A stretch of DNA of 64,000 bases from Hyaloraphidium curvatum (GCA_025558095.1 JAIVFI010000037.1:124001-188000); one strand, 5' to 3'; numbered from the stretch's first letter, positions 1 through 64,000 are shown. A program made the numbers and translations. Notes: generated by a model from the letters alone, not told the origin.

Positions 1-2234
1 CCACGTACGTCGCATTGAGCCGCGACGCCGCCGCTGCGAGCCCCTCGGCGTGCGACAGGGCCCCGCGCAGCTCCGCCTGCGCCGCCGCGATCTCGGCATC
101 CATCGCCGCCAATCCCCCCTCCAGCGCCGCCGCGGCCGCCTCGTGCGACAAACCCTTGGCCACCGCCGCGCGGATCAGATCCTCGACCGTCTCGAGGGCA
201 ACGAGCTGGAGCTCCGCCTGGGCGGTGATGGTCTCGACCGAGAGGTAGGGCACGCGGCGGACGTTCCGCGCGCGGGAGACGGCGAGGTCCCGGGAGAGTG
301 CGAGCAGCGCGCCGCGGGCGGCGGTGGAGCCGGCGTCCGGGGTGGCGGTCGAGCGTGCGCCGAGGGCGGGCGACGATGCGGTGCCTTCGTCGCCGGGGAA
401 GGAGGAGAAGATGTCCAGGATGAAGGCGGTGGCCTCGGTCCTCGCGAACCCGGCCATCTCGGATGCGCATCCGGCTGCCATGCGCATGACGAGCGGGTCC
501 GAGTCGAACGGAGATGCGACGGCCGAGTCCAGCGCGATGGTTCCTTGCGGGAGGCGCACGGGGGTGCGGCTGCGCACGTGGCAGATCCCGTCGTACAACC
601 CCGATGCGTCGGCGTCCAGGGGGGCCGCTGGGGAAGACGTGGCGTGCTTGGCCGAGAAGGATAGGAGGCCGAGGTAGGACAGGTCGGGCTTGGGCGCCCT
701 GCGTGCATCCTGCAGGGCCAGGTAGTCGGCGGCGGGGTGCTGGGCGAGCTCCACGGTGTAGTCCGAGGTCGAGAATAGGCCGATGCGGCGGGCGCGGTCG
801 GCGACGGTGCCTGCGGGGCTGCCGTCGAGGGCGTGGAACGCGCCGATCTGCGACGTCGTTCGGCCGTAGGTGGTCGTCCTCGACGACGCGTTGAGGCCGT
901 TCCAGGTGCCGCTAAAAGCCGGCCACGTGAACCGGTCGACGCCCAAGGCAAGCCAAGGCCCGCCCCCTTGCGAGGGCACGGAGAAGGCGGCGCCGCCGTA
1001 GTCCTGCATGGTCAGCTCGACGGTGGCGTTGATGCAGGTCCGCGTGGGGTCGTCCCATTGGTTGCAGCTCCCGGATCGGAAGCAAAGGGGCGCGTAGGTG
1101 GTTTCGTTGACAGTCGAGCAGTTGGGCACCGAGAGGGCGGCGAGGGTGTCGAACAGTCCAGTGTTTGCGCACATATCGATGGCGTTGTCCCCCGTCTGGG
1201 GGCGCAGCGCGGCTGAGAGGCAGAGCCTGGTTAGTTCTCTGCGTACGCATGCTGAGCGAAAGCAACTTGCCGTTCACGGTGATGTCCTTCTTGGCAGCCA
1301 CGGGGTGGTAAGCCGGGAGCCCGTTGTGCGAGACTCCGAGGGATCCGAACACCTTTGCGGCACGGATGTGCACATCTGGCCCGTAGGCACCCTCCGCGTT
1401 GGGGCCGTGGGACCACACTTCGAGCGTCCCGTTGTCAGACACCACGTTGATTGCCTCGATGCGGACCTTGGTGTATCCCGCGGTGTCCTTGCCGATGGAG
1501 ACGGTCGTGTCCCGGGGAAAGACTACGTTGACCGCGGTCAGGTTCAGCTCGGTGATCTGCGAGAGCTCGACGCCCTTGGCGGCCCCGCGCACGAAATCGG
1601 CGAGGTGCGACATGTCGAGGTCGACAAAGGCCAGGGCGAGGCGGACGTCCGTGATGTCGGGGACGATCGCTGCGGTCTCGGTTGCGGCCAGGACGCCGGC
1701 GGCCAGCTTGGGGCACTTGCTTGCCGCGAGCAACGAAGGCCGGCGGATCGAGAGCGGGTCGGGGTCCGACTGCATTGCTGCCGACTGCGTGCCGAGCCAA
1801 CCGTCGATGCGGCAGTCGTACTCCACGCGCCAGAACTTGGAGGTATCAGGGCACGAGTCCCCGAAGAGGGCGACTGCGTCGACGGCCGGCACACAGCTCT
1901 GCTGCCCGTCGCAGAGCCTAGCGACGTGGGCCGCCAAGGCCGCGCGGATTGCGGGGCTGTACCCGCATTCATCGTCGGCACCGTTTCCGAGCACGGGACA
2001 TGTCTCAGGAAGGCCGTCGATGGCGGGCAGGTCGCGGCCGAAGAAGGCGGCGGAGACGGCGACGGTCGCGGCCGCGGGGCACTCCAGGCGGGGAGCGGCA
2101 TTGCCGCATGCGAGGGCCGAGAGGCCGAAGGTGCCCTGCGAGCGCAGCGGGGCCTGCTGGCGGGCGATGGGGGCCGCGAACGCGGCGGCGGCAAATGCGA
2201 GCGCGAAGGCGGCGGAGAGGAGCGCGCGCGGCAT
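1..2234 (-). CDS. Secreted protein with N-terminal SUEL-type lectin domain (3' end outside window)
   Basis: The reading frame starts at 2234 with a hydrophobic signal peptide (about residues 1-20, ending near AFAAPIA). A cysteine-patterned domain follows (about 35-140): LACGN near its start, then two Cys-containing loops and a VEYDC end. This is the layout of galactose/rhamnose-binding SUEL lectins, and it suggests an extracellular sugar-binding protein. The middle part is beta-rich and unrecognised. Frame and codon bias require one short intron at 1213-1246 (donor GTACGC, branch CTAAC, acceptor CTCAG), joining exon 2234-1247 to exon 1212-1 in phase 1. The second exon stays open to the window edge and ends in an Ala/Glu-rich, probably helical stretch, so the C-terminus is missing. 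The fold assignment rests on motif spacing only; the rest is unknown. Confidence 0.62.
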
Positions 2235-2811
2235 CGCGGCGGGGCGCGGGGGTCGCTTGCTTGCTCGACTTGGAGGAGCCCTCGCGGTGCCCGTGCGGTG
2301 GTGGCGGTCTCCATTCCGGGACCGGTGCTTTAGTACGAGGGCCGCCCGGCGCAGTTTCTAGTTTTCTCGCCGGGAAACGAGGCGTGGCCGTGGCCGCGGC
2401 AGCCTCGTGCGCGGCGGGGTGGAATTGGGTCCCGCCACAGCCGCTCCCGGACTTCCGGCGACGCGGCTTTGCCTCTCGACTTTCTCGCGAGCCACACAAA
2501 GCCCTTCCCGCGGCACTGCAGGCGACCGCGAACTACCACGTGCTCGGTGCCCTGGAGCTGCCGGAGACGGTGCCCTGGAGGTCCCGGAGAGCGACTGCCC
2601 TTTCCCCCGTCCGCCATCGCGATGGTACCTTTCTTCAGCTACAAGCGACGCCGCGTGTGCTCCCAGTCTACATCAGAGAAGACCCATTCTAGTCCGTCAC
2701 CGATGCGAGCTCCGCTCCCACGCCGCTGCGGCGCCGCACGGCTTTGAGTGTCCCCTTTTCTGTCGGAGTTGCTGTGCCCCGCCATAGGCTCGCGCACCCG
2801 CCGCGATTGCC
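2235..2811. other. Intergenic spacer between SUEL-lectin gene and RidA-like gene
   Basis: About 580 nt upstream of the lectin gene and downstream of the RidA-like gene, both on the minus strand. It should hold the lectin promoter and the RidA 3' UTR. I see no convincing coding frame, RNA gene or repeat in it. Confidence 0.4.
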
Positions 2812-3195
2812 TCACTTCCCCCTGTAGGCCGTCACCTCGATCTCAATCTTCCACTCGGGCCTCAGAAGCGCGGCGCAGATGGTCGTGTTGGCCGGCCTCA
2901 CGTCGCCGAACGCCTTCTTGAGCGCCGCAGCGATCTTGGGGTGGTCCTCGGGGTCCGGGAGGTAGATGACGTGCCGCACGACGTCCTTAAGCGAGAAACC
3001 GGCCTGCTCCAGGGCAAAGGAGATGGTCTCGAGCGCGTTCTCGGTCTGCGCTTCGACGCCCTCGGGCATGTCCCCCGTCAGGCGGTTGCGGCCGACCGTG
3101 CCGGCGACGAAACAGAAGTCGCCCTGGACGACGGCGCGGGAGTAGGCAAAAGCTTCCTCGTAGGGCGAGCCGGAGGCGATGAGGCGGCGGGCCAT
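2812..3195 (-). CDS. RidA/YjgF/UK114-family protein
   Basis: An intronless 127-residue protein matching the usual 120-130 residue length of the RidA family. Family members trim, or deaminate reactive enamine/imine intermediates from PLP enzymes. Visible hallmarks are an FVAGTVGRN segment near the N-terminus, a QTENALETI helix and a C-terminal ANTT...EIEVTA block close to the active-site strand. The frame is open further upstream, but that part is Arg/Pro/His-rich with non-coding bias, so I start at the ATG at 3193-3195 (MARRLIASGS). It is transcribed away from the ankyrin-MYND gene that starts about 265 nt away on the other strand. The family is clear; substrate and compartment are not. Confidence 0.85.
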   Translation of the reverse strand: MARRLIASGSPYEEAFAYSRAVVQGDFCFVAGTVGRNRLTGDMPEGVEAQTENALETISFALEQAGFSLKDVVRHVIYLPDPEDHPKIAAALKKAFGDVRPANTTICAALLRPEWKIEIEVTAYRGK

Positions 3196-3459
3196 CGCGG
3201 GGAGAAGGATGGAAGTCGTCCGCTCTGGACGGTGGGGCCGATTTTGGGGCCGATGCGCTCGCTGCGGGATCGGGGAATGGATTGGGTCGAGCGAGAGCGG
3301 CGGGAGCAGCGGGCACGGATGGAGATGGAGCTGTGGAGCGGCAGCTTCCCCACCGACGCGTCTGTCGCGCGCGCGCCGGCGGCGGCTGCGGGGCCCGCCG
3401 TCCATTCACCATCAAACGTCGGAACCGCCACCGAGTCCCGACTTTGCTGCCCTCCAGCC

Positions 3460-5011
3460 ATGTCGAACCCGCTCCTCGAAGCCCTGCAGCAGAGATTCGC
3501 GGACCTCTTTACCGACCCCGCTGCGCCGGACCCCGGTTCCGCCCCCCCGTTGCCGGACCCGCCCCGCGTCGCTAGCCTCCGCACAAAACACACCGCCCTC
3601 CGTCCCGACGCGTCGCGGTGGCCGCGCATCCCGGCGGATTTTGCCGCCGCCTTGGAGCGGTGGTCCGATCCCTCGAAGAAGCGCGAATCGGGGACCATGC
3701 TGCGGCTCGAGAACTGGGTCACGCAGAACGGGTACCGGACGGTCGAGCGCGCGGGGTGGTCGCAGTTGGGCTTTGCGGTGCTGACGGGGAACTTGCCCGC
3801 GGTCCGGGACATCCTCTCTGCCGTGGAAAGGGCGGAGGGCGAGGAGGCGCTGCGGGAGTTCCTCGGGAGGCAACGGAGCACTCGTACCGGCAGGGGTACC
3901 TGACGATGGCCGTGCGCAGAGGATGCAGTGGTCGCCGCAGTACAAGGTCAAGGGCGAAGACTACGCCGGTGTCGTGCGATTCTGGGTGCCAAGGTCGACC
4001 AACGCGACATGTGGGCCAACCCCGCGCTCCCTGTCTCTGTGCGGCGCCTGACACCCCTCGCCCTCCCTCCCAGCATGTGGTACACCGCCTTCCACCACAG
4101 CCTGATGAACCAGCCCCTCTACGCCACCGCGGACCTCCTCCTCTCCCTCGGCGCGGACGTCAACGCGCCCACCGTCTCGGGCTGCAACATCTCCATGGCC
4201 GCCGTCAACGCGCGCGACCAGGCCACGCTCAAGTACCTCCTGGAGCGGGGCGTCGACATCGACCAGGAGGTCGACAGCATGCTGGGAAGGAAGATGACCC
4301 CGCGGCTGTACGCAAACAAGATGGGCCTGTCGACGACGGTCGCAAAGGCGGACAGGAAGGCGGCGAAAGAGGCGGTGAGGAAAGAGGGGGGGATGGTGTG
4401 CGCCAAGTGCGGCAAGGGCGAGAGCGGGGCGCAGCTGTCGAGGTGCAGCCGGTGCCATGCGGTGTTCTACTGCGGGCGGGCGTACCAGAGTACGTTCCCG
4501 CGTCGTTCCTCCTGCTGCCGGGGCTGATTACGCTCCAGCCGCAGACTGGCCCGCGCACAAGAAAGCCTGCCAGGCGCGCTCCGCCGAGCTCGCGCGCACG
4601 GTCACCGTGACCGTCGGCGGCGGCCCCCCGAGTGGCGCCGTCAGTACAATGCTTAACAAGCCGGCCGGGGCGCCGCGGGCGGTCGGGTTCAAGGGCGAGG
4701 TGCCGACGCCCCCGGCGTACGGGGAGCGGTTCGTGGTCAAGGCACAGATCATGCTGGATCCGACGATCGGGTCGATGAAAGTCGCCGAGCCGGATCCGAA
4801 CGAGGCGATCATGGTCTACGACGATAAGCGGAGTTACGCCACGCAGATCTTCGGGCGCGGGCAGGAGGCAGAGTGGAGAGAGATCTGGGACAAGGTCCAC
4901 AGGGACGGGATCAACTCGGCAAAGGCGTACTTTTACGCCACGGTGGACAGGGCGGCGCCGGAGAAGCTGACGCTAGTGATCGGCGAGCTGGCCAGGCCGC
5001 AGAAGTGGTGA
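3460..5011 (+). CDS. Ankyrin-repeat protein with C-terminal MYND zinc finger, frame interrupted
   Basis: Starts at the ATG at 3460. The N-terminal half has ankyrin-like helices (for example TADLLLSLGADVNAPT and YLLERGVDID) and is followed by a MYND finger (CAKCGKGE...RCSRCHAVFYCGR...WPAHKKAC), usually a protein-protein interaction module. A clean intron at 4490-4544 splits the finger (TACCAGA/GTACGT...CCGCAG/ACTGG), and the last exon ends at 5011. Between about 3868 and 3985 the high-GC3 coding frame shifts three times, each time by one missing base (near 3870, 3918 and 3982). A further intron probably ends at CCCTCCCAG (4073), but its donor is unclear. Either the gene is decaying or the assembly lost single bases. 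The C-terminal 150 residues after the finger are unrecognised. Confidence 0.6.
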
Positions 5012-5308
5012 TCTGCGGGTTTGCCGGTGCCGCTTCCGCGCTCTGGGTCTGTCGCGGTGAGCTGCGGTCCGATCTGCGGGTCAAGTGCTGCTCGTAGTTT
5101 CTTGATTCTTGATGCTTGGTATTCTGTTGAACCTATTGTACTGCTTTTGAAGATGCGGGAGCGGAAGAAACTGGTTTGCAGCTCCACAGAGGTGGCGAGC
5201 GAGGGCGGCGGCACGGACGTCTTTGTCAGCCCAAGGGGCAACCTTTGCCCGCCCCCGAGAGCTCTGCACGGAGAGCGAAGCCCGGCGACTCGGCTGTGCG
5301 AAGCGATA

Positions 5309-7230
5309 ATGTCTGCACCGAGTTCTTCGCCCGAGGCCGCGGCCGCCGCGTCCGGCGCCGTGCCTGCGGCGTCTCCCACGGAGGGGACCGTGCGTCGCTA
5401 CGACGCGGACGCCGAATCCGGATCCGGGGGCTCCGTGGGCTCGACCGCGGTGCAGAGGGACGAAGCTACGGACAAGGACGACGTGCAGCTCGTCGAGACG
5501 GGCAAGGCGGCGAGCCCGGCGGAGGGCGGGGATGACCAGGTGGCGGGAAGCGGGGAGGCCCAGGCGGCGACGACCAAGGCCGAGCCGCCGAACCCGCCGC
5601 ATTGGAGGACCAACATCGGGCTCCTGATCCTCGCGTGGACTCTGGGCTGTGAGTCCGCGTGTTCGTACCCCAGGGGCGCGAACTCATCGGCGTTTCGCCT
5701 TCCCCTTCTCTCCCCTCTCTTTTCTATCCCCAAGATACGGTCCAGTTCATGCACATTGCTGGCACGGTGGCAATCGCCAAGGAGATGGCGGGGGCGAACC
5801 TTGCGACCCTGCCGTCGGCCCTCATCTTCGTCGGCGCGCTGCTTTCGACCATGCCACTGGCCCTACTCGGCGAAAAGAAGGGCCTCAAGTTCTCCTACGT
5901 TGTCGGGACCGCTTGCGGGCTCATTGGGGGCACTCTTTGCCTCCTCGCGATTGTAAGTTGCTTCGGTCTGACCGCAATAACCGCTTGGCTCTAATCTTGT
6001 TTCCAGCTCTATTGGTCGTACCCTCTTCTCTGCTTCGGCTTGCTTTTCCAAGGAACCCAGCAGGCCACGACTCAGCTCCTGCGCTTCGGCGTGCGCACCG
6101 TCTCGCCGCCAAAGTACATGAGCAAGGCGCTCTCCTACATCGTGGCCGGAGCCGCGATCGCGGCGCCCATCGGCCCCATCGCTACGCAGTACTCCGTGTG
6201 GCTCGTTCCTTCAGTCAAATACCTCGGCATCTACATCATCATCGACGCCCTGATCGTCGCTATGTCACTCGTGTGCATGTGCCTGAGGTTCCCGCCTCCC
6301 GCCGAGAAGCCGAAGCCCCAGGGCGCCGGGGGCGCGGCTCCGGAGCCGGAAATCAGCAGGTGGAAGATCATGGGCTACTTCCTGTCAAACAAGCGGTTCC
6401 TCATCGCCATGATTGCTGGGATGACGTCGTATGCAGTTATGGTGCTTGTGCTTCTCCCGGATGCGGTCCCTCGCAACTAGCCTGATTTCCCCGCTATTCA
6501 GGTGCTGATGATGGCCCCGGCGCCCCTCGCAATCGTCGGCGCGGGCTTCACCTTTGCCGACCAGGCCAACGTCATCATGGCGCACGTGCTGGGCATGTTC
6601 GTCCCCAGGTGAGTAGGGAGCGTCCGTGGCGCCTCGTCCAGCTCACAAGCGCCATTTCCAGTCTCTTTACGGGCTGGCTCATCGACCGCTTCGGGTCCAT
6701 AACCATGAATATCATTGGCATGGTTATCCTCACCGCCGCCATTGCTATCCTCTTCGGCGGCGAGATACTCCCGATTTTCTACGTCGGGGAGACGCTGGTG
6801 GGAGTGGGCTGGAACTTTAGCTTCATCGCCTCGACGAGCATCATTGTCAAGGGCGCAAAGCCGGGTGAGTCTTCCTTCACCGAGCGCTAGTAAAGGTCAA
6901 TGCTGACAGAAAGCACTACCATCAGGTCGGGAGCTCCAAACCGTGCAGGGCTACAACGACAGCTTCATCCAGCTTCTGGCTGGAGTGGTCGTCTTGATCT
7001 CGGGCCCGCTGTACCAGGCCATCCACTGGCTGCCGCTGGCGGGGCTGGCCTTGTGCTTGATTGGCCTAGCGGCCATCGCGATCCTCGCCGTGGCGCGGTT
7101 GCCCATCCGTGGCCTCCGTGACGGGGGCATGAGCGCCATGGACTACAAGCCGCAGACCGACGACGTGCAGCTCTACGACCGGGAGGAGCAGAAGGAAAAC
7201 GAGCAGAGGGAAAACGAGGCCCAAAAGTAG
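5309..7230 (+). CDS. Major facilitator superfamily transporter
   Basis: Six exons join cleanly: 5309-5648, 5735-5952, 6007-6441, 6502-6608, 6662-6864 and 6926-7230, giving 535 residues. All introns are 54-86 nt with GTGAGT/GTAAGT-type donors, except the fourth exon junction's GTGCTT donor. The acidic, disordered N-terminus (about 100 residues) precedes roughly twelve hydrophobic helices. These include a GEKKGLKFSY loop between helices 2 and 3 and a GWLIDRFG motif after the central loop, the MFS A-type loop signature. A Glu/Gln-rich cytosolic tail ends the protein. The fold is clear. The substrate cannot be told, and I see no family-specific motif for sugars, drugs or peptides. Confidence 0.8.
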
Positions 7231-7289
7231 GCAGCAGTGTGTGTGTGCGCGGCCTCGATGTATATAGCCAAAAGAGTGGTCTTTTGACG

Positions 7290-8729
7290 CTACTTTGCGA
7301 ACTCCACGACGCCGTACTTGGCGCTCCACCGCCAATCCTCGTCCCCCTTGGCGAGGACGGCGGCCTCCACACCTTCGTCCAGCCCGACGATGCAGTCGGC
7401 CTTGTTGGTCCTCAGCGCCAGCACAGGCACGCCGGCCCAGACGGGTCCTATTGCTTCCGCAAAAGGGGTCGTCACCGGCCAGTGCGCGTCGTAAACGAGC
7501 TTGCGATCTATAGTGCAGTGAGCCAGCGCCCAAATCATGCCGACAGGCGACTCACAATTCAAGTCGCCTTTGAAAATGATCAAGTGCGAAGCGTTGAGCT
7601 GCTCGAAGAGGTCCGGTGCCCGCTCGGCGATATGCCAAAAGGCAAATCCAGAGCACCAGAACCTGTGCTCCCTTAGCACCCATTCGCCTCGCTGCAGATA
7701 CCCTTTCCAACGCGCCACCAGCGCCTCGACTTTGGTCTGCGTCGCGGAAGCAAAGCCAAAAAAGGCAGGATCAAGAAGCTGGGCAAGCAGGAGGTCAAAG
7801 TCCGAGATCATGGTATCGCTGACGAACCACGGGATGGTTTTGACGTGGAAGACGGTCTTTGCGGCACGACCGGTGAGGTGGAGGTGGTCCGCAAACACGA
7901 GGTCCGAGAACAGCTCGAAAGCAGCATTGTCGAGGACGAAATCGATCTGCGCGCCCGACTTCTGGCCGATGTGCGTCCACGCCGCCTCGATGTCGTTCCG
8001 CAGGATGTTCGCCTCCGCCGCGGCCAACCCGCTCGAAGCACGCGATTGGAGCTCCTCGACAGTCTCTGCCGTCAGGTTGGGAAGGAGGGAGAGGTCCATG
8101 CTGTTGCCCCAAAGGCAGACCTGCACCAGCTCATGGAAGAGGAGGCGCACGGCCTCGGGAGAGGAGAGTATGGCGGGCTTCGGAGGTTCCCAGAAGCGCG
8201 AGACCAAGTCCTCTACCGCCTTTGCCGAGTCCTTGAAGGAAGACGTCTTCGATTCGAGGAAAGGGTCGAAGCTCCGCCAAGTCGGCGCCAGCTGGATCGC
8301 CTCGCGGATCCGGCGGTAGACGTAGCACTCCACAAAGAGCCAAGTCGCGCTGAAAAACGTCGCGCCGGGGAAGTACTTGTCCAGGACTTCGTTCCACTCC
8401 TCGAAATCACCCTCCCCATCGTCACGGATGTGTTCCAGCTTCCGGTCGTGCTGAAGTTCGTAGCGGAGCCTCCCCACGTCCGCGACGATCTTCTTTGCGT
8501 CCGCGGTCGTCTTGCCGTCGTTGCGGGGGTCCGCTTCGAAGCCTTTAGTCATGTAGATCCGGCAAACGGCATCGATGACCTTGGTGATCGTGACGGGGAC
8601 GCGTTTCGCGAGAGTGGGAAACGCGAAAGACTGCTTGTCGGAGCCGCGCGAGGCAGGAACGGGGGGATCGTTCGGGTTGGGAGACGCCGGCGGCGTCGTT
8701 GCGTCGCCGGGCGCGTTCGGCGAGGGCAT
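7290..8729 (-). CDS. ARMT1/DUF89 damage-control phosphatase-like protein
   Basis: Two exons (8729-7556 and 7507-7290) give 463 residues, the usual length of the eukaryotic ARMT1/YMR027W branch of DUF89. This family comprises metal-dependent phosphatases acting on sugar phosphates (fructose-1-phosphate type damage products) and reported to carboxyl-methylate acidic residues in animals. Diagnostic motifs are DFVLDNAAFELFSDLVFAD (metal-binding Asp-Asn), an HVKTIPWFVSD segment and LIIFKGDLNYRKL near the C-terminus. The intron (48 nt, GTGAGT...CTATAG) sits inside that last motif and happens to keep the frame. Removing it restores the conserved KGDLNYRK. The start at 8729 is the first ATG; the frame upstream has only non-ATG codons. 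Confidence 0.85.
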   Translation of the reverse strand: MPSPNAPGDATTPPASPNPNDPPVPASRGSDKQSFAFPTLAKRVPVTITKVIDAVCRIYMTKGFEADPRNDGKTTADAKKIVADVGRLRYELQHDRKLEHIRDDGEGDFEEWNEVLDKYFPGATFFSATWLFVECYVYRRIREAIQLAPTWRSFDPFLESKTSSFKDSAKAVEDLVSRFWEPPKPAILSSPEAVRLLFHELVQVCLWGNSMDLSLLPNLTAETVEELQSRASSGLAAAEANILRNDIEAAWTHIGQKSGAQIDFVLDNAAFELFSDLVFADHLHLTGRAAKTVFHVKTIPWFVSDTMISDFDLLLAQLLDPAFFGFASATQTKVEALVARWKGYLQRGEWVLREHRFWCSGFAFWHIAERAPDLFEQLNASHLIIFKGDLNCESPVGMIWALAHCTIDRKLVYDAHWPVTTPFAEAIGPVWAGVPVLALRTNKADCIVGLDEGVEAAVLAKGDEDWRWSAKYGVVEFAK

Positions 8730-8941
8730 AGTCGTGATTGAAACGCGGAGCTGTCTCTGCGTGCGCAAAGGGTTGATCGGACAAGATTCGATTGACGGTG
8801 CCTCGGGCTCGGCTCAGGGAGACACTGTTGACTTGTTGACAAGGACCCACAAGGACCCCCAGTGGTCAACAAAATCACTAGCTCGTCTTGCTGCTGCTAC
8901 GGCCCGCCGTTGCGTCTACGGGGCTCAAGCCTGCGTCCGGA

Positions 8942-9942
8942 ATGGCGACTTGGAAAGCAGACATCCTCGCCGGGTTCGAGCAAACGACGCTCGCTCTCCC
9001 CGACGCCGATGACGGGCCCGTTGAAATCGTCATCGTGCGCAAGAATCCCGCATCCTCCAAGGCCGCCGTCCTCTATATACACGGCTTCGTCGACTATGTA
9101 TTCCAGTCCCACCTAGCGGACTTTTACAACTCCCAGGGCCTCGGGTTCTACGGTGTCGACCTCCGTCGCCACGGGCGTTCCCTGCGTCCGCATCAGCTCC
9201 CGAACTACACCCGGGATATCGACGAGTACCTCGCCGATGTCGACGCGGTGGTCTCGTTCCTGACATCGAACGAGGGCATCACGTGGCTCCTCCTGAACGG
9301 CCACAGTACGGGGGGCCTCGTTGGAGCCCTCTACGCCCACCGCGGCGCCAACAAAGACCGCATATCCGCCGTCTTCCTCAATTCTCCGTTCCTGGACATG
9401 AACCTCCCTGGCTGGCAGGAGCGGGCCCTGGAACCTATTCTGGCCCAGCTCGGCAAGGTCGCCCCGGAGCTGCCGCTCTCGGCCTTGTCCCCGGTCTACG
9501 GCCAGAGCTTGCACATTTCGGGAAAGGGCGAAAACGATTTCAACCTCGAGTGGAAGCCGATCGAGGGCTTCCCTGCGAGGGCGGGCTGGTTCGGGGCGAT
9601 CCACAAGGCGCAAGAGGAGATCGAGGAAGGGCTGGACATCAAGGTGCCGGTTTTGGTTCTCCACGCTGGGTCGAGCGCGAACCCCACCGAGTGGACCGAT
9701 GAGGCGTTCAAGAACGTGGGTTGGGGTTTCTGATTTCGGTCATGCTTCGATTAACACTCAAGCACCACTCGCAGGACATCGTCTTGGACGTTGCTGATAT
9801 CGCGCGGCTGGCGCCGAAGCTGGGCAAACATGTCGAGGTTAAGGCTATCGAAGATGGGATCCACGACCTCGTGCTCAGCAAAGAGGGACCGAGGGGGAAG
9901 ACTTTTGAAGTTCTGAAAGAGTGGTTGAGTCGGGTTATGTAA
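8942..9942 (+). CDS. Alpha/beta hydrolase, serine aminopeptidase S33 / lysophospholipase-like
   Basis: Exons 8942-9715 and 9775-9942 give 313 residues. The N-terminal part has the oxyanion turn YIHGFVDY and a DLRRHGRS loop. The nucleophile elbow is GHSTGG (about residue 122), the Asp region lies around VLVLHAGSS, and the His is in DGIHDLVLS near the end, so the catalytic triad is complete. This fits monoacylglycerol-lipase-like enzymes of the S33 family found in fungi. The 59-nt intron (GTGGGT...CGCAG) is phase 0 and brings the C-terminal His exon into register. No signal peptide is visible, so the enzyme is probably cytosolic. The substrate is unknown. Confidence 0.82.
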
Positions 9943-10034
9943 ATTCGACTAAGTTGGGCAGTATCTCCAGATCTCGTCTAACATCACGATGCGTTGTCCT
10001 CGTAGCGATGGATTGAATGCCTCTCCTCACGTGC

Positions 10035-11093
10035 TCAGGCCGTCCAGCTGACCGTGCCGATCGGAGGAGTCCCCCAAAGGTCCTCCCATTCTTCCGATTC
10101 GACCATCCGCTCCTCTCCGGTCCAATCCCGGTACCATCCGCAGCGGGGCCCCTGGGTCACGCCGGAGAAGGTGACCTTGATCGCGCCATCGACAACCGCC
10201 TGCCTGACCCTCCCAAAGTCCTCCTCCTCAAGTCCGGGTTGCGGCCGCGTGATGGACATCTTTTCGAGGTTCGGCGGCAATCCCCAGGCAAAGTACCTCG
10301 TGGTATCATCCTGAACGCAGCTTGTCGAGGGAGCCCAGCGCGTGCCAAACGTCCCGCTCCGCCCTGTGGAGCCACACGGCGTGCGGATTGAACGTGGAGA
10401 GCTCGAAGAGGTGCAACAGGAGGTCCTGGTTGTAGCTGAAGGTCCAGACTTCCGACATCTTGAAGACAACGCCCGGGAACGGGGACAGGTCCCAGTCGAG
10501 CTCTTGGAACGGCTGGAAGCACCAGCTCTGCAGATGGTCCGTCCTTTCAATGAGCGCAAAGAGGGTATCCAGTCCTAATTCTCTGCAATTCTCGAAGGAA
10601 TTGTCGACCTCAAGGGTGCGCAGCGTCGGGCGAAGGCGAGTGGCCGCGGTGAGCTCCTTCAGAACGACGGGGTGGCTGGCACTGATCTCCAAGTGATTGA
10701 TGCGGGAGACGCGCAGTAGTCCCCAGTTCAAAGGAGCGACGACGTTGTACTGGAAACTCTCGAGGTTGGGGCACCGACGGAAGATCCGTTAAACGAGACG
10801 GCCGGCTTCGGCGCTCCTCTCCGTAAAGAGGCCGACCTTGAAGTCCTCCTTGAACACATCGCCGAGGTCGCCTGCCGCCACGAGGAGCCGAACGCTTTCG
10901 AAAGCCGAGGCCGGCGTCGAAACTTGGACAATGTTACGCCCAGGGCGCGACGCAGGTGGAGTTCGCGGTACAGCACGGGGAACATAACGCTCGAGAGGTA
11001 GCGGCACGCGAGGGCAAGCTCGAGGAGATTGCTTGGAGCCGCTTCCGGGGGAAGACCTTCTCCGAGGAGCTTGGGCACGAGCAGCCGCGACAT
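10035..11093 (-). pseudogene. F-box-like gene, disrupted by frameshifts and a stop
   Basis: From the ATG at 11093 the frame encodes an F-box-like start (LLGEGLPPE...LELALACRYLSSVMFPVLYRELHL). This is the pattern of fungal F-box proteins that recruit substrates to SCF ubiquitin ligases. A later part resembles the usual leucine-rich tail (RRCPNLESF..., HLEISASHP). The high-GC3 frame shifts by one base near 10970. It meets an in-frame TAA at 10789-10791 and shifts again near 10310 before ending at 10035. I could not find splice sites that repair all three breaks. It may be a decayed copy, or the breaks may be assembly errors. Confidence 0.5.
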
Positions 11094-11334
11094 AGTTCAG
11101 AACCTCGGGCGGCAGCCGAGCAGGGCGGGAGCGGCAGGCACGGCGACAGGCAGGTGCGCGATGGTGCCGACTCGGGCTGCTCTCCCTGCTTTCGAGCGGC
11201 GCGGCATTGCTTGGAGTTGCGGCCTGACGCGCGATGGCCGCGCGCGCGCGCGCACCCCGCGTCCCTCAAACTCCGTGACGAATGGGGCGGTGAAGCGCGC
11301 TCTCCACGACTGTTTTCCTCCCGCAACAAGCGCT

Positions 11335-12918
11335 ATGGAGGGCGGAAGCACCGCCGTGGAACTTTCCGGATCCTCGGACTTTGCCGCACCGGCATCCTTC
11401 TTCACGGGGCGCGAATGGCGCGCCCTCTTCCCCTCGGGCGTCCGGCCGCTCGCAAACGCCGTGGACGATGCCGAGAAAGGAGATATCGACGCGCCGGAGG
11501 GGCTGCCGGAAAGAGAACCGTTGACGCGCGAGGCGCTGCTCTCGGAACTGGGCGATACCGCGGCCGGGTTTCTCGTCCGGCTGCAGTTCCGCCTGCAGCC
11601 CATCACCATCGCAATCGGCATTCGACACACGCTCTTTAGCATCCTGTGGCTGACGGCGTCCAACCTCATGTGGCTCTGGAACGACGGCCGCTTCGGGCAA
11701 CAGCAAATGACAGCCTCCACCATTTCGACGGTCCTGAGCGTGTTGCTTACCGCCATATTGCCGCTCAGCACCGTGTACCGGTCGAGTTTTGGCTACAAAG
11801 CGGCCTCGGCCGGCCGCGTTCCCCCGCCAGCATCCCGTCAGCCGGCAACGGGTGGCAACGCAGACGAATCGGGCCACGCATTCGCCGGCATCGCTAGGTT
11901 CCGCGAACTTGTCCGGGCGGAAGGGGGTGAATCGTCACTGCTCAAACACAATGCGAACGATCCGTTATGCCCCTGCCCGCTCGCGAGCTGTGCTGGAGCA
12001 ACGTTGGCAAGAGCTGGGCACTTGCGCGCGCTTGATTCTGCTTTTCGTATCTGCTTCCTCATGGTTTACTCCGTGGTCACCGTATGGACGAGCCTGGTCA
12101 CGTTCGGACCCCAGTGTTGGAGCACTTGGTACGCTGCCGCGTTGGCAGCTCTGTACCTCGTCAGCGCTTTCGTCTGCCACTGGCCCAATCTTTTTGGACG
12201 GACTCCCGCCAACATCGCCACGCTCGGTTTAAGTTTGAGATTGCACCAACGGGCCATGACCCTCGTTCTCAGGTCGATGCTGCGCCGGTACTCGGAACTG
12301 CTCCCGGATCGTCGTTCCCCAACCGCGAATGACCCTTCGACACCGTGGGGTCCTGCCGCGAGGCCCCGCGACGAACCTTATCTGACGCTCCATGCCGCGC
12401 TGGCGGCGACGTGGCGTGACCGGCTACCTTTTCTAGCTTCCGGCACAACACTGAGCCTCGCGTTCTTCGGCGTGTTTGCGGTCCAGCTGGTCATCAACGC
12501 AGCCGCGGGAGGCTGCGTCACCGCCAATGCGCTCTTTCCAGTCGTCTACCTCCTGTACATTTTCACCATCGACGTCGTGACCCTGGCCGCCGCCAATGCG
12601 CAAGTATCCACCCTTACCGAGAAGGTCCTGGACGCCGCGAAAGCGGCCCGGACATTCCTCGCGCGCGCCGAGGCGGAGGGGATGCTGGCCGATCCTGCGG
12701 CTTCCGCCGCGGCACGGGGCCTGGCCAACCACGCCGAGCTGCTCGTGCTGTGCGCCGACAGCGGGAGGTTCAAGGGGCGGTTGTTCGGGTTCGCGGTGGA
12801 CGCGGGCGTGGCGCGCAGCCTCTTCGTCACTGCCTTCACTGTGGGGATCGGGTTCGTCTCGCTGCTCAAGGCCGCAGGGCTCTTCTTCACCATGGACGCG
12901 GTCTGTCCTACGCTTTGA
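11335..12918 (+). CDS. Polytopic membrane protein of a local paralogous family
   Basis: An intronless 527-residue protein with about six or seven hydrophobic helices and a cytosolic N-terminus. The first ATG with coding bias is at 11335; the frame upstream lacks coding character. Conserved points shared with the gene at 39128-40612 are EWRALFP near the N-terminus, NDPLCPC after the second helix pair, a Cys-ended lumenal segment (AGGC) and a final CPTL tail. I recognise no known transporter or receptor signature. The layout (two N-terminal helices, a loop with the DPxCPC motif, a four-helix C-terminal half) is loosely receptor- or channel-like, but that is inference. Confidence 0.7.
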   Translation: MEGGSTAVELSGSSDFAAPASFFTGREWRALFPSGVRPLANAVDDAEKGDIDAPEGLPEREPLTREALLSELGDTAAGFLVRLQFRLQPITIAIGIRHTLFSILWLTASNLMWLWNDGRFGQQQMTASTISTVLSVLLTAILPLSTVYRSSFGYKAASAGRVPPPASRQPATGGNADESGHAFAGIARFRELVRAEGGESSLLKHNANDPLCPCPLASCAGATLARAGHLRALDSAFRICFLMVYSVVTVWTSLVTFGPQCWSTWYAAALAALYLVSAFVCHWPNLFGRTPANIATLGLSLRLHQRAMTLVLRSMLRRYSELLPDRRSPTANDPSTPWGPAARPRDEPYLTLHAALAATWRDRLPFLASGTTLSLAFFGVFAVQLVINAAAGGCVTANALFPVVYLLYIFTIDVVTLAAANAQVSTLTEKVLDAAKAARTFLARAEAEGMLADPAASAAARGLANHAELLVLCADSGRFKGRLFGFAVDAGVARSLFVTAFTVGIGFVSLLKAAGLFFTMDAVCPTL

Positions 12919-13092
12919 ATCACGAGGAGAATCTACGGATGCGCGAGGGACGGCGGATGGGAATGGAGAATAATGAAGTGAAGTGTATCTACTGAGGTCG
13001 ATAATGCTCTGCGATGTGTGATGTGTCCCGCCCCCTGGCTGGCTCAAAATCTTACCCAAACGCGATGGAGCTGCCGCCGCCGGGGGGCCTCA

Positions 13093-14267
13093 TCACTGAA
13101 AGCAACGCCGGTTAGCTCCATCCAGCCCCGAATGCATCTCAAGCGTACCCTTGGTGCTGGGCTTGCTGCCGATGACGCTCGGTCCCGTGCGGGTCTGCTC
13201 CTCCATGTAGCCCGACGACTGGCGCGAGAACGAGTCGGTTGAGTTCTGCGCGGACACGGGCATCGGCATCCTGAAGAGCATGTCAGACCGGAGGAACAAC
13301 CAGGCCTCGGTCGAACACCAACTTGGGCTGGGCCGTGGGAATGGCAGGAAGCTCCTCGAACTCGTCGTAGGAAATCTTGGGCATGGGCTTGCCGCCCATG
13401 GGGCTCACCGCGACCGGCATCGGCATCGGCATGGGCTTGGGCATGGCAGCGGGAGCAGCCTGAACGGGCGCGGCGACGGGGGCGGGGGCGGCCACGGGTG
13501 CGGGCGCCGCGACGAAGGCCGACGCGCTCTGCATGGCCACGACCTCCGCAGCCTGCAGCTGGATGCCGGGGGCTCCGATCTCGACGAGGGCCTCGGCAAC
13601 GTTGGTCGCGGGCTGCACGGGAATCATGACCTCCTTGCCAGCCACGCGGATGTTGCCGGGGAGGATGCCGAGCTGGCGCAGGACCGAGGCCGTGTCCCAC
13701 CAGATGGTCTTGTGGCGGCACTTGCCGGTGACGGGGTCGAAGGTGGCGCGGGTCATCTGTTTTCGGCAGCGCGACAAAGCGGAACGCAGATCAGCAAACT
13801 GAGGAAGTGCTGCCGACGACCGCTCGCGTTCTCCCACCATCGGCACGACGACCTCACGGCCAGTCTCCTTGACGCCGGGGAGGAACCACTCGATGCGAGC
13901 CTGGTGGAAAATCTGGCGTTGGGGTCACGGATCAGCACGTGCTTCTTGTTCGGCAAAGCGAGCTCGCCGACCTTCATGCGGGACTCTTCCACGGCCTGTG
14001 ACGACGAAAAGAACATGAGCACCGAGCACCTAACACCAGAAACAAAAGGAATCCCACAGTGTCGCCCGCCAGCACGGTCCACGTCGCCACGTTCTCCAGG
14101 ACCTCGTAGAAGCGCTCCCTCAGTTGCCCGTAGAGCTGCTCGACCTGGCCGTGGCCCCGGTACACGGCGACGGGTGTAACGACGACGCAGTCGGGCGTGA
14201 AAGCGTTGGGCACGTTCGAGGGAGGCGCACCCATGAGGCGCTTGTGGGCCGTCCAGAACTGCTCCAT
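13093..14267 (-). CDS. SnoaL/NTF2-like domain protein with Met/Pro/Ala-rich tail
   Basis: Five exons by splice signals: 14267-14058, 13995-13939, 13900-13838, 13756-13323 and 13270-13093 (313 residues). The first 130 residues form an NTF2-like cup. It opens with MEQFWTAHKRLM, continues with an AFTPDCVVVTPVAVYRGH strand pair, and later has RIEWFLPGV and a KTIWWDTASVLRQLGI helix typical of SnoaL-like proteins. Introns 1 and 3 are clear. The 38-nt second intron and the last intron (phase-2 donor at 13322) are less certain. The tail has PAPVAAPAPV and KPMPMPMPV low-complexity runs and a Ser/Gln-rich end. Function is unknown; SnoaL folds range from cyclases to binding proteins. Confidence 0.62.
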
Positions 14268-14703
14268 GTTCTGTCGCGGCGAGCCGGCGGGAACAAGGCG
14301 TGCGCGATTCCAGTGAGACCCAAGGCGACCGATGGTGTACAACAATGTTCGGCGGCCCGAGTTTGCGGGTCAGCGGCACACAATTGGCAGGCGGCGACGT
14401 TGGAAGCCGTGCGGCGGTCCGGCAACGGGGGACCCGGTTGCGTGTGGAAGCGCGCCAGTCGGTTGTCCAGGCGCGGTCAGCGCGCGCGCTCAGAAGTAGA
14501 GAGAGCCGCCAATGCCTACCGAGGACGCCGTGGAGGAAAGCATGGGCACGGGAGGTCTTCGAATTCAGAGGTGTCGAATCGACGGTTGTCCACCGCGCGA
14601 ATCAAACGGATCAGCTCTGCAATCACATCGTGCTTTCAGGGGAGACAAAGCTACAATAAAAGGCATAGAAATGTCGATTATCTACCAAGTTCGATTGAAG
14701 CCG
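14268..14703. other. Intergenic spacer, no gene seen
   Basis: About 436 nt between two minus-strand genes: promoter side of the SnoaL-like gene and 3' side of the next hydrolase gene. It is locally AT-richer around 14620-14690 (runs such as AATAAAAGG). I find no coding frame with the local codon bias. Confidence 0.35.
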
Positions 14704-15600
14704 CTACGGCGCGGAGCCGGCCGCTGCGCCGTTCACGAGATGCTCGCCCAAGAAGCTCCGAACGTGACCGAGGTACTCGCCAAACTTCTCCCGGCGGATC
14801 TGATGGCCCGTCCCATTAATGCGCTTGAATGCAGTCATTGGCCTGGCCTCGAGGAGGTCGCGCTCGCCCTCGGCGGTTATGATCGCTCCCAGCGAAGGCT
14901 CTCCCGTGATCACGAGAAGCGGGCAGTCGATTTGCCGTGCCTCCGAAAGCCAGTCCCGGTCGAACGAGATCATAACTTCGAGGGAAGCTAAGTTCAGCGC
15001 TTCCTTCGAGTCCGACCACAGCAGGTAATCTTCCTCGGACCAGCCGGGCGTGATCCTCCGCTTCTCCTCGAGCCGGGCATCGATGTCCTGTGCCCTGATC
15101 CGCAACAAATCGTCGCCCCATTCGGTGCGCACCCTCATGAGGTCCTTTCTCGAGCTGACCCTTCGCTTTCCGAACACGGGGTCCTCGAGGATCACGGCCG
15201 AGAAACGGCCCGGGTTCAAGGCCGCCGCCAGGGTCGACGTCGATCCGCCAAAGCTGTGCCCAATGAGCACCGGCTTGTCCAGCTTTAGCGCCTCAACCAG
15301 CGCCACCAGGTCAGCTGCAGCCTGTTCCAGCGTGTACCCCGACGGCGACCCTTCCGAATCGCCGTGCCCTCGCGAATCGTACAGGACGACGTCGTAATCC
15401 CGCGCCAGATCGCGCGCCAAGGCCGCCCAATACATCGCATGGTCGGTCAGTCCGTGAACGAGGACGATCGGATGGCCCGATCCCCCGGAGCGGTGGTAGC
15501 GCAGGCGGACCCCGTTGACGGTCGCGTTGCCGGCGGTCCACCCTTCCAGAACGTTCCGCGGCGGCCGGCGTACAGCGGCGTGCTCCAAACTGCCCGGCAT
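14704..15600 (-). CDS. Alpha/beta hydrolase
   Basis: Intronless, 298 residues from the ATG at 15600 (MPGSLEHAAVRR); the longer open frame upstream lacks coding bias. The order of motifs is classic: LVHGLTDH oxyanion loop, YDSRGHGDSE, nucleophile elbow GHSFGG (about residue 122), and a C-terminal His in GTGHQIRRE. The acid region reads LLVITGEPSLG, where an Asp would be expected after the strand. A Glu takes that place here, or the acid sits elsewhere. It is closest to the epoxide-hydrolase/haloperoxidase-like group of soluble hydrolases. It is head-to-head with the disordered-protein gene (about 110 nt between the start codons), so the promoter is probably shared. Confidence 0.8.
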   Translation of the reverse strand: MPGSLEHAAVRRPPRNVLEGWTAGNATVNGVRLRYHRSGGSGHPIVLVHGLTDHAMYWAALARDLARDYDVVLYDSRGHGDSEGSPSGYTLEQAAADLVALVEALKLDKPVLIGHSFGGSTSTLAAALNPGRFSAVILEDPVFGKRRVSSRKDLMRVRTEWGDDLLRIRAQDIDARLEEKRRITPGWSEEDYLLWSDSKEALNLASLEVMISFDRDWLSEARQIDCPLLVITGEPSLGAIITAEGERDLLEARPMTAFKRINGTGHQIRREKFGEYLGHVRSFLGEHLVNGAAAGSAP

Positions 15601-15710
15601 TCCGGCAGAGGTCGGTTCGAAGGGCCGTGGTTCTGCCGCGCCGCCGAGCGTCGCGCGCCGCCGCGCGTCACCTCCGACCTCGCGTGGACCCCGCGTCGCT
15701 GATTGCCGTA

Positions 15711-16373
15711 ATGGCGTCGACGCCGCTCGCCGAATTGGAGACCGTCGCTGACGGAAATGGCACTTCCGGGCTCCCGGCGTCCTCGGAACCTCTGTCAACC
15801 GCGCCGTTGCGGAATCGCTCCCCTCGACCCAAGGGTCCTCGCCCAATCTCGTCGTCTGGCCTGTCTGCCACCGATGGATCGCTGCCTGGGACACCGACGA
15901 GCCATGAGGAAACGCCTCAATCTGCTCCGGCGTCGGCTCATCCGGAGTCGCCGGGGAGCTCCGAGACCCTGGCGAGTCTGTATGACTACTACATCTCGCA
16001 AGACTCCACGGTCGCCGGGGAATCCGTGCCGCCGCCGAGGCTAGCGTCCAAGGAGGATTCGGAGAAGCTGCAACCTTCGTTGATGCCGGGCGGGGGAATC
16101 ATGGTCGTTGATCCGCCCCGGCGGACGGCGTCGCGGAACGCGGAGCGGGAGGCGCCCTTGCCGGAGGCTCCGCCGCCCCGAATCTCGTCGAAGCAACACC
16201 TTCCCGGCCTGGAGGACCACCTGCCGGCCCCCGAGGACCTTCCCGGGCCGGAGGATCCTCAGCTGGCCCCAAGGACCCTGCTGCTCCGACGAAGACTGCC
16301 GCGGCAGCGCCCTCGGAGCTTGAGCCGCACCCTTCCGTGGCTTCCGAGTACCCAGAGCTCGAAGCCGAGGTAA
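15711..16373 (+). CDS. Hypothetical Pro/Ser-rich disordered protein
   Basis: An ATG at 15711 opens a frame of 220 residues rich in Pro, Ser, Glu and Arg with no recognised domain. A YDYYISQDS segment near residue 90 is the only non-repetitive stretch. Codon bias switches frame near 16270, at a CCCC run. With one extra base there, the protein would continue as KDPAAPTK... to a stop at 16388-16390, which gives a more natural acidic tail. I therefore suspect a single-base deletion. The gene converges on the C2 protein gene, whose stop lies about 50 nt away. Whether it is translated is uncertain. Confidence 0.42.
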   Translation: MASTPLAELETVADGNGTSGLPASSEPLSTAPLRNRSPRPKGPRPISSSGLSATDGSLPGTPTSHEETPQSAPASAHPESPGSSETLASLYDYYISQDSTVAGESVPPPRLASKEDSEKLQPSLMPGGGIMVVDPPRRTASRNAEREAPLPEAPPPRISSKQHLPGLEDHLPAPEDLPGPEDPQLAPRTLLLRRRLPRQRPRSLSRTLPWLPSTQSSKPR

Positions 16374-16426
16374 ATCCATGGACCACCTGAGCCCAATATC
16401 TATCTCGAGCTACCTAATCCTATTGT

Positions 16427-18114
16427 CTACCCGCGCCAAACGTTGGAGCCCGAGTCGAGGCCGAGCCACTTCGAGAAGGAGAACACGCCTCCCTTGGGCT
16501 GGACCGGGCCCTTGGGAACCGCGATGGACAGCCCGCCGGCGTACGCTCCGAGCGCCCGCTCCGCCGCCGCGTTCTCCTTGGCCAACCTCTCGGCGGCGTC
16601 GGCCTTGGTCTCGCTCGCGGCCTCCTTGAGCGCCTTCTGCGCCTCGGGGATGACGGTGCCGTCGGCGTTGAGCGTCGGCCCGCCGTGCGCGTCCTTGCCC
16701 TTCTTGATCTCGAGGTTGTGGATGTGGATGAAGGGCTTCTCCTTGTACTCGAGGCCGACGGGCTTCCTGAGCTCGAAGGCGACGGGGAGGTGGCGAACGT
16801 CGCTGAGGCCCAGCATCGTGAGCCCGACGTAGTCGTCCTTGGGCGAGCCGGGGTCCTTGTCGAGGACCTCGATCAGGAACCGCTTGCTGGTGCTGCCGTC
16901 GGCGAGCTTCTGGAAGTTGAGCGCGAAGGGCTCGTAGTCGGGGGATTGGTTTTTCCAGATGGGCTCGGTGACGTACTGCGGATCGCAGCATGGATGTCAG
17001 CTGATTGGCTGCGTGACACTCGATCGCTTTCCCACCATCTGCGTCCACGAATCGGACCCCTCCTTCTTGCGCGAGATGCGGATGTACGGGTCGATGGTGC
17101 CCACGACGTCCATCACGGGCAGGTTGCGCAGCGAGATCTTGAACTCGACGACGTCGTCCTCGGCGGTGAATCCGCCCGCTCCGGCCAAGTTTAGTTCGTA
17201 GGTGGTGTACTCCCGGCCGGTCTCGTCCTTGTGGGGCTCGGCGGCCTGGGTGGCAGCGTGCTCGATCTTGGCGCTGGCATCCGCGGTCCCGGTGGCAACA
17301 GAATTGGCTGGAAGTTTCGATCAGCACGAGGCGAGAGGGAACCGAGGAGGAATCTCACTGGCGTCGGCAACGGCATCAGCCGCCTTGTTCGCACCCTCGG
17401 TGGCAGCCGAGACGGCGCCGTTGGCTGGAAGAAGCAAGACGTCAGCCTCGGCCCGTGTAAGCTTTGATCGGCGGACTTACCGGCCTCGACGGTGGCGTCC
17501 GCGGTCTTGTTGACTTCACACGAGCAGGTCAGCGCCCCGACGAGATCGGACCGCGGAAGACACCCACCGGCACCCGCCACCTCGTCCACCGCCTTGTTCA
17601 CGCCCTCGGTTGCGGACGAGACGGCGCCGTTCACGCCCTCGGTGGCCGAGGAGACGACGCCGTTCGCTGGACGGGAGGAGTGAGGTATGTCAGCAACCCC
17701 AAGCCCATCCGTTTCCGGGGGGCGACCGACGTACCGGCATCGGTCACCTCGCCCGCCGCCTTGTTTAGCCCGTCGGCGGCCGACGAAACGGCGGAGTTTG
17801 CTGACCACCGGGCGAGCCGAGATCAGCACTTGGCCGGCTAGCCCCGGACCGATCCGAGCTCACCCGAATCGGCAACCTTGCCCACGGCATCACCGGCGGA
17901 CTCGATCGCGCCGTTGGCTGCGGGAGGGCGTCGTCAGATGGAACGGTCGAGGCGGGATCGGGGGCATAGTACGGCACCGGCGTCGACGGCGGTTCCCGCG
18001 GTCTTGTTGGCGACGTCGGCCGCGTTCGAGAGGGCTGAGTTGACTTTGGGAAGGTTAGAAGGCAGCCCACAATGGAGGCGTCGAGGACCCACCGGCCTCG
18101 GTGGCGCTCGACAT
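16427..18114 (-). CDS. 11-residue-repeat (LEA/perilipin-like) protein with C2-like domain, exon-encoded repeats
   Basis: Nine exons fit perfectly: 18114-18093, 18043-17978, 17917-17864, 17800-17735, 17666-17568, 17513-17481, 17424-17359, 17307-17036 and 16975-16427, giving 408 residues. Residues 1-135 are degenerate 11-residue repeats of the type AVSSATEGVNK, alternating small/hydrophobic and charged residues. These are the amphipathic 11-mers known from LEA group 3 proteins, perilipins and apolipoproteins. A single C2-like beta-sandwich follows (about 170-320; DPYIRISRK, WTQMYVTEPIW, DDYVGLTMLGL), resembling the copine C2 domain. A short Ala/Lys/Glu helix ends the protein. Repeat exons 2, 4 and 7 are each 66 nt, one is 99 and one 33 nt, and all are flanked by phase-1 introns. 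A lipid-surface or desiccation role is inference. The first ATG (MSSATEAVNS) begins directly in the repeat. Confidence 0.78.
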
Positions 18115-18881
18115 CTTTGCTGATCCTGTCAAGGGGGAACGTCAGGGATCGGGGGGTCAGAACATCGTGGACGGCGTCGTGCGCCCCGGAAAAGGTCAGG
18201 AAGCCCGTTCCCGGGCAGCCGCCGTCCCATCGCAGCGTCCCTGTCGCGAGAACCGGGCGCCCTTGCCCTTGCCATTTGTCATTGCGCGGTCCGGTCCGCC
18301 ACGCGCAATTCCCGCTCCCGCCGCGCCGCGGTTCCCGGAGTCCTCGCCTAACACGACGTGCACGAGCCTTACGGACCTTTGCGCGGGTCGGCGAGGAGCG
18401 AACGCGGCGGTGGAGCTGATGGGCGGGTTTGCGAAGAGCGAGACCGGCGTTGCGGAGGTTCCCCAGCCCGGCCCCGGCGCACGTGGACTCCGGCAGGGTC
18501 TGGCCTTCCCAAGCAGCACACATATCCAGAGTCGGCAGACGTGACTAGATATAGAAGAAACATCATGCTAATTCGTCGTTCGGTCTTCCGCGGACGACGT
18601 GAGGCGGACTGCTTCCCCGTCTTGGGTTCACCACGAAGCCCTTGGTTGCATTCTAGTCGTCGCAGCAGTCCGGGATATTGATTGCAAAATTTGCATCATG
18701 CAATTTAATCATCAGCGGCGCTTGGATGGGCGCCCCTCCGGTGCGTGCGTGCGGAGAAACCGGATCGGTTGGTTTGCTGGGCCGGGCCGTCACTTGCGCG
18801 TGCATCAGGGGGCCCTCGGGACCCGGCCAGCCCCGCCGCCGCCGTCCATGCCTGCGGTCCGCCCGGCGCGAGCAGCCCACG
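18115..18881. promoter_or_regulatory. Divergent promoter region between C2-repeat gene and LCAT-like gene
   Basis: The two start codons face away from each other across about 770 nt. The open frames in this interval lack the local codon bias. An AT-richer patch occurs at 18540-18720. I see no specific binding site that I can name. Confidence 0.35.
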
Positions 18882-21800
18882 ATGTTCTCGCTGCGGTCGC
18901 CTGCGGAGCTGCTGCGCGAAGCCGGGTGCCGGCCGCACCACCCCGTGATGATCGTGCCGGGCTTCATGTCGTCGGGGCTCGTGTGCCGCGACTCGCGCGT
19001 GCCCAAGTGGCGCGGCAGGCGGCTGTGGCTCGACGTCGCGAAGATCGTGCTCGCCGCCGAGGAGGCTCTGGCCGACCTCGCGGACTCCGCGCCGGTGCCG
19101 CTGGACGCGTCGGCGCCGAGCGAGCTGGAGCCAAACAGCGTGCTGCCGCCGCGCAGCTCGAGCCTGCGACAGCGCGCCGTTGAGCCCGACGGGGAGCCCG
19201 GGAGCCCCGCCAGCCCCGCAGCCCCGAATCCTGCCACGCCGGCGGCCGCTCCGGCCGAGACGATTCCGCGGGCCCGGGCCTTCCTGGCACATCTCGGCCT
19301 GCAGCACCCGTCGCTGCGGGCACACCCGCCCGGGATCCGCGTGGGGCCGCTCGAGGGCACCCAGGGCGTGGACTTCCTCAGCACGACGACCTTCGTGGCC
19401 GGCTCGACCTATGTCTTTGGTCCGCTCCTGGAATCTTTCCGTGCCGTGGGCTACATCGACGGCGTGAACCTCGACGCCTGGCCCTACGATTGGAGGCTCT
19501 ATCCCGGCGACATCGAGTGCGCTTCGACCACGAAGCCGCCGGATTCATGGTTCAACTCGCTCATCGAGCGGCTCGAGGAAATGCAGAAGGACAGCGGCGG
19601 CCGCAAGGCCGTGATCCTCGCGCACAGCATGGGCTGCCGCCTCGTCCACTACCTCTCGCTGTGGGCCGAGTCGAACGGCCTCGCCGCCCGGCTGGACGCC
19701 TGCGTCGACAAGGTGATCGCCATGGGCGGCCCCTTCCTCGGCGCCTCCAAGGGCATCCGTTCCGTCGCGACCGGGGACTCGATGGGCCTGCCCTTCCTGA
19801 CGGACGACGAGCAGGTCTGGCTCGCGCGGCACCTCGCCTCCCCGCCCTTCCTCTTCCCCTCCCTCCCCTCGGCCTGGTCCCACCTCGCCCCGCACCTCTT
19901 CCCCGCGGACGCCGGCGACGAAGGCGCCTACTGCCTCCTCAAGCTCGAAGCCCACGTCGAGGTCCGCATCGCCTGGGTGGACCTGGACGCCCCCGCCGAG
20001 CCGGACCCCAAGGCGGGGCCGGACGTGCTCACGATCGAGCTCACCTGGCGCGGCAAGCCGCTGCGCTCGCTCCCGGCCGCCGCGGTGTACCCGCCCGCCG
20101 CGGGCACGCGCCTCACGTGGCCGGCGCCGCAGGAGTTCCAGCTCGCTGCGGGGGCGGCGGACAGGATAGCGGGCGACGGGGTGCTCCGCGTTGCGGTGTA
20201 CTCGGCCAAGCGCGGGCTGCTGGGCGAGGGCACGGTGGACCTGGGGTCGATGGATCCGCTGCCAAAGGACGGGGAGCTGGTGACGCCCGCAGAGAGGATC
20301 GCGCTGCTGGACCTGCAGGCGGGCATGACGCAGGCGCAGCGGGACGCCGCGGAGGTGGAGCGGCGGCGCAAGGAGGCGGCCAAGAGGAAGGAGAGGGAGG
20401 CGCAGGCGGCGGAAAAGGCCGAGAGGGACCAGAAGAAGAGGGTTGAGGAGGCGGCCAAGAAGCGGGCCAAGTTTGCCGAGTGGGAGGTCAAGGAGAAGGA
20501 GAAAGTGAGAGACACGCTGGCAAAGGAGGCCGAGGCGCGTGCATGGCGGCTGCAGCAGGCGAGGGAGAGGATACCCCGCCGCCGGGCCGAGGACGAGGAG
20601 CGCCTGGCCAGGGAGCTCGAGCAGATGGCGAGCAAGCACAAGCTGGAGCTCTCGCTGTGCGAGACGGACCTTGCGCGCGCGAAGCTGCTCAGGAAGCAGT
20701 CGGAAGTGATGGGCAAGTGGGAGCGCGCGGCCGCCAAGTCGCGCGAAAAGTGGGACAGGAGGGACGCGGCCGATCTCGCCAAGGCGGAGAAGCACAAGGT
20801 GGACGAGGACCTCAAGGCGGCGCAGCGGGGAGCGGCCCTGTGGCTGGCGCTGGACAGGAAGAAGGGAGACTACCGGGCCAAGCTCGAGAAGGAGCTGGAA
20901 CAGCTGGGATTCACGGTCGAACGGCTCGCTTCGGAAAGTCTGCTGGTTCCGCCTGAGCTTCAGCACACCGAGAGCTTTGCGAGCGACGTGTCGGAGCTTC
21001 CTTCGAGCGCTCTTCCAGCAAAGGTCCGGGCACAGGACACGGACATCTCCGAGGCCGTCGAATCCGGTGCGAACAGCCCCGTGGCACTTCTCGTCACCAG
21101 GTCGGACATGTCGGACACTTTGTCCAGCGCACCTTCGGTGGTGCCGGACCTCGAGGCCACCGAAGGATCGCAATCTGACGCGACGCTGGCGTCGGATCGT
21201 GCGCTCCTGCTGGACGTGCCGCCGACAAAGGAGGAGCTGAGGCAGCGGGCGAGGGAAGCGGCCCCTGTGATTGGTTACGTCGGACTGAGCGCCACCTTCT
21301 ACCCGGCCGATTCTTCCGTGTATTCTGTCGCGTCGCCGTCGGAGCCCGGAGTGCGGTACGCGCCGACGACGACGGCGGAGGTGCTAGCCCTCGACGGGGC
21401 CCTGGCGGTCGTCAACCTCATCCGCGACGTGTACGATGCGGATCCGATCTTCGGCCCGGGAGGCAAGAACCTCGCGGCCCGCGTTCCGCGCGCGCTCCGG
21501 AGCTGGCACCTGGTCTACGGCACCGGGCGGCGCACCGAGATCGGCTTCGTCGTGCGGCGCCGGACAAAGAGGATCACCCCGGGCCCGGACGGCCAGCTGT
21601 GGAACAGGTTCAAGCTCGACGACAGGCCCTACGGGCACGTGGGCAACGGGATCGTCATCCAGGGCGGCATCGTCTACGAAACGGAGAACGTCACCCAGCC
21701 CGCCATCCTATCTCCCACGCCCGGCCAGGCCTTCCGGTCGTGCGGCGACGGGACGGTGGCATTGGTCTCGCTGCTGCACCCGCTCACGTGGCGCAGGCAC

Positions 21801-21980
21801 GGCCTCGAGGTGACCACGCACGAGCTTCCGGACGCCGAGCACAGGGCGATGCTCGGGGAGGAGAGGCTGCACAGGCACCTGATCGACATGACGTGCGTGT
21901 ACGAGGACGTGAAGGAGGTGAAGCTGTCGCAGCTGGAGCGGATGAGGGACCGCTTCAAGTCTTTGATGGGCAAGCATTAG
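18882..21980 (+). CDS. LCAT/PDAT-family acyltransferase with C2-like segment and long coiled coil inside the catalytic domain
   Basis: A 1032-residue intronless protein. N-terminal part: HPVMIVPGFMSSGL (lid/oxyanion region), a NLDAWPYDWRLYP block and the nucleophile elbow AHSMGC (Ser near residue 250), then MGGPFLGASKG. The C-terminal part resumes the same fold: LVYGTGRRTEIGF, the Asp motif CGDGTVAL (near 954) and the His in DAEHRAML (near 986). Together these are the triad and order of lecithin:cholesterol / phospholipid:diacylglycerol acyltransferases. Between the halves lie a C2-like beta segment (about 380-480), a highly charged coiled coil (about 480-680) and an acidic linker. No N-terminal membrane anchor is evident from the chosen ATG (MFSLRSPAEL). 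Acyl transfer in lipid storage or turnover is the likely role. Confidence 0.8.
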   Translation: MFSLRSPAELLREAGCRPHHPVMIVPGFMSSGLVCRDSRVPKWRGRRLWLDVAKIVLAAEEALADLADSAPVPLDASAPSELEPNSVLPPRSSSLRQRAVEPDGEPGSPASPAAPNPATPAAAPAETIPRARAFLAHLGLQHPSLRAHPPGIRVGPLEGTQGVDFLSTTTFVAGSTYVFGPLLESFRAVGYIDGVNLDAWPYDWRLYPGDIECASTTKPPDSWFNSLIERLEEMQKDSGGRKAVILAHSMGCRLVHYLSLWAESNGLAARLDACVDKVIAMGGPFLGASKGIRSVATGDSMGLPFLTDDEQVWLARHLASPPFLFPSLPSAWSHLAPHLFPADAGDEGAYCLLKLEAHVEVRIAWVDLDAPAEPDPKAGPDVLTIELTWRGKPLRSLPAAAVYPPAAGTRLTWPAPQEFQLAAGAADRIAGDGVLRVAVYSAKRGLLGEGTVDLGSMDPLPKDGELVTPAERIALLDLQAGMTQAQRDAAEVERRRKEAAKRKEREAQAAEKAERDQKKRVEEAAKKRAKFAEWEVKEKEKVRDTLAKEAEARAWRLQQARERIPRRRAEDEERLARELEQMASKHKLELSLCETDLARAKLLRKQSEVMGKWERAAAKSREKWDRRDAADLAKAEKHKVDEDLKAAQRGAALWLALDRKKGDYRAKLEKELEQLGFTVERLASESLLVPPELQHTESFASDVSELPSSALPAKVRAQDTDISEAVESGANSPVALLVTRSDMSDTLSSAPSVVPDLEATEGSQSDATLASDRALLLDVPPTKEELRQRAREAAPVIGYVGLSATFYPADSSVYSVASPSEPGVRYAPTTTAEVLALDGALAVVNLIRDVYDADPIFGPGGKNLAARVPRALRSWHLVYGTGRRTEIGFVVRRRTKRITPGPDGQLWNRFKLDDRPYGHVGNGIVIQGGIVYETENVTQPAILSPTPGQAFRSCGDGTVALVSLLHPLTWRRHGLEVTTHELPDAEHRAMLGEERLHRHLIDMTCVYEDVKEVKLSQLERMRDRFKSLMGKH

Positions 21981-22009
21981 CGTGGATGTGGAAGAACGTA
22001 CTAGTGGAG

Positions 22010-22250
22010 CACCTTTTGCCTGGAACAAACACTCGATCGACTCAATACATATGGTTAAGCAATTGGCAGCACCGGAGTTGGGAAGAGATCGGGAACAGCT
22101 CCGGTTGAAGCGAAGCTCGGCGGGGCCGGCGGGATTGGCGGTGCCTCCTTCCTAGTAAATGCGAATGCCGCCGGATCGCCCTTCGTCGCCATTCGAGGCT
22201 CGGCATAGGAGGTGTCTTGGGTGCCATGGCGGTTTACCGCGTTCCCGCAG
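22010..22250 (-). pseudogene. Decayed copy of the 3' end of the lectin-TM-SH3 gene
   Basis: The segment matches the neighbouring gene at 23690-25412 in two blocks. 22095-22207 resembles 24141-24250, the cytosolic tail: the copy reads DTSYAEPRMATKGDPAAFAF, the gene DVSFAEPQMTAKGDSATFAF. 22013-22093 resembles 23587-23680, the stop and 3' UTR (shared CACCTTTTGCCTGGAACAAA). The roughly 450 nt between the blocks, including the SH3 domain, is missing. No start codon or upstream lectin part is present. It is therefore a truncated, diverged duplicate lying in the same orientation about 1.6-2 kb from its source. Expression is not expected. Confidence 0.7.
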
Positions 22251-22418
22251 GCCGAAATTGTTCGGGCTAGCCACCCCGATGCCCCCCGCCGATCGTGCGG
22301 AGTTATTGCGGTGGCGTCATCGGGCGGCGGCACTTTCCGTCTCCCGTTTCCAAATCACGCCCCGGCTCGCATATAAAGCCGCGCCATCCGCCGCGCGCTC
22401 CAGAGCGCAACCGGAAGC

Positions 22419-23499
22419 ATGTCGCTCGCAACCGAAGATGGCGTCTACGCGGGCCCGCGCAGCATCGTCGGCGCCCTGAAGTTCATCGACTTGTCCACAG
22501 TCCAGGGCGACCGCCCGCGGACGTGGTCGGGGACCTACAACGCCCGCCGAACTACGAGCGCGCAGAGTACTCCGAGCCCGTGATCGACCTGCGCTCCGTC
22601 GACGCAACGGAGTTCACCCTGGACGTCAACGGATTCAAGGTCATCAATGAGCCGACGGCGATGGCGCCGGATGACTTCTACGACGAGGAGAAACTCAAGA
22701 CGGTGTACCACCCTGAGGTCGAGAGGCTTATCAAGAAGCACACGGGGGCGACGAGGACGCTCGGTAGGCATCGCGCGCCACCCGCTGTTGGCCCGTAGTA
22801 CAACGTCTCCGCCCGTCCCAGTATTCGACACCATCGTCCGCTCGCCAAGGACAAACATCCCGCCGGGCGACGCCATACACAGCGACTGTATGCCTGCTCG
22901 CTATCGCGATGTTCGTGCGAACTCCGTCCGCTGACGCTTTCTCGCGCAGACACCCGCAAGTCCGGATACGCTCGTGCGCGCGACCATCTCTCCCCCGAGG
23001 AAGCCGACCGCCTGACCAAAGGACGCTTCGTCATCATCAACCTTTGGCGTCCCATCAGAGTAGGCAGATCGAGACTTGAATTCCCGGGTGATCTCACCGC
23101 TTCCACCGCATGCAGACGGTCGTCTCCTACCCGCTCTGCCTCGCCGACGCAACCACTGCACCGTACGAAGACCTCATTACCCAGGACTTGGTTTACCCGC
23201 ACCGCGTGGGTGAGACGGGCGTTTTCGCCCACAAGCCCGGGCGGAAGTTCTACTACACATCGAACCAGCGCATCGACGAGGCCTACGTCCTCAAGACGTT
23301 CGAAAGCGATCCGTCCAGGGCAGGGTGAGTGTGCAGTACCGCGTCCGCGGTGGCCGCGTGCTGATGTACCCAAAGTTCGCACCGCACGGGGCGTTCAGGG
23401 ATCCGCAGGCGCCGGAGGATGCGCCGCCGAGGGAGAGCTTGGAAGTCAGGGTGCTCGTGTTCTTCGAAGATGATGCCGCAAACGGCGTGAAGTTGTAGA
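22419..23499 (+). CDS. CmcJ/NvfI/GA4-desaturase-like oxygenase family protein, two frame breaks
   Basis: From the ATG at 22419 the protein follows the fungal family annotated as GA4 desaturase / CmcJ-like methoxylase / hydroxylase. It has a short beta start (ALKFIDLS), DLRSVDATEFTLDVNGF, YHPEVERLIKKHTGA, VFD.IVR, the His-containing IHSDYT, RFVIINLWRPI, and a C-terminal HGAFRDP...ESLEVRVLVFF block. Members act on small molecules using a metal centre. Introns are read at 22765-22820 (GTAGGC...CCCAG), 22887-22950 (GTATGC...GCGCAG) and 23050-23109 (GTAGGC...TGCAG). The frame shifts by one missing base near 22510 (CCC run) and near 23325 (GGG run), so the gene is either recently broken or wrongly assembled. 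No biosynthetic cluster surrounds it. Confidence 0.62.
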
Positions 23500-23689
23500 G
23501 TGGCAAACGTTGTGCGAGTGTTGCTGTGATATAGAATGTGTGAGCATTCTGTCGCCCATGCTGGGACAGGTTCTTCAAGAGATTGGCGGACACCTTTTGC
23601 CTGGAACAAACGCTCGATCGAGTCAATACATAGCAGCATTCCAATGAATAAGCAATTGGCACCGGAGTTGGGGAGCAGAGAGGATACAG

Positions 23690-25412
23690 CTACGCTTGCG
23701 GCTCGAGCTTGGCAAGAGCCGCCAGTGGGAAGACGCCCCGGACCTTCGTGGTCAGGTTCGTTCCCGTGGCCCAGCCGTCCGCGTAGACCTAAAGTTAACA
23801 AGGCGGGTCAACAGGCAAGTCATGACATCCGGAAAACAACACCAACCTCTTCGACCATCACGAGGTTGGACTCGCTAAGGACAATCTCGTCCTCGTTCGT
23901 CGGCACGAAGGTGCGAATGCAAACGTACTTGCCCGTCGCTCCTCGAGAGGCTGTCGAGGCGGAAGCGGAATTCGCCGCCACCGTCCCCGCTGCGGCGGCG
24001 CCGGCGACGCCGGCGGCCCCCGCGAGCGCACCGCCAGCGATTGAGTCCATGGCGATCGTGTAGCCGGGGTAGCCTGCCGCCGTAGGAGAGTCCGGACCCG
24101 ACGGCTGCAGGGTGTAGTTGGCAAGCGGGCTGGCAGCCGCGCCCGGGTCGTTGAAGGAAAGCTCGGCGGGGGGCACGTATGGCGGTGGCTCCTTGCCAGC
24201 AAACGCGAATGTCGCCGAATCGCCCTTGGCCGTCATCTGGGGCTCGGCAAAAGAGACATCCTTGGGTGTCTCGGCGGCGGCGGTGGCGGCGGGTTGGTTG
24301 CGCTTCCGCGTAAAGTACCAGGCGAGCAGGCCCAGGGCAACAAGCAGCGCGAGAACACCAATGACGATCCCGACGATGGCGCCGACGGAGAGACCGCCGC
24401 TGGAAGTCGACCCGTTGGAAGGCACGCAGGAGGTGCCGTCGTAGACAAAGCCGTCCAAGCAGGTGCAGGTAGCCGAGCTGGAGAGCGTAGCGTTGGAGCC
24501 GCCGCAGTGGAGCATGGCGAAGGACTGCATGCGCTGCCTGTTGGCCCGCCAGCCGGTTTGGGCGGTGAAGCCGACGTAGACTTGCGGCGCGCTCCGAAAC
24601 AGGCCAGGGATGTCGAGGTTCGGGCAGGTGAAGTTGACCGTCATCTGGCTCGTGCCCGCTAGCGCTCCGGCATCCGACTGGCCCGGAGGCACGACGTTCG
24701 AGGCATTGACGAACGCGGGCGCTCCGCCACCGGGGTAAAGGAACGTCACGGTCCACTTCCTAAAGTCGCGGAGAGCATACGGTGTCGGCAGCTGGACGTC
24801 GCATTTCACATCTCCCGGCCACATGAACTTGCGGTTGGTGAAGACGGCGATGAAGTTGTTCGGAGGCTCAGCGAGGTCGTCCTCGACACCGACGTTGTTG
24901 GACCAGGAGTCGGCGTGGAGGTGGAAGGTGGGCTCGTTCGAAAGCGGCCTGGGCCGGTCGTAGATCATGTCGGGTCGTCCGTCCGGGAGCTGTGCGGGGG
25001 CCGAGGACCGGATGATGAAGCCCACGCCGTCTGCGCCCGAATAGTTATAGTTGTCGATTGGGGCGCCTTGGGGGAAGGTCTGGATCGGCTCGTCGAGCGT
25101 GAACGAGAAGGTGACGGAGAACGACGAGAGCAGGGACGAGGAAATGGGGGAGTTGAAGTATCCCGCGCCCTCCTGACTGTGGTCCGACGGCGTGAGCTGT
25201 AGATCCCCGCTTTGGAAGGTCGCGTTCCCGCTGCGCGTCCAGTAGGCGGTGCCGAACGCCTGCGACGTGCCCGATACGATCCTCTGGGGCACGGTGTGAG
25301 ATGCCGCAGACGGCGGCCGGGAACGCGGCACCTTCGCGGGGAACGAGTTCTGCGCCATTGCACCCACTACGCCGACAACAAGCAGGCACGCAGTAACAAC
25401 GGCGTCGCGCAT
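23690..25412 (-). CDS. Single-pass receptor-like protein: L-type lectin, TM helix, cytosolic SH3 domain
   Basis: Exons 25412-23847 and 23788-23690 encode 554 residues. A signal peptide (about 1-22) is followed by an L-type (leguminous) lectin domain: FGTAYWTRSGNATF, GADGVGFIIRSS, LHADSWSNNVGVED, and VYVGFTAQTGW near 310. These are the strands that build the carbohydrate pocket. A short Cys pair (CTCLDGF...SCVPS) precedes a transmembrane helix (about 343-365, stop-transfer RKRN). The cytosolic part has a PPPYVPP stretch and ends in an SH3 fold (about 496-551: VPTNEDEIVLSES... VYADGWATGTN... GVFPLAAL). The 58-nt intron (GTTGGT...CTTTAG) splits the SH3 domain. The ATG at 25412 places the signal peptide at the N-terminus. 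A lectin sensor linked to SH3 signalling is the natural inference. Confidence 0.83.
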
Positions 25413-25770
25413 CGCGACGGGCGGCGGATCCCGATGGGCGCGGGCCGAGGGGACGAAGTGGGGCACAGCAACCAGTCGATCCGACCCTTCGTTTCCGATC
25501 ACCCCGCACGCCAAGCCACCTGAACGCAACGTTCGGAACTTAGACTGAATCGCACCTCGGAGACAATCAACGGGTATTGGAAAACATTGTTCGATCCGGG
25601 CTCCAGTGTTCCTGAGTTTGGACGGCATGAAGTTGGAATGGAACGGATCGTCCGATGCCGCAGCAGCCGCAAACCGTACCTGGGCGAGTTACTCAACGAA
25701 ACACACCTGATATTATAGCTCTGGTGTAGCTCGTGCCTCGTGATAAAGGGTGGAACGGGCAGGTGCCGCG

Positions 25771-27107
25771 ATGGCTGGGACCAGCATCCCCCTCCAGTTC
25801 CTTTTCGTTTCCCACAAAGATGGCCTATCCGCGGGCAAGGAGCCCAAAGGAGATGCCGCCCTTCCTCCCGGCGCCGAAAAGAACATCGACCCCGCCGATG
25901 CGGACTTCATCGAGCGATTCGACTCCAAAACCTCGTCGCTTGCCGCCGAAGTGGACATCGCGTTGGCTGCGCTCGAATCCGTCCTCCGCCGCCCTTCTCC
26001 CGCCGCCTCGGACGTCCAGCTGGCCATTGACGCTTACGTGGGGGCTTGGGATTGCCTGGACCCGCTTTTGCGGGCGAATCTTCGCCTCAGGTTCGTGCCG
26101 TCGGATTCCCGTCGCGACGCGCTTCCCGACCTGCTCGCGGACCACCGGGAACTCGGCGACGTTACATCATGTGCTTCGGCGACGGCTCAGCTGCGTACTA
26201 GGCGCTTGCAAGCCGCCTGTTCCGCCCACTCTACGGGCTGATCAGGAGGCAGGTTTTTCTCCACCTCGAACCTGGACTGCATCGCTTTTACGGGTTCATG
26301 GACACGGACAATGGCCGCAGGGGCGTGCTAGTCGGCATGGCGCCACGGCTGCACCAGGCCAAGGTGCGGGAACGCGTCTTGTCCTTGGTCAACAGCCCGG
26401 TGTACCGACGACTCGTGTTTGGTACCAGCGTGATGTCCAGCCTTGTGTGGGCATCGAGGACCAACCGCAAGAGGTTCCTCGAAGACGTGGATCTGCATGA
26501 CGCCCTCATTGCGTTTGTGATGGACTTCGTTGCTGCGGACCGCGTCACGGACGACATGGCAAAGAACCCCAAGCGTTTGGCATACGAAATCCAGGCGGCC
26601 ACGCTCTTGCTCGACTTTGTGGTTGCCGAACGCCCGCAGCAGTGGGTGGAGCGCGCGGCTGACCCCGCCCGTGCCCGGCTGGGGCTGCCGGTGATCTATT
26701 CCAAGGGCTATCGGCCCGGGGCCGTCGGAGGCTTTGACAGAGACTCCCTCATGAGCACGCTCTCTGAGCTTATGATGTGGCTGACCGGCCTCACGCGCAC
26801 GGACACCCATTTGCACCAGCTGACCGAGCCAATCCAGCACTTGGCCACAGCGTCCTTCACTTTGCTGCAATCGGCGTTCGTGCCCGTCGCCATGCCGGAG
26901 ATGCCCGGCATCATGGATGAATATCGGAAGGATGTGAAGGCTTACGGCAAGGTCGCACCCAGCTTCTGCGACCTGTGCGGACAGGCTCCCGCGGAAGGCG
27001 CGAAGCTGAAGAAGTGCTCGAGGTGCGGGATCGCTTGGTACTGCTCGGCCGAGTGCCAGAGGGAAGACTGGAAGGCGCACAAGCCCGCGTGCTCCGGCAA
27101 GAAGTGA
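25771..27107 (+). CDS. MYND zinc-finger protein of a local paralogous family
   Basis: Exons 25771-26160 and 26202-27107 give 431 residues. The large N-terminal region is helical and unrecognised (DVDLHDALIAFVMDFVAAD, LPVIYSKGYRP). The C-terminus is a canonical MYND finger (CDLCGQAP...KCSRCGIAWYCSAECQREDWKAHKPAC, about 385-427). A plain reading shows a frame change and a TAG. Both vanish if a 41-nt intron (GTTACA...TACTAG) is removed, and the resulting junction ELGD/ALASRLFRPLYGL aligns with the paralogue at 37112-38445. MYND proteins usually bind proline-rich partners. The specific role is unknown. The intron is atypical in its donor, so this join should be treated as likely rather than certain. 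Confidence 0.65.
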
Positions 27108-27264
27108 AGATTGCGGTAGTCACAGCTGGTATATGTTGGCTATGTGCACTATTTGGATAAGCGACACAGGTGACACAGGTTCGATCAGGTCGCAGATTCG
27201 CCCATGTTGCTCACTCCCCCATTGATTCCAACCAATATGATACTACCCGCGGCTCTCCGCCCCT

Positions 27265-30200
27265 TCAGTCGTACCTGACGAACTGCAGGGTGCGCGAGAC
27301 AAAGTCGCGGCGGTCCGTGTTGGGCGCCCAGTTGTCGCCGTAGTAGAGGCGGCACCACTGCGCGCCCCAGAGGCTCCCGCCGGTCGCGCAGACAACTGTC
27401 GGGTACCACGCGCGGCTGTTGTTGATGCTGGTGGCCAGCAGCCTGGGCGATTCCCAGTTGAGCCCGTCGTCCGAAGCCGAGATGTAGAGGCGGAAGTTCC
27501 AGCCGTGCCAGACCATGACCCATTTGTTCAGGTAGGTGTTGAAGTGCACGTGCGGGTTGGCACCGGGTGCGAGGGCGAGGCCTGTGATCCGGTCCCTGCG
27601 CAGGAATACGAGTCAGCACATGCATCCCATCGCACAAGAAGCCAGTTCGGCAACACCCACCAGTTGAAGCTCCCGTCCGCGTTCACCGTACCCCCGACCG
27701 GGAACCCCCTGCCGCCCAGCCCAGGCACGTTGAAGCCGACGTTGGGCCCGCCCCACTTCCTCCAGGTGCCGGGCCTCCCCTCCGGGTCCGAGCTCACGGC
27801 CATCGAGAGCCAGTACTCCCCGCCGTACCAGAGCTTCCACCGGCGTTCCCACCAGTCCCACGCCACACCGAAATCGCCGTTGCCTCCCCAGCGCGGCGCC
27901 GAGTCCGGCGGGCGGGGATCGGCGGCGGTGATGATCTGCCCGGCGTCGGTCCAGGTGATGCCCTCGTCGTACGAGTAGGCCACGCCGATGGACTTCCAGC
28001 ACTCGCAGGCGGGGCACGTGCGGGGCCAGTAGTTGTCCTGGGCGTGGTAGAAGCCGACCAATGTGGTGGGGTTGGTGGGGACGCGCTGCACGTGCATGAG
28101 CCTGGGAACGGGAAGGTGAGGACTCGGAAGGAAGGAGGCGGACGGTGACGGCTCACCATTTCCCGCCGTTGTCGTACCGCCATCCGTCGAACCGACCGCC
28201 AAAGTTGGCTCGCCGCGGGTTGAGCGTCCACTGGTTCTCTACATACGGGCCCGTGCCTATGGATCGGTGGTTCTCGGACTCGGTCCAGAAGAAGATCTGG
28301 GGCCACGATTTGACGTCAGCAAACTCAACCGCCGACCTTCGGATCCGCCCGAGCTCACCCAATGTAACCCGTCCCTGCTCCTGATGCTCGGCAGCACGCT
28401 GTCCGGCGTGACGTGGAAGAAGTTGCTGTACCTCCTGTCGACGTTGTTTGGCGCCAGCCCGTACGGCCCCAGGACAAAGTTCCAGTTCCTCGACGGCCTC
28501 ACCCCCGGCCTCGCTGGTCCCAGCGCCGGCATCACCGCCTGCGCGCACCCCGCCGGCGCGGTCTTGGCGATGACCTGCAGCCACGCATCGCGGCACCACC
28601 CCGGGGCGTGGTACTCGGCGCAGACCTGCCCGTTGGCGTTCCAGGTGTGCGGCGGGGCAGACATGCCGGAGCAGCCGGTGCCGGGGAAGGTGGTGCAGCC
28701 GCCCGGGGAGGAGGAGGCGCACTGGATGTTGCCGTCCTCGAGGGCGTGCACAAGCATGGACGAGCCGGGGTTGTCGCACGGCGTGATGCATTGCCATTCG
28801 CCGGGGGCGGTGCAGGTGGGAGCCGAGAGGCCGCGGGTGAGGACCTCCCGTCCGTCTGCCGGGAACATGGCGGATCAGTGTCGAGGCACGGTCGACAAGG
28901 CGAGCGATCCCACCGTAGCACCAGTTGCCGACCACGTATCCCGCGCACCCGAAACCCCCCGTTGATTCCGCGGCCGACGGCGCTATGTTCCCCGCGCACG
29001 TCGCCCCTTGGTACCATCTGCAGTTCCCCCCCGTCCCCGCGCACCGCACGTTTCCGTCGGCCCCCTGGGTGACGAAGATGGAGGTGGACTGCGAGTATGC
29101 GCAGGGCGCGATGCAGCGCCAGTTGGAGTTGGCGGCCGGGGCTTGGCAGGTGGGGGCGGGCAGGTTGGCGGTGAGGATCTGGCGGGCGTCGAAGCACCTG
29201 TCAAGCAGAGAATGCGGTCAGAGCCGGCAGTGCGTCCCGCGAGCCATGAACGCACCAGGTTCCAAATGCAAAACTGAAGCAGCTTGCTCCGGACGCCGAC
29301 GTTGCCGGCGGCGCCGTCAGCCCCGCGCACCTGTTCCCCACGTACCAGTCGCACCTGTCCCCCGCCCGTCCCGCGCAGCTTATCGTTCCCGTGGCCGACA
29401 CGGTCACGAACACGGACCGGTTCCCGTTCAGGTAGCACGGGGCCAGGCACCGCCAGGTGCCGCCGCGCACGGCGCCGCAGGCGGGGGCCGCACGGCCGCC
29501 GATCACGACCTGATAGCCGTCGGTACACCATGTGCCGGGCACGTACGAGGCGCAGCGCATGCCGTTGGCCTGGATGGCGGGCGGGCCACGGCGGCCGCCG
29601 CAGTTGGTCGACTGCGGTGGGAGGGGTGCAGAGGTCAGCGAGAAGTCGTGGCACGCAAGGCGTAGACTTCCCACCTGATACCAAGTGCAGGCGCCGCCAT
29701 TGGGGCCCGCGCACTGCACGGTCCCGTTGGCGCCTCTCCTGACAAACAGGCTCGCAGTGTTGCGCCATGCGCACGGGGCGATGCAGCGCCACGGACCCGG
29801 GGCCACGGGCGCGCGGTTGGTGCCGATGGTGCAGATCGGCCGGGGCCTGCCCAGGACCAGAACCTGGCGGGCCCCGAGGCACCACGAATTCTGGTCGTAC
29901 CGCTGGCACGCCCCGGTCTGGTAGGAGTTGGGCGCCGGGGGCCTAGCACGGCCACCGCAGGTCGCGCCGTTGTAGCGCGAGCAGCGGCCGGTGCGGGCTG
30001 CGTCCCTGCCGCCGGCGCACCGCACCCCGCCGTTGGCGTCCTGGGCGACGAAGACGGAGCGCACGGTGCCGTTCTCGGGACACAGGGCCATGCATCGCCA
30101 TTGCAAAGGCAGCAGTGGTATGCCGTTGGGCGCGAGACCGCCGCCGCCGATGGTTGGGGCGGTGCCGTTGTTCCACACGGGCACCGATTCCTGGCGAGGG

Positions 30201-30519
30201 CAATCGGCGGGTGCAGAAGGGCGGCAGAGAAGCGATCGTCAGCGCCGGCAGCGTCCCGGGGAAGGGGGATGAAGTCAGCATTTCCGACTGCGGACGTCAG
30301 CGAGGGGCCGGGAGGGTGGGAGCCTCCCGAGCCCGTTCGGGCACTCACGGGCGGCAAGATCACCGGCGGGAACGACGTCGCCGCGGCGGGTGCGCAGATC
30401 GCGGCGAATGCGGCGGCGGCGAGCGATGCGGCGAGCAGGAAGCGGGCGGCGCGGCCGGTTATGGAGGGCTGCGCGGGCGCCCGCATCGCGGGATCGCGGG
30501 GCCCGGAGTTGGCGGGCAT
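27265..30519 (-). CDS. Secreted protein with five Cys-rich W-x-C modules and a C-terminal glycosidase-like beta-propeller
   Basis: Eight exons in consistent phase: 30519-30349, 30190-29675, 29611-29331, 29197-28914, 28855-28359, 28296-28157, 28101-27661 and 27595-27265 (886 residues). A signal peptide spans about residues 20-50. Five modules of roughly 80-100 residues follow. Each is centred on W[RQ]C[IML][AT][PL]C, about 20 residues later a CAG or CAS, then C-x-WY or a similar end. The C-terminal 400 residues show repeated propeller blade motifs: GVAYSYDEGITW, KLWYGGEYW, MVWHGWNFRLYISASDDGLNW and WCRLYYGDNW. These are reminiscent of five-bladed glycoside hydrolases (GH43/GH32/GH130-type). 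I cannot assign catalytic acids with confidence. It probably binds, and perhaps cleaves, extracellular glycans. One intron (63 nt) preserves frame if unspliced. Confidence 0.72.
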
Positions 30520-30958
30520 CTTCTCGGGCGGCTGCGGTAATTGCACGCTTCAGGCTCGCCGCATGACCCAGGTGGAGCGTCGGAAGCTGCGCACCCAGCG
30601 CGTTGCGCGCTGAACCAGCCGCCAGGTCCCCCGCCGCAGCGGCAATCCGCCGATCCCTTCCGTTTCCGTTATGGGCGATGCCGCCGCCACACACACCGAT
30701 ACGGATTCCGGTGGCAAGTGCCGGAGCGCATCGAGGGCGCCGTGTGCAGGGCTCGCGTACTCTGGACAGCGTTCGCCAAGGATTTCGCGCCAGGTGATTG
30801 CGGGGAGAACAGGGGGCTGCACAGCCCGATCCGATCCGGATTCTCATCTGCAGATCCTTTCGATTGATTGACCGAACAGATACATGTGACGTAAAGTCCT
30901 GTACAGATACGCGGATAAAGATAGACACAGATATCGGATGGCGGCCTCCAACCCCCGA
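30520..30958. other. Intergenic spacer, promoter side of the Cys-module gene
   Basis: About 440 nt between the start of the Cys-module/propeller gene and the end of the upstream mosaic-protein gene, both on the minus strand. An AT-richer patch with short ATAC/GATA-like strings lies at 30870-30950. No coding frame with local bias is seen. Confidence 0.3.
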
Positions 30959-33900
30959 TCACTTGAGGTATATCCTGAACGGCCTGTACTCCCCCGACTT
31001 GGACCCCAGGTAGTCCTCGATCCCCTGCAGACGCACACTCGTGAAAGACGGGGCCCCGTTGGCGCTCCTCACGTCCGGCCACAGCTCCACCGTCTTGCCG
31101 TGGGCCGCGCCGGGCAGGTCCGCGGTGGCGAAGGTGAACGAGAACCGGCCGTAGGTCTGTGTGCCCGGGAGAATCAGGGGCGGGGCTGTGGGGATGGTCT
31201 GGTTGTCGGCGTAGAGCGTGACGCTGACGAGCGGGTTCGCTTTGCCTGCGGGGAACAGGACGGGGGTGTGAGGACCACGCATGCAGGTGCCATGACGCCG
31301 CAAACCCACCATAGGCGGTGATCTCCGAGTCGCAGTACATCATGCCGACTAGCGTGATCGGGTCCGATGACAGCGGCAGCTCGAGCCCCTTGTTCTTGGG
31401 ATTGTGTACCACTGCCCGGCATGAGAACGAGTCAGCCCAAATCCTCGAGCCGCACCCGGGAACCCACAGAACATGGCGTTGTAGTACCACTCGAAGAGCC
31501 CCGGCCTGATCTCCTTCACCCACATATTGGGCCCGACCGCCTCCCCCCGCATCTTGTAGACCGGGTGGTACTTGCCCGCCGCGTCCAGCTGCCCGAACAC
31601 CGGCACCGGCGGCGTATACGGGACCGACGCCGCCGAGCGGGCGGGCGGGTAGTCCACCTCGATGTGGACGGCGCCGATGCGCAGTCGCGAGTCGGGCTCC
31701 ATGACGTTGAACTCGATCCGCGCGGCGCCGCCGCCGGCGGGGCCGGCGAGCTTCGAGACGAGGGCGGGATCGAGGGGCATGATGATTGCGCGGCCCGCCT
31801 CGAACGTGGTGATGGCTCCGATGGGCAAGTTGCCCTCGACGGGGATGGGGATGGGGCCGATGAGGGTGCCGTTGATGGAGACGGTGTTGAGGGGGCCGAA
31901 GGCGGTGGCCGGGTTGTACGTGGCAAAGACGGTGAAGTGGAGGCGGGCGGCGGAGATGCCGGTGAGGGGGTCGGGAAGCGAGAGGAACATGGGCTTGGTG
32001 TTGCCGGGGTACCATTTGCTGCAGAAGCGGCGAGTTAGTTTCTGTCGGCGAAGACGGCGAATCAGTCCCACCTGAACTCGGTGTAGAAGAGCCAGTCACC
32101 GCCCCAGATGTCGTACTCGAGTCGCGGCGTCACGGTCGGATAGTTGCGGGTGACGAATTGTGCCGGGGCCCCGTCGAAGCCAAAGTTCTGCGAGGAAGGG
32201 CGTCAGCACGGTGCTACGATGCGGAGCAGTTCCTCGAGGCCCACATCCCAGTGGATCTGCAGGAAAGAGAAGCATGACCATTAGCAGCGTCCCCTGCAAC
32301 AGCGCCAAGGGACCCACCGTCGCAAACGGCTCATCGGCGGCCACAGTATCGTAGCTGGGAGAACGCCTCAGCAAGAGCCGTGGAACGAACGGCAACGTGC
32401 TCACGAGTACTGTGTGAAGTGCAGAGTGCCCCTCTCGTACGGAAGCGCGATCGGCGTGTCGATCACCTTGACGCCCGACACCGTAACCTCGAGCCGCGAC
32501 TTGGATATCTTGACCACGAACGGCCGCCGCACGTTGCGGACCAGCGGCACCCCCAGCACGTCCATCTGCGCCGTCTGCACGACGCGCATGATGCCGTCTG
32601 CACCGAAGAAGAGGACGGCGAGGGCCTGGTCGTCGCCCATGTTGGAGCGGATGCGGAGCATGTTGGTCGGCGCCCCGGGGTTGTCGACGTCGGCGATGTG
32701 GATTTGGCCTGTGTTGCGGGTGAGAAGATGGCGAAGGATAGGTGAATGTGAAAACCAACCTTCAAAATCGATCCGCTCGCCGGCCATGAGGTCGAGATAC
32801 CAGTTGGTCTGGCTCACGGACGCATCTTGAATCGAGAGTTAGCGTGGAAAGACCTTTTTCAGAACGAAATGCCCACCAAAGTCGAAGACAACTGTCCCAG
32901 TGCGACCCGTAAAGTCGAAAGTGTTCCGCGGGCGCAGGACTGCGAGATTGACACCAGTCAGTGCACAGAGCCTTGCGGGACCGGTACGCGCTCACTGTTC
33001 AGTCCTTTCTCGCAGGTGATGGGGCTCGAGATGCTCTGGTGGGCGTGGAACTGGTCGTTGACGAACGCAAAGGTGTAGTTGACGTCGGAGCACAGTGAAG
33101 ACGCCTGGTTCCACTTGGTCTCCTGCAGAAGGTTGAAGGGCGAATTAGCTGGCGGCCGGCGAGAGAGGCACTGGGTGAACCGTACATCTAAGGGGCCCGC
33201 CGGAGTATTGAAGTCTGCGAAAGCAGGAAGTCAGAAGCAGCGACAACACGACTCCAAGTGTCGACTCGCCGTCGAAGAAGCCGGTCATGGCCTGCCGCAA
33301 GGCATCCACGCGCGAGCTGTCGTGCGAAAAGTAGACGGTGTTGCTCGGCCCCGTGATGGTGCCGTTGTTGGACGTCGCCTGCACGTAGGCCCAGTAGGTC
33401 ACCCCGGGGGTGAGCGGCTGGATCATGGTGATGGAAAAGGGCGTGTAGATCTTGTGCACGTCCGCCTCGCCCACGACGCCCCAGCTGACGACGTAGCCCG
33501 AGTGGTCGTAGAACTGGTATCGGTTGCGGAAGTCGTCCGCGAACACGGGCCTGCCCATGTCGAAGTTGTGGTACGGCGAGGGCTTGTCCCACTCGAGCGT
33601 CGCCACGCGGTCGTCGCCGATCGCGGCGAGGTTGCTGGGCGTGAGAACCCAGCCCCGCAGGGCTTGGTTGGGAGCCAAGTTCAGGAGGCTGCCCGTCCCG
33701 GTCGGTGCCGGAGGGGCCTGCGTCGTGACGATCTTCTTGGTCGTCGCCCGGACCAAGCGCGCGGTCGTTGCAGGTGCAGGGGCCGGTGGAGCTTTCGTGG
33801 TCTCGCGCCGTCGGGAGGTCGTTCGGACGATCTTGCGGGTGGTCTTCTAAAGCTGAAGTCAGAGAGAAAGAGGTCGAGGTGCATGGACCTCACCTTGCGA

Positions 33901-35221
33901 CGCGTGCTCGTCCGCCGCCGCCTCGAGGTGGTCCGCCGCCGCCGCGAAGTGGTCCGCCGCCGCTTTGTTGTCTGCCTCAAGACCTGCTTCGTCGTCCTCA
34001 ACACCTTCTTCGAAGTAGCTCTGGCGGTCGTGGGCACCGGAGCTGGCGGTCCCGTCGGAGACGTAGCCCCTGCATCGCACACCGCGGGCGGCGATCCGGA
34101 AAGAACGCCGACGGGTGCGAAAGCCGGCTGCGAGTTCCGCACGCAGTCGCCCGTGTACGTGATGAGCTCGCCCATGTCCACGACCTCAAAGTCCTGGGCG
34201 ACCAGCGCCGTCAGGCTCTGCTCGTTGACCCCGAGGGCGGCCCATTTCGCGGTCGTCAGGAGGTCGGATTGGCCCGTGAGGGCGATGGTCCCGCCGTCGG
34301 CCAGGAACATGCCGTACTTCTTGAGAGCCCGTGCAATGACCTGCGCCCCGGCAGAGAACCCCGAAATGTCGTAGTTGGCTTTGAGACGGAAGCGCACACC
34401 GTACGGCGGGGCCGTGGCCGGGCCGGAGGTGGGCGGCGTCGAGTGCGAGCCGGGGTTCACGTACAGACGCCGTGCTATGCGCGAGTTCGGGAGCGTGAAG
34501 CGAAGAGCATGGTTTATCGAGCCCTCCGAAGGTTGGGATGAGACACCGAATGCATGCGGACGGAGCACGACTCACAGCTGCAACTTCGTCCGCATTGAAC
34601 AGCATCGCGGTCATTGGGAACCCGCCGGCGTCGGCGCTCGTGCAGTCCGTTCCACGCAGATTCACCGGATATGCTGGTCATGCAGGTGTCAGTTGCGCGC
34701 TCGGCGGCGATACTGCAGCCAAACTTACTCGGAGCCCCAAGGTTCCAGACAGCCAAGCAGCCTCCAAGGAATTGACCCGAGCTAATCGTCGCCCTATACA
34801 CCTCGTAGAGGCGGCCTGCAGCCCGGTCCACAACCAGCAGGTGACAGTCGTCGCCATCATCGTACCCCGGGCAGGTGTAGGTGTTGGAGCCCTCCACGGC
34901 CCCGACAGCAGGCACCGGAATGGCGGCGCAGTCGCAATCGGGCGCCCAGAAGTCGTCGTTGACCTGGAACGACCGCTTCGTCGTGCCCGCCGGGGCCTCC
35001 ACGACATTCAAGCTGAAGTCCATTTGCACGTAGCCTTTGCCGAAGCCTCCGAGAGAGACCAGGGTGGAGATGATCTGGTCGGAGCTCGCCGACTTTGGCA
35101 GCGCGCTGACGTCCTTCGTCCAGGGCTGCGCGTTGGTGAAGACATCGTTCGTGGCGGCCAGAGCGTCGGGCGGGGCAGAGAGAGCAAAGAGGCAGAGCAC
35201 CGCCGCGAGGGCGCCGCACAT
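30959..35221 (-). CDS. Large secreted mosaic protein with Thr/Arg-rich linker and PA14-like/beta-sandwich C-terminal half
   Basis: About twelve exons: 35221-34729, 34673-34576, 34523-33894, 33846 to about 33257, 33214-32996, 32939-32854, 32808-32760, 32708-32411, 32256-32218, 32187-32072, 32018-31456, 31411-31310 and 31245-30959. A signal peptide precedes an N-terminal domain (about 25-300) with GTDCTSADAGGFP, NADEVAA, HALRFTLPN and a YGMFLADGG motif. I associate that block with conserved secreted proteins of bacteria and fungi of unknown function. A basic Thr/Arg/Ser linker (TTSRRRRTT repeats) follows, then a fibronectin-III-like segment (TLEWDKPSP, GVTYWAYVQATSNN). Beta-sandwich pieces come next (NTFDFTGRTGTVVFDFGGH, IHIADVDN, FVVKISKSRLEVTV). 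Two junctions (near 33250 and 32257-32410) do not match in phase, so a micro-exon or base error is likely there. Confidence 0.6.
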
Positions 35222-35879
35222 CGGGAGCGTTCGGCGGCGCGGAAGTCGGTCCCGGCAGGGGGAATGAAGCGACGGCCACTCGCGGAGCGGCGACGCTTGC
35301 GGATCCGCGCGCCGCCCGCCGTCGAGGGCGAAGGCACGGGGGCGGCCGCCGGAGGTCATCGCGCCGAACAGAGGGAGAGTCGGGGGTTTGCCGTCCGCGG
35401 CACCATTATCGAGTCAGAGCTGTGTGGGACGGTCGTGCCGCTGACGACCCCCCGACGCCGCTTGCCGCATGCCAGAAGGATCTTCCACCCGCCACCGCCC
35501 GTCCCCTGAGGATTATCCACGAACCAGGGGATTAGACAGCCAATTGTCGGAGCACTCATAGTGATGCCGAACGATCCATGGCCATCCCGCGCGATCGCTT
35601 TTGCGGGGGGATGCAGTTCTTGCGCGCCGGAAGGAATTGGCGCCGGTGCTTATACCGTCTTCGTGTTCCTCTGCCGCACGGATGACTACTAAAGACGATC
35701 TCGTCCTGGGCGATGCGTTGATGCTGGGCCATGTCCTCATGGTTTCGATCGACGGCGAGCTTGCACTGTCCCGAGGATTTGCAGCCCGGCCGGCCTGCCG
35801 ACGCTCGTCAAACAACTCCCTCTGCGGCCCGCTAAAGTCGCGCGCCGGCCATTTTTCCTTCCTCTCGCGCCGTTCCAAA
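35222..35879. promoter_or_regulatory. Divergent spacer between mosaic-protein gene and HGG-type esterase gene
   Basis: Start codons at 35221 (minus) and 35880 (plus) face away from each other. The roughly 660 nt hold both promoters. The reading frames crossing it lack the local third-position G/C bias. No specific element is recognised. Confidence 0.35.
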
Positions 35880-37059
35880 ATGTCGAGCGCGAAGCGTACC
35901 CACATCCGGAAGGATGCCGAGGATGTCCCCGTGCCGCACTGGGTGTCTCCCGCGCTTCTCGCCTATCACGCGAACCCCGACATGGTCAATCGGCCGATCA
36001 AGCGCGTTCCGGCGCTTGACGACAGGGCCTCTTGGAACAAGATCTTCCGCTCGATCGACAGGTGGGAGATGTGCGGGGCCCGCTGGACATCGCTAAATCG
36101 GCACTCTCGAAGGATGAACGACGACCTCGGCCAGAAGACCGGGCAGATTGCCGCCTTCGAGCGCACCTACACGACCACGGGACCGTTCAAGATCGCTGGG
36201 GTCGACTGCTACCTGAGCGAGCCCAAGTCCGGCGTTCCGGCGGCGAACCAGGACAAGCTCTTCCTCCAGGTCCATGGCGGCGCGTACACGCTCTACACGG
36301 GGTCGCGCTGCGCTCGGAACGTGCAGCGGATTCCCGACATCTGCCAAGTCCGCGCGCTCTCGATCGATTATCGGTCAGCCCCCGACCACCCGGTCAGTAC
36401 TTGTCGAGCAGAATCCGAAGACATGCTGCTGACGCCCTGTTCAGTTCCCCGCTGCTCTCGACGACGTTGCGGCCGTCTACCTCGCCCTTCTTTCGACCCC
36501 GAACCTGATCCCAGGCCGCTCGGGCACCTACAAGCCGTCGCAAATCGGCATGTTTGGCGTCTCGGCCGGCGGCGGGCTCATCGCGGCGACCGTCCTCTAC
36601 CTCAAGGACAACAAGCACCCGCTCCCGGCCGCCGTCGCCCTCTTCACCCCCTGGGCCGAGCTGGACGAGATCGGCGACTCCCGCTTCACCAATAAGCACC
36701 TCGACCTCTCGCTCTTCGAGCATGCGGGCGGCGTGTTGGAGGCCTCTGCCAAGCTGTACGCCGGCAGCTACAGCCTCAAGCACCCGTACATCAGCCCCGT
36801 CTACGGCGACCCGCGGGGCTGGCCGCCCACTATCTTTGTCTCGGGCACCCGCGACCTCCTCCTCTCGGACTCTTGCCGTCTGCACCGCGCCCTCCGCAAC
36901 GCCGGCAACAGGGACACCGAGCTCCACGTGACTGAGGGCATCTACCATTCCGTGACGGGTTTGCCGGGGGTGCCGGAGTGCGAGAGCACGGACGGCGAGG
37001 TGGCAAGATGGTTTGCCAAGTACCTGGGGCTGCAGATCAAGGAGGCCTCGAAGCTGTGA
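35880..37059 (+). CDS. Alpha/beta hydrolase fold-3 (HSL-type) esterase
   Basis: Exons 35880-36392 and 36445-37059 give 375 residues. The hormone-sensitive-lipase group signature is present: QVHGGAYTLYTGS (oxyanion HGG), DYRSAPDHPFPAALDD and nucleophile elbow GVSAGG (near residue 225). FVSGTRDLLLSD supplies the Asp and EGIYHSVTG the His. The 52-nt intron (GTCAGT...TTCAG) lies exactly inside the conserved APDHPFPAALDD block, which confirms the splice. No signal peptide is visible. It probably hydrolyses short-chain or xenobiotic esters, as is usual for this family. The start ATG at 35880 has an A-rich context (CCAAAATG). Confidence 0.85.
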
Positions 37060-37111
37060 ATTGGAAGCTGTGAATTGTCGAAGCTGTGAATTGTGTCAAG
37101 AAGGGTGAAGA

Positions 37112-38445
37112 CTACACAATGACCCGACGCTCGCAAACCGTCTTGTGCAGACCCCAGTCCTCCCTCTGGCACTCGGCCGAGCAGTACCACCCGATCCCGC
37201 ACCGCGAGCACTTTTTCAGCTTCTCACCGTCGGTAGCCTTCTTCATGCAGCGGTCGCATATGCTCGGCGCCTCTTTCCCGGACGCCCGCAGCAGCTTCAT
37301 GTAGTCGCCAATGGTGTCCGGATCGTTGCTCTTCACTCGCCATAACATCTCTGTGTAGGGTTTCGGCAGCTGAGCTGGTTGGAATAGGCCGACGCAGACC
37401 GTCTCAAGCTGTTTGGCACGATCCCGAGCGACCTCCAAAAAAGCCTTGGCATGGATTGCGGCTTCAAGCAAGTCCACGAGAGTCCCCAACGTCTTTGTGA
37501 ATGAGTCTTCATCCGGAGACCGACGAAGTCCGGCCGCCACCACTTCGAGTAGATCACGGGGAGCCCCAGCCGCAGACGGTTAGGATTAGATACGTGCTCC
37601 ATCCACTTCTCGGGCCGCTCTGCGACGATGAACTCCACCAAATCCCTGAGTTGACACATATTGAGGATAGAAGTTGAGGGGATCGTTGGCCAGGAGGTCA
37701 ACCGCAGTCTCCGAGGCGACGAAATCCATTAAAATGGCCACCGCCGCATCGTGCAAGTCAGCGTCCTCAAGATACCGCTTGTGATTCGGCCGAGAGTCCC
37801 TAATTGGAATAAAAGAGGTTTCGATGCTTTGTAGCACCATGCGGAACAGGGGCCCAGAAAACAAGCGGACCACCCACTGCTTTTATCTTCGCCTACAGGA
37901 GCTTGTTCTTGGAGAGGCCGGCCAGCGCCCCCTTGCGACCGTTGCCCGATTCCTTCAGGCCGTAGAAGGAGCAGCTTCGGCTCCAGGTGCAGGAAAAGCA
38001 CTCTGCGGAGCACACCGTACACCGAGCTGAAGATGCGGCTGAGAAGCAGCGCGACAGCTCCGCGATCGCGGGATCCGAAGGCGGCCTCCGTGTCTTCGAG
38101 ACCCGGGTTTGCCGAGCACCATTCAGGCGTGCAGCGGGACAGCCTCGCGTCCTCCACGAGCGGATCCAGCAGATCCCAAGCGGCAACGTAGCGGTCCAGC
38201 GCCTGGTTGATCTCCGAGGGGACGGCGGAAGGGCGACGCAGGGCCGATTCCAGGGCCGCCAACGAGACGCCGACCTCTGCGACGCGCCGTGCAACCAGTA
38301 CATGGAAACGCTTGATGAAGAGCGCGTCCTCAGGGTGCACACCCGGGAAATCGTCCAGGGAACACAGATGGGCGAGCTCCGGCTCCCTCTGAAGCCGGCG
38401 GACTTCCCCAAACGTGCGGTTCGGAAGTGAGAAGAAAGACTCCAT
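37112..38445 (-). pseudogene. Broken paralogue of the MYND zinc-finger gene
   Basis: Co-linear with the intact gene at 25771-27107: SLAALESALRRPSAVPSEI, YGVLRRVLFLHLEP, LEDADLHDAAVAILMDFVAS, EFIVAERPEKWMEH, LPVIYSKWWRP, and a complete MYND finger CDRCMKKA...CSRCGIGWYCSAECQREDWGLHK. The frame changes at about 37975 and 37675-37690 (in the sense of an extra base) and at about 37520 (a missing base). The segment around 37870-37900 cannot be joined with good splice sites. Because both insertions and deletions occur, real decay is more likely here than in the other interrupted genes. The best start is the ATG at 38445 (MESFFSLPNRT). Confidence 0.6.
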
Positions 38446-39127
38446 GTACCGCCCAGGGTGGACCACAAGCGTGCAGTAGGCAGCCCGGTCGACGATCCGC
38501 TCCTCCGGCGCACGCTTGAGCTTCCAGGGCCCGAGCGACTGCGCCGTACGTGGGAAGATCCGGAACAACTGGAGCTCCCTTGCCCCGAACAACGGGAGGG
38601 AAAAGAATGTGATGCCGCTAAGCGCGTCGAGGTCGAGCTGTGGTCCATCGGATCTCTAGCGAGCTTTGCATAGGCTCTTTGCGAGCTCGCGGTCGCGCCC
38701 GGTCTGGTCCGATTCGCCCGACATCCCACGGGCGCGAGGGACGCGAGGGACGCGCGGCTCGACGGTAGCACGCGTCTCTTTCCGAAAAGGACCAAGATCC
38801 GGCACGCGACTACGCGCAGCCGTCCGGCCTTTTCCGGGGGTTCGCGAGGCTTTGGAAATGACCACGCAGCAGAGGCAGCCAATTCCGGTCGAAGAGCCAC
38901 CCAGCGTCTACATCACCGCCGATATCACAGATCCCTGTTAGACGCGACCGTGGCAAAACTGACCTTTATTCAGAATCGATTGGAAGCGACGGAGGCCGCC
39001 GTTCACAGGCCGGCATCCACATACCATCGTCCATTCCCGCCTGAGCTTGTGCACCCAACACTCGAGACGTCAACCATCGTGCAGAGTCAAAAACTCCATC
39101 ACCGACTGCGTCAATCTCCGCAGCGCA
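38446..39127. other. Intergenic spacer
   Basis: About 680 nt between two minus-strand genes. It contains a short run of near-identical 9-mers (GAGGGACGC) around 38738-38757. A 27-codon frame from an ATG at 38858 ends in TAG at 38939-38941, too short to support as a gene. Nothing else is recognised. Confidence 0.3.
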
Positions 39128-40612
39128 CTACGTCGGTGCGGGGCAGTACGTCTGCAAAGTCACGTACGCCCCGAACCCGCGCAGGATGCTCCAGCACCCA
39201 ACCACAAGGGTCAGCAGCGTCACCGCGATCGTCTTGGCCAGCCCGTAAGTGACCGGCAGACCCGCGAACCGGATCGTGTGGTGCTCCGCGGCTCCCGCGA
39301 GGGCCTGGAGCAGCGCGGCGCGGGCACGCAGGCGGTCCCGCACCGCGTCGCGCTGCGGCGTGGGAGGGAGGCCGGCGGATTCCGAGAGGAGGCCGACGAG
39401 GGAGAGGTGCGCCCCCCGGTACAGCTCACCGATGGCTTCCATCTGGCCGTTGAGGCTCGGGAGCTGGAACACGCCGAGCGCCACGAAGAGAGGGATGTAG
39501 AGAATGCAAGCTAGCACGTATCCCGGAATGCACGATCCTGTGGAGACTGAAATAACCAGTTGAACGACGGCCATTGGGAGGGGCCCGGCGATGATAACAG
39601 CAATAGTCGGGCCGACACCGTAGGCAGACCAGCGCAACGCGTAGCCGCGGTGCAAAACGGTGAAAAGCTCCCTGGCCGGCAACGTATCCGAGTCGAGGGA
39701 GCAGTCCGTCAGGGCCGAGGCAGCGCGGGAAAGGAAGGAAGAGAGGGAGAGGTACGTCGCACGTCGGAACACGCGCGTCCCGATGCGAACGAGTGGGTCG
39801 CTTGCGACGGAAAAGGTGAGAAAAAACGAAGGGAGAGACCACTGGAGGATCGCGAACAGCGAAAAGGCGCCTAGGAAGGCGCTCCACGCCTGCGGCCACA
39901 AGTACTCGCCAAGGTAGACGACCGCGGTCCAGCGGATGAGGAACATGAATAAGGCGGAAGGCACCTGCTGCCCGAGGCTTCGAACAAGGCGCTCCCAGGG
40001 GATCCAGCGCACGAGTGGGGTCGTACACTTGCGGCACGGGCAGAAAGGGTCGCCAGCGACGTGGGCAACGAGCATCGACATTCCTTCCACTTGGAGTTGC
40101 CACAGTCTTCCGAGCTGTTGCACGAAGGCAAGATGCAAATCGCACGGCCTCGGTGCACCTCTGGACGCCTTGTGCACGACCGCGCCGAAGATAACGGTTA
40201 AAGCGGAAACCGTAGCAAGGTTGACCGTGCCTGCAACGAGCTGCGTACGACCAAAGGTGCCCGTCGGATCCAGAAGAAACGGAATAGGCAAGATGCAGAC
40301 CACGCCCAAGGCGTGGACAACGCCCGGCACCCAGGTCAGGCCGTACGACATCCACGGCGAGAGCGTCCGAATGCCCCGCTCCTGGAACGCGAGCCAGCCT
40401 CCACCGCACTTCGCCGCGGCCGCGATCCATTCGTCGTAGGTGATGGGGTCTGCCGGCTCGGCGTGCTTGTCACCCGGGCCCTTGCCGTCCGCTGCGAGGG
40501 GCAGCCGGTCCGCGAACGGCGCGGCAGCGGTCGGGGGCGCGGTCGGGAAAATGGCGCGCCACTCGTGAACCGAAAAGTCCAGAAGGTCCGTCGGCGGCGC
40601 AGGAGGAGGCAT
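39128..40612 (-). CDS. Polytopic membrane protein, paralogue of the gene at 11335-12918
   Basis: Intronless, 494 residues from the ATG at 40612 (MPPPAPPTDLLDF), chosen because it places EWRAIFP at the same distance from the start as in the paralogue. Shared features are EWRAIFP, a first hydrophobic pair, GDPFCPC in the following loop, a Cys (GSCIPGY) at the same place in the second half, and the CPAPT tail (paralogue CPTL). Overall identity is low, so the duplication is old. About seven hydrophobic helices are visible. No known family signature was recognised. A second ATG at 40699 is possible but would add residues without the local codon bias. Confidence 0.7.
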   Translation of the reverse strand: MPPPAPPTDLLDFSVHEWRAIFPTAPPTAAAPFADRLPLAADGKGPGDKHAEPADPITYDEWIAAAAKCGGGWLAFQERGIRTLSPWMSYGLTWVPGVVHALGVVCILPIPFLLDPTGTFGRTQLVAGTVNLATVSALTVIFGAVVHKASRGAPRPCDLHLAFVQQLGRLWQLQVEGMSMLVAHVAGDPFCPCRKCTTPLVRWIPWERLVRSLGQQVPSALFMFLIRWTAVVYLGEYLWPQAWSAFLGAFSLFAILQWSLPSFFLTFSVASDPLVRIGTRVFRRATYLSLSSFLSRAASALTDCSLDSDTLPARELFTVLHRGYALRWSAYGVGPTIAVIIAGPLPMAVVQLVISVSTGSCIPGYVLACILYIPLFVALGVFQLPSLNGQMEAIGELYRGAHLSLVGLLSESAGLPPTPQRDAVRDRLRARAALLQALAGAAEHHTIRFAGLPVTYGLAKTIAVTLLTLVVGCWSILRGFGAYVTLQTYCPAPT

Positions 40613-41006
40613 CGCGGACCAATGGCTGCGGAGAACCGGCGGGACCAGCTCGAGACAAGTAGTGGGATGGTTTACATCCCGATTAAACGCCAGGAACATG
40701 GCCGAAGCAACACCTGGACATGGTCACCAGCGCCCCAAGGCGTGTAGAAGAGCTCCCCATCCACAAAACCAGCAAGCTCAGCAGGTGCGTAGCCATGGCC
40801 GTTGGATTGGGCGGCAAGCGTGCAGGCCGCCAAATCCAGTTGCCAACAATAGCAACCATCACGCCACCAAGCATGTCTCGCCGCGTGCTCACCAGGAAGT
40901 GGAAGGAAGGAAAGCCTGCAAATGTGCAAATGATTCGTGCAGCAGCGTATCGCATGTACAGGTGCAGCGATCACCCTATCTTACACCCCGTCGCCCGGTA
41001 TCCCTG
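40613..41006. other. Intergenic spacer between membrane-protein gene and ion-channel gene
   Basis: About 390 nt: promoter of the minus-strand membrane protein and 3' UTR of the minus-strand channel subunit. A minus-strand frame across 40683-40955 has hydrophobic stretches, but its codon bias does not match neighbouring genes. Confidence 0.3.
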
Positions 41007-43488
41007 TCACGCTGTGTCCTTCCTCTGCAGCGTCGGCACCGTGACCGTCATCTCTGGAGGCACCAGCAGCCCCGGCGACTCGGGTCCCGCGGCGCCGACC
41101 ACCGACTCGGTGCCGCCGCTCTGCACCCGGTCCAGGTTCCCGCTCGGCGCCCTCTCGAGGTTCCCGCTCGGCGTCCTGTCCACGCCCGACATCGACGGCC
41201 TCCTCGGCGACCCGTACGTCACGCCAACCTCGATCCCGTTCACCCGGAGGATGCTCCCCCTCCTCCCCCTGAGGTCCCCGCTCGCGGCGCGCAGCACCTC
41301 GGCCCCGTTCTCGGCCGCGAACTGCTCCCCCGTGATCCCCATGGTGTCCGCGACCAGCTGCGCCTCCCTCGCGCGCATCAGATCCGCGTCCATGCTCCGC
41401 CGGTCGATCCGCTCCCGCTCCGTCAGCGGCGGCGGCGCGACCTTCTCCGTGCCGGTCGGAGACTTGGACACCCCCTCGGCCTCGGCCCGCAGCCGGGCCA
41501 GCGCGGCCTCGCCGGGGATCTGGAGGTGCAGGAAGCGGAAGGCGGCGTCGGTGGAGCGCACGATGAAATCGTGCATGCGCCGCTTGAACGTGCCCGGCGC
41601 GCCGATGTCCATCGAGCCCGCGACGTATTCGCCAAAGTCCTCCAGATGTTCGCGGCCGTAGACCGACCGCTCGAGCTCCTGCCGCACGTGGTACCGCTTG
41701 TAAGTGTAGTACGCCATCAGCCAGAGGTTGGCGATCAGCAGCAGTCCCATGAGGATGCCGCACAAAAGCCACAACCACGGGAAACTGCCCTGGGGAAGCT
41801 GCACGAGGATGGCGATGTTGAACAGGGCCCAGAAGGGCAGGACGGTGCGGCGGCAGAAAAAGTCGAGCTCGGTGGCGAGGATGTGGTTGCCCTCGCGCTT
41901 GACGAGGTGGTGGATGATGGCGACCTCGAGCAGCGAGAAGAAGGCCACGACGAAGGACACGAAGACGTACCTGGAGCGGGATCAGCGGTGAGCGTTCACA
42001 CAGTCGGCGGCAACCCACCAGTCGATCGTAGTCGCGTAGTTGACGAGCGGCAGCCCCGCAGTCACCGAGCTATAGAACGATACTACATCCCCCGCACATC
42101 AGCCTCACCACCAAGATACACCACACAGGAACCCACCGATGGTGAGCACGAGCGTGATGCTCAGACCAAGCCGCTCCGGCACGGCCTCGACGCTCAGCCA
42201 GTAGCTGACGGCGGTCAGCGCGACCAGGAGGAGGAGGGGGAGGAACGACTTGATGTAACTGCGCGGAAAGAGGAGTCAGGAGAGATCGGCGGCGCAATAA
42301 GCGCGAGACACGCACTAGCTGCCCGACTTGCGGCTGATGTACATCTGGAACTTGAGCAGGTCGTACGCCGGCTGCCCCTGCCGCGAGTAATACTTTTCCC
42401 TGCTCGCCTGGTAGGTCTGGTAGTCCCACGTGACCTGCGAGAAGGTCTCGGGGTTGATGGGCGGGTACACCGTCTCGGGCTGCCAGAACACGGCCATCTG
42501 GTTCTCGTTGTACGAGTACGAGGTGAGCTGCATCTCCAGGACCTGACGGTCGAAGGGGAATGCTCCGAGGTAGAAGGAGTTGGTGAGCTGCACGACAAAG
42601 TGCCGGGACCAGAAGACGTCCCCGGTGTAGGGGGTGAGCTTGATAACCTCGTCCAGCGTCACGGGGTCGACTTCGTTGGCAAAGTAGATGTCGGGCGTCC
42701 ATATGGCGCTGCATGGTGATGGTCAAACGCGTGCCGGCCGCAAGACGGGTCGGTACCCACTGAGTGGGGCCCCATCCGCCGCCGAGGGCGACAGATCCCA
42801 TGATGCGGTAGTCGGATCCGTTGGGCGAGGGAAAGTCATCCGGGGAGACGATGAGCCGGGGGTCGTTCCAGTACAGGCGGAGGAAGACGTCGATGGTGAA
42901 GGTCGAGGTCACGGGGTCCACGTCGTAGAGGTTGTTCACGCGGAACTGTTGCCGCCGGAACGGCCGGGAACGATGCGGAAAAATGCGCGGGGCAGGGCGA
43001 AGGGCGCGGAGGAGGCCGGTCAGCCGATCCGCGTTCGCAGGAAAAGCCGGTCGGCCTGGCGGAGCGCGCAGGGACGCACCTGAGCACGAACAGGGGTGGC
43101 ACCCTGGCCGAATCCGGGCCGAGTGCCTGCGAGGACGAGCAAAAGAAATGAGCCCCGAGGCCGGCCGGGGTCCGCCGGGCCACGCACCGGCGTCGTACGG
43201 GGTGTCTTCTCCGGCCACGGCACTTTGGAGCACCTTTGTGGCATTCTCGAACGCGAAACCCGGGTACAGCCGCGGCAGCAGGTGCCTGCGATCGAACTGG
43301 TGCAGCTGCGGGGCCACGGCGTGCGGCGACGGCTCGTCCCGCATGGGTGGCCGCGGACCGCCGTTGGCCCACGAGCCCCGGCGGCCCAGGAACCGTGGGC
43401 GGCCCGGAGCGGCGAGCGCCGTCGGCGCAAACAGTGCGAAGAGGAGGAGCGCGGTGCACGCGCGCACGGCGAGGTTCGGCGGCCGCAT
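41007..43488 (-). CDS. Pentameric ligand-gated ion channel subunit (Cys-less loop)
   Basis: Seven exons in perfect phase: 43488-43188, 43126-43080, 42945-42761, 42708-42316, 42258-42137, 42082-42019 and 41970-41007 (691 residues). A signal peptide (about 1-27) is followed by the extracellular beta-sandwich: LYDVDPVTSTFTIDVFLRLYWNDPRL, loop A IWTPDIYF, and AFPFDRQVLEMQL where animal receptors have the Cys loop. Both loop cysteines are absent, as in prokaryotic GLIC/ELIC. M1 is FLPLLLLVALTAVSYW; the M1-M2 link is VEAVPERLGL; M2 has T6' and L9' (SITLVLTIVSFYSS). M3, M4 and a 250-residue intracellular/C-terminal tail with SGNLERAPSGNL repeats follow. P at -2' resembles anion channels, but E at -1' resembles cation channels. 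It is head-to-head with its paralogue. Confidence 0.9.
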
Positions 43489-43695
43489 GGTCGGAGCCGT
43501 TGCTCGGGGAACGAGGTCGGTTTGTCGGTCGGCCCAGCCCCGCCCAGGGTCCGGCGGGGCGGGCCGCCTTTGCATCAAAACCCGCACCGCCGGGGGCACG
43601 CGGATCGGGGCTTACGCCGGCGCTTCCCGCCGGCCGCGGCCGCACGACGAGCCTGCGTTGAGCCGGACGCGGCCGAGGCGTCGTCGGGCCGCAGA
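43489..43695. promoter_or_regulatory. Short bidirectional promoter between two ion-channel subunit genes
   Basis: Only 207 nt separate the two start codons (43488 minus, 43696 plus), so both subunits must share regulatory DNA and are probably co-expressed. The sequence is very GC-rich; no TATA-like element is evident. Confidence 0.6.
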
Positions 43696-45602
43696 ATGCC
43701 CCCCACGCTGACCGCACGTCCGCCGGGCGGCACCCGCCCAACCGCAGCCGGAAAACGACCAGCCCGCCCGGCAGCATGGACTGCCCTCCTTGCATTTGCC
43801 ATCTCCATTGTGCTCTGGATTTTCCCTGGCCCGACCGCCGCCGCCGTCGAGGGCTGGTCGCTCACCAACGCGACCAAGGTCATCTTGAACTCCCTTCTCG
43901 ACGCGGGATACGACGCCGCGTCCAGGCCGGGCTTCGGCAGCGGTGCGCCCACCCCAGTTTATGCCCAGCTGCAGATCATATCGCTGTACGAGGTCGATCC
44001 GCTCTCGTCGACGTTCACCGTGGACGTCGAGCTAACCCTGCGATGGAACGACCCGCGCCTGGTCTTCAACTACGACGACTACCCTGTGCCCGAGGGCTCG
44101 GACCTGCGTTTAATCGGGTACACCGAACTCGGCAGCGGGATTGGACCCACGCACATAATATGGACGCCCGACGTCTACTGGGAGAACGAGGTCGATCCCG
44201 TGATTTTGAACCAGGTCATCAAATTAGCACCGGGCACCGGCGACCTGACGTGGACGCGGCACTACCTGGTGCAACTGACGTCGGTATTTAGCTTCCAGTC
44301 CTTCCCCTTCGATTTGCAGGTCGGTGGACGCACGTCGTATCGCGCAGCGTCGCTGACCTCCCCCCCCCCCCCCCCCCCTCGCAAGGACCTGCGCCTCATG
44401 CTCACCCCCTACTCCTACAACTCGCTCCAGATGTCCCTTTACTGGAGCGAACCCCCGATCGCCCCCGAGCCCGCCTCCTTCAACCACGCTACGTTCGACT
44501 ACAGATCGTACAAGGTCGCGCGCGAGCTCTTCATTTCGCGAGAGGGCCAGCCCACCTACGACCGCCTCATCATCGACGTGGCCGTAACGCGCCGGAGCGA
44601 CGGGTACATCATCAAGGCCAACCTGCCCCTCATCCTGCTCGTCGCGCTGTCGGCCGTAAGCTACTGGCTCAGCGTCGAGGCCGTCCCCGAGCGCCTCGGC
44701 CTCGTCGGTGCGTGTCCCGTGCCGCACGCGCAACCGCATGCACGCCTGACCGTCCCCTCCGCATCCAGTCACCCTCGTCCTAACCGTCGTCTCGTTCTAC
44801 TCCACCGTCACCGCCGGGCTCCCCGCCGTCAACTACCCGACGACGATGGACCTGTACGTGTTCGCCTGCTTCTTCGTGACCTTCATGGCGCTCGTGGAGG
44901 TGGCCGCGGTGCACCACCTCGTGGTGCGGAGGAACGACGTGGTCATGGCGACGGAGCTAGACTACTACTGCCGGAGGGTCGTGCTCCCCGTGTGGGCCAT
45001 CTTGTGGGTCTCCCCTTCCGGTCTGCCGGTTGTTGAATGCGTGCTGATGCGGCCCCCCGCGCAGCAACCTGATCCTGATCCAGAACGGCGGCCAGGCCCT
45101 CGGCATCTGCATCGGCGTCGCCATCTTCGTCATCATCATCTGGAACGCGTGGATCTTCTACTACCGCGTGCGCAAGCGGAAGCAGCGCGCCTTTGAGGCT
45201 ACCGCCGACGGCGACGAGCGCCTCGAGAGGAAGGCGTACAAGCGCGAGCTGGGCAAGCTGGTGCGTTGGACCGACAAGCTGTACAAGTTCCTGCACATCC
45301 GGCCGCCCGTGAGCGACGAGCAGGCCGCGAAAGAGCACATGGAGGAGCTGGAGCGGATGGCCGAGGCGGAGAGGCTGTGGCTGGAGGAGCAGCGCGAGGC
45401 CGAGGCGGCCGAGGCGGCGGCGATGGCCAGGGCCGGGTCGCCGAGCTCGGCCAAGAGGGCGGGGAGCTCCAGGGCCGGGTCGCCGACCGACGCCAAGAGG
45501 AGGGGGAGCTCGAGGGCGGAGTCGCCCGCGGACGTGAACAGGGAGGGGAGCGGGAACGGGAGCTCGTTGGGTACCGCAGTCGAGGACTCGGGGTCGCGGT
45601 GA
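43696..45602 (+). CDS. Pentameric ligand-gated ion channel subunit (Cys-less loop), paralogue
   Basis: Four exons: 43696-44319, 44386-44707, 44769-45003 and 45065-45602 (572 residues). Signal anchor about 25-48, then the ligand-binding sandwich: ISLYEVDPLSSTFTVDVELTLRWNDPRL, GPTHIIWTPDVYWENEVDP, and SFPFDLQ without Cys-loop cysteines. The pore region nearly equals the partner: LPLILLVALSAVSYWLSVEAVPERLGL, then VTLVLTVVSFYSTVTAGLP, again P-2', E-1', R0', T6', L9'. M4 is AIFVIIIWNAWIFYY. A charged helix (ERMAEAERLWLEEQREAEAAEAAA) and RAGSPSSAKRAGSS-type Ser/Arg repeats end the protein. The first intron (66 nt) contains an 18-C tract as its pyrimidine tract and keeps the frame. Two of the three introns lie at sites also used in the partner gene. 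Pentamers may be homomeric or mixed. Confidence 0.9.
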
Positions 45603-45928
45603 GGTATCCGCATGTAGGAGTAGCGCTGGATGCACGGTCGCCGTTGAATGCAAATTTTGTTGCTGGATGCAACGATGCTCCGGCAATCTGCGAGAGCAGT
45701 CGAGGTCGTATTGACCGAGGCGCAGTGCTCCCCGAAGACGAGGGAAGCACGCTGGAAAATGGATCACTCTTCCAGTCCGGCAATCCACCTTGCGTTTCAG
45801 TAGCTCCGTTTGCTCTCCTGAATGCAGAATGCAAAGATGGGAGGCTTATCGCGCGCACTTCCTTGTCGTGGCCGGCAGCCGACGCGCGTCGACCAACCCT
45901 CCACACGCCTAAGGAGGCGCGTCCCAGA
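45603..45928. other. Intergenic spacer upstream of SWEET gene
   Basis: About 326 nt between the channel stop codon and the SWEET start. It should hold the SWEET promoter; it is AT-richer than the flanks (45620-45840). No gene is seen. Confidence 0.35.
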
Positions 45929-46784
45929 ATGGCCGAAGACTGCCCCGCCGGCACGTGGTGCCACTTCCTGGCATTCACCGCGGCCCCCTTCCTGGGCAGC
46001 CTCTTCGCCTTGGCGCTCTACCTGTCCCCCTTCCCGGCCGTCCTTCGAGTACGGTCCTCCGGCCGCCTGGGCGCGCTCAACACCTTCCCGTACCCGTTCA
46101 TCGTCGGCAACTGCTTCGCGTGGCTGTTCTACGGCTACTTCCTGCGGGACCCGTACCTTGTCCTGCCCAACGTGTTCGGCGCGTGCACAGGGTTCCTGTA
46201 CGTCGGGCTCACGGGCCCCTTCCTGGACGCCGCGGCGAGCCTGCGCAACTCTGTCGCGCTGGCGGTGCTCGTGGGATGGGATCTGCTCGGGGCGCACGTG
46301 GCGTTCGTGTTTTTCGGGCCCGGGGACGAGGGGAAGAAGGTGCTCGGGTGGTGCGCCGTGATCATGAACGTGGCCTTCTTTGCCAGCCCGCTGTCTGCGC
46401 TCTGGAAGATCCTGAGGTCCGGAGACGCGTCGTCGGTGCACCTGCCGCTGGCCGTGGCGACGGTGGTGAACTGCTCCCTGTGGACGACCTACGTGGGTTT
46501 CTCGCCCTAGCTTTCGCTCCCCTCGTGCTGACAGCCCTCCTGGACGTTCATTTCAGGGCTTCTTCCTCAGGGATCCTTTCATATTCTTCCCGAACGCGTT
46601 TGGGCTGCTCTCGGCCGTGGCTCAGCTCATTCTCGCCTGCGTGTTCCCCCGGCTGGAGCTTTCGGAGGACACCGAGCCTGTCGCGAACGGCGTTGCCCAC
46701 GCGGACGAGGAGGCACAGGATGCGGACGGGGAGACGGATGTCAGGGCGCCGGTGCTGCCGAAGCGGGGAGCGGGGCACGTGTGA
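45929..46784 (+). CDS. SWEET-family sugar transporter
   Basis: Exons 45929-46492 and 46557-46784 give 263 residues with seven hydrophobic helices arranged as two MtN3/saliva triple-helix bundles. Repeat 1 carries the Pro-Asn and W-F-Y-G motif (YPFIVGNCFAWLFYGYFLRDPYLVLPNVFG). Repeat 2 carries its counterpart (SLWTTYGFFLRDPFIFFPNAFG). The intron (64 nt, GTGGGT...TTTCAG) lies in the middle of the second motif, and removing it restores WTTYGFFLRDP exactly. SWEETs are bidirectional sugar uniporters. This one should sit in the plasma or a vacuolar membrane. The ATG at 45929 (MAEDCPAGTW) leads straight into helix 1. The tail is acidic. Confidence 0.9.
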
Positions 46785-46983
46785 TTTGCGGTTGCTGGCA
46801 ACAAGAGACGGAATACAAGCTGGATCAACGCGGCCTCTAGCTGGTCTCCTTGTCAAGAAGCTAGAGAACAATTTGCGACGAATGATTGCCTCCACTGCTG
46901 CCCCCGATCATCGAGGGAGAGAATGCACGCTCCTGACACGCGCCGCCGTCCGTCAGGGCCCAACGCACCGCACACCCCCCGCG

Positions 46984-49548
46984 ATGAAGCCGGGATTCAC
47001 GCCCGTCACGGGCGGTGGAGGCACCGATCGCGGCCGGCAGCAGCGCCCGCAGATCGCCGTGCCCGCGATGGCCGCGCCCGCGGCGTCTGCAGGCGGCACC
47101 CACGCAGCGACCCCCACCGGCCCCCCGTCGCCCGCGCCCGCGTCGCCGCTCGCGACCCCGGAGAACCCGTTCCCGCCGATCCGCCCGCGATCGGCGTCGC
47201 TCTCGCGCGCGTCGGTGCCCGTCGATGTGGGTTCGACGCGTCCGACGGACGCCGACGGGGGACATCCCCAGTTCGCTGACCTCCCATTTCCCTCATCTAT
47301 TTCCCGAATCTCCATTCATTCATTATCGTTCGGATCGTTTTTCGTTGAATTCCCCGGAACCCCAGCCCTCGCGTCCGAAATCGCCCGCCGGGGAGGCGCC
47401 GCCGCCCTCGAGATCGCCGCCGCCGTCGCCTTCGCTCACGCTCAGCCGCGATCCCTCGTCGCCGCCCGAGCCGCTTGTCTTGCCGCCGATCGACGGCTCC
47501 GACGCACCGGTCATCATCGACGTGCCACCGCCCCGCGCACCCTCGCCCGACATTGCACCGCCGCCTTCGCCCAAGCTGCAGCCGCAGAGCATCTCCTTCG
47601 CGGCACCCTCGGGATCCTCCAACCCGCAGGCAGCTGGGACGGCGCCGTCCACCTCGACTGCAGCGCCCAAGCCTGCACCGGCCCCCGCGGTCCAGCAGCC
47701 CGTGCCGCGATCGCTCGCGCAGCCTCTTCCCGGCCAGGGCAAGCCAATGATTCCGCACAGCATGACTTCCGGTGTTGCCACTGGCGCGAAGCCAGCGCAG
47801 CCGGCCGCTTCGGGCCAGCAGCCCGTCTCTCCTTCGACCGAAGCCCCCGTGCCCTCGTACAAGCAGCCCATACCTACTCCTCAGCCCGTCAGATCGCCCA
47901 CAGGCTCATCCTCCTCCCTCTCCGTGCCCGGCGCCACCCGCCCCCGCGGCGGCCGCCGCGGCTCCGGCAACGGCAACGGCGCCGGCGCCATCGCCCTCAT
48001 CCCCCCCACCGCCGACCCCCCCGGCAAACCACCCCGCTACGCCATCCTCGACTACTCCGCCGAAGCCGGCGCGGGCCAGTACCAGGTCGGCACGACCTCG
48101 GCCTCGCTCGAAGCCTACCTCGCCGACGCCGCCTCGCACGGCGTGGGCGTGGGCAAGGGCGGCGGCGGCCGCGTGGGCGATTCCCAGCAGACGGCGCGGT
48201 GGGCGCACCTCTCCTATTCTGCACGCGAGCCCCGCTCGGAATGGGCCGCGATCGCACGGCAGATCAAGGCGCTGGGGAGCTTCCGCGGGGGCGGGAAGAA
48301 GGCGGGGATCGGCGGGCGCACGTACCAGAAGCAGACCCTCACCATCGACGAGGCCGGCGTCGGGTTCTCGATCCCCGTGTACGCGGAGGACCTCTCGTTC
48401 GGCGACGCCGTGGTTGAGGGCATCTCGCCTCGCGCGCCGGGGAGCTGGGACGAGTCCTTCGGCTCGGCGTACTCGGTCGTGCGCGCCGAGTCGACGGTGC
48501 TGGAAGCCCTGGCACGCGTCGAGGGGCGCGCGCTCAAGCGCGGGCGGATGGAGTTCAGGATCGAGTTCGTGCGCGGGTGGAGGGTGGACGACATCCGGAT
48601 GCTGCTGCTCACGGTGCTCTCGCTGCGCGACGGGGAGATCGAGAACGACCTGTTCGGGGATCCGCTGAGGGGGATCATGCCGACGGCCAACCTCTACACG
48701 GACGGGACCGCGCTCCTCGGCGCCGTGCTCAGGAGCGTCGTGGAGATCATGGCCGAGGTGGTGTCGTTCCTCGAAGACAGCTTCGCGGATGCCGAGGCGG
48801 TCGTTTTCATGAAGCCGGCAGTGCTGTACCAGCAGGGTGAGTTGTTTGCAGTACGGCTGGCGAGTTGGTTACGTTACTGAAGCATGCACCTCGCCCAGTG
48901 CTCACCGCGCTCAAGGCCGAGATGCTCGTCGTCAAGCGCGACCTCAGCGTGGCCGAGAACCAGATCCGCGCCCTCGCGGGCTTCCTCGTCGGCGTCGCCC
49001 CGCCCGGCTCCGCCTGGGCCGGCTCGGCGATCAACGTCGAGGCCGTGGCCAACGAGTGCGTCGTCCTGCGCGAGCGCACCGACGCGCTCCTGCAGCGGTG
49101 CGACGCGCTCGTGGGCCTCGTCAACTTCGAGGTCTCGGCGTTCCAGAACCGCATCATCTTTGCGCTCACCGCAGTCAGCATGCTCTTTGCCCCCGCGGGC
49201 ATCTACGCCGAGGTGATCAAGACGTCCGAGGAGATGGTGATCGGCGACGGGACGCCGCTCACGTGGTGGCTGGGCCTCATGCTGCTCTTTGCAATCACCG
49301 GCTTCATCCTCCTGCTCTGGGTGGGGCCGACGGTGATCCGGGACGGGTTCGAGGAGCTCAGCGAGTGGGACCGGGACGCGCTGACCCGCTCGCGCCGCAT
49401 CTTCTTCAAGCGCCTCGCGGCGCTGGTCGCCGAACGCCGCCGCATCGAGGCCGAGGAGGCGGAGATCGAGCGCGAGCGCGCGCTGTCGGATCCCAAGGAG
49501 GAACTGGAGCCCGGGGACGAAGGCGGACAGCCGACGCTCACGGGTTGA
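46984..49548 (+). CDS. CorA-like membrane protein with long Pro-rich N-terminus
   Basis: Exons 46984-47226, 47366-48836 and 48899-49548 give 787 residues. The first 330 residues are Pro/Ala/Ser-rich and disordered. The middle is a folded alpha/beta domain (YAILDYSAEAG, WAHLSYSAREP, YAEDLSFGDAVVEG). It leads to a long helix (ALKAEMLVVKRDLSVAENQIRAL) and two C-terminal membrane helices (IIFALTAVSMLFAPAGIY and WWLGLMLLFAITGFILLLW), the CorA arrangement. The GMN filter motif of true Mg2+ channels is not present; GIY stands at the expected place, so transport function is uncertain. The first intron (139 nt) is the least certain. The frame stays open for 98 codons after the TGA at 49546-49548 with full coding bias (see findings). 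Confidence 0.68.
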
Positions 49549-49842
49549 CTCGCGAAGGACCCGGGGCCGGTGCTGGCTGCCGATTCCGCGAGCGAGGTAT
49601 TCGCGGAGCCGGGTGCCGAGCCACGGCCTTCGGGCGACGAGGATTCGCCGCTGCTCGTCCCGGCTGAGGGCGACGGCAAGGCCAAGAGGGGACGCCGGAA
49701 CCAGTGGAGCGCCTACGCGTGGGAAGTCTACATGTACCGCACCCTGGGTCGGTTCGGGATGGCAATGGCCGCCGCGATGGTGGGCCTCGAGCGGGCCGTG
49801 ATGGGCTCGCTGGCCTGCTGCCTCGGCGGACGGAGGAAGTAG
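49549..49842 (+). other. 98-codon in-frame continuation after the CorA-like gene's stop codon
   Basis: Immediately after the TGA the same frame runs to a TAG at 49840-49842 with high G/C third positions. It contains a coherent sequence (SGDEDSPLLVPAEGD, RNQWSAYAWEVYMYRTLGRFGMAMAAAMVG). No intron of suitable phase removes the TGA. Stop-codon readthrough, a recent nonsense mutation or a base error could explain it. Confidence 0.45.
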
Positions 49843-50021
49843 TCGAACGGATGCGGGCCTGGCCATGAAGCACCGGCGGGAAACCCGTCCCTGTGGGGCG
49901 GATGACCCCCGTCGGGAGCTGAACGATGCCGGCTCCACTCCGACAAGGATGTTTTCTGGGATAGACGGGTGTTGTATTGCACAAGATCGCAAGCGAATGC
50001 CAGCACGTAAGCAGTGCCGAC

Positions 50022-51143
50022 TCAATCTCTTCTCACCAACGATGCCATGTCCCTCTTTGCCATCGCCACGATCAGCCGATTCAGCAACCCCGGCGCAGAG
50101 CTTGCCAGGACGCCGACCAACACGTCCGCCATCCCGTTCGTCACCGTCACCTGCATCGCCGGCGTCGCACTCCGCAGCTCCCTCTCCATCCTCTCTGCGA
50201 CCCACCGCGGCGTGGTCATCGCCTCTCGGGGCGGTGCCATGCCGACCACCTTCGTCATGCACGAGACGACGGCCTGCGCGCCACCGGCATAGCGGTTCAG
50301 GGGATTCTCGCGTCCGTAAGGGTCCGAGCCGTCGTACTTGGCGCCGGGATTGTTCGCTTCGATCTTGGCGAGGAACTTTGGCGCGTATTCTGGGCCTTCG
50401 ACCATCGGGGTCGCGACAAAGAAGGGGCGGAACTCGACGACCTCGATCCCGAAAGCGGCGAGCTCGGCGCGGAGGGTGTTCATGATCGCCTTTGTCGCAT
50501 GCTTGGAGGCCGCATAGGGGTTGCCGAGGGACGCACCGATCTCCGCGCCGATGGACGACATGGTGATGATACGCGGGCGGAGGACGGAGGGGTCGCGGCG
50601 GGCGAGGTGGGCGGAGCGGTGGAGCAGGTGGAGCACGGAGCGCGTGCATCGGAGCACACCGAACGTGTTGACGTCGAAAACGCGCTGCCAATCTTCCATA
50701 GAGCCAAGATCGGTGTAGCCGCACATGATTTGGATGCCGGCGACGTTGCATAGCGCAAAGAGCCCGTTGTCCCTGCAGTGCTCCTCCGCCAGGTCCCTCA
50801 TCGCAGAGACGCTCGTGTTAGACGTGACGTCGAGCCGGAACGGCACCAGATTCGGTCTTCCGAGAGCTTGCAGCGTTTCGATGCCGGAGCCGAGGCAGCC
50901 CGCCAACACAGTGAACTCCGGGGACCCTGTTGCCGCGTCCGTGCGTTCGGAAAGCAGCTCGGCGGTCGCGCGCCCGATTCCCGTATCGCAGCCCGTGACC
51001 AATATGACGGCCCCGCGCGGGACACGCGGCACGGGACGCAGCAAGCGGGACACGGCGAGCGCGGCCGCGACGGCGGCCGCGCCGAGAATCGCGGCTTTCG
51101 CGGGGGCGCTGAGGGACTCGGCGAGCTCCGCCAGCCGTTGCAT
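50022..51143 (-). CDS. Short-chain dehydrogenase/reductase, membrane-anchored, retinol-dehydrogenase-like
   Basis: Intronless, 373 residues from the ATG at 51143. An N-terminal hydrophobic helix (AAILGAAAVAAALAVSRLL) anchors the protein. It is followed by the NAD(P)-binding turn TGCDTGIGRATAE, CNVAGI (the NAG region), the catalytic Ser in ITMSSIGAEIG and the YAASKHATK Tyr-Lys pair. The C-terminal 110 residues (NPLNRYAGGAQAVV and the TPRWVAERMEREL helix) match the type-C/DHRS9-retinol dehydrogenase-like architecture. It probably acts on a lipophilic alcohol or steroid at the ER face. The substrate is unknown. Longer upstream reading lacks an ATG with coding bias. Confidence 0.87.
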   Translation of the reverse strand: MQRLAELAESLSAPAKAAILGAAAVAAALAVSRLLRPVPRVPRGAVILVTGCDTGIGRATAELLSERTDAATGSPEFTVLAGCLGSGIETLQALGRPNLVPFRLDVTSNTSVSAMRDLAEEHCRDNGLFALCNVAGIQIMCGYTDLGSMEDWQRVFDVNTFGVLRCTRSVLHLLHRSAHLARRDPSVLRPRIITMSSIGAEIGASLGNPYAASKHATKAIMNTLRAELAAFGIEVVEFRPFFVATPMVEGPEYAPKFLAKIEANNPGAKYDGSDPYGRENPLNRYAGGAQAVVSCMTKVVGMAPPREAMTTPRWVAERMERELRSATPAMQVTVTNGMADVLVGVLASSAPGLLNRLIVAMAKRDMASLVRRD

Positions 51144-51543
51144 CGCGGCGGGCCTGGGAAGCAGGTTTGGGACGCGTTGGCGAGGGTCGCACGGCGGGGA
51201 ACGCGCGGGTGGCAAGGCGTTGCTTTTCCTCCGCTCCGGCGCTCGCCGAGATCGGACCAGAGACTTCGATGTACAATTGGATGGAAGATCTGCAAGGCTT
51301 GCGACGAGATCTCTGCCGAGTACGAATCGGACGACTACGACGGGTACGGATACGGATACGATTACGTGGAATGCCGCTTCTGCGGCCATTCGTGGAATGG
51401 GGCACGCACTGGCGGCACCTGCTTCCAGTGCCGCGATAACCGGTTTTGGTGACGGACATGTTGATCTTCCGCAGTGTACTTCTTGGGGTGTGTGCATATC
51501 GATTGGTCCGAATCACCAGCGATCGCATTGCCCAAACCCCGTC
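51144..51543. other. Spacer with a possible plus-strand zinc-ribbon exon
   Basis: About 400 nt between the dehydrogenase start and the stop of the RING gene (both minus). On the plus strand the frame ending at 51452 encodes three CxxC pairs within about 50 residues (CKAC, CRFC, CFQC). No ATG with coding bias precedes them, so I list it only as a possibility. Confidence 0.3.
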
Positions 51544-53963
51544 CTACACCGGGAATATCCTGAGTGTCCCCTCCACCCTTCTCCTGCAAGCCGGGCACGG
51601 TCCCCCCTCCAGCCTCGGCGCGCAGAAAACGCACGACAGCAGGTGTCCGCACGGGACCATGGCCACGCACCGCAGGTCCCCGACGCAGAGCAGGCACGGC
51701 GAGGCCATGCCCTCCGCGGGGTCCTCCTCCTCGGGGACGGGCGCGCGCTTGCCGCGGCGGGAGGGGGCGGGGTTGGGTGCGGGAGCGGGTTTGGGAGCAG
51801 GCTGCGAGGGGGGTGTGCCGCGGCGGGCGAGGGCGGGGTGGGATTCGGAGATGGGGGAGGGCTGGCTCGGCGGCGAGGAGGAGAAGAGGGAAAAGTGCGA
51901 GGGCTGCGCGGCCAGCTGTGCCCAGGTCTTTTGTCCGGGCGGGTTGGCCTCGGCGGAGAACGGGCGGAGCAGATTGGGGCCGCTCTCGGGAACCGGGGGG
52001 GTGGCGAGCTTGCGGATCGAGGAGCCGATGATGCCGGCCTTGGGCGACGCCGAGGGGGAGTTGGGGAGGAGGCCGAAGCGGTTGGAGCCGGCAAAGGCGG
52101 GCGAGACGATCGGGTCCTCGTCGGGCACGATCCGGCCCGCGTCCTCCCGGCGCGGCAGCACGGCGGCGGACGGCTGGAAAGGTTCCGCGATGTCCTGTGG
52201 GGAAAGAGGCACGATGTCAGCGCGCGAAAACGTCGACGCAGCCGTCCGAGACCCACCGCAGCCCCGATCCCGATCCCCACCAGCCTCGACACGTCGAACG
52301 CCTCCCCCTTCTCCTCCGTCACCGTGCTGCTCTCGCTCCCCGAGTAGCGCGGGCTCCCGCGGTGCGCCGTTTCCGAGTCCGACGCGCTGTCGTGCAACTC
52401 GAGGGGGTCCGGGGAGCGGGCCTTGCGCGGGGGGTCGGCGGGCGGCGGGAGCGTCCGCGCGGGTGCGGGTTGAGGTGCGGGCTGGGGTTGTTGAGGCTGG
52501 CGCGGTAATGGCGCCGGGGCCGAGGCGGGGGCAGGAGGCGCGGGTGGGGGTGCAGCGGAGGGCACCGGGGTTGCGGGCTTCCTCTCCTTCTCCTTCTCCT
52601 TCTCCGCCGCGGGCTTCACCCCCGCCGGCTCGGGCGCCTTTGGCCGTTCCGGCAACGGCGCCGAAACTGGGGTCCCCCTGCCGCCGCGCTTCCGGCCTTC
52701 TGCGGGCTCCGGCTTCGGAGGCAGCGCGGGGCCAGCGTGCTTCGGCGCCGGCACTGCGGTCGGCAGCGGCTTCGGGGTGTCCTTCTCCTTCTCCTTCTCC
52801 TTCTCCGGCGCAGGCTTCGCGGAAGCGGGCTGCGCGCGGGCGGGTTGCGGAGACGGAGGCGCCGTGGCCGCGAACGCAGAAGCCGGCGCCGTCGCCGCGG
52901 ATTTGGCCGCCGGTCCGCGCTTCCCCGCCGCCTCGGCCGGGTAGGGCTCCAGCGGCGGCATGTCCGCGAACGCGTCCGGCTGCGCCTGCGGCGGCTGCTT
53001 TGCGGGCCCCTGCTTCTTCTGCGCCGGTGCGGAGGCGGGGGCGGGGGTCGGGGGTTTCGAAGGCGGCGGCTCGGGTTTGGGCGTCGCGGGGCGGGTATCT
53101 GCCCGGGCCTTGGCTGTAGGCTGGGGCGAGGGCTTGGCGGGCGGGTCCGGCGCGGGCTGCGGCTCGGGCTGCAGGTCCGGCGAGGGTAGCGCCGGGACGT
53201 TGGTGGGCGGGAGCACTGTGGGAGGACGACGCGTTGACGTCAGCGCTCCGATCCGCCGACGATGCCGCTCGGCCTCCCCACATTCGGGTTTCCTCGAGGC
53301 AAAGATCCGGTAGTGCAGGTTCGGCACCCATGTCGGCATTTTGCCCTCCAGCCTGTCCCAGAGGCTCGGCTTCCCCTTCCTCAGCGTGACCACGACGCTC
53401 TCCGCCTCGAGCTTCAGCTGGCAGTGCTTGGGCTGCACCGGCTGCGCCAGGTACAGCCGCAGACCCTGCGGCGTGCCGAGCTTGAACACCCTGTTGGGGA
53501 ACTGCACGTCCACGAGCCTCTCCCCCGTCACCACGACCCGCACGTCGTCCTCGACCAGCCCCGGCTCGTTCAGCCGGATGATCACGTCCGCGTAGGCGTC
53601 GGTCCAGTCGTGCTTGAGCTCCCTGTCGGTCCGCGCGCGCACGTGGTCCTTGGCAAACTCGGCGCGCTGCGCCTCCCTGTCGGCCTCGGCGGCGGCGCCG
53701 CCCGAGGGGTGCGGCCGGATCTTGCGGCAGTCCAGCTCCGAGACCCAGCGGGAGGAGGGATAGCGGTCCCACCCGACGTGGCGCACGCGGAAGTAGCGGT
53801 GCAGCGCAGGGCGGTCCGCGGTGGTTTCGGCGGGCTTCTTCTCCGAGGACTGGGGGGCGGCGTCGTCCTCCGGGGTGGCCTTGGCGAGGATCGAGGATCG
53901 GGGGAAGACCTGGAAGACGGCGGCTTCGAGGATCTGAGCGAGGGGGCGCCAAAAAAAGGACAT
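51544..53963 (-). CDS. CS-domain protein with long Pro-rich linker and C-terminal RING finger
   Basis: Exons 53963-53282, 53215-52257 and 52194-51544 give 763 residues. After a short N-terminal region, about residues 75-215 contain a CS/p23-like beta-sandwich (DWTDAYADVIIRL, DDVRVVVTGERLVDVQF, CQLKLEAESVVVTLRKG, PSLWDRL), the Hsp90-cochaperone type fold. A 400-residue linker of Pro, Ala and Lys-Glu runs follows (EKEKEKEKD near 380). The last 50 residues are a C3HC4 RING (CLLC...VPCGHLLSCVFCAP...CPAC). This suggests a ubiquitin ligase that reads chaperone clients, which is inference. The first intron (66 nt) preserves the frame; the second (62 nt, GTGGGT...CCACAG) moves the RING into register. 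The last residues are close to the stop at 51544. Confidence 0.8.
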
Positions 53964-54139
53964 CGATGCGGGAGAAGGGGAAAGGGGATCAGCGCCCCGA
54001 CCCCGGCACAACAGCAGGGCATTCCACCCACCGTTGCCACGACGGCATAACTGTCGTTTTGACACAGGATCGGGCCGGCGGTTTGCGGGCGCGTCGGGCG
54101 GGCAGGGGTTAGCGCGAACCGGGGGTCCCGGCAGGCGAC

Positions 54140-54459
54140 TCACGGGCCGTCTGGAAGAGCGGGGGTCAGCTACCGCCGGGCAAAAAGGGCGGCAGAGTAC
54201 CCACAGAGCGCCAGAATCTCCTCGCCGAGCGAGAACATCTGCATCGTCGACTGGTTCAGCGCGGCGGCCGGGTCGGCGGGCACCTCGACCTGCGGGCATT
54301 GCGAGGTCAGCCCGCCCTCTCCCCCGCGCCCTCCGGCATCTCTCAGCCCACGTTCTTCCCCTTCCCTTTCGCGGCGGGCGGCGCGGGCGGCGGCGCGGCC
54401 TTTTCGGCCTTTGCCTTTGCGGCCGGGGGCGCGGCCGCGCGGTGCTTGTTCTTGGCCAT
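54140..54459 (-). CDS. Small Lys/Ala-rich protein in three exons
   Basis: Not visible as a long open frame, but splice signals are textbook: exon 54459-54352, intron 54290-54351 (GTGGGC, branch CTGAC, GCAG), exon 54289-54205, intron 54151-54204 (GTGGGT, CTGAC, TTCCAG), exon 54150-54140. The product (67 residues) begins MAKNKHRAAAP, has a basic Ala/Lys stretch, then VEVPADPAAALNQSTMQMFSLGEEILALYGP. Basic small proteins starting MAKNKHK are known among ribosome-biogenesis factors, but I cannot name a family. A strong GTGAGT donor overlaps the stop, so a further exon (acceptor near 54054, ACGACAG) is conceivable and would change the C-terminus. Codon bias is high throughout. Confidence 0.45.
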
Positions 54460-54616
54460 CGCGGGCGCGGCGGGGCCGGGGGAATCCGCTACGGGGAGAG
54501 AGGAAGCGCCATGGCCGCTGCGGCCGTGGGACGCGGTATACAGGGGGAATCAGGCGGGGCGAAGTTTGGACCGTCGACCGTCTTCTGCGCGGCCGTCATC
54601 GCCGCCTTCGCCTTCA

Positions 54617-56933
<2,317 letters not shown>

Positions 56934-57143
56934 TTATAAATACGGGAAAAGGGTAAGATCGGGAGGGCAAGTTCCGCGTCCTTAGAGGTTGACTAGCAAA
57001 ATAACGAATCTCCGTTCGAAGTATCTCCCTTTTCTCCAGCGTCTCCCTGGTCTCCCTGGGGCCGTGCGAACACAGCCAGCGACCAGCAAAAAGGCGATCC
57101 TTCCGGGCCCTTCTGCATCTCGAGCCCGGTGGACACCCGAACC

Positions 57144-57890
57144 ATGGTCGACGCCGAAACGCCCTCCTCCGACATGCAACAGGCCCCGCAGGACGAAGAT
57201 GGTGACCTCCTAGCGCGCACGAAATGCCCGGACGTCCAGTGACACCCGCTGCCGCCGCAGACTTGGCTCCTATGCACGTAGCACGGCGGGCGCCGCACGA
57301 GAACCCGACATGCGACCCAAGACGACGACGTGATCAACATCGTGATAGAGATCTGATCAACATCGACATCAGCAACCTGCGGTACACCTCCCCGCCGTTC
57401 CTGGCCACCGACGTCGCGTGCAACGGCAAGATCACGTTCAACATCGTCCTGTGCTCGCCCGCCGGAATGCACACCGACTACGCCGGCGGTGAGTTCGTTT
57501 GAGCCGTCGCTCCGCCCACATTCGGCTGACCATGCGCGCGCTCCGGCCAGGGACAGACATCGGTGCCAACTGCAACGTCCTCAACATCAACATCAGCGAC
57601 CTGATTTACAGCTACGTCCTTGTCGCTTGTCACGCCCGAGGGCGGCATGCACCTGCGGGGCGTTCCCGACCGGCTCCGTCGCGCGCTGCCTGGACGTGGC
57701 GGGCGACATCGAGTTCAACATTCGGATGGAAAAAGGGGGGCCGCCCGAGGGCGGGTGGGGGAATGCTGTGGGGTTGCGGGCGGGGCGGGAGGGTTCGGTG
57801 CCGTCGGAGAACTCGGATGGCTGGGAATCATCCGGGAGTTCGTCGAATGACGGATCCGAGGGAAACGATGAACCGCTCGTGGGACCGTAG
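57144..57890 (+). CDS. Uncertain gene with a duplicated NIxISxLxY module
   Basis: A start at 57144 (MVDAETPSSDMQQAPQDED) and an intron ending at CCGCCGCAG (57259) are plausible. Downstream, two related segments occur. LINIDISNLRYTSPPF...CNGKITFNIVL lies around 57354-57450. NVLNINISDLIYSY... then CLDVAGDIEFNIRM lies around 57570-57730, joined by an intron (57490-57551, GTGAGT...GGCCAG). Within each copy the best-biased frame shifts by one base, so I cannot give a single reading frame. The C-terminal part is acidic (DGWESSGSSSNDGSEGNDE) and ends in TAG at 57888-57890. I do not recognise the family. It may be a small secreted or cytosolic beta-protein duplicated in tandem and damaged or mis-assembled. 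Confidence 0.35.
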
Positions 57891-58592
57891 ATTGCAAGGG
57901 TGGTTGCGATCCAGCAGAGCTTCATGTTCGCTTGACACTACAGTTGTGAGAAGTTGAGAAGCCAACACGATGTGCTTGTTTCACCTCCAGCATTCAACCC
58001 CCGACCGCCCGCGCCGCCATGCCCGTGAACGCGCCTGTCCCCGACAGGAGGACGCTTCTGTACCGTGCCTTGGTCTCCGGGAACCGCGAGCCCCTGACGG
58101 AGGAACGAGGCGCTTCACACTCCGCATCGCGTCCCCCCCCGCATCCCCCGCGCCGGCGCCCGCGCCCGCCCCCGGACGCAGCGGAGCCTCGGAGCAGTGA
58201 GAAGAGGGGTTTGTGACCGAAGACGCGCGAGGTGTGCTCTTGTTCGGGGTTTCCGGGCGGGTCCTTTGTCTGATCGGTTCGAACGACCCTCCGCTTGCCA
58301 CGGGAGATGCTTTGACAAAGGTCCTGAGGCCCAAACACCCTTTCGCAGGCTCGCCTTCCTGACGTACTGCTGGACTCGTAGACTCATCTCGACTTTGGTT
58401 CTGGAGCTTGACAGCGACGTGACTTAGCGCTCGCGACGGCTCCCTACTCGGTCCACGTCGGTTGCTCAATTCGCGAGAAATGTAGACAAGGTGGATAGTC
58501 ATGATCTGATTGATGAGCTGATACTGGGACTAAGTGATGCGCTCGTGCCTACGTGACCTCAGTCGCTGGCCGGCCCCTCCGCGGTCTCCACA
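57891..58592. other. Intergenic spacer, possibly one short exon
   Basis: About 700 nt before the aminotransferase 3' end. A 65-codon frame from an ATG at 58019 (MPVNAPVPDRRTLLYRALVSGN) has coding-like bias for its first 30 codons and then becomes Pro/Arg low-complexity; it could be a first exon. Otherwise I see nothing. Confidence 0.25.
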
Positions 58593-59873
58593 TCATGCCC
58601 TTCCCCCCCCCAGCCCTCCTCCCCTGTTGCACCCTCCCCTCGCATGCCGCGCCTTCAGCTTCCCCACCACAGTCTCCACGACCCTCCTCACCTCCCCCTC
58701 CGTGATCCCAGAGAACAGCGGCACCCCGAACGCCCGGTCGGCCAGTTCCTCCGCCCTCGGCACCCCCTCTTCGGCCCCGCGCAGGCCGGCATAGGGCGCC
58801 ATCCGGTGCAGCGGGTAAAAGCCCGGCCGCGTCTCGACGCCCTCCGCCAACAGCTCCTTCAAAAAGGAGTCCCGCGCGTCGGGCGTCCAGGGGCCGCGGA
58901 GCTGCAGCACGTAAACCCAGTGCGAGGGCGTGCACCCCGGCCTGCGCGCGGCGGGGACGAGGAGGTCGCCGTGCGGGGCGAACAGCGCGTCGTACAGCTC
59001 CGCCGCGGCCGCCCGGCTCGCCAGGAAGGAGTCCAGCCGTTCGAGCTGCGCGCAGCCGACGGCCGCCGGGAGGTTCGAGAGGCGATAGTTGAACCCGGGT
59101 TCGTCGTGCCAGTACCGCTTTCCCGGGCGCATGCCGTGGTCCCGCAGCATCCTCGCGCGGGCGAGCACGGGGGCGGAGCGGAGCAGCACCGCGCCGCCCT
59201 CGCCGGTGGTCGCCGTCTTGTTGGCAAAGAAGGAGAAAACGGAGGCGTCGACGTCCGACAGGCCGCCGATCGTTTCGGGCCCGTAGGAGGCTCCCAGGGA
59301 TTCGGCGGCGTCGGCGACGAGCAGCAGGTTCCGGCGGGCCGCGAGGGCGCGGAGCGCGTCCCAGTCCGCCGGCACGCCGTACAGGTCCACGGCAATCAGC
59401 GCCCGAGTCGCCGGGGAGCATTTGCTCTCCGCGTCCTGCGGGTCCATCCCGCCGTATTCGTCGACGTCCACCAGCACCGGCGCCGCGCCGGCCAGCAGCA
59501 CCGCGTTGGCCGTCGCCGCGAAAGTGTACCCCGGCACCAGCACCTCGTCGCTCTTCCCCACGCCGAGCGCCGCCAGGGCCAAATGGAGCCCGGCGGTGCC
59601 GCTGGACACGGCCAGTGCGGGGACGCCGCACAGCGCCTCGAGCGCCGCCTCGAAACGGGTCACGTACGCCCCTTGGGAAGACACCCAGCCGCTTTGGACG
59701 CAGTCGAGCACGTACGCGGCCTCGTTCCCGCTCAGGTCGGGCCGCGCAACGGGGATGAAGGGCGGCGAGGGGGTTGTTTGGGAGTCATCCCCGCCGGCGT
59801 GCCCGTTGGGGCCTCGGACCTTTCCTGGGGCATCGGCCCGGACAGAATGCTCGGCGGAGCCTCCGTCGACCAT
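58593..59873 (-). CDS. DegT/DnrJ/EryC1/StrS-family sugar aminotransferase
   Basis: Intronless, 426 residues from the ATG at 59873. This PLP enzyme family transaminates keto-sugar nucleotides. Motifs in order: PVARPDLSGNEAAYV, SSGTAGLHLALAALGVG (phosphate-binding turn), DEVLVPGYTFAATANAV, PVLVDVD, VDLYGVPADW, VADAAESLGA (Asp holding the pyridine N), then FSFFANKTATTGEGG with the Schiff-base Lys. GFNYRLSNLPAAVGCAQLE and the C-terminal PLFSGITEGEVRRVVE complete the fold. It lies head-to-head with a glycosyltransferase-like gene (about 100 nt between starts), suggesting joint use in making an amino-sugar glycan. Perosamine/viosamine-type synthases are the nearest concept. Bacterial-like and intronless, so old horizontal transfer is possible. 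Confidence 0.9.
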   Translation of the reverse strand: MVDGGSAEHSVRADAPGKVRGPNGHAGGDDSQTTPSPPFIPVARPDLSGNEAAYVLDCVQSGWVSSQGAYVTRFEAALEALCGVPALAVSSGTAGLHLALAALGVGKSDEVLVPGYTFAATANAVLLAGAAPVLVDVDEYGGMDPQDAESKCSPATRALIAVDLYGVPADWDALRALAARRNLLLVADAAESLGASYGPETIGGLSDVDASVFSFFANKTATTGEGGAVLLRSAPVLARARMLRDHGMRPGKRYWHDEPGFNYRLSNLPAAVGCAQLERLDSFLASRAAAAELYDALFAPHGDLLVPAARRPGCTPSHWVYVLQLRGPWTPDARDSFLKELLAEGVETRPGFYPLHRMAPYAGLRGAEEGVPRAEELADRAFGVPLFSGITEGEVRRVVETVVGKLKARHARGGCNRGGGLGGGRA

Positions 59874-59974
59874 CGGCGAGGGGGAAAGAATGGGCTGCTC
59901 AGCAATGGAGCAATAAAACCCTTGGCGAAATCCCGCCGTTTCTCGCCGCCGTCGCGAATCCTGTCGATCGCGGC

Positions 59975-61591
59975 ATGCCCTGGCCGCGCTGGCCGCGTCT
60001 CCTCGCGGCTCTGACTTTGGCGGTGCTTGCGCTGCCGCTGACTCCGCTGCCGTGGCGGTTGGGGGTGCGGGACCCGCCGGCGGTGGAGCTCCCTGCCGGG
60101 TACGCGCTCCGCGACGCCGGCGAGGCGGAACTGGGGAAGGCATTCCTGCGGCGCGCCCCGGCCCGGCTGCGCGTCGACGAGACCACGTGCGAGGGGTTCG
60201 ACCTGATCGACCAGGCCGCAAGGGCAGCGAAGGACGGCGCGGGCGGGGTCGCGCGGTCCCGCCGGCGCCGCGCCGCCGTGGCCGTGGCCGACTACCACGG
60301 CGCCACACACAACGTCGGCATGTTCCGCGAGATGCACGAAATCGTCGTCCGCGCCGCTGAGGACCTCCCGATCGGGGAGGCGCCCGCCGCGGGGCCGTTC
60401 TTGACGGGCACCAGGCTCGGCAGGCGGCCGCTGCACGAGCCGGTGTACCTCACGTGCCCGCCGCGGGCAGCACGCCGCGAGGTGTTCGGCGCCTTTTCCG
60501 CCGCGAAGTTCGTGCGCCGCGCCGACGTGCTCTTCTTCTCCGTGCCGGCGGCGTTGGTGCAGCACTTCATGGCGCTCAACCGTTCCATGGTCCTGTGGTC
60601 CGTCACGCCCCCCGACCACGGCCGCCAGAACGTCGCCAGCTTCCGGCGCTTCCGCTCCGACTTGCGCCGCGCCGCCGCGTCGCCCCGCGTGACGATCGTG
60701 GCCGGCAACGCGTACAACGCGCGCTACCTCGAGCACTACTACGGCGTGCGCCCCGCGGCGGTCATCAGCCTGTACGGCTCGTACCGCTCCGCGCCGCCTT
60801 CCCTCCGCCCGGCAGGCAAGCCTAAGCTGGGTCTGTTCCCCAAGTGGAGCTGGACCCGGTTCCCATGGGCCGCGCCAATCGCCGCGTCCCTTGCCAACCA
60901 CTCGAGCCTCGCCGTCCGCTTCGACGTCGAGGTCGCGGACCCCGTGCGCATCGGCTCCTACGCGGCCCTGGTGCACCTGCCCTACACGCACAACACCAAT
61001 CTGCTCCAAGAAGCCTGGGCCGCGGGGGTGCCGATCTTTGCTCCGACCCTCGACATGCTGGTCGCGCTGGACCAGGAACGCTGCCTGATGAGCAACCGGA
61101 TATACTGGGCGCACGTGCCCGAGCCGTGCCGCCCGCGGTTCCCCTACGGCGCCGCCGAGACGCAGTACCACCTCTGGCCTTCCGTGAAGGACCCCCCGGC
61201 GCACCGGTACTGGCTCGCCCCGTCGTCCTTCTACGACGCCGCCGACCTGCCGCACGTATCGCACTACCCTTCGTTTGACGCGCTGCCGGGGATGCTGCTG
61301 GATGCGGACCTGGCCGGCATCGCCGCGGCGATGCGTGCCGCCGCGCCGGCGCGGGAGCGCCGGATCCGCGAGGCGTGGAGGCGGGTTTTCGCCCGCGCGC
61401 TGCGGCACGTTCCCGACGCGCCGGAGCCGCCGGCGGTCCCCGGCAGCCTGGAGGAGGGCATGCGTGCGCTGTGGGGGGACGACATGTCGGGGCCGGGTTA
61501 CGAGGCGGAGGAGAAGGTGCCCTGCGACAGGTTCGCGAGGGGGGTGCCGGAAAGGGGCACGTGCGACGAGTGGCTGCCGTTCCCGTTCTAA
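59975..61591 (+). CDS. Type II membrane protein, glycosyltransferase-like (exostosin/GT-B style)
   Basis: Intronless, 538 residues from the ATG at 59975. A single N-terminal helix (LLAALTLAVLALPLTPL) acts as a signal anchor, so the catalytic part should face the Golgi lumen. The C-terminal half has GT-B-like segments: VTIVAGNAYNARYLEHYYGV, LGLFPKWSWTRF and a late SYAALVHLPYTHNTNLLQEAWAAGVPIFAP block. The last resembles the nucleotide-sugar-binding end of GT4/GT47-type enzymes (variable residues around a conserved Glu-Ala). I cannot assign a CAZy family by eye. Position between an aminotransferase and another glycosyltransferase-like gene supports glycan synthesis. Confidence 0.65.
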   Translation: MPWPRWPRLLAALTLAVLALPLTPLPWRLGVRDPPAVELPAGYALRDAGEAELGKAFLRRAPARLRVDETTCEGFDLIDQAARAAKDGAGGVARSRRRRAAVAVADYHGATHNVGMFREMHEIVVRAAEDLPIGEAPAAGPFLTGTRLGRRPLHEPVYLTCPPRAARREVFGAFSAAKFVRRADVLFFSVPAALVQHFMALNRSMVLWSVTPPDHGRQNVASFRRFRSDLRRAAASPRVTIVAGNAYNARYLEHYYGVRPAAVISLYGSYRSAPPSLRPAGKPKLGLFPKWSWTRFPWAAPIAASLANHSSLAVRFDVEVADPVRIGSYAALVHLPYTHNTNLLQEAWAAGVPIFAPTLDMLVALDQERCLMSNRIYWAHVPEPCRPRFPYGAAETQYHLWPSVKDPPAHRYWLAPSSFYDAADLPHVSHYPSFDALPGMLLDADLAGIAAAMRAAAPARERRIREAWRRVFARALRHVPDAPEPPAVPGSLEEGMRALWGDDMSGPGYEAEEKVPCDRFARGVPERGTCDEWLPFPF

Positions 61592-61699
61592 TCCACGCTG
61601 CACATGATCGGATGGCGTGATCGGATGCGTCCGGTGCCGGTTCCCGTTCGGGATTCAAGGGGACGTGGGGGTGAGGCGAGGCGGGACGGCCGGCGCAAA

Positions 61700-62965
61700 A
61701 TGCTGCGCGTCGTGCCCCGCCTGCACGGGCCGGCGGCGCTGGGTGCCGCGGCACTGTTCACCGCTGCTCTTGTCCTCTTCTACGCGTGGCGGACGGGGAT
61801 TCTGGGGCCGGAGACGGGGCGGGCGGCGGCGCCGGACGACGCGGACGGCGACCTCCTCCGAACCACGTCCGGCGAGCGCGTCCGCGAGCTGTTTGCGCGG
61901 TACGACGCGGCGGCGGGCTTCCCGCGCATCGACCTCGTCGTGCCTCTGGACCCCGGAGCGCTGCCGCTGCTGCACCCGCTGGCCGCCTCGGCGGACCTCT
62001 TCTGGCCGCACAAGGCGGGCAGGAAGATCCTGCTGGTCGACGGTAACGCACCCCCGCTGGGCCCGCTCACGCCTCCCGGCTGGGACGTCGAGGAGGTGCG
62101 ATACCCGCCCGGCCTGGACGGCGTGGGCGGCTGGCTGCGCTCGCAGTGGGTTGCCGCCAACGCCGACGTCCTCTCGCGCTCCGGGGCCGAGTTCCTCGCC
62201 TTTCTGGACGCCGACTCGCCGCTCGCCCTCAAGGTCACCCCCGATCTGCTGTTCGACGCCGCGGGACGCGTGCGGGTGATTGGCAACTACGCGTGGCAGC
62301 AGCGCCTCTGGGCCCCGTCGTTCAGGTTCTACCTCAACGACAGCGCGGGCACCATGGCGCCCTACATCAACTCGATGGTCTTCCTCCCGCAGGTGTTTCC
62401 CCGGGCGATGCTCCCCGCCGCGCGGGAGTTCTACTCCTCCCTGCACGCCGGCCGCCCGGACGTCGCCGAGCTGATGAAGCGGTGGAGCGCGACCACCAGG
62501 GACCCGCACATGTCCTTCTTTGCCCTCTTTGCCCACTTTGCGCTCGCATCCCCGCGGTGGAAGGACCGCTTCTTTTTGGTGGACGAGAACCGCGACGCCC
62601 CCGTGCTCCGCTCCGCCGCGCACCTCCCGTACCAATCCTGCTACCTGCGCAGGCTGGCACCGGGGTTCGCCAGCGCGGTGATAATCGCCGGCGTGAGGCA
62701 CAAGCGGTACGACTACGCGGCGTACTACGCCGCCGCGAGGGAACTCCTCCTCTCGGGGGCGTGCGCTTCCGTCCCCGCGGGCAGCGTCCCCGCGTGCGCG
62801 CGGGTGGAAGCGCCGGATGTCGAGGATGCGAGGAACTTCTGGTGGGAGTATTCGGCCGAGAACTGGTGGCCCAATGCGACGGCCGCGGGAGGGGGGTTCA
62901 GGGGGGCGTGGGACGCGCATTTCGCGCCTCTGCACGCCAAACTGAGGGAGCTGATGGGGCCATAG
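61700..62965 (+). CDS. Type II membrane protein, glycosyltransferase-like with DxD motif
   Basis: Intronless, 421 residues from the ATG at 61700; the frame opens at 61604 but that start would leave only 12 nt after the previous gene. A signal-anchor helix (ALGAAALFTAALVLFYAW) follows a short basic N-terminus. The body shows a GT-A pattern: PRIDLVVPLDPG strand, KILLVDGN, WVAANADVLSRSGAEFLAFLDADSP with the DxD metal motif (near residue 180), and later RDPHMSFFALFAHFA. It is tandem with the preceding glycosyltransferase-like gene. Together with the aminotransferase and acetyltransferase it forms a plausible set for building an N-acetylated amino-sugar glycan. Donor and acceptor are unknown. Confidence 0.62.
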   Translation: MLRVVPRLHGPAALGAAALFTAALVLFYAWRTGILGPETGRAAAPDDADGDLLRTTSGERVRELFARYDAAAGFPRIDLVVPLDPGALPLLHPLAASADLFWPHKAGRKILLVDGNAPPLGPLTPPGWDVEEVRYPPGLDGVGGWLRSQWVAANADVLSRSGAEFLAFLDADSPLALKVTPDLLFDAAGRVRVIGNYAWQQRLWAPSFRFYLNDSAGTMAPYINSMVFLPQVFPRAMLPAAREFYSSLHAGRPDVAELMKRWSATTRDPHMSFFALFAHFALASPRWKDRFFLVDENRDAPVLRSAAHLPYQSCYLRRLAPGFASAVIIAGVRHKRYDYAAYYAAARELLLSGACASVPAGSVPACARVEAPDVEDARNFWWEYSAENWWPNATAAGGGFRGAWDAHFAPLHAKLRELMGP

Positions 62966-63089
62966 GGGGGAGAAGCGGGGGAGCAGACGCCGGTGCCGGT
63001 GCGTGTTGGACTGGCAACACATCGGCTGCCCACGGTCCGTAGCCCCAGCATCCCGCAGCACGCCATCCTCCCGCCCCAATGTCCCCGCC

Positions 63090-63608
63090 CTACGCGCCCG
63101 CAACCTCCCTCTCCATGATCCACAGCGTCTCCCTCCCCTCCGCATCCGCGAACCCCTCGGAAAGGTAGAGCGCCCTCGCGCCCGCGTTGGCCCTGTCCAC
63201 CGAGAGCCGCACCCGCGGCACCCCGTTCTCCCGTGCCTCGGCGAGCAGCCTCCGCACGACGGCGCGTCCGATCCCGGCGCGGTGGCACAAGGGGGACACG
63301 GCGACGCCGAGCCAGACGTGCCCGCCGTCGGGGTCCAGGTGGCCGTACCCGACGCACTCGGGGGGCCCTTCCGCGTCCCGCAGCGCAAGCACGGTAACCA
63401 GCTGCCCGGCCAGCGCGGTGTCAAACTCGCGGCGGGCAAAGTACCGGAACGCGGGGAGCGCGGCGGCGTTCGAGGGCGGGGAGAAGAGGAACGCGCGGAG
63501 GGCGGCGAGCAGCGCGGCGCGGGCGGGGTCGGGGGCCGGCGGGAGCAGCGCGAGGCGGATGCCGGGTGGCGCGGAGGGATCCGGCGGTGGCGCGTTTGGG
63601 GATGCCAT
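63090..63608 (-). CDS. GNAT-family N-acetyltransferase
   Basis: Intronless, 172 residues from the ATG at 63608. The GNAT core is clear: FDTALAGQLVTVLAL (beta 2-3), CVGYGHLDPDGGHVWLGVAVSP (beta 4), CHRAGIGRAVVRRLLAEA (the acetyl-CoA Q/RxxGxG/A loop, here HRAGIG) and RLSVDRANAGARALYLSEGF (motif B, Asn-Ala and Tyr). It transfers acetyl from acetyl-CoA to an amine. In this neighbourhood an amino-sugar, as in PseH/PerB-like steps, is an attractive substrate, but protein or small-amine substrates cannot be excluded. No targeting sequence is seen; a Pro-rich N-terminus precedes the fold. Confidence 0.82.
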   Translation of the reverse strand: MASPNAPPPDPSAPPGIRLALLPPAPDPARAALLAALRAFLFSPPSNAAALPAFRYFARREFDTALAGQLVTVLALRDAEGPPECVGYGHLDPDGGHVWLGVAVSPLCHRAGIGRAVVRRLLAEARENGVPRVRLSVDRANAGARALYLSEGFADAEGRETLWIMEREVAGA

Positions 63609-63684
63609 GAGGCGTGGCAGAGCCGGACGGCCGAAGGACGCAGCGGACAATTGGCCAAGGGATTCGCTGGCGCCCCATTGTGCT

Positions 63685-63775
63685 CCCCCCACGATCGAAC
63701 GGGATCACGGAAGGGGAGGTGCGCACGGTCGTGGATACGGTGGTGGGCGGCTGTCGAATTGGCATGCGAGGGGAC
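63685..63775 (+). pseudogene. Remnant of the DegT aminotransferase 3' end, inverted
   Basis: The plus-strand frame reads SNGITEGEVRTVVDTVVG, matching the aminotransferase C-terminus SGITEGEVRRVVETVVG (minus strand, around 58650-58720). The nucleotide similarity extends past the reading frame (GGCATGCGAGGGGA shared). Nothing of the rest of the enzyme is present. It marks the far edge of the sugar cluster as an inverted duplication scar. Confidence 0.65.
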
Positions 63776-63837
63776 GGGGCGGTGGAGCCGGCGCGGATGT
63801 TGAACGCAATTGAATCGTAGCCGGCAAGGCGATCGAT

Positions 63838-64000
63838 CTATTTCGAACCCCGGCCCGAGACCCTGATGCTCTTTGTCCTGCTGTAGCTGGACGTCGGGCG
63901 GCTGCCCGCATCGATCGGGGTGCCCGCAGCGCCGTCGTCCGCGTCGTCGTTAGCGGCGGGGCCCCGGATCCGATCCAGCTCCTGCACGATGTCCTCGAAG
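63838..64000 (-). CDS. C-terminal end of an unidentified protein (continues beyond window)
   Basis: Reading inward from the right edge, the minus strand gives 53 codons of good bias (FEDIVQELDRIRG... SRPTSSYSRTKSIRVSGRGSK) and a TAG at 63838-63840. The segment is polar, Ser/Arg-rich and probably disordered, preceded by an amphipathic helix. It is partial at its 5' side; the protein cannot be named. Confidence 0.5.
   Translation of the reverse strand, partial: FEDIVQELDRIRGPAANDDADDGAAGTPIDAGSRPTSSYSRTKSIRVSGRGSK

Follow-up and report, generated by a model that had tools for sequence, protein, structure and literature searches.

A head-to-head pair from a family of Cys-less pentameric ligand-gated channel genes in the fungus Hyaloraphidium curvatum

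Pentameric ligand-gated ion channels (pLGICs) are scattered among protists, with Cys-less members reported from Monosiga, Capsaspora, green algae, stramenopiles and others, and the survey across life by Jaiteh, Taly and Henin detected none in Fungi (PMC4795631). A pair of divergently transcribed genes in the genome of Hyaloraphidium curvatum therefore raises the question of whether they encode genuine members of this superfamily in a genuine fungus and, if so, where they came from and what kind of channel they would form. The pair lies in a 64-kb stretch of contig C37, referred to here as the window, whose GC content is ~66%.

We rebuilt both genes from the sequence. Once their GT-AG introns (48-134 nt) are removed, the minus-strand gene (W_minus) and the plus-strand gene (W_plus) have complete reading frames of 691 and 572 aa, confirming the two divergent paralogues named in a preliminary description of this DNA, and the gene models likewise return the 207 nt it gave for the distance between the start codons (Table 1). 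W_minus comprises a signal peptide, a ligand-binding ectodomain, the membrane helices M1-M4, a predicted extra helix M5 and a tail of 234 aa. The layout of W_plus is the same, with a tail of 148 aa, and an N-terminal hydrophobic stretch of the signal-peptide type is found in both proteins. The open reading frame of W_minus contains a further in-frame ATG ~25-30 codons upstream; the start chosen here was preferred because the signal peptide follows directly after it. An orphan neighbouring gene encoding a multi-membrane protein had no match in PDB or Pfam.

Table 1. Positions of the two genes and their features, counted from the first nucleotide of the window.
Feature	Position	Strand	Description	Basis
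W_minus	41007..43488	-	pLGIC subunit, 691 aa, 7 exons	spliced model, GTGSGT donors, intact frame
W_minus exons 1-4	43488-43188, 43126-43080, 42945-42761, 42708-42316	-		
W_minus exons 5-7	42258-42137, 42082-42019, 41970-41007	-		
W_plus	43696..45602	+	pLGIC subunit, 572 aa, 4 exons	spliced model
W_plus exons	43696-44319, 44386-44707, 44769-45003, 45065-45602	+		
Spacer between start codons	43489..43695	.	207 nt, 77% GC, putative bidirectional promoter	gene-model coordinates
Cys-less Pro-loop, W_minus	42543..42560	-	FPFDRQ	alignment with GlyR, nAChR, ELIC, GLIC
Cys-less Pro-loop, W_plus	44302..44319	+	FPFDLQ, end of exon 1	gene model and alignment
Selectivity motif, W_minus	42171..42179	-	-2'Pro -1'Glu 0'Arg	gap-free alignment to GlyR Pro-Ala-Arg
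Selectivity motif, W_plus	44686..44694	+	-2'Pro -1'Glu 0'Arg	alignment
Arg139, W_minus	42877..42879	-	aligned to GlyR loop D arginine	alignment
Thr114, W_plus	44035..44037	+	position aligned to GlyR loop D arginine	alignment
M4, W_minus	41802..41858	-	LDFFCRRTVLPFWALFNIAILV	hydropathy; HMMER alignment to GlyR M4
Predicted extra helix M5, W_minus	41712..41768	-	followed by basic residues	hydropathy
Predicted extra helix M5, W_plus	45099..45155	+	followed by RVRKRKQR	hydropathy
Predicted cytosolic tail, W_minus	41007..41711	-	6 RxxS sites	1.9 in shuffles
Predicted cytosolic tail, W_plus	45156..45602	+	7 RxxS sites	2.0 in shuffles

Both proteins belong to the superfamily by their Pfam profile matches. 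Their matches to Neur_chan_LBD (PF02931; 2.8e-26 for W_minus, 3.5e-20 for W_plus) and Neur_chan_memb (PF02932; 4e-17 and 1.2e-15) lie above the gathering cut-offs and far beyond chance, and the NCBIfam model TIGR00860 aligned with W_minus at 2e-50, under that model's own cut-off. The WTPD motif of loop A and the FPFD(R/L)Q loop noted earlier are present in the pair, and the [F/Y]PxD loop, the pre-M1 arginine, the M1 proline and the M2-M3 proline recur in all nine sequences of the family described below. Both Cys-loop cysteines are indeed absent, their positions being occupied by Asn and Leu in W_minus and by Ser and Leu in W_plus; in the alignment, a cysteine pair closing the beta6-beta7 loop was found neither in the pair nor in the other paralogues. 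By their anatomy, their family and their paralogy, the two are real pLGIC genes.

The pair is not alone. A search of the 31.9-Mb, 55-contig assembly with both Pfam models yielded, besides the window pair, seven genes of the same type and a divergent one, and a second, independent probe spanning M4 to the tail recovered the same nine loci and none besides. Spliced alignment produced intact models for all of them, after additional 3' introns offered by the aligner in the poorly conserved tails had been dropped. C6a1 and C6a2 are arranged in tandem, C6b_m/C6b_p and C1_m/C1_p are head-to-head pairs with starts 204 and 308 nt apart, respectively, and C39 is solitary; the divergent member, C4, is without introns. 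Identities by codon position of 0.91/0.96/0.66 and a dN/dS of ~0.1 between C6a1 and C6a2, the youngest pair, mark these as selected protein genes. The preliminary description had also listed two intron sites shared by the window pair, but in the family alignment none of the six W_minus introns coincides with any of the three in W_plus. Common sites exist elsewhere in the family: W_minus has one in common with C1_p and two with C1_m, C1_p and C39, and one is common to C6b_m and C6b_p.

The earlier placement of this Cys-less family in a fungus-like genome is borne out by host markers. We assign the host to the Fungi because its EF1A contains the opisthokont insertion GEFEAGISKDGQTREH, because it has a fungal-type aminoadipate reductase Lys2 (near-complete, in two reading frames scoring 746 and 684 bits) and because Chitin_synth_1 genes are present. 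A conserved 18S pattern gave no match, and the assignment is accordingly made at the level of Fungi. The family introns, with GTGSGT-like donors and poly-C tracts, are of the style found in the EF1A gene of the same genome, and the genes are therefore not contaminants. In the part of the literature that was searched, we found no later report of fungal pLGICs, although automatic annotations may exist.

The closest structural relatives of the family are animal glycine receptors (GlyRs), which are its best matches in PDB (1.1e-35 with a single sequence, 7.9e-44 with the family profile). Against reference sequences verified against PDB chains, the family profile scored 151 bits for GlyR, 121 for GABA-A beta3, 92 for ELIC, 73 for GLIC, 52 for the alpha7 nAChR and 43 for 5-HT3A. 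The likeness to GlyR and GABA-A receptors includes an N-terminal helix with a YDxxxRP motif, as in animal receptors, the WNDPRL, WxPD and FPxD-loop motifs, -2'Pro and 0'Arg, as well as a gap-free alignment from M1 to M3 with an identical M1-M2 loop length. In contrast to these receptors, the family has no Cys-loop cysteines, carries Glu instead of Ala at -1', has an M3-M4 loop of ~15 residues and a ~12-residue insertion ahead of loop A, and ends in the extra M5 and a predicted cytosolic tail. Once the longest branches had been removed, the tree placed the bacterial sequences together on one side (92/94) and the family outside them, adjoining the animal groups without being nested within them; the branches of this tree, which covers bacterial and animal references, are long, and the deep ones are weak. 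Joining the family to the animal anion group (p 0.27 in the AU test) is neither shown nor rejected. The phylogeny with bacterial and animal sequences that had been proposed earlier thus disfavours a grouping with bacteria, whereas the place of the family is not settled by it. Among the references available, sequence comparison puts the family with the eukaryotic rather than the prokaryotic members, beside the animal anion-type receptors. Its likeliest true sister group, compared by description only, may be the Cys-less pLGICs of protists and some invertebrates, which are likewise eukaryotic and for which a fifth helix is not mentioned in the text of the survey (PMC4795631).

Given this position, the family could have been transferred from another eukaryote (an animal, an alga or a protist) and later multiplied, rather than having been retained from an early opisthokont ancestor. 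The patchy distribution of pLGICs in protists, their reported absence from Fungi (PMC4795631) and the fact that the closest available relatives are animal anion-type receptors make this a serious contender, nearly as likely as not. On the other side, identity to GlyR is only ~30%, introns and GC content are host-like and the paralogues are deeply diverged, so that any transfer would have to be old.

Our preferred reading, that the window pair encodes two unequal subunit types of a fungal channel, draws on the history of the pair. In the family tree, W_plus groups with C6b_p at 100/100, and the remaining seven genes form a minus-type clade, also at 100/100. The loci on C37 and at C6b each combine one minus-type and one plus-type gene, head-to-head and 207 and 204 nt apart. 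Since the split between the two types is older than that between the two loci, the mixed pair predates the duplication of the locus; a sister relationship of W_minus and C6b_m is not rejected (p 0.31). The two types may also differ at the ligand site. In GlyR, the loop D arginine binds the carboxylate of the agonist. At the aligned position, the three head-to-head pairs have Arg, Arg and Lys in their minus-strand members, and Thr, Leu and Leu in their plus-strand partners. This contrast is reminiscent of the distinct alpha and beta subunits of GABA-A receptors and suggests heteromers, a hypothesis drawn from three pairs, which are too few to prove subunit asymmetry. Joint expression of the two genes and their assembly into mixed pentamers are plausible, being supported by the two conserved minus/plus pairs.

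Alternatively, head-to-head pairing could reflect mere local inverted duplication without function, with each subunit forming homomers. This would agree with the C1 pair, which arose within the minus type, so that the arrangement must have arisen more than once, with the solitary position of C39 and with the spacers of the three head-to-head pairs, in which no common motif was found. We nevertheless regard it as unlikely, because the plus/minus split (100/100) predates the separation of the C37 and C6b loci and the mixed pair was kept through that duplication. Duplication of the whole neighbourhood was also considered and rejected, as paralogous neighbours are weak and gene order is not shared.

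The topology of these subunits appears to be unusual. The preliminary description had counted four membrane helices, but hydropathy predicts five. In all nine genes, the short M3-M4 loop and M4 are followed by a strongly hydrophobic M5 (2.2-2.7 on the Kyte-Doolittle scale), behind which the net charge is +2 to +5, and positive charges are missing from the M4-M5 turn; C4 has four helices, without M5. By the positive-inside rule, the combination of M5 with its basic C-terminal flank predicts that the tails, which span 108-271 aa across the nine genes, are cytosolic. Minus-type genes share 64-72% identity from M4 into the proximal tail, as opposed to 53-58% over the full length, and this segment is therefore under constraint. 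Single-sequence AlphaFold2, given one W_minus exon piece alone and no alignment, returned, with low confidence (mean pLDDT 64), a helical M4-M5 hairpin in which M5 extends into a single long helix. RxxS sites are in excess in the tails of W_minus (p ~0.003) and W_plus (p <0.0005, both against shuffles); they follow a basophilic-kinase pattern, an indication only that the tails may be phosphorylated. The predicted fifth helix would depart from the usual layout with four helices and an extracellular C-terminus, not from homology to the superfamily.

M4 itself, with a hydropathy of 1.4-1.8, is among the least hydrophobic segments, and in C6b_p it fails to reach the threshold. The proteins might thus be four-helix receptors of the usual kind, in which the putative M4 is a helix located intracellularly or at the surface, the last helix is the true M4 and the tail is extracellular. 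This arrangement seems improbable, however, as the HMMER profile alignment pairs M4 with GlyR M4, the tails of both window genes carry RxxS runs of the kinase type, and the charge distribution around the last helix in all nine genes would break the positive-inside rule.

With five helices and a cytosolic tail as the favoured topology, the pore provides a second departure. Its motif is Pro-Glu-Arg in eight of the nine genes and Thr-Asp-Arg in the ninth; the filter of the anion group (-2'Pro -1'Ala 0'Arg) is absent from the family, in which -1' is Glu in eight members and Asp in one. In GlyR, changing Ala-1' to Glu suffices for cation permeability. Cation selectivity accompanies a glutamate at the intermediate ring, whereas channels with Pro-Ala there select anions (PMC4055736), Pro-Ala-Arg being the anion filter (PMC7385131). 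Because an acidic -1' ring is set within an otherwise GlyR-like M2, we predict that the channel is permeable to cations; selectivity could also be mixed or anionic, as 0'Arg and Pro-2' also belong to anion filters.

ELIC resembles the family at the start of M2, where it reads Ser-Glu-Arg-Leu, and the Cys-less loop and short M3-M4 loop resemble both ELIC and GLIC. Acquisition from bacteria is still very hard to sustain, given that ELIC and GLIC have neither the eukaryotic N-terminal YDxxxRP helix nor M5 and score far below GlyR, and that forcing the family together with GLIC (p 0.006) or an Eremiobacteria sequence (p 0.017) is rejected by the AU test, with ELIC borderline (p 0.046). The same scores, helix and test speak against the prokaryote-like affinity hinted at earlier. 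A scan of plasmids and viral contigs gave no match to the family, and a bacterial, plasmid or viral source was rejected because the scans revealed no close relative and the trees argue against it.

Collectively, these observations are best explained if the pair encodes two unequal subunit types of a fungal pentameric ligand-gated channel, a reading we consider probable, in which ligand, selectivity, topology and assembly are the inferred parts. Its ectodomain would bind a small ligand at the subunit interfaces, with the complementary face of the minus type holding the ligand through the loop D Arg or Lys and the plus type serving as its partner. Binding would shift the Pro-loop against the pre-M1 region and the M2-M3 loop, opening the M2-lined pore and allowing cations to permeate via the acidic -1' ring. 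M5 would turn the C-terminus into the cytosol, such that the tail replaces the intracellular domain that animal receptors have between M3 and M4, and a single divergent promoter would drive the production of both subunit types. The conjunction of all these features, namely a fungus-own, expanded GlyR-like family with five helices per subunit, a Pro-Glu-Arg cation filter, obligate two-type heteropentamers from divergent pairs and an intracellular domain at the cytosolic C-terminus, is put forward as a tentative proposal.

The superfamily is thus a known one, found here in a host where it was not expected, and its predicted topology and its filter both differ from the textbook arrangement. As fungi have been reported to be without this superfamily, the nine intact members imply that its loss was incomplete or that it was regained. 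The mixed Pro-Glu-Arg filter is a natural counterpart of the mutants used in studies of ion selectivity, and the fifth helix and cytosolic tail would represent an unfamiliar route to a pLGIC intracellular domain. The duplicated minus/plus pair makes the evolution of heteromers testable outside animals, and H. curvatum offers a non-animal opisthokont for the study of fast ligand-gated signalling.

The predicted cytosolic tails of C1_m and C1_p, a head-to-head channel pair, and of the lone member C39 carry a DxDGDGK motif, which is confined to these three channels and resembles a calcium-binding loop. C4, a divergent pLGIC, is devoid of a signal peptide and has Gly-Gly-Arg preceding M2; its position in the tree is uncertain.

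Two multi-membrane proteins encoded in the window belong to one family, which also adjoins the C1 channel pair, and insect gustatory-receptor-like proteins are a candidate analogy. The gene following W_plus, the plus-strand channel gene of the window, encodes a SWEET-type sugar transporter.

Features in the window and at loci elsewhere in the genome
Feature	Location	Strand	Remarks
SUEL rhamnose-binding lectin domain gene	window 912-2354	-	
Gene with weak lectin and EGF matches	window 23823-25688	-	L-type lectin and EGF, both under cut-offs
Multi-membrane protein, first	window 39131-40723	-	no Pfam or PDB match
Multi-membrane protein, second	window 11002-12915	+	no Pfam match
Multi-membrane family	L019 8-529		
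Multi-membrane family	L038 8599-9465		
SWEET-type transporter gene	window 45937-46784	+	PF03083, two repeats
C4	L021 3447-4574	-	intronless, four helices

The paired channel genes C6b_m and C6b_p share a phase 0 intron site after VNYA/VNYP (L018 3280 and 5556), found in no other family member, which would fit either an ancestral intron or gene conversion. C runs of ~19-20 nt occur in a W_plus intron (window 44320-44385) and in intronic sequence of EF1A (L022/L023), probably reflecting the polypyrimidine tract style of the H. curvatum genome.
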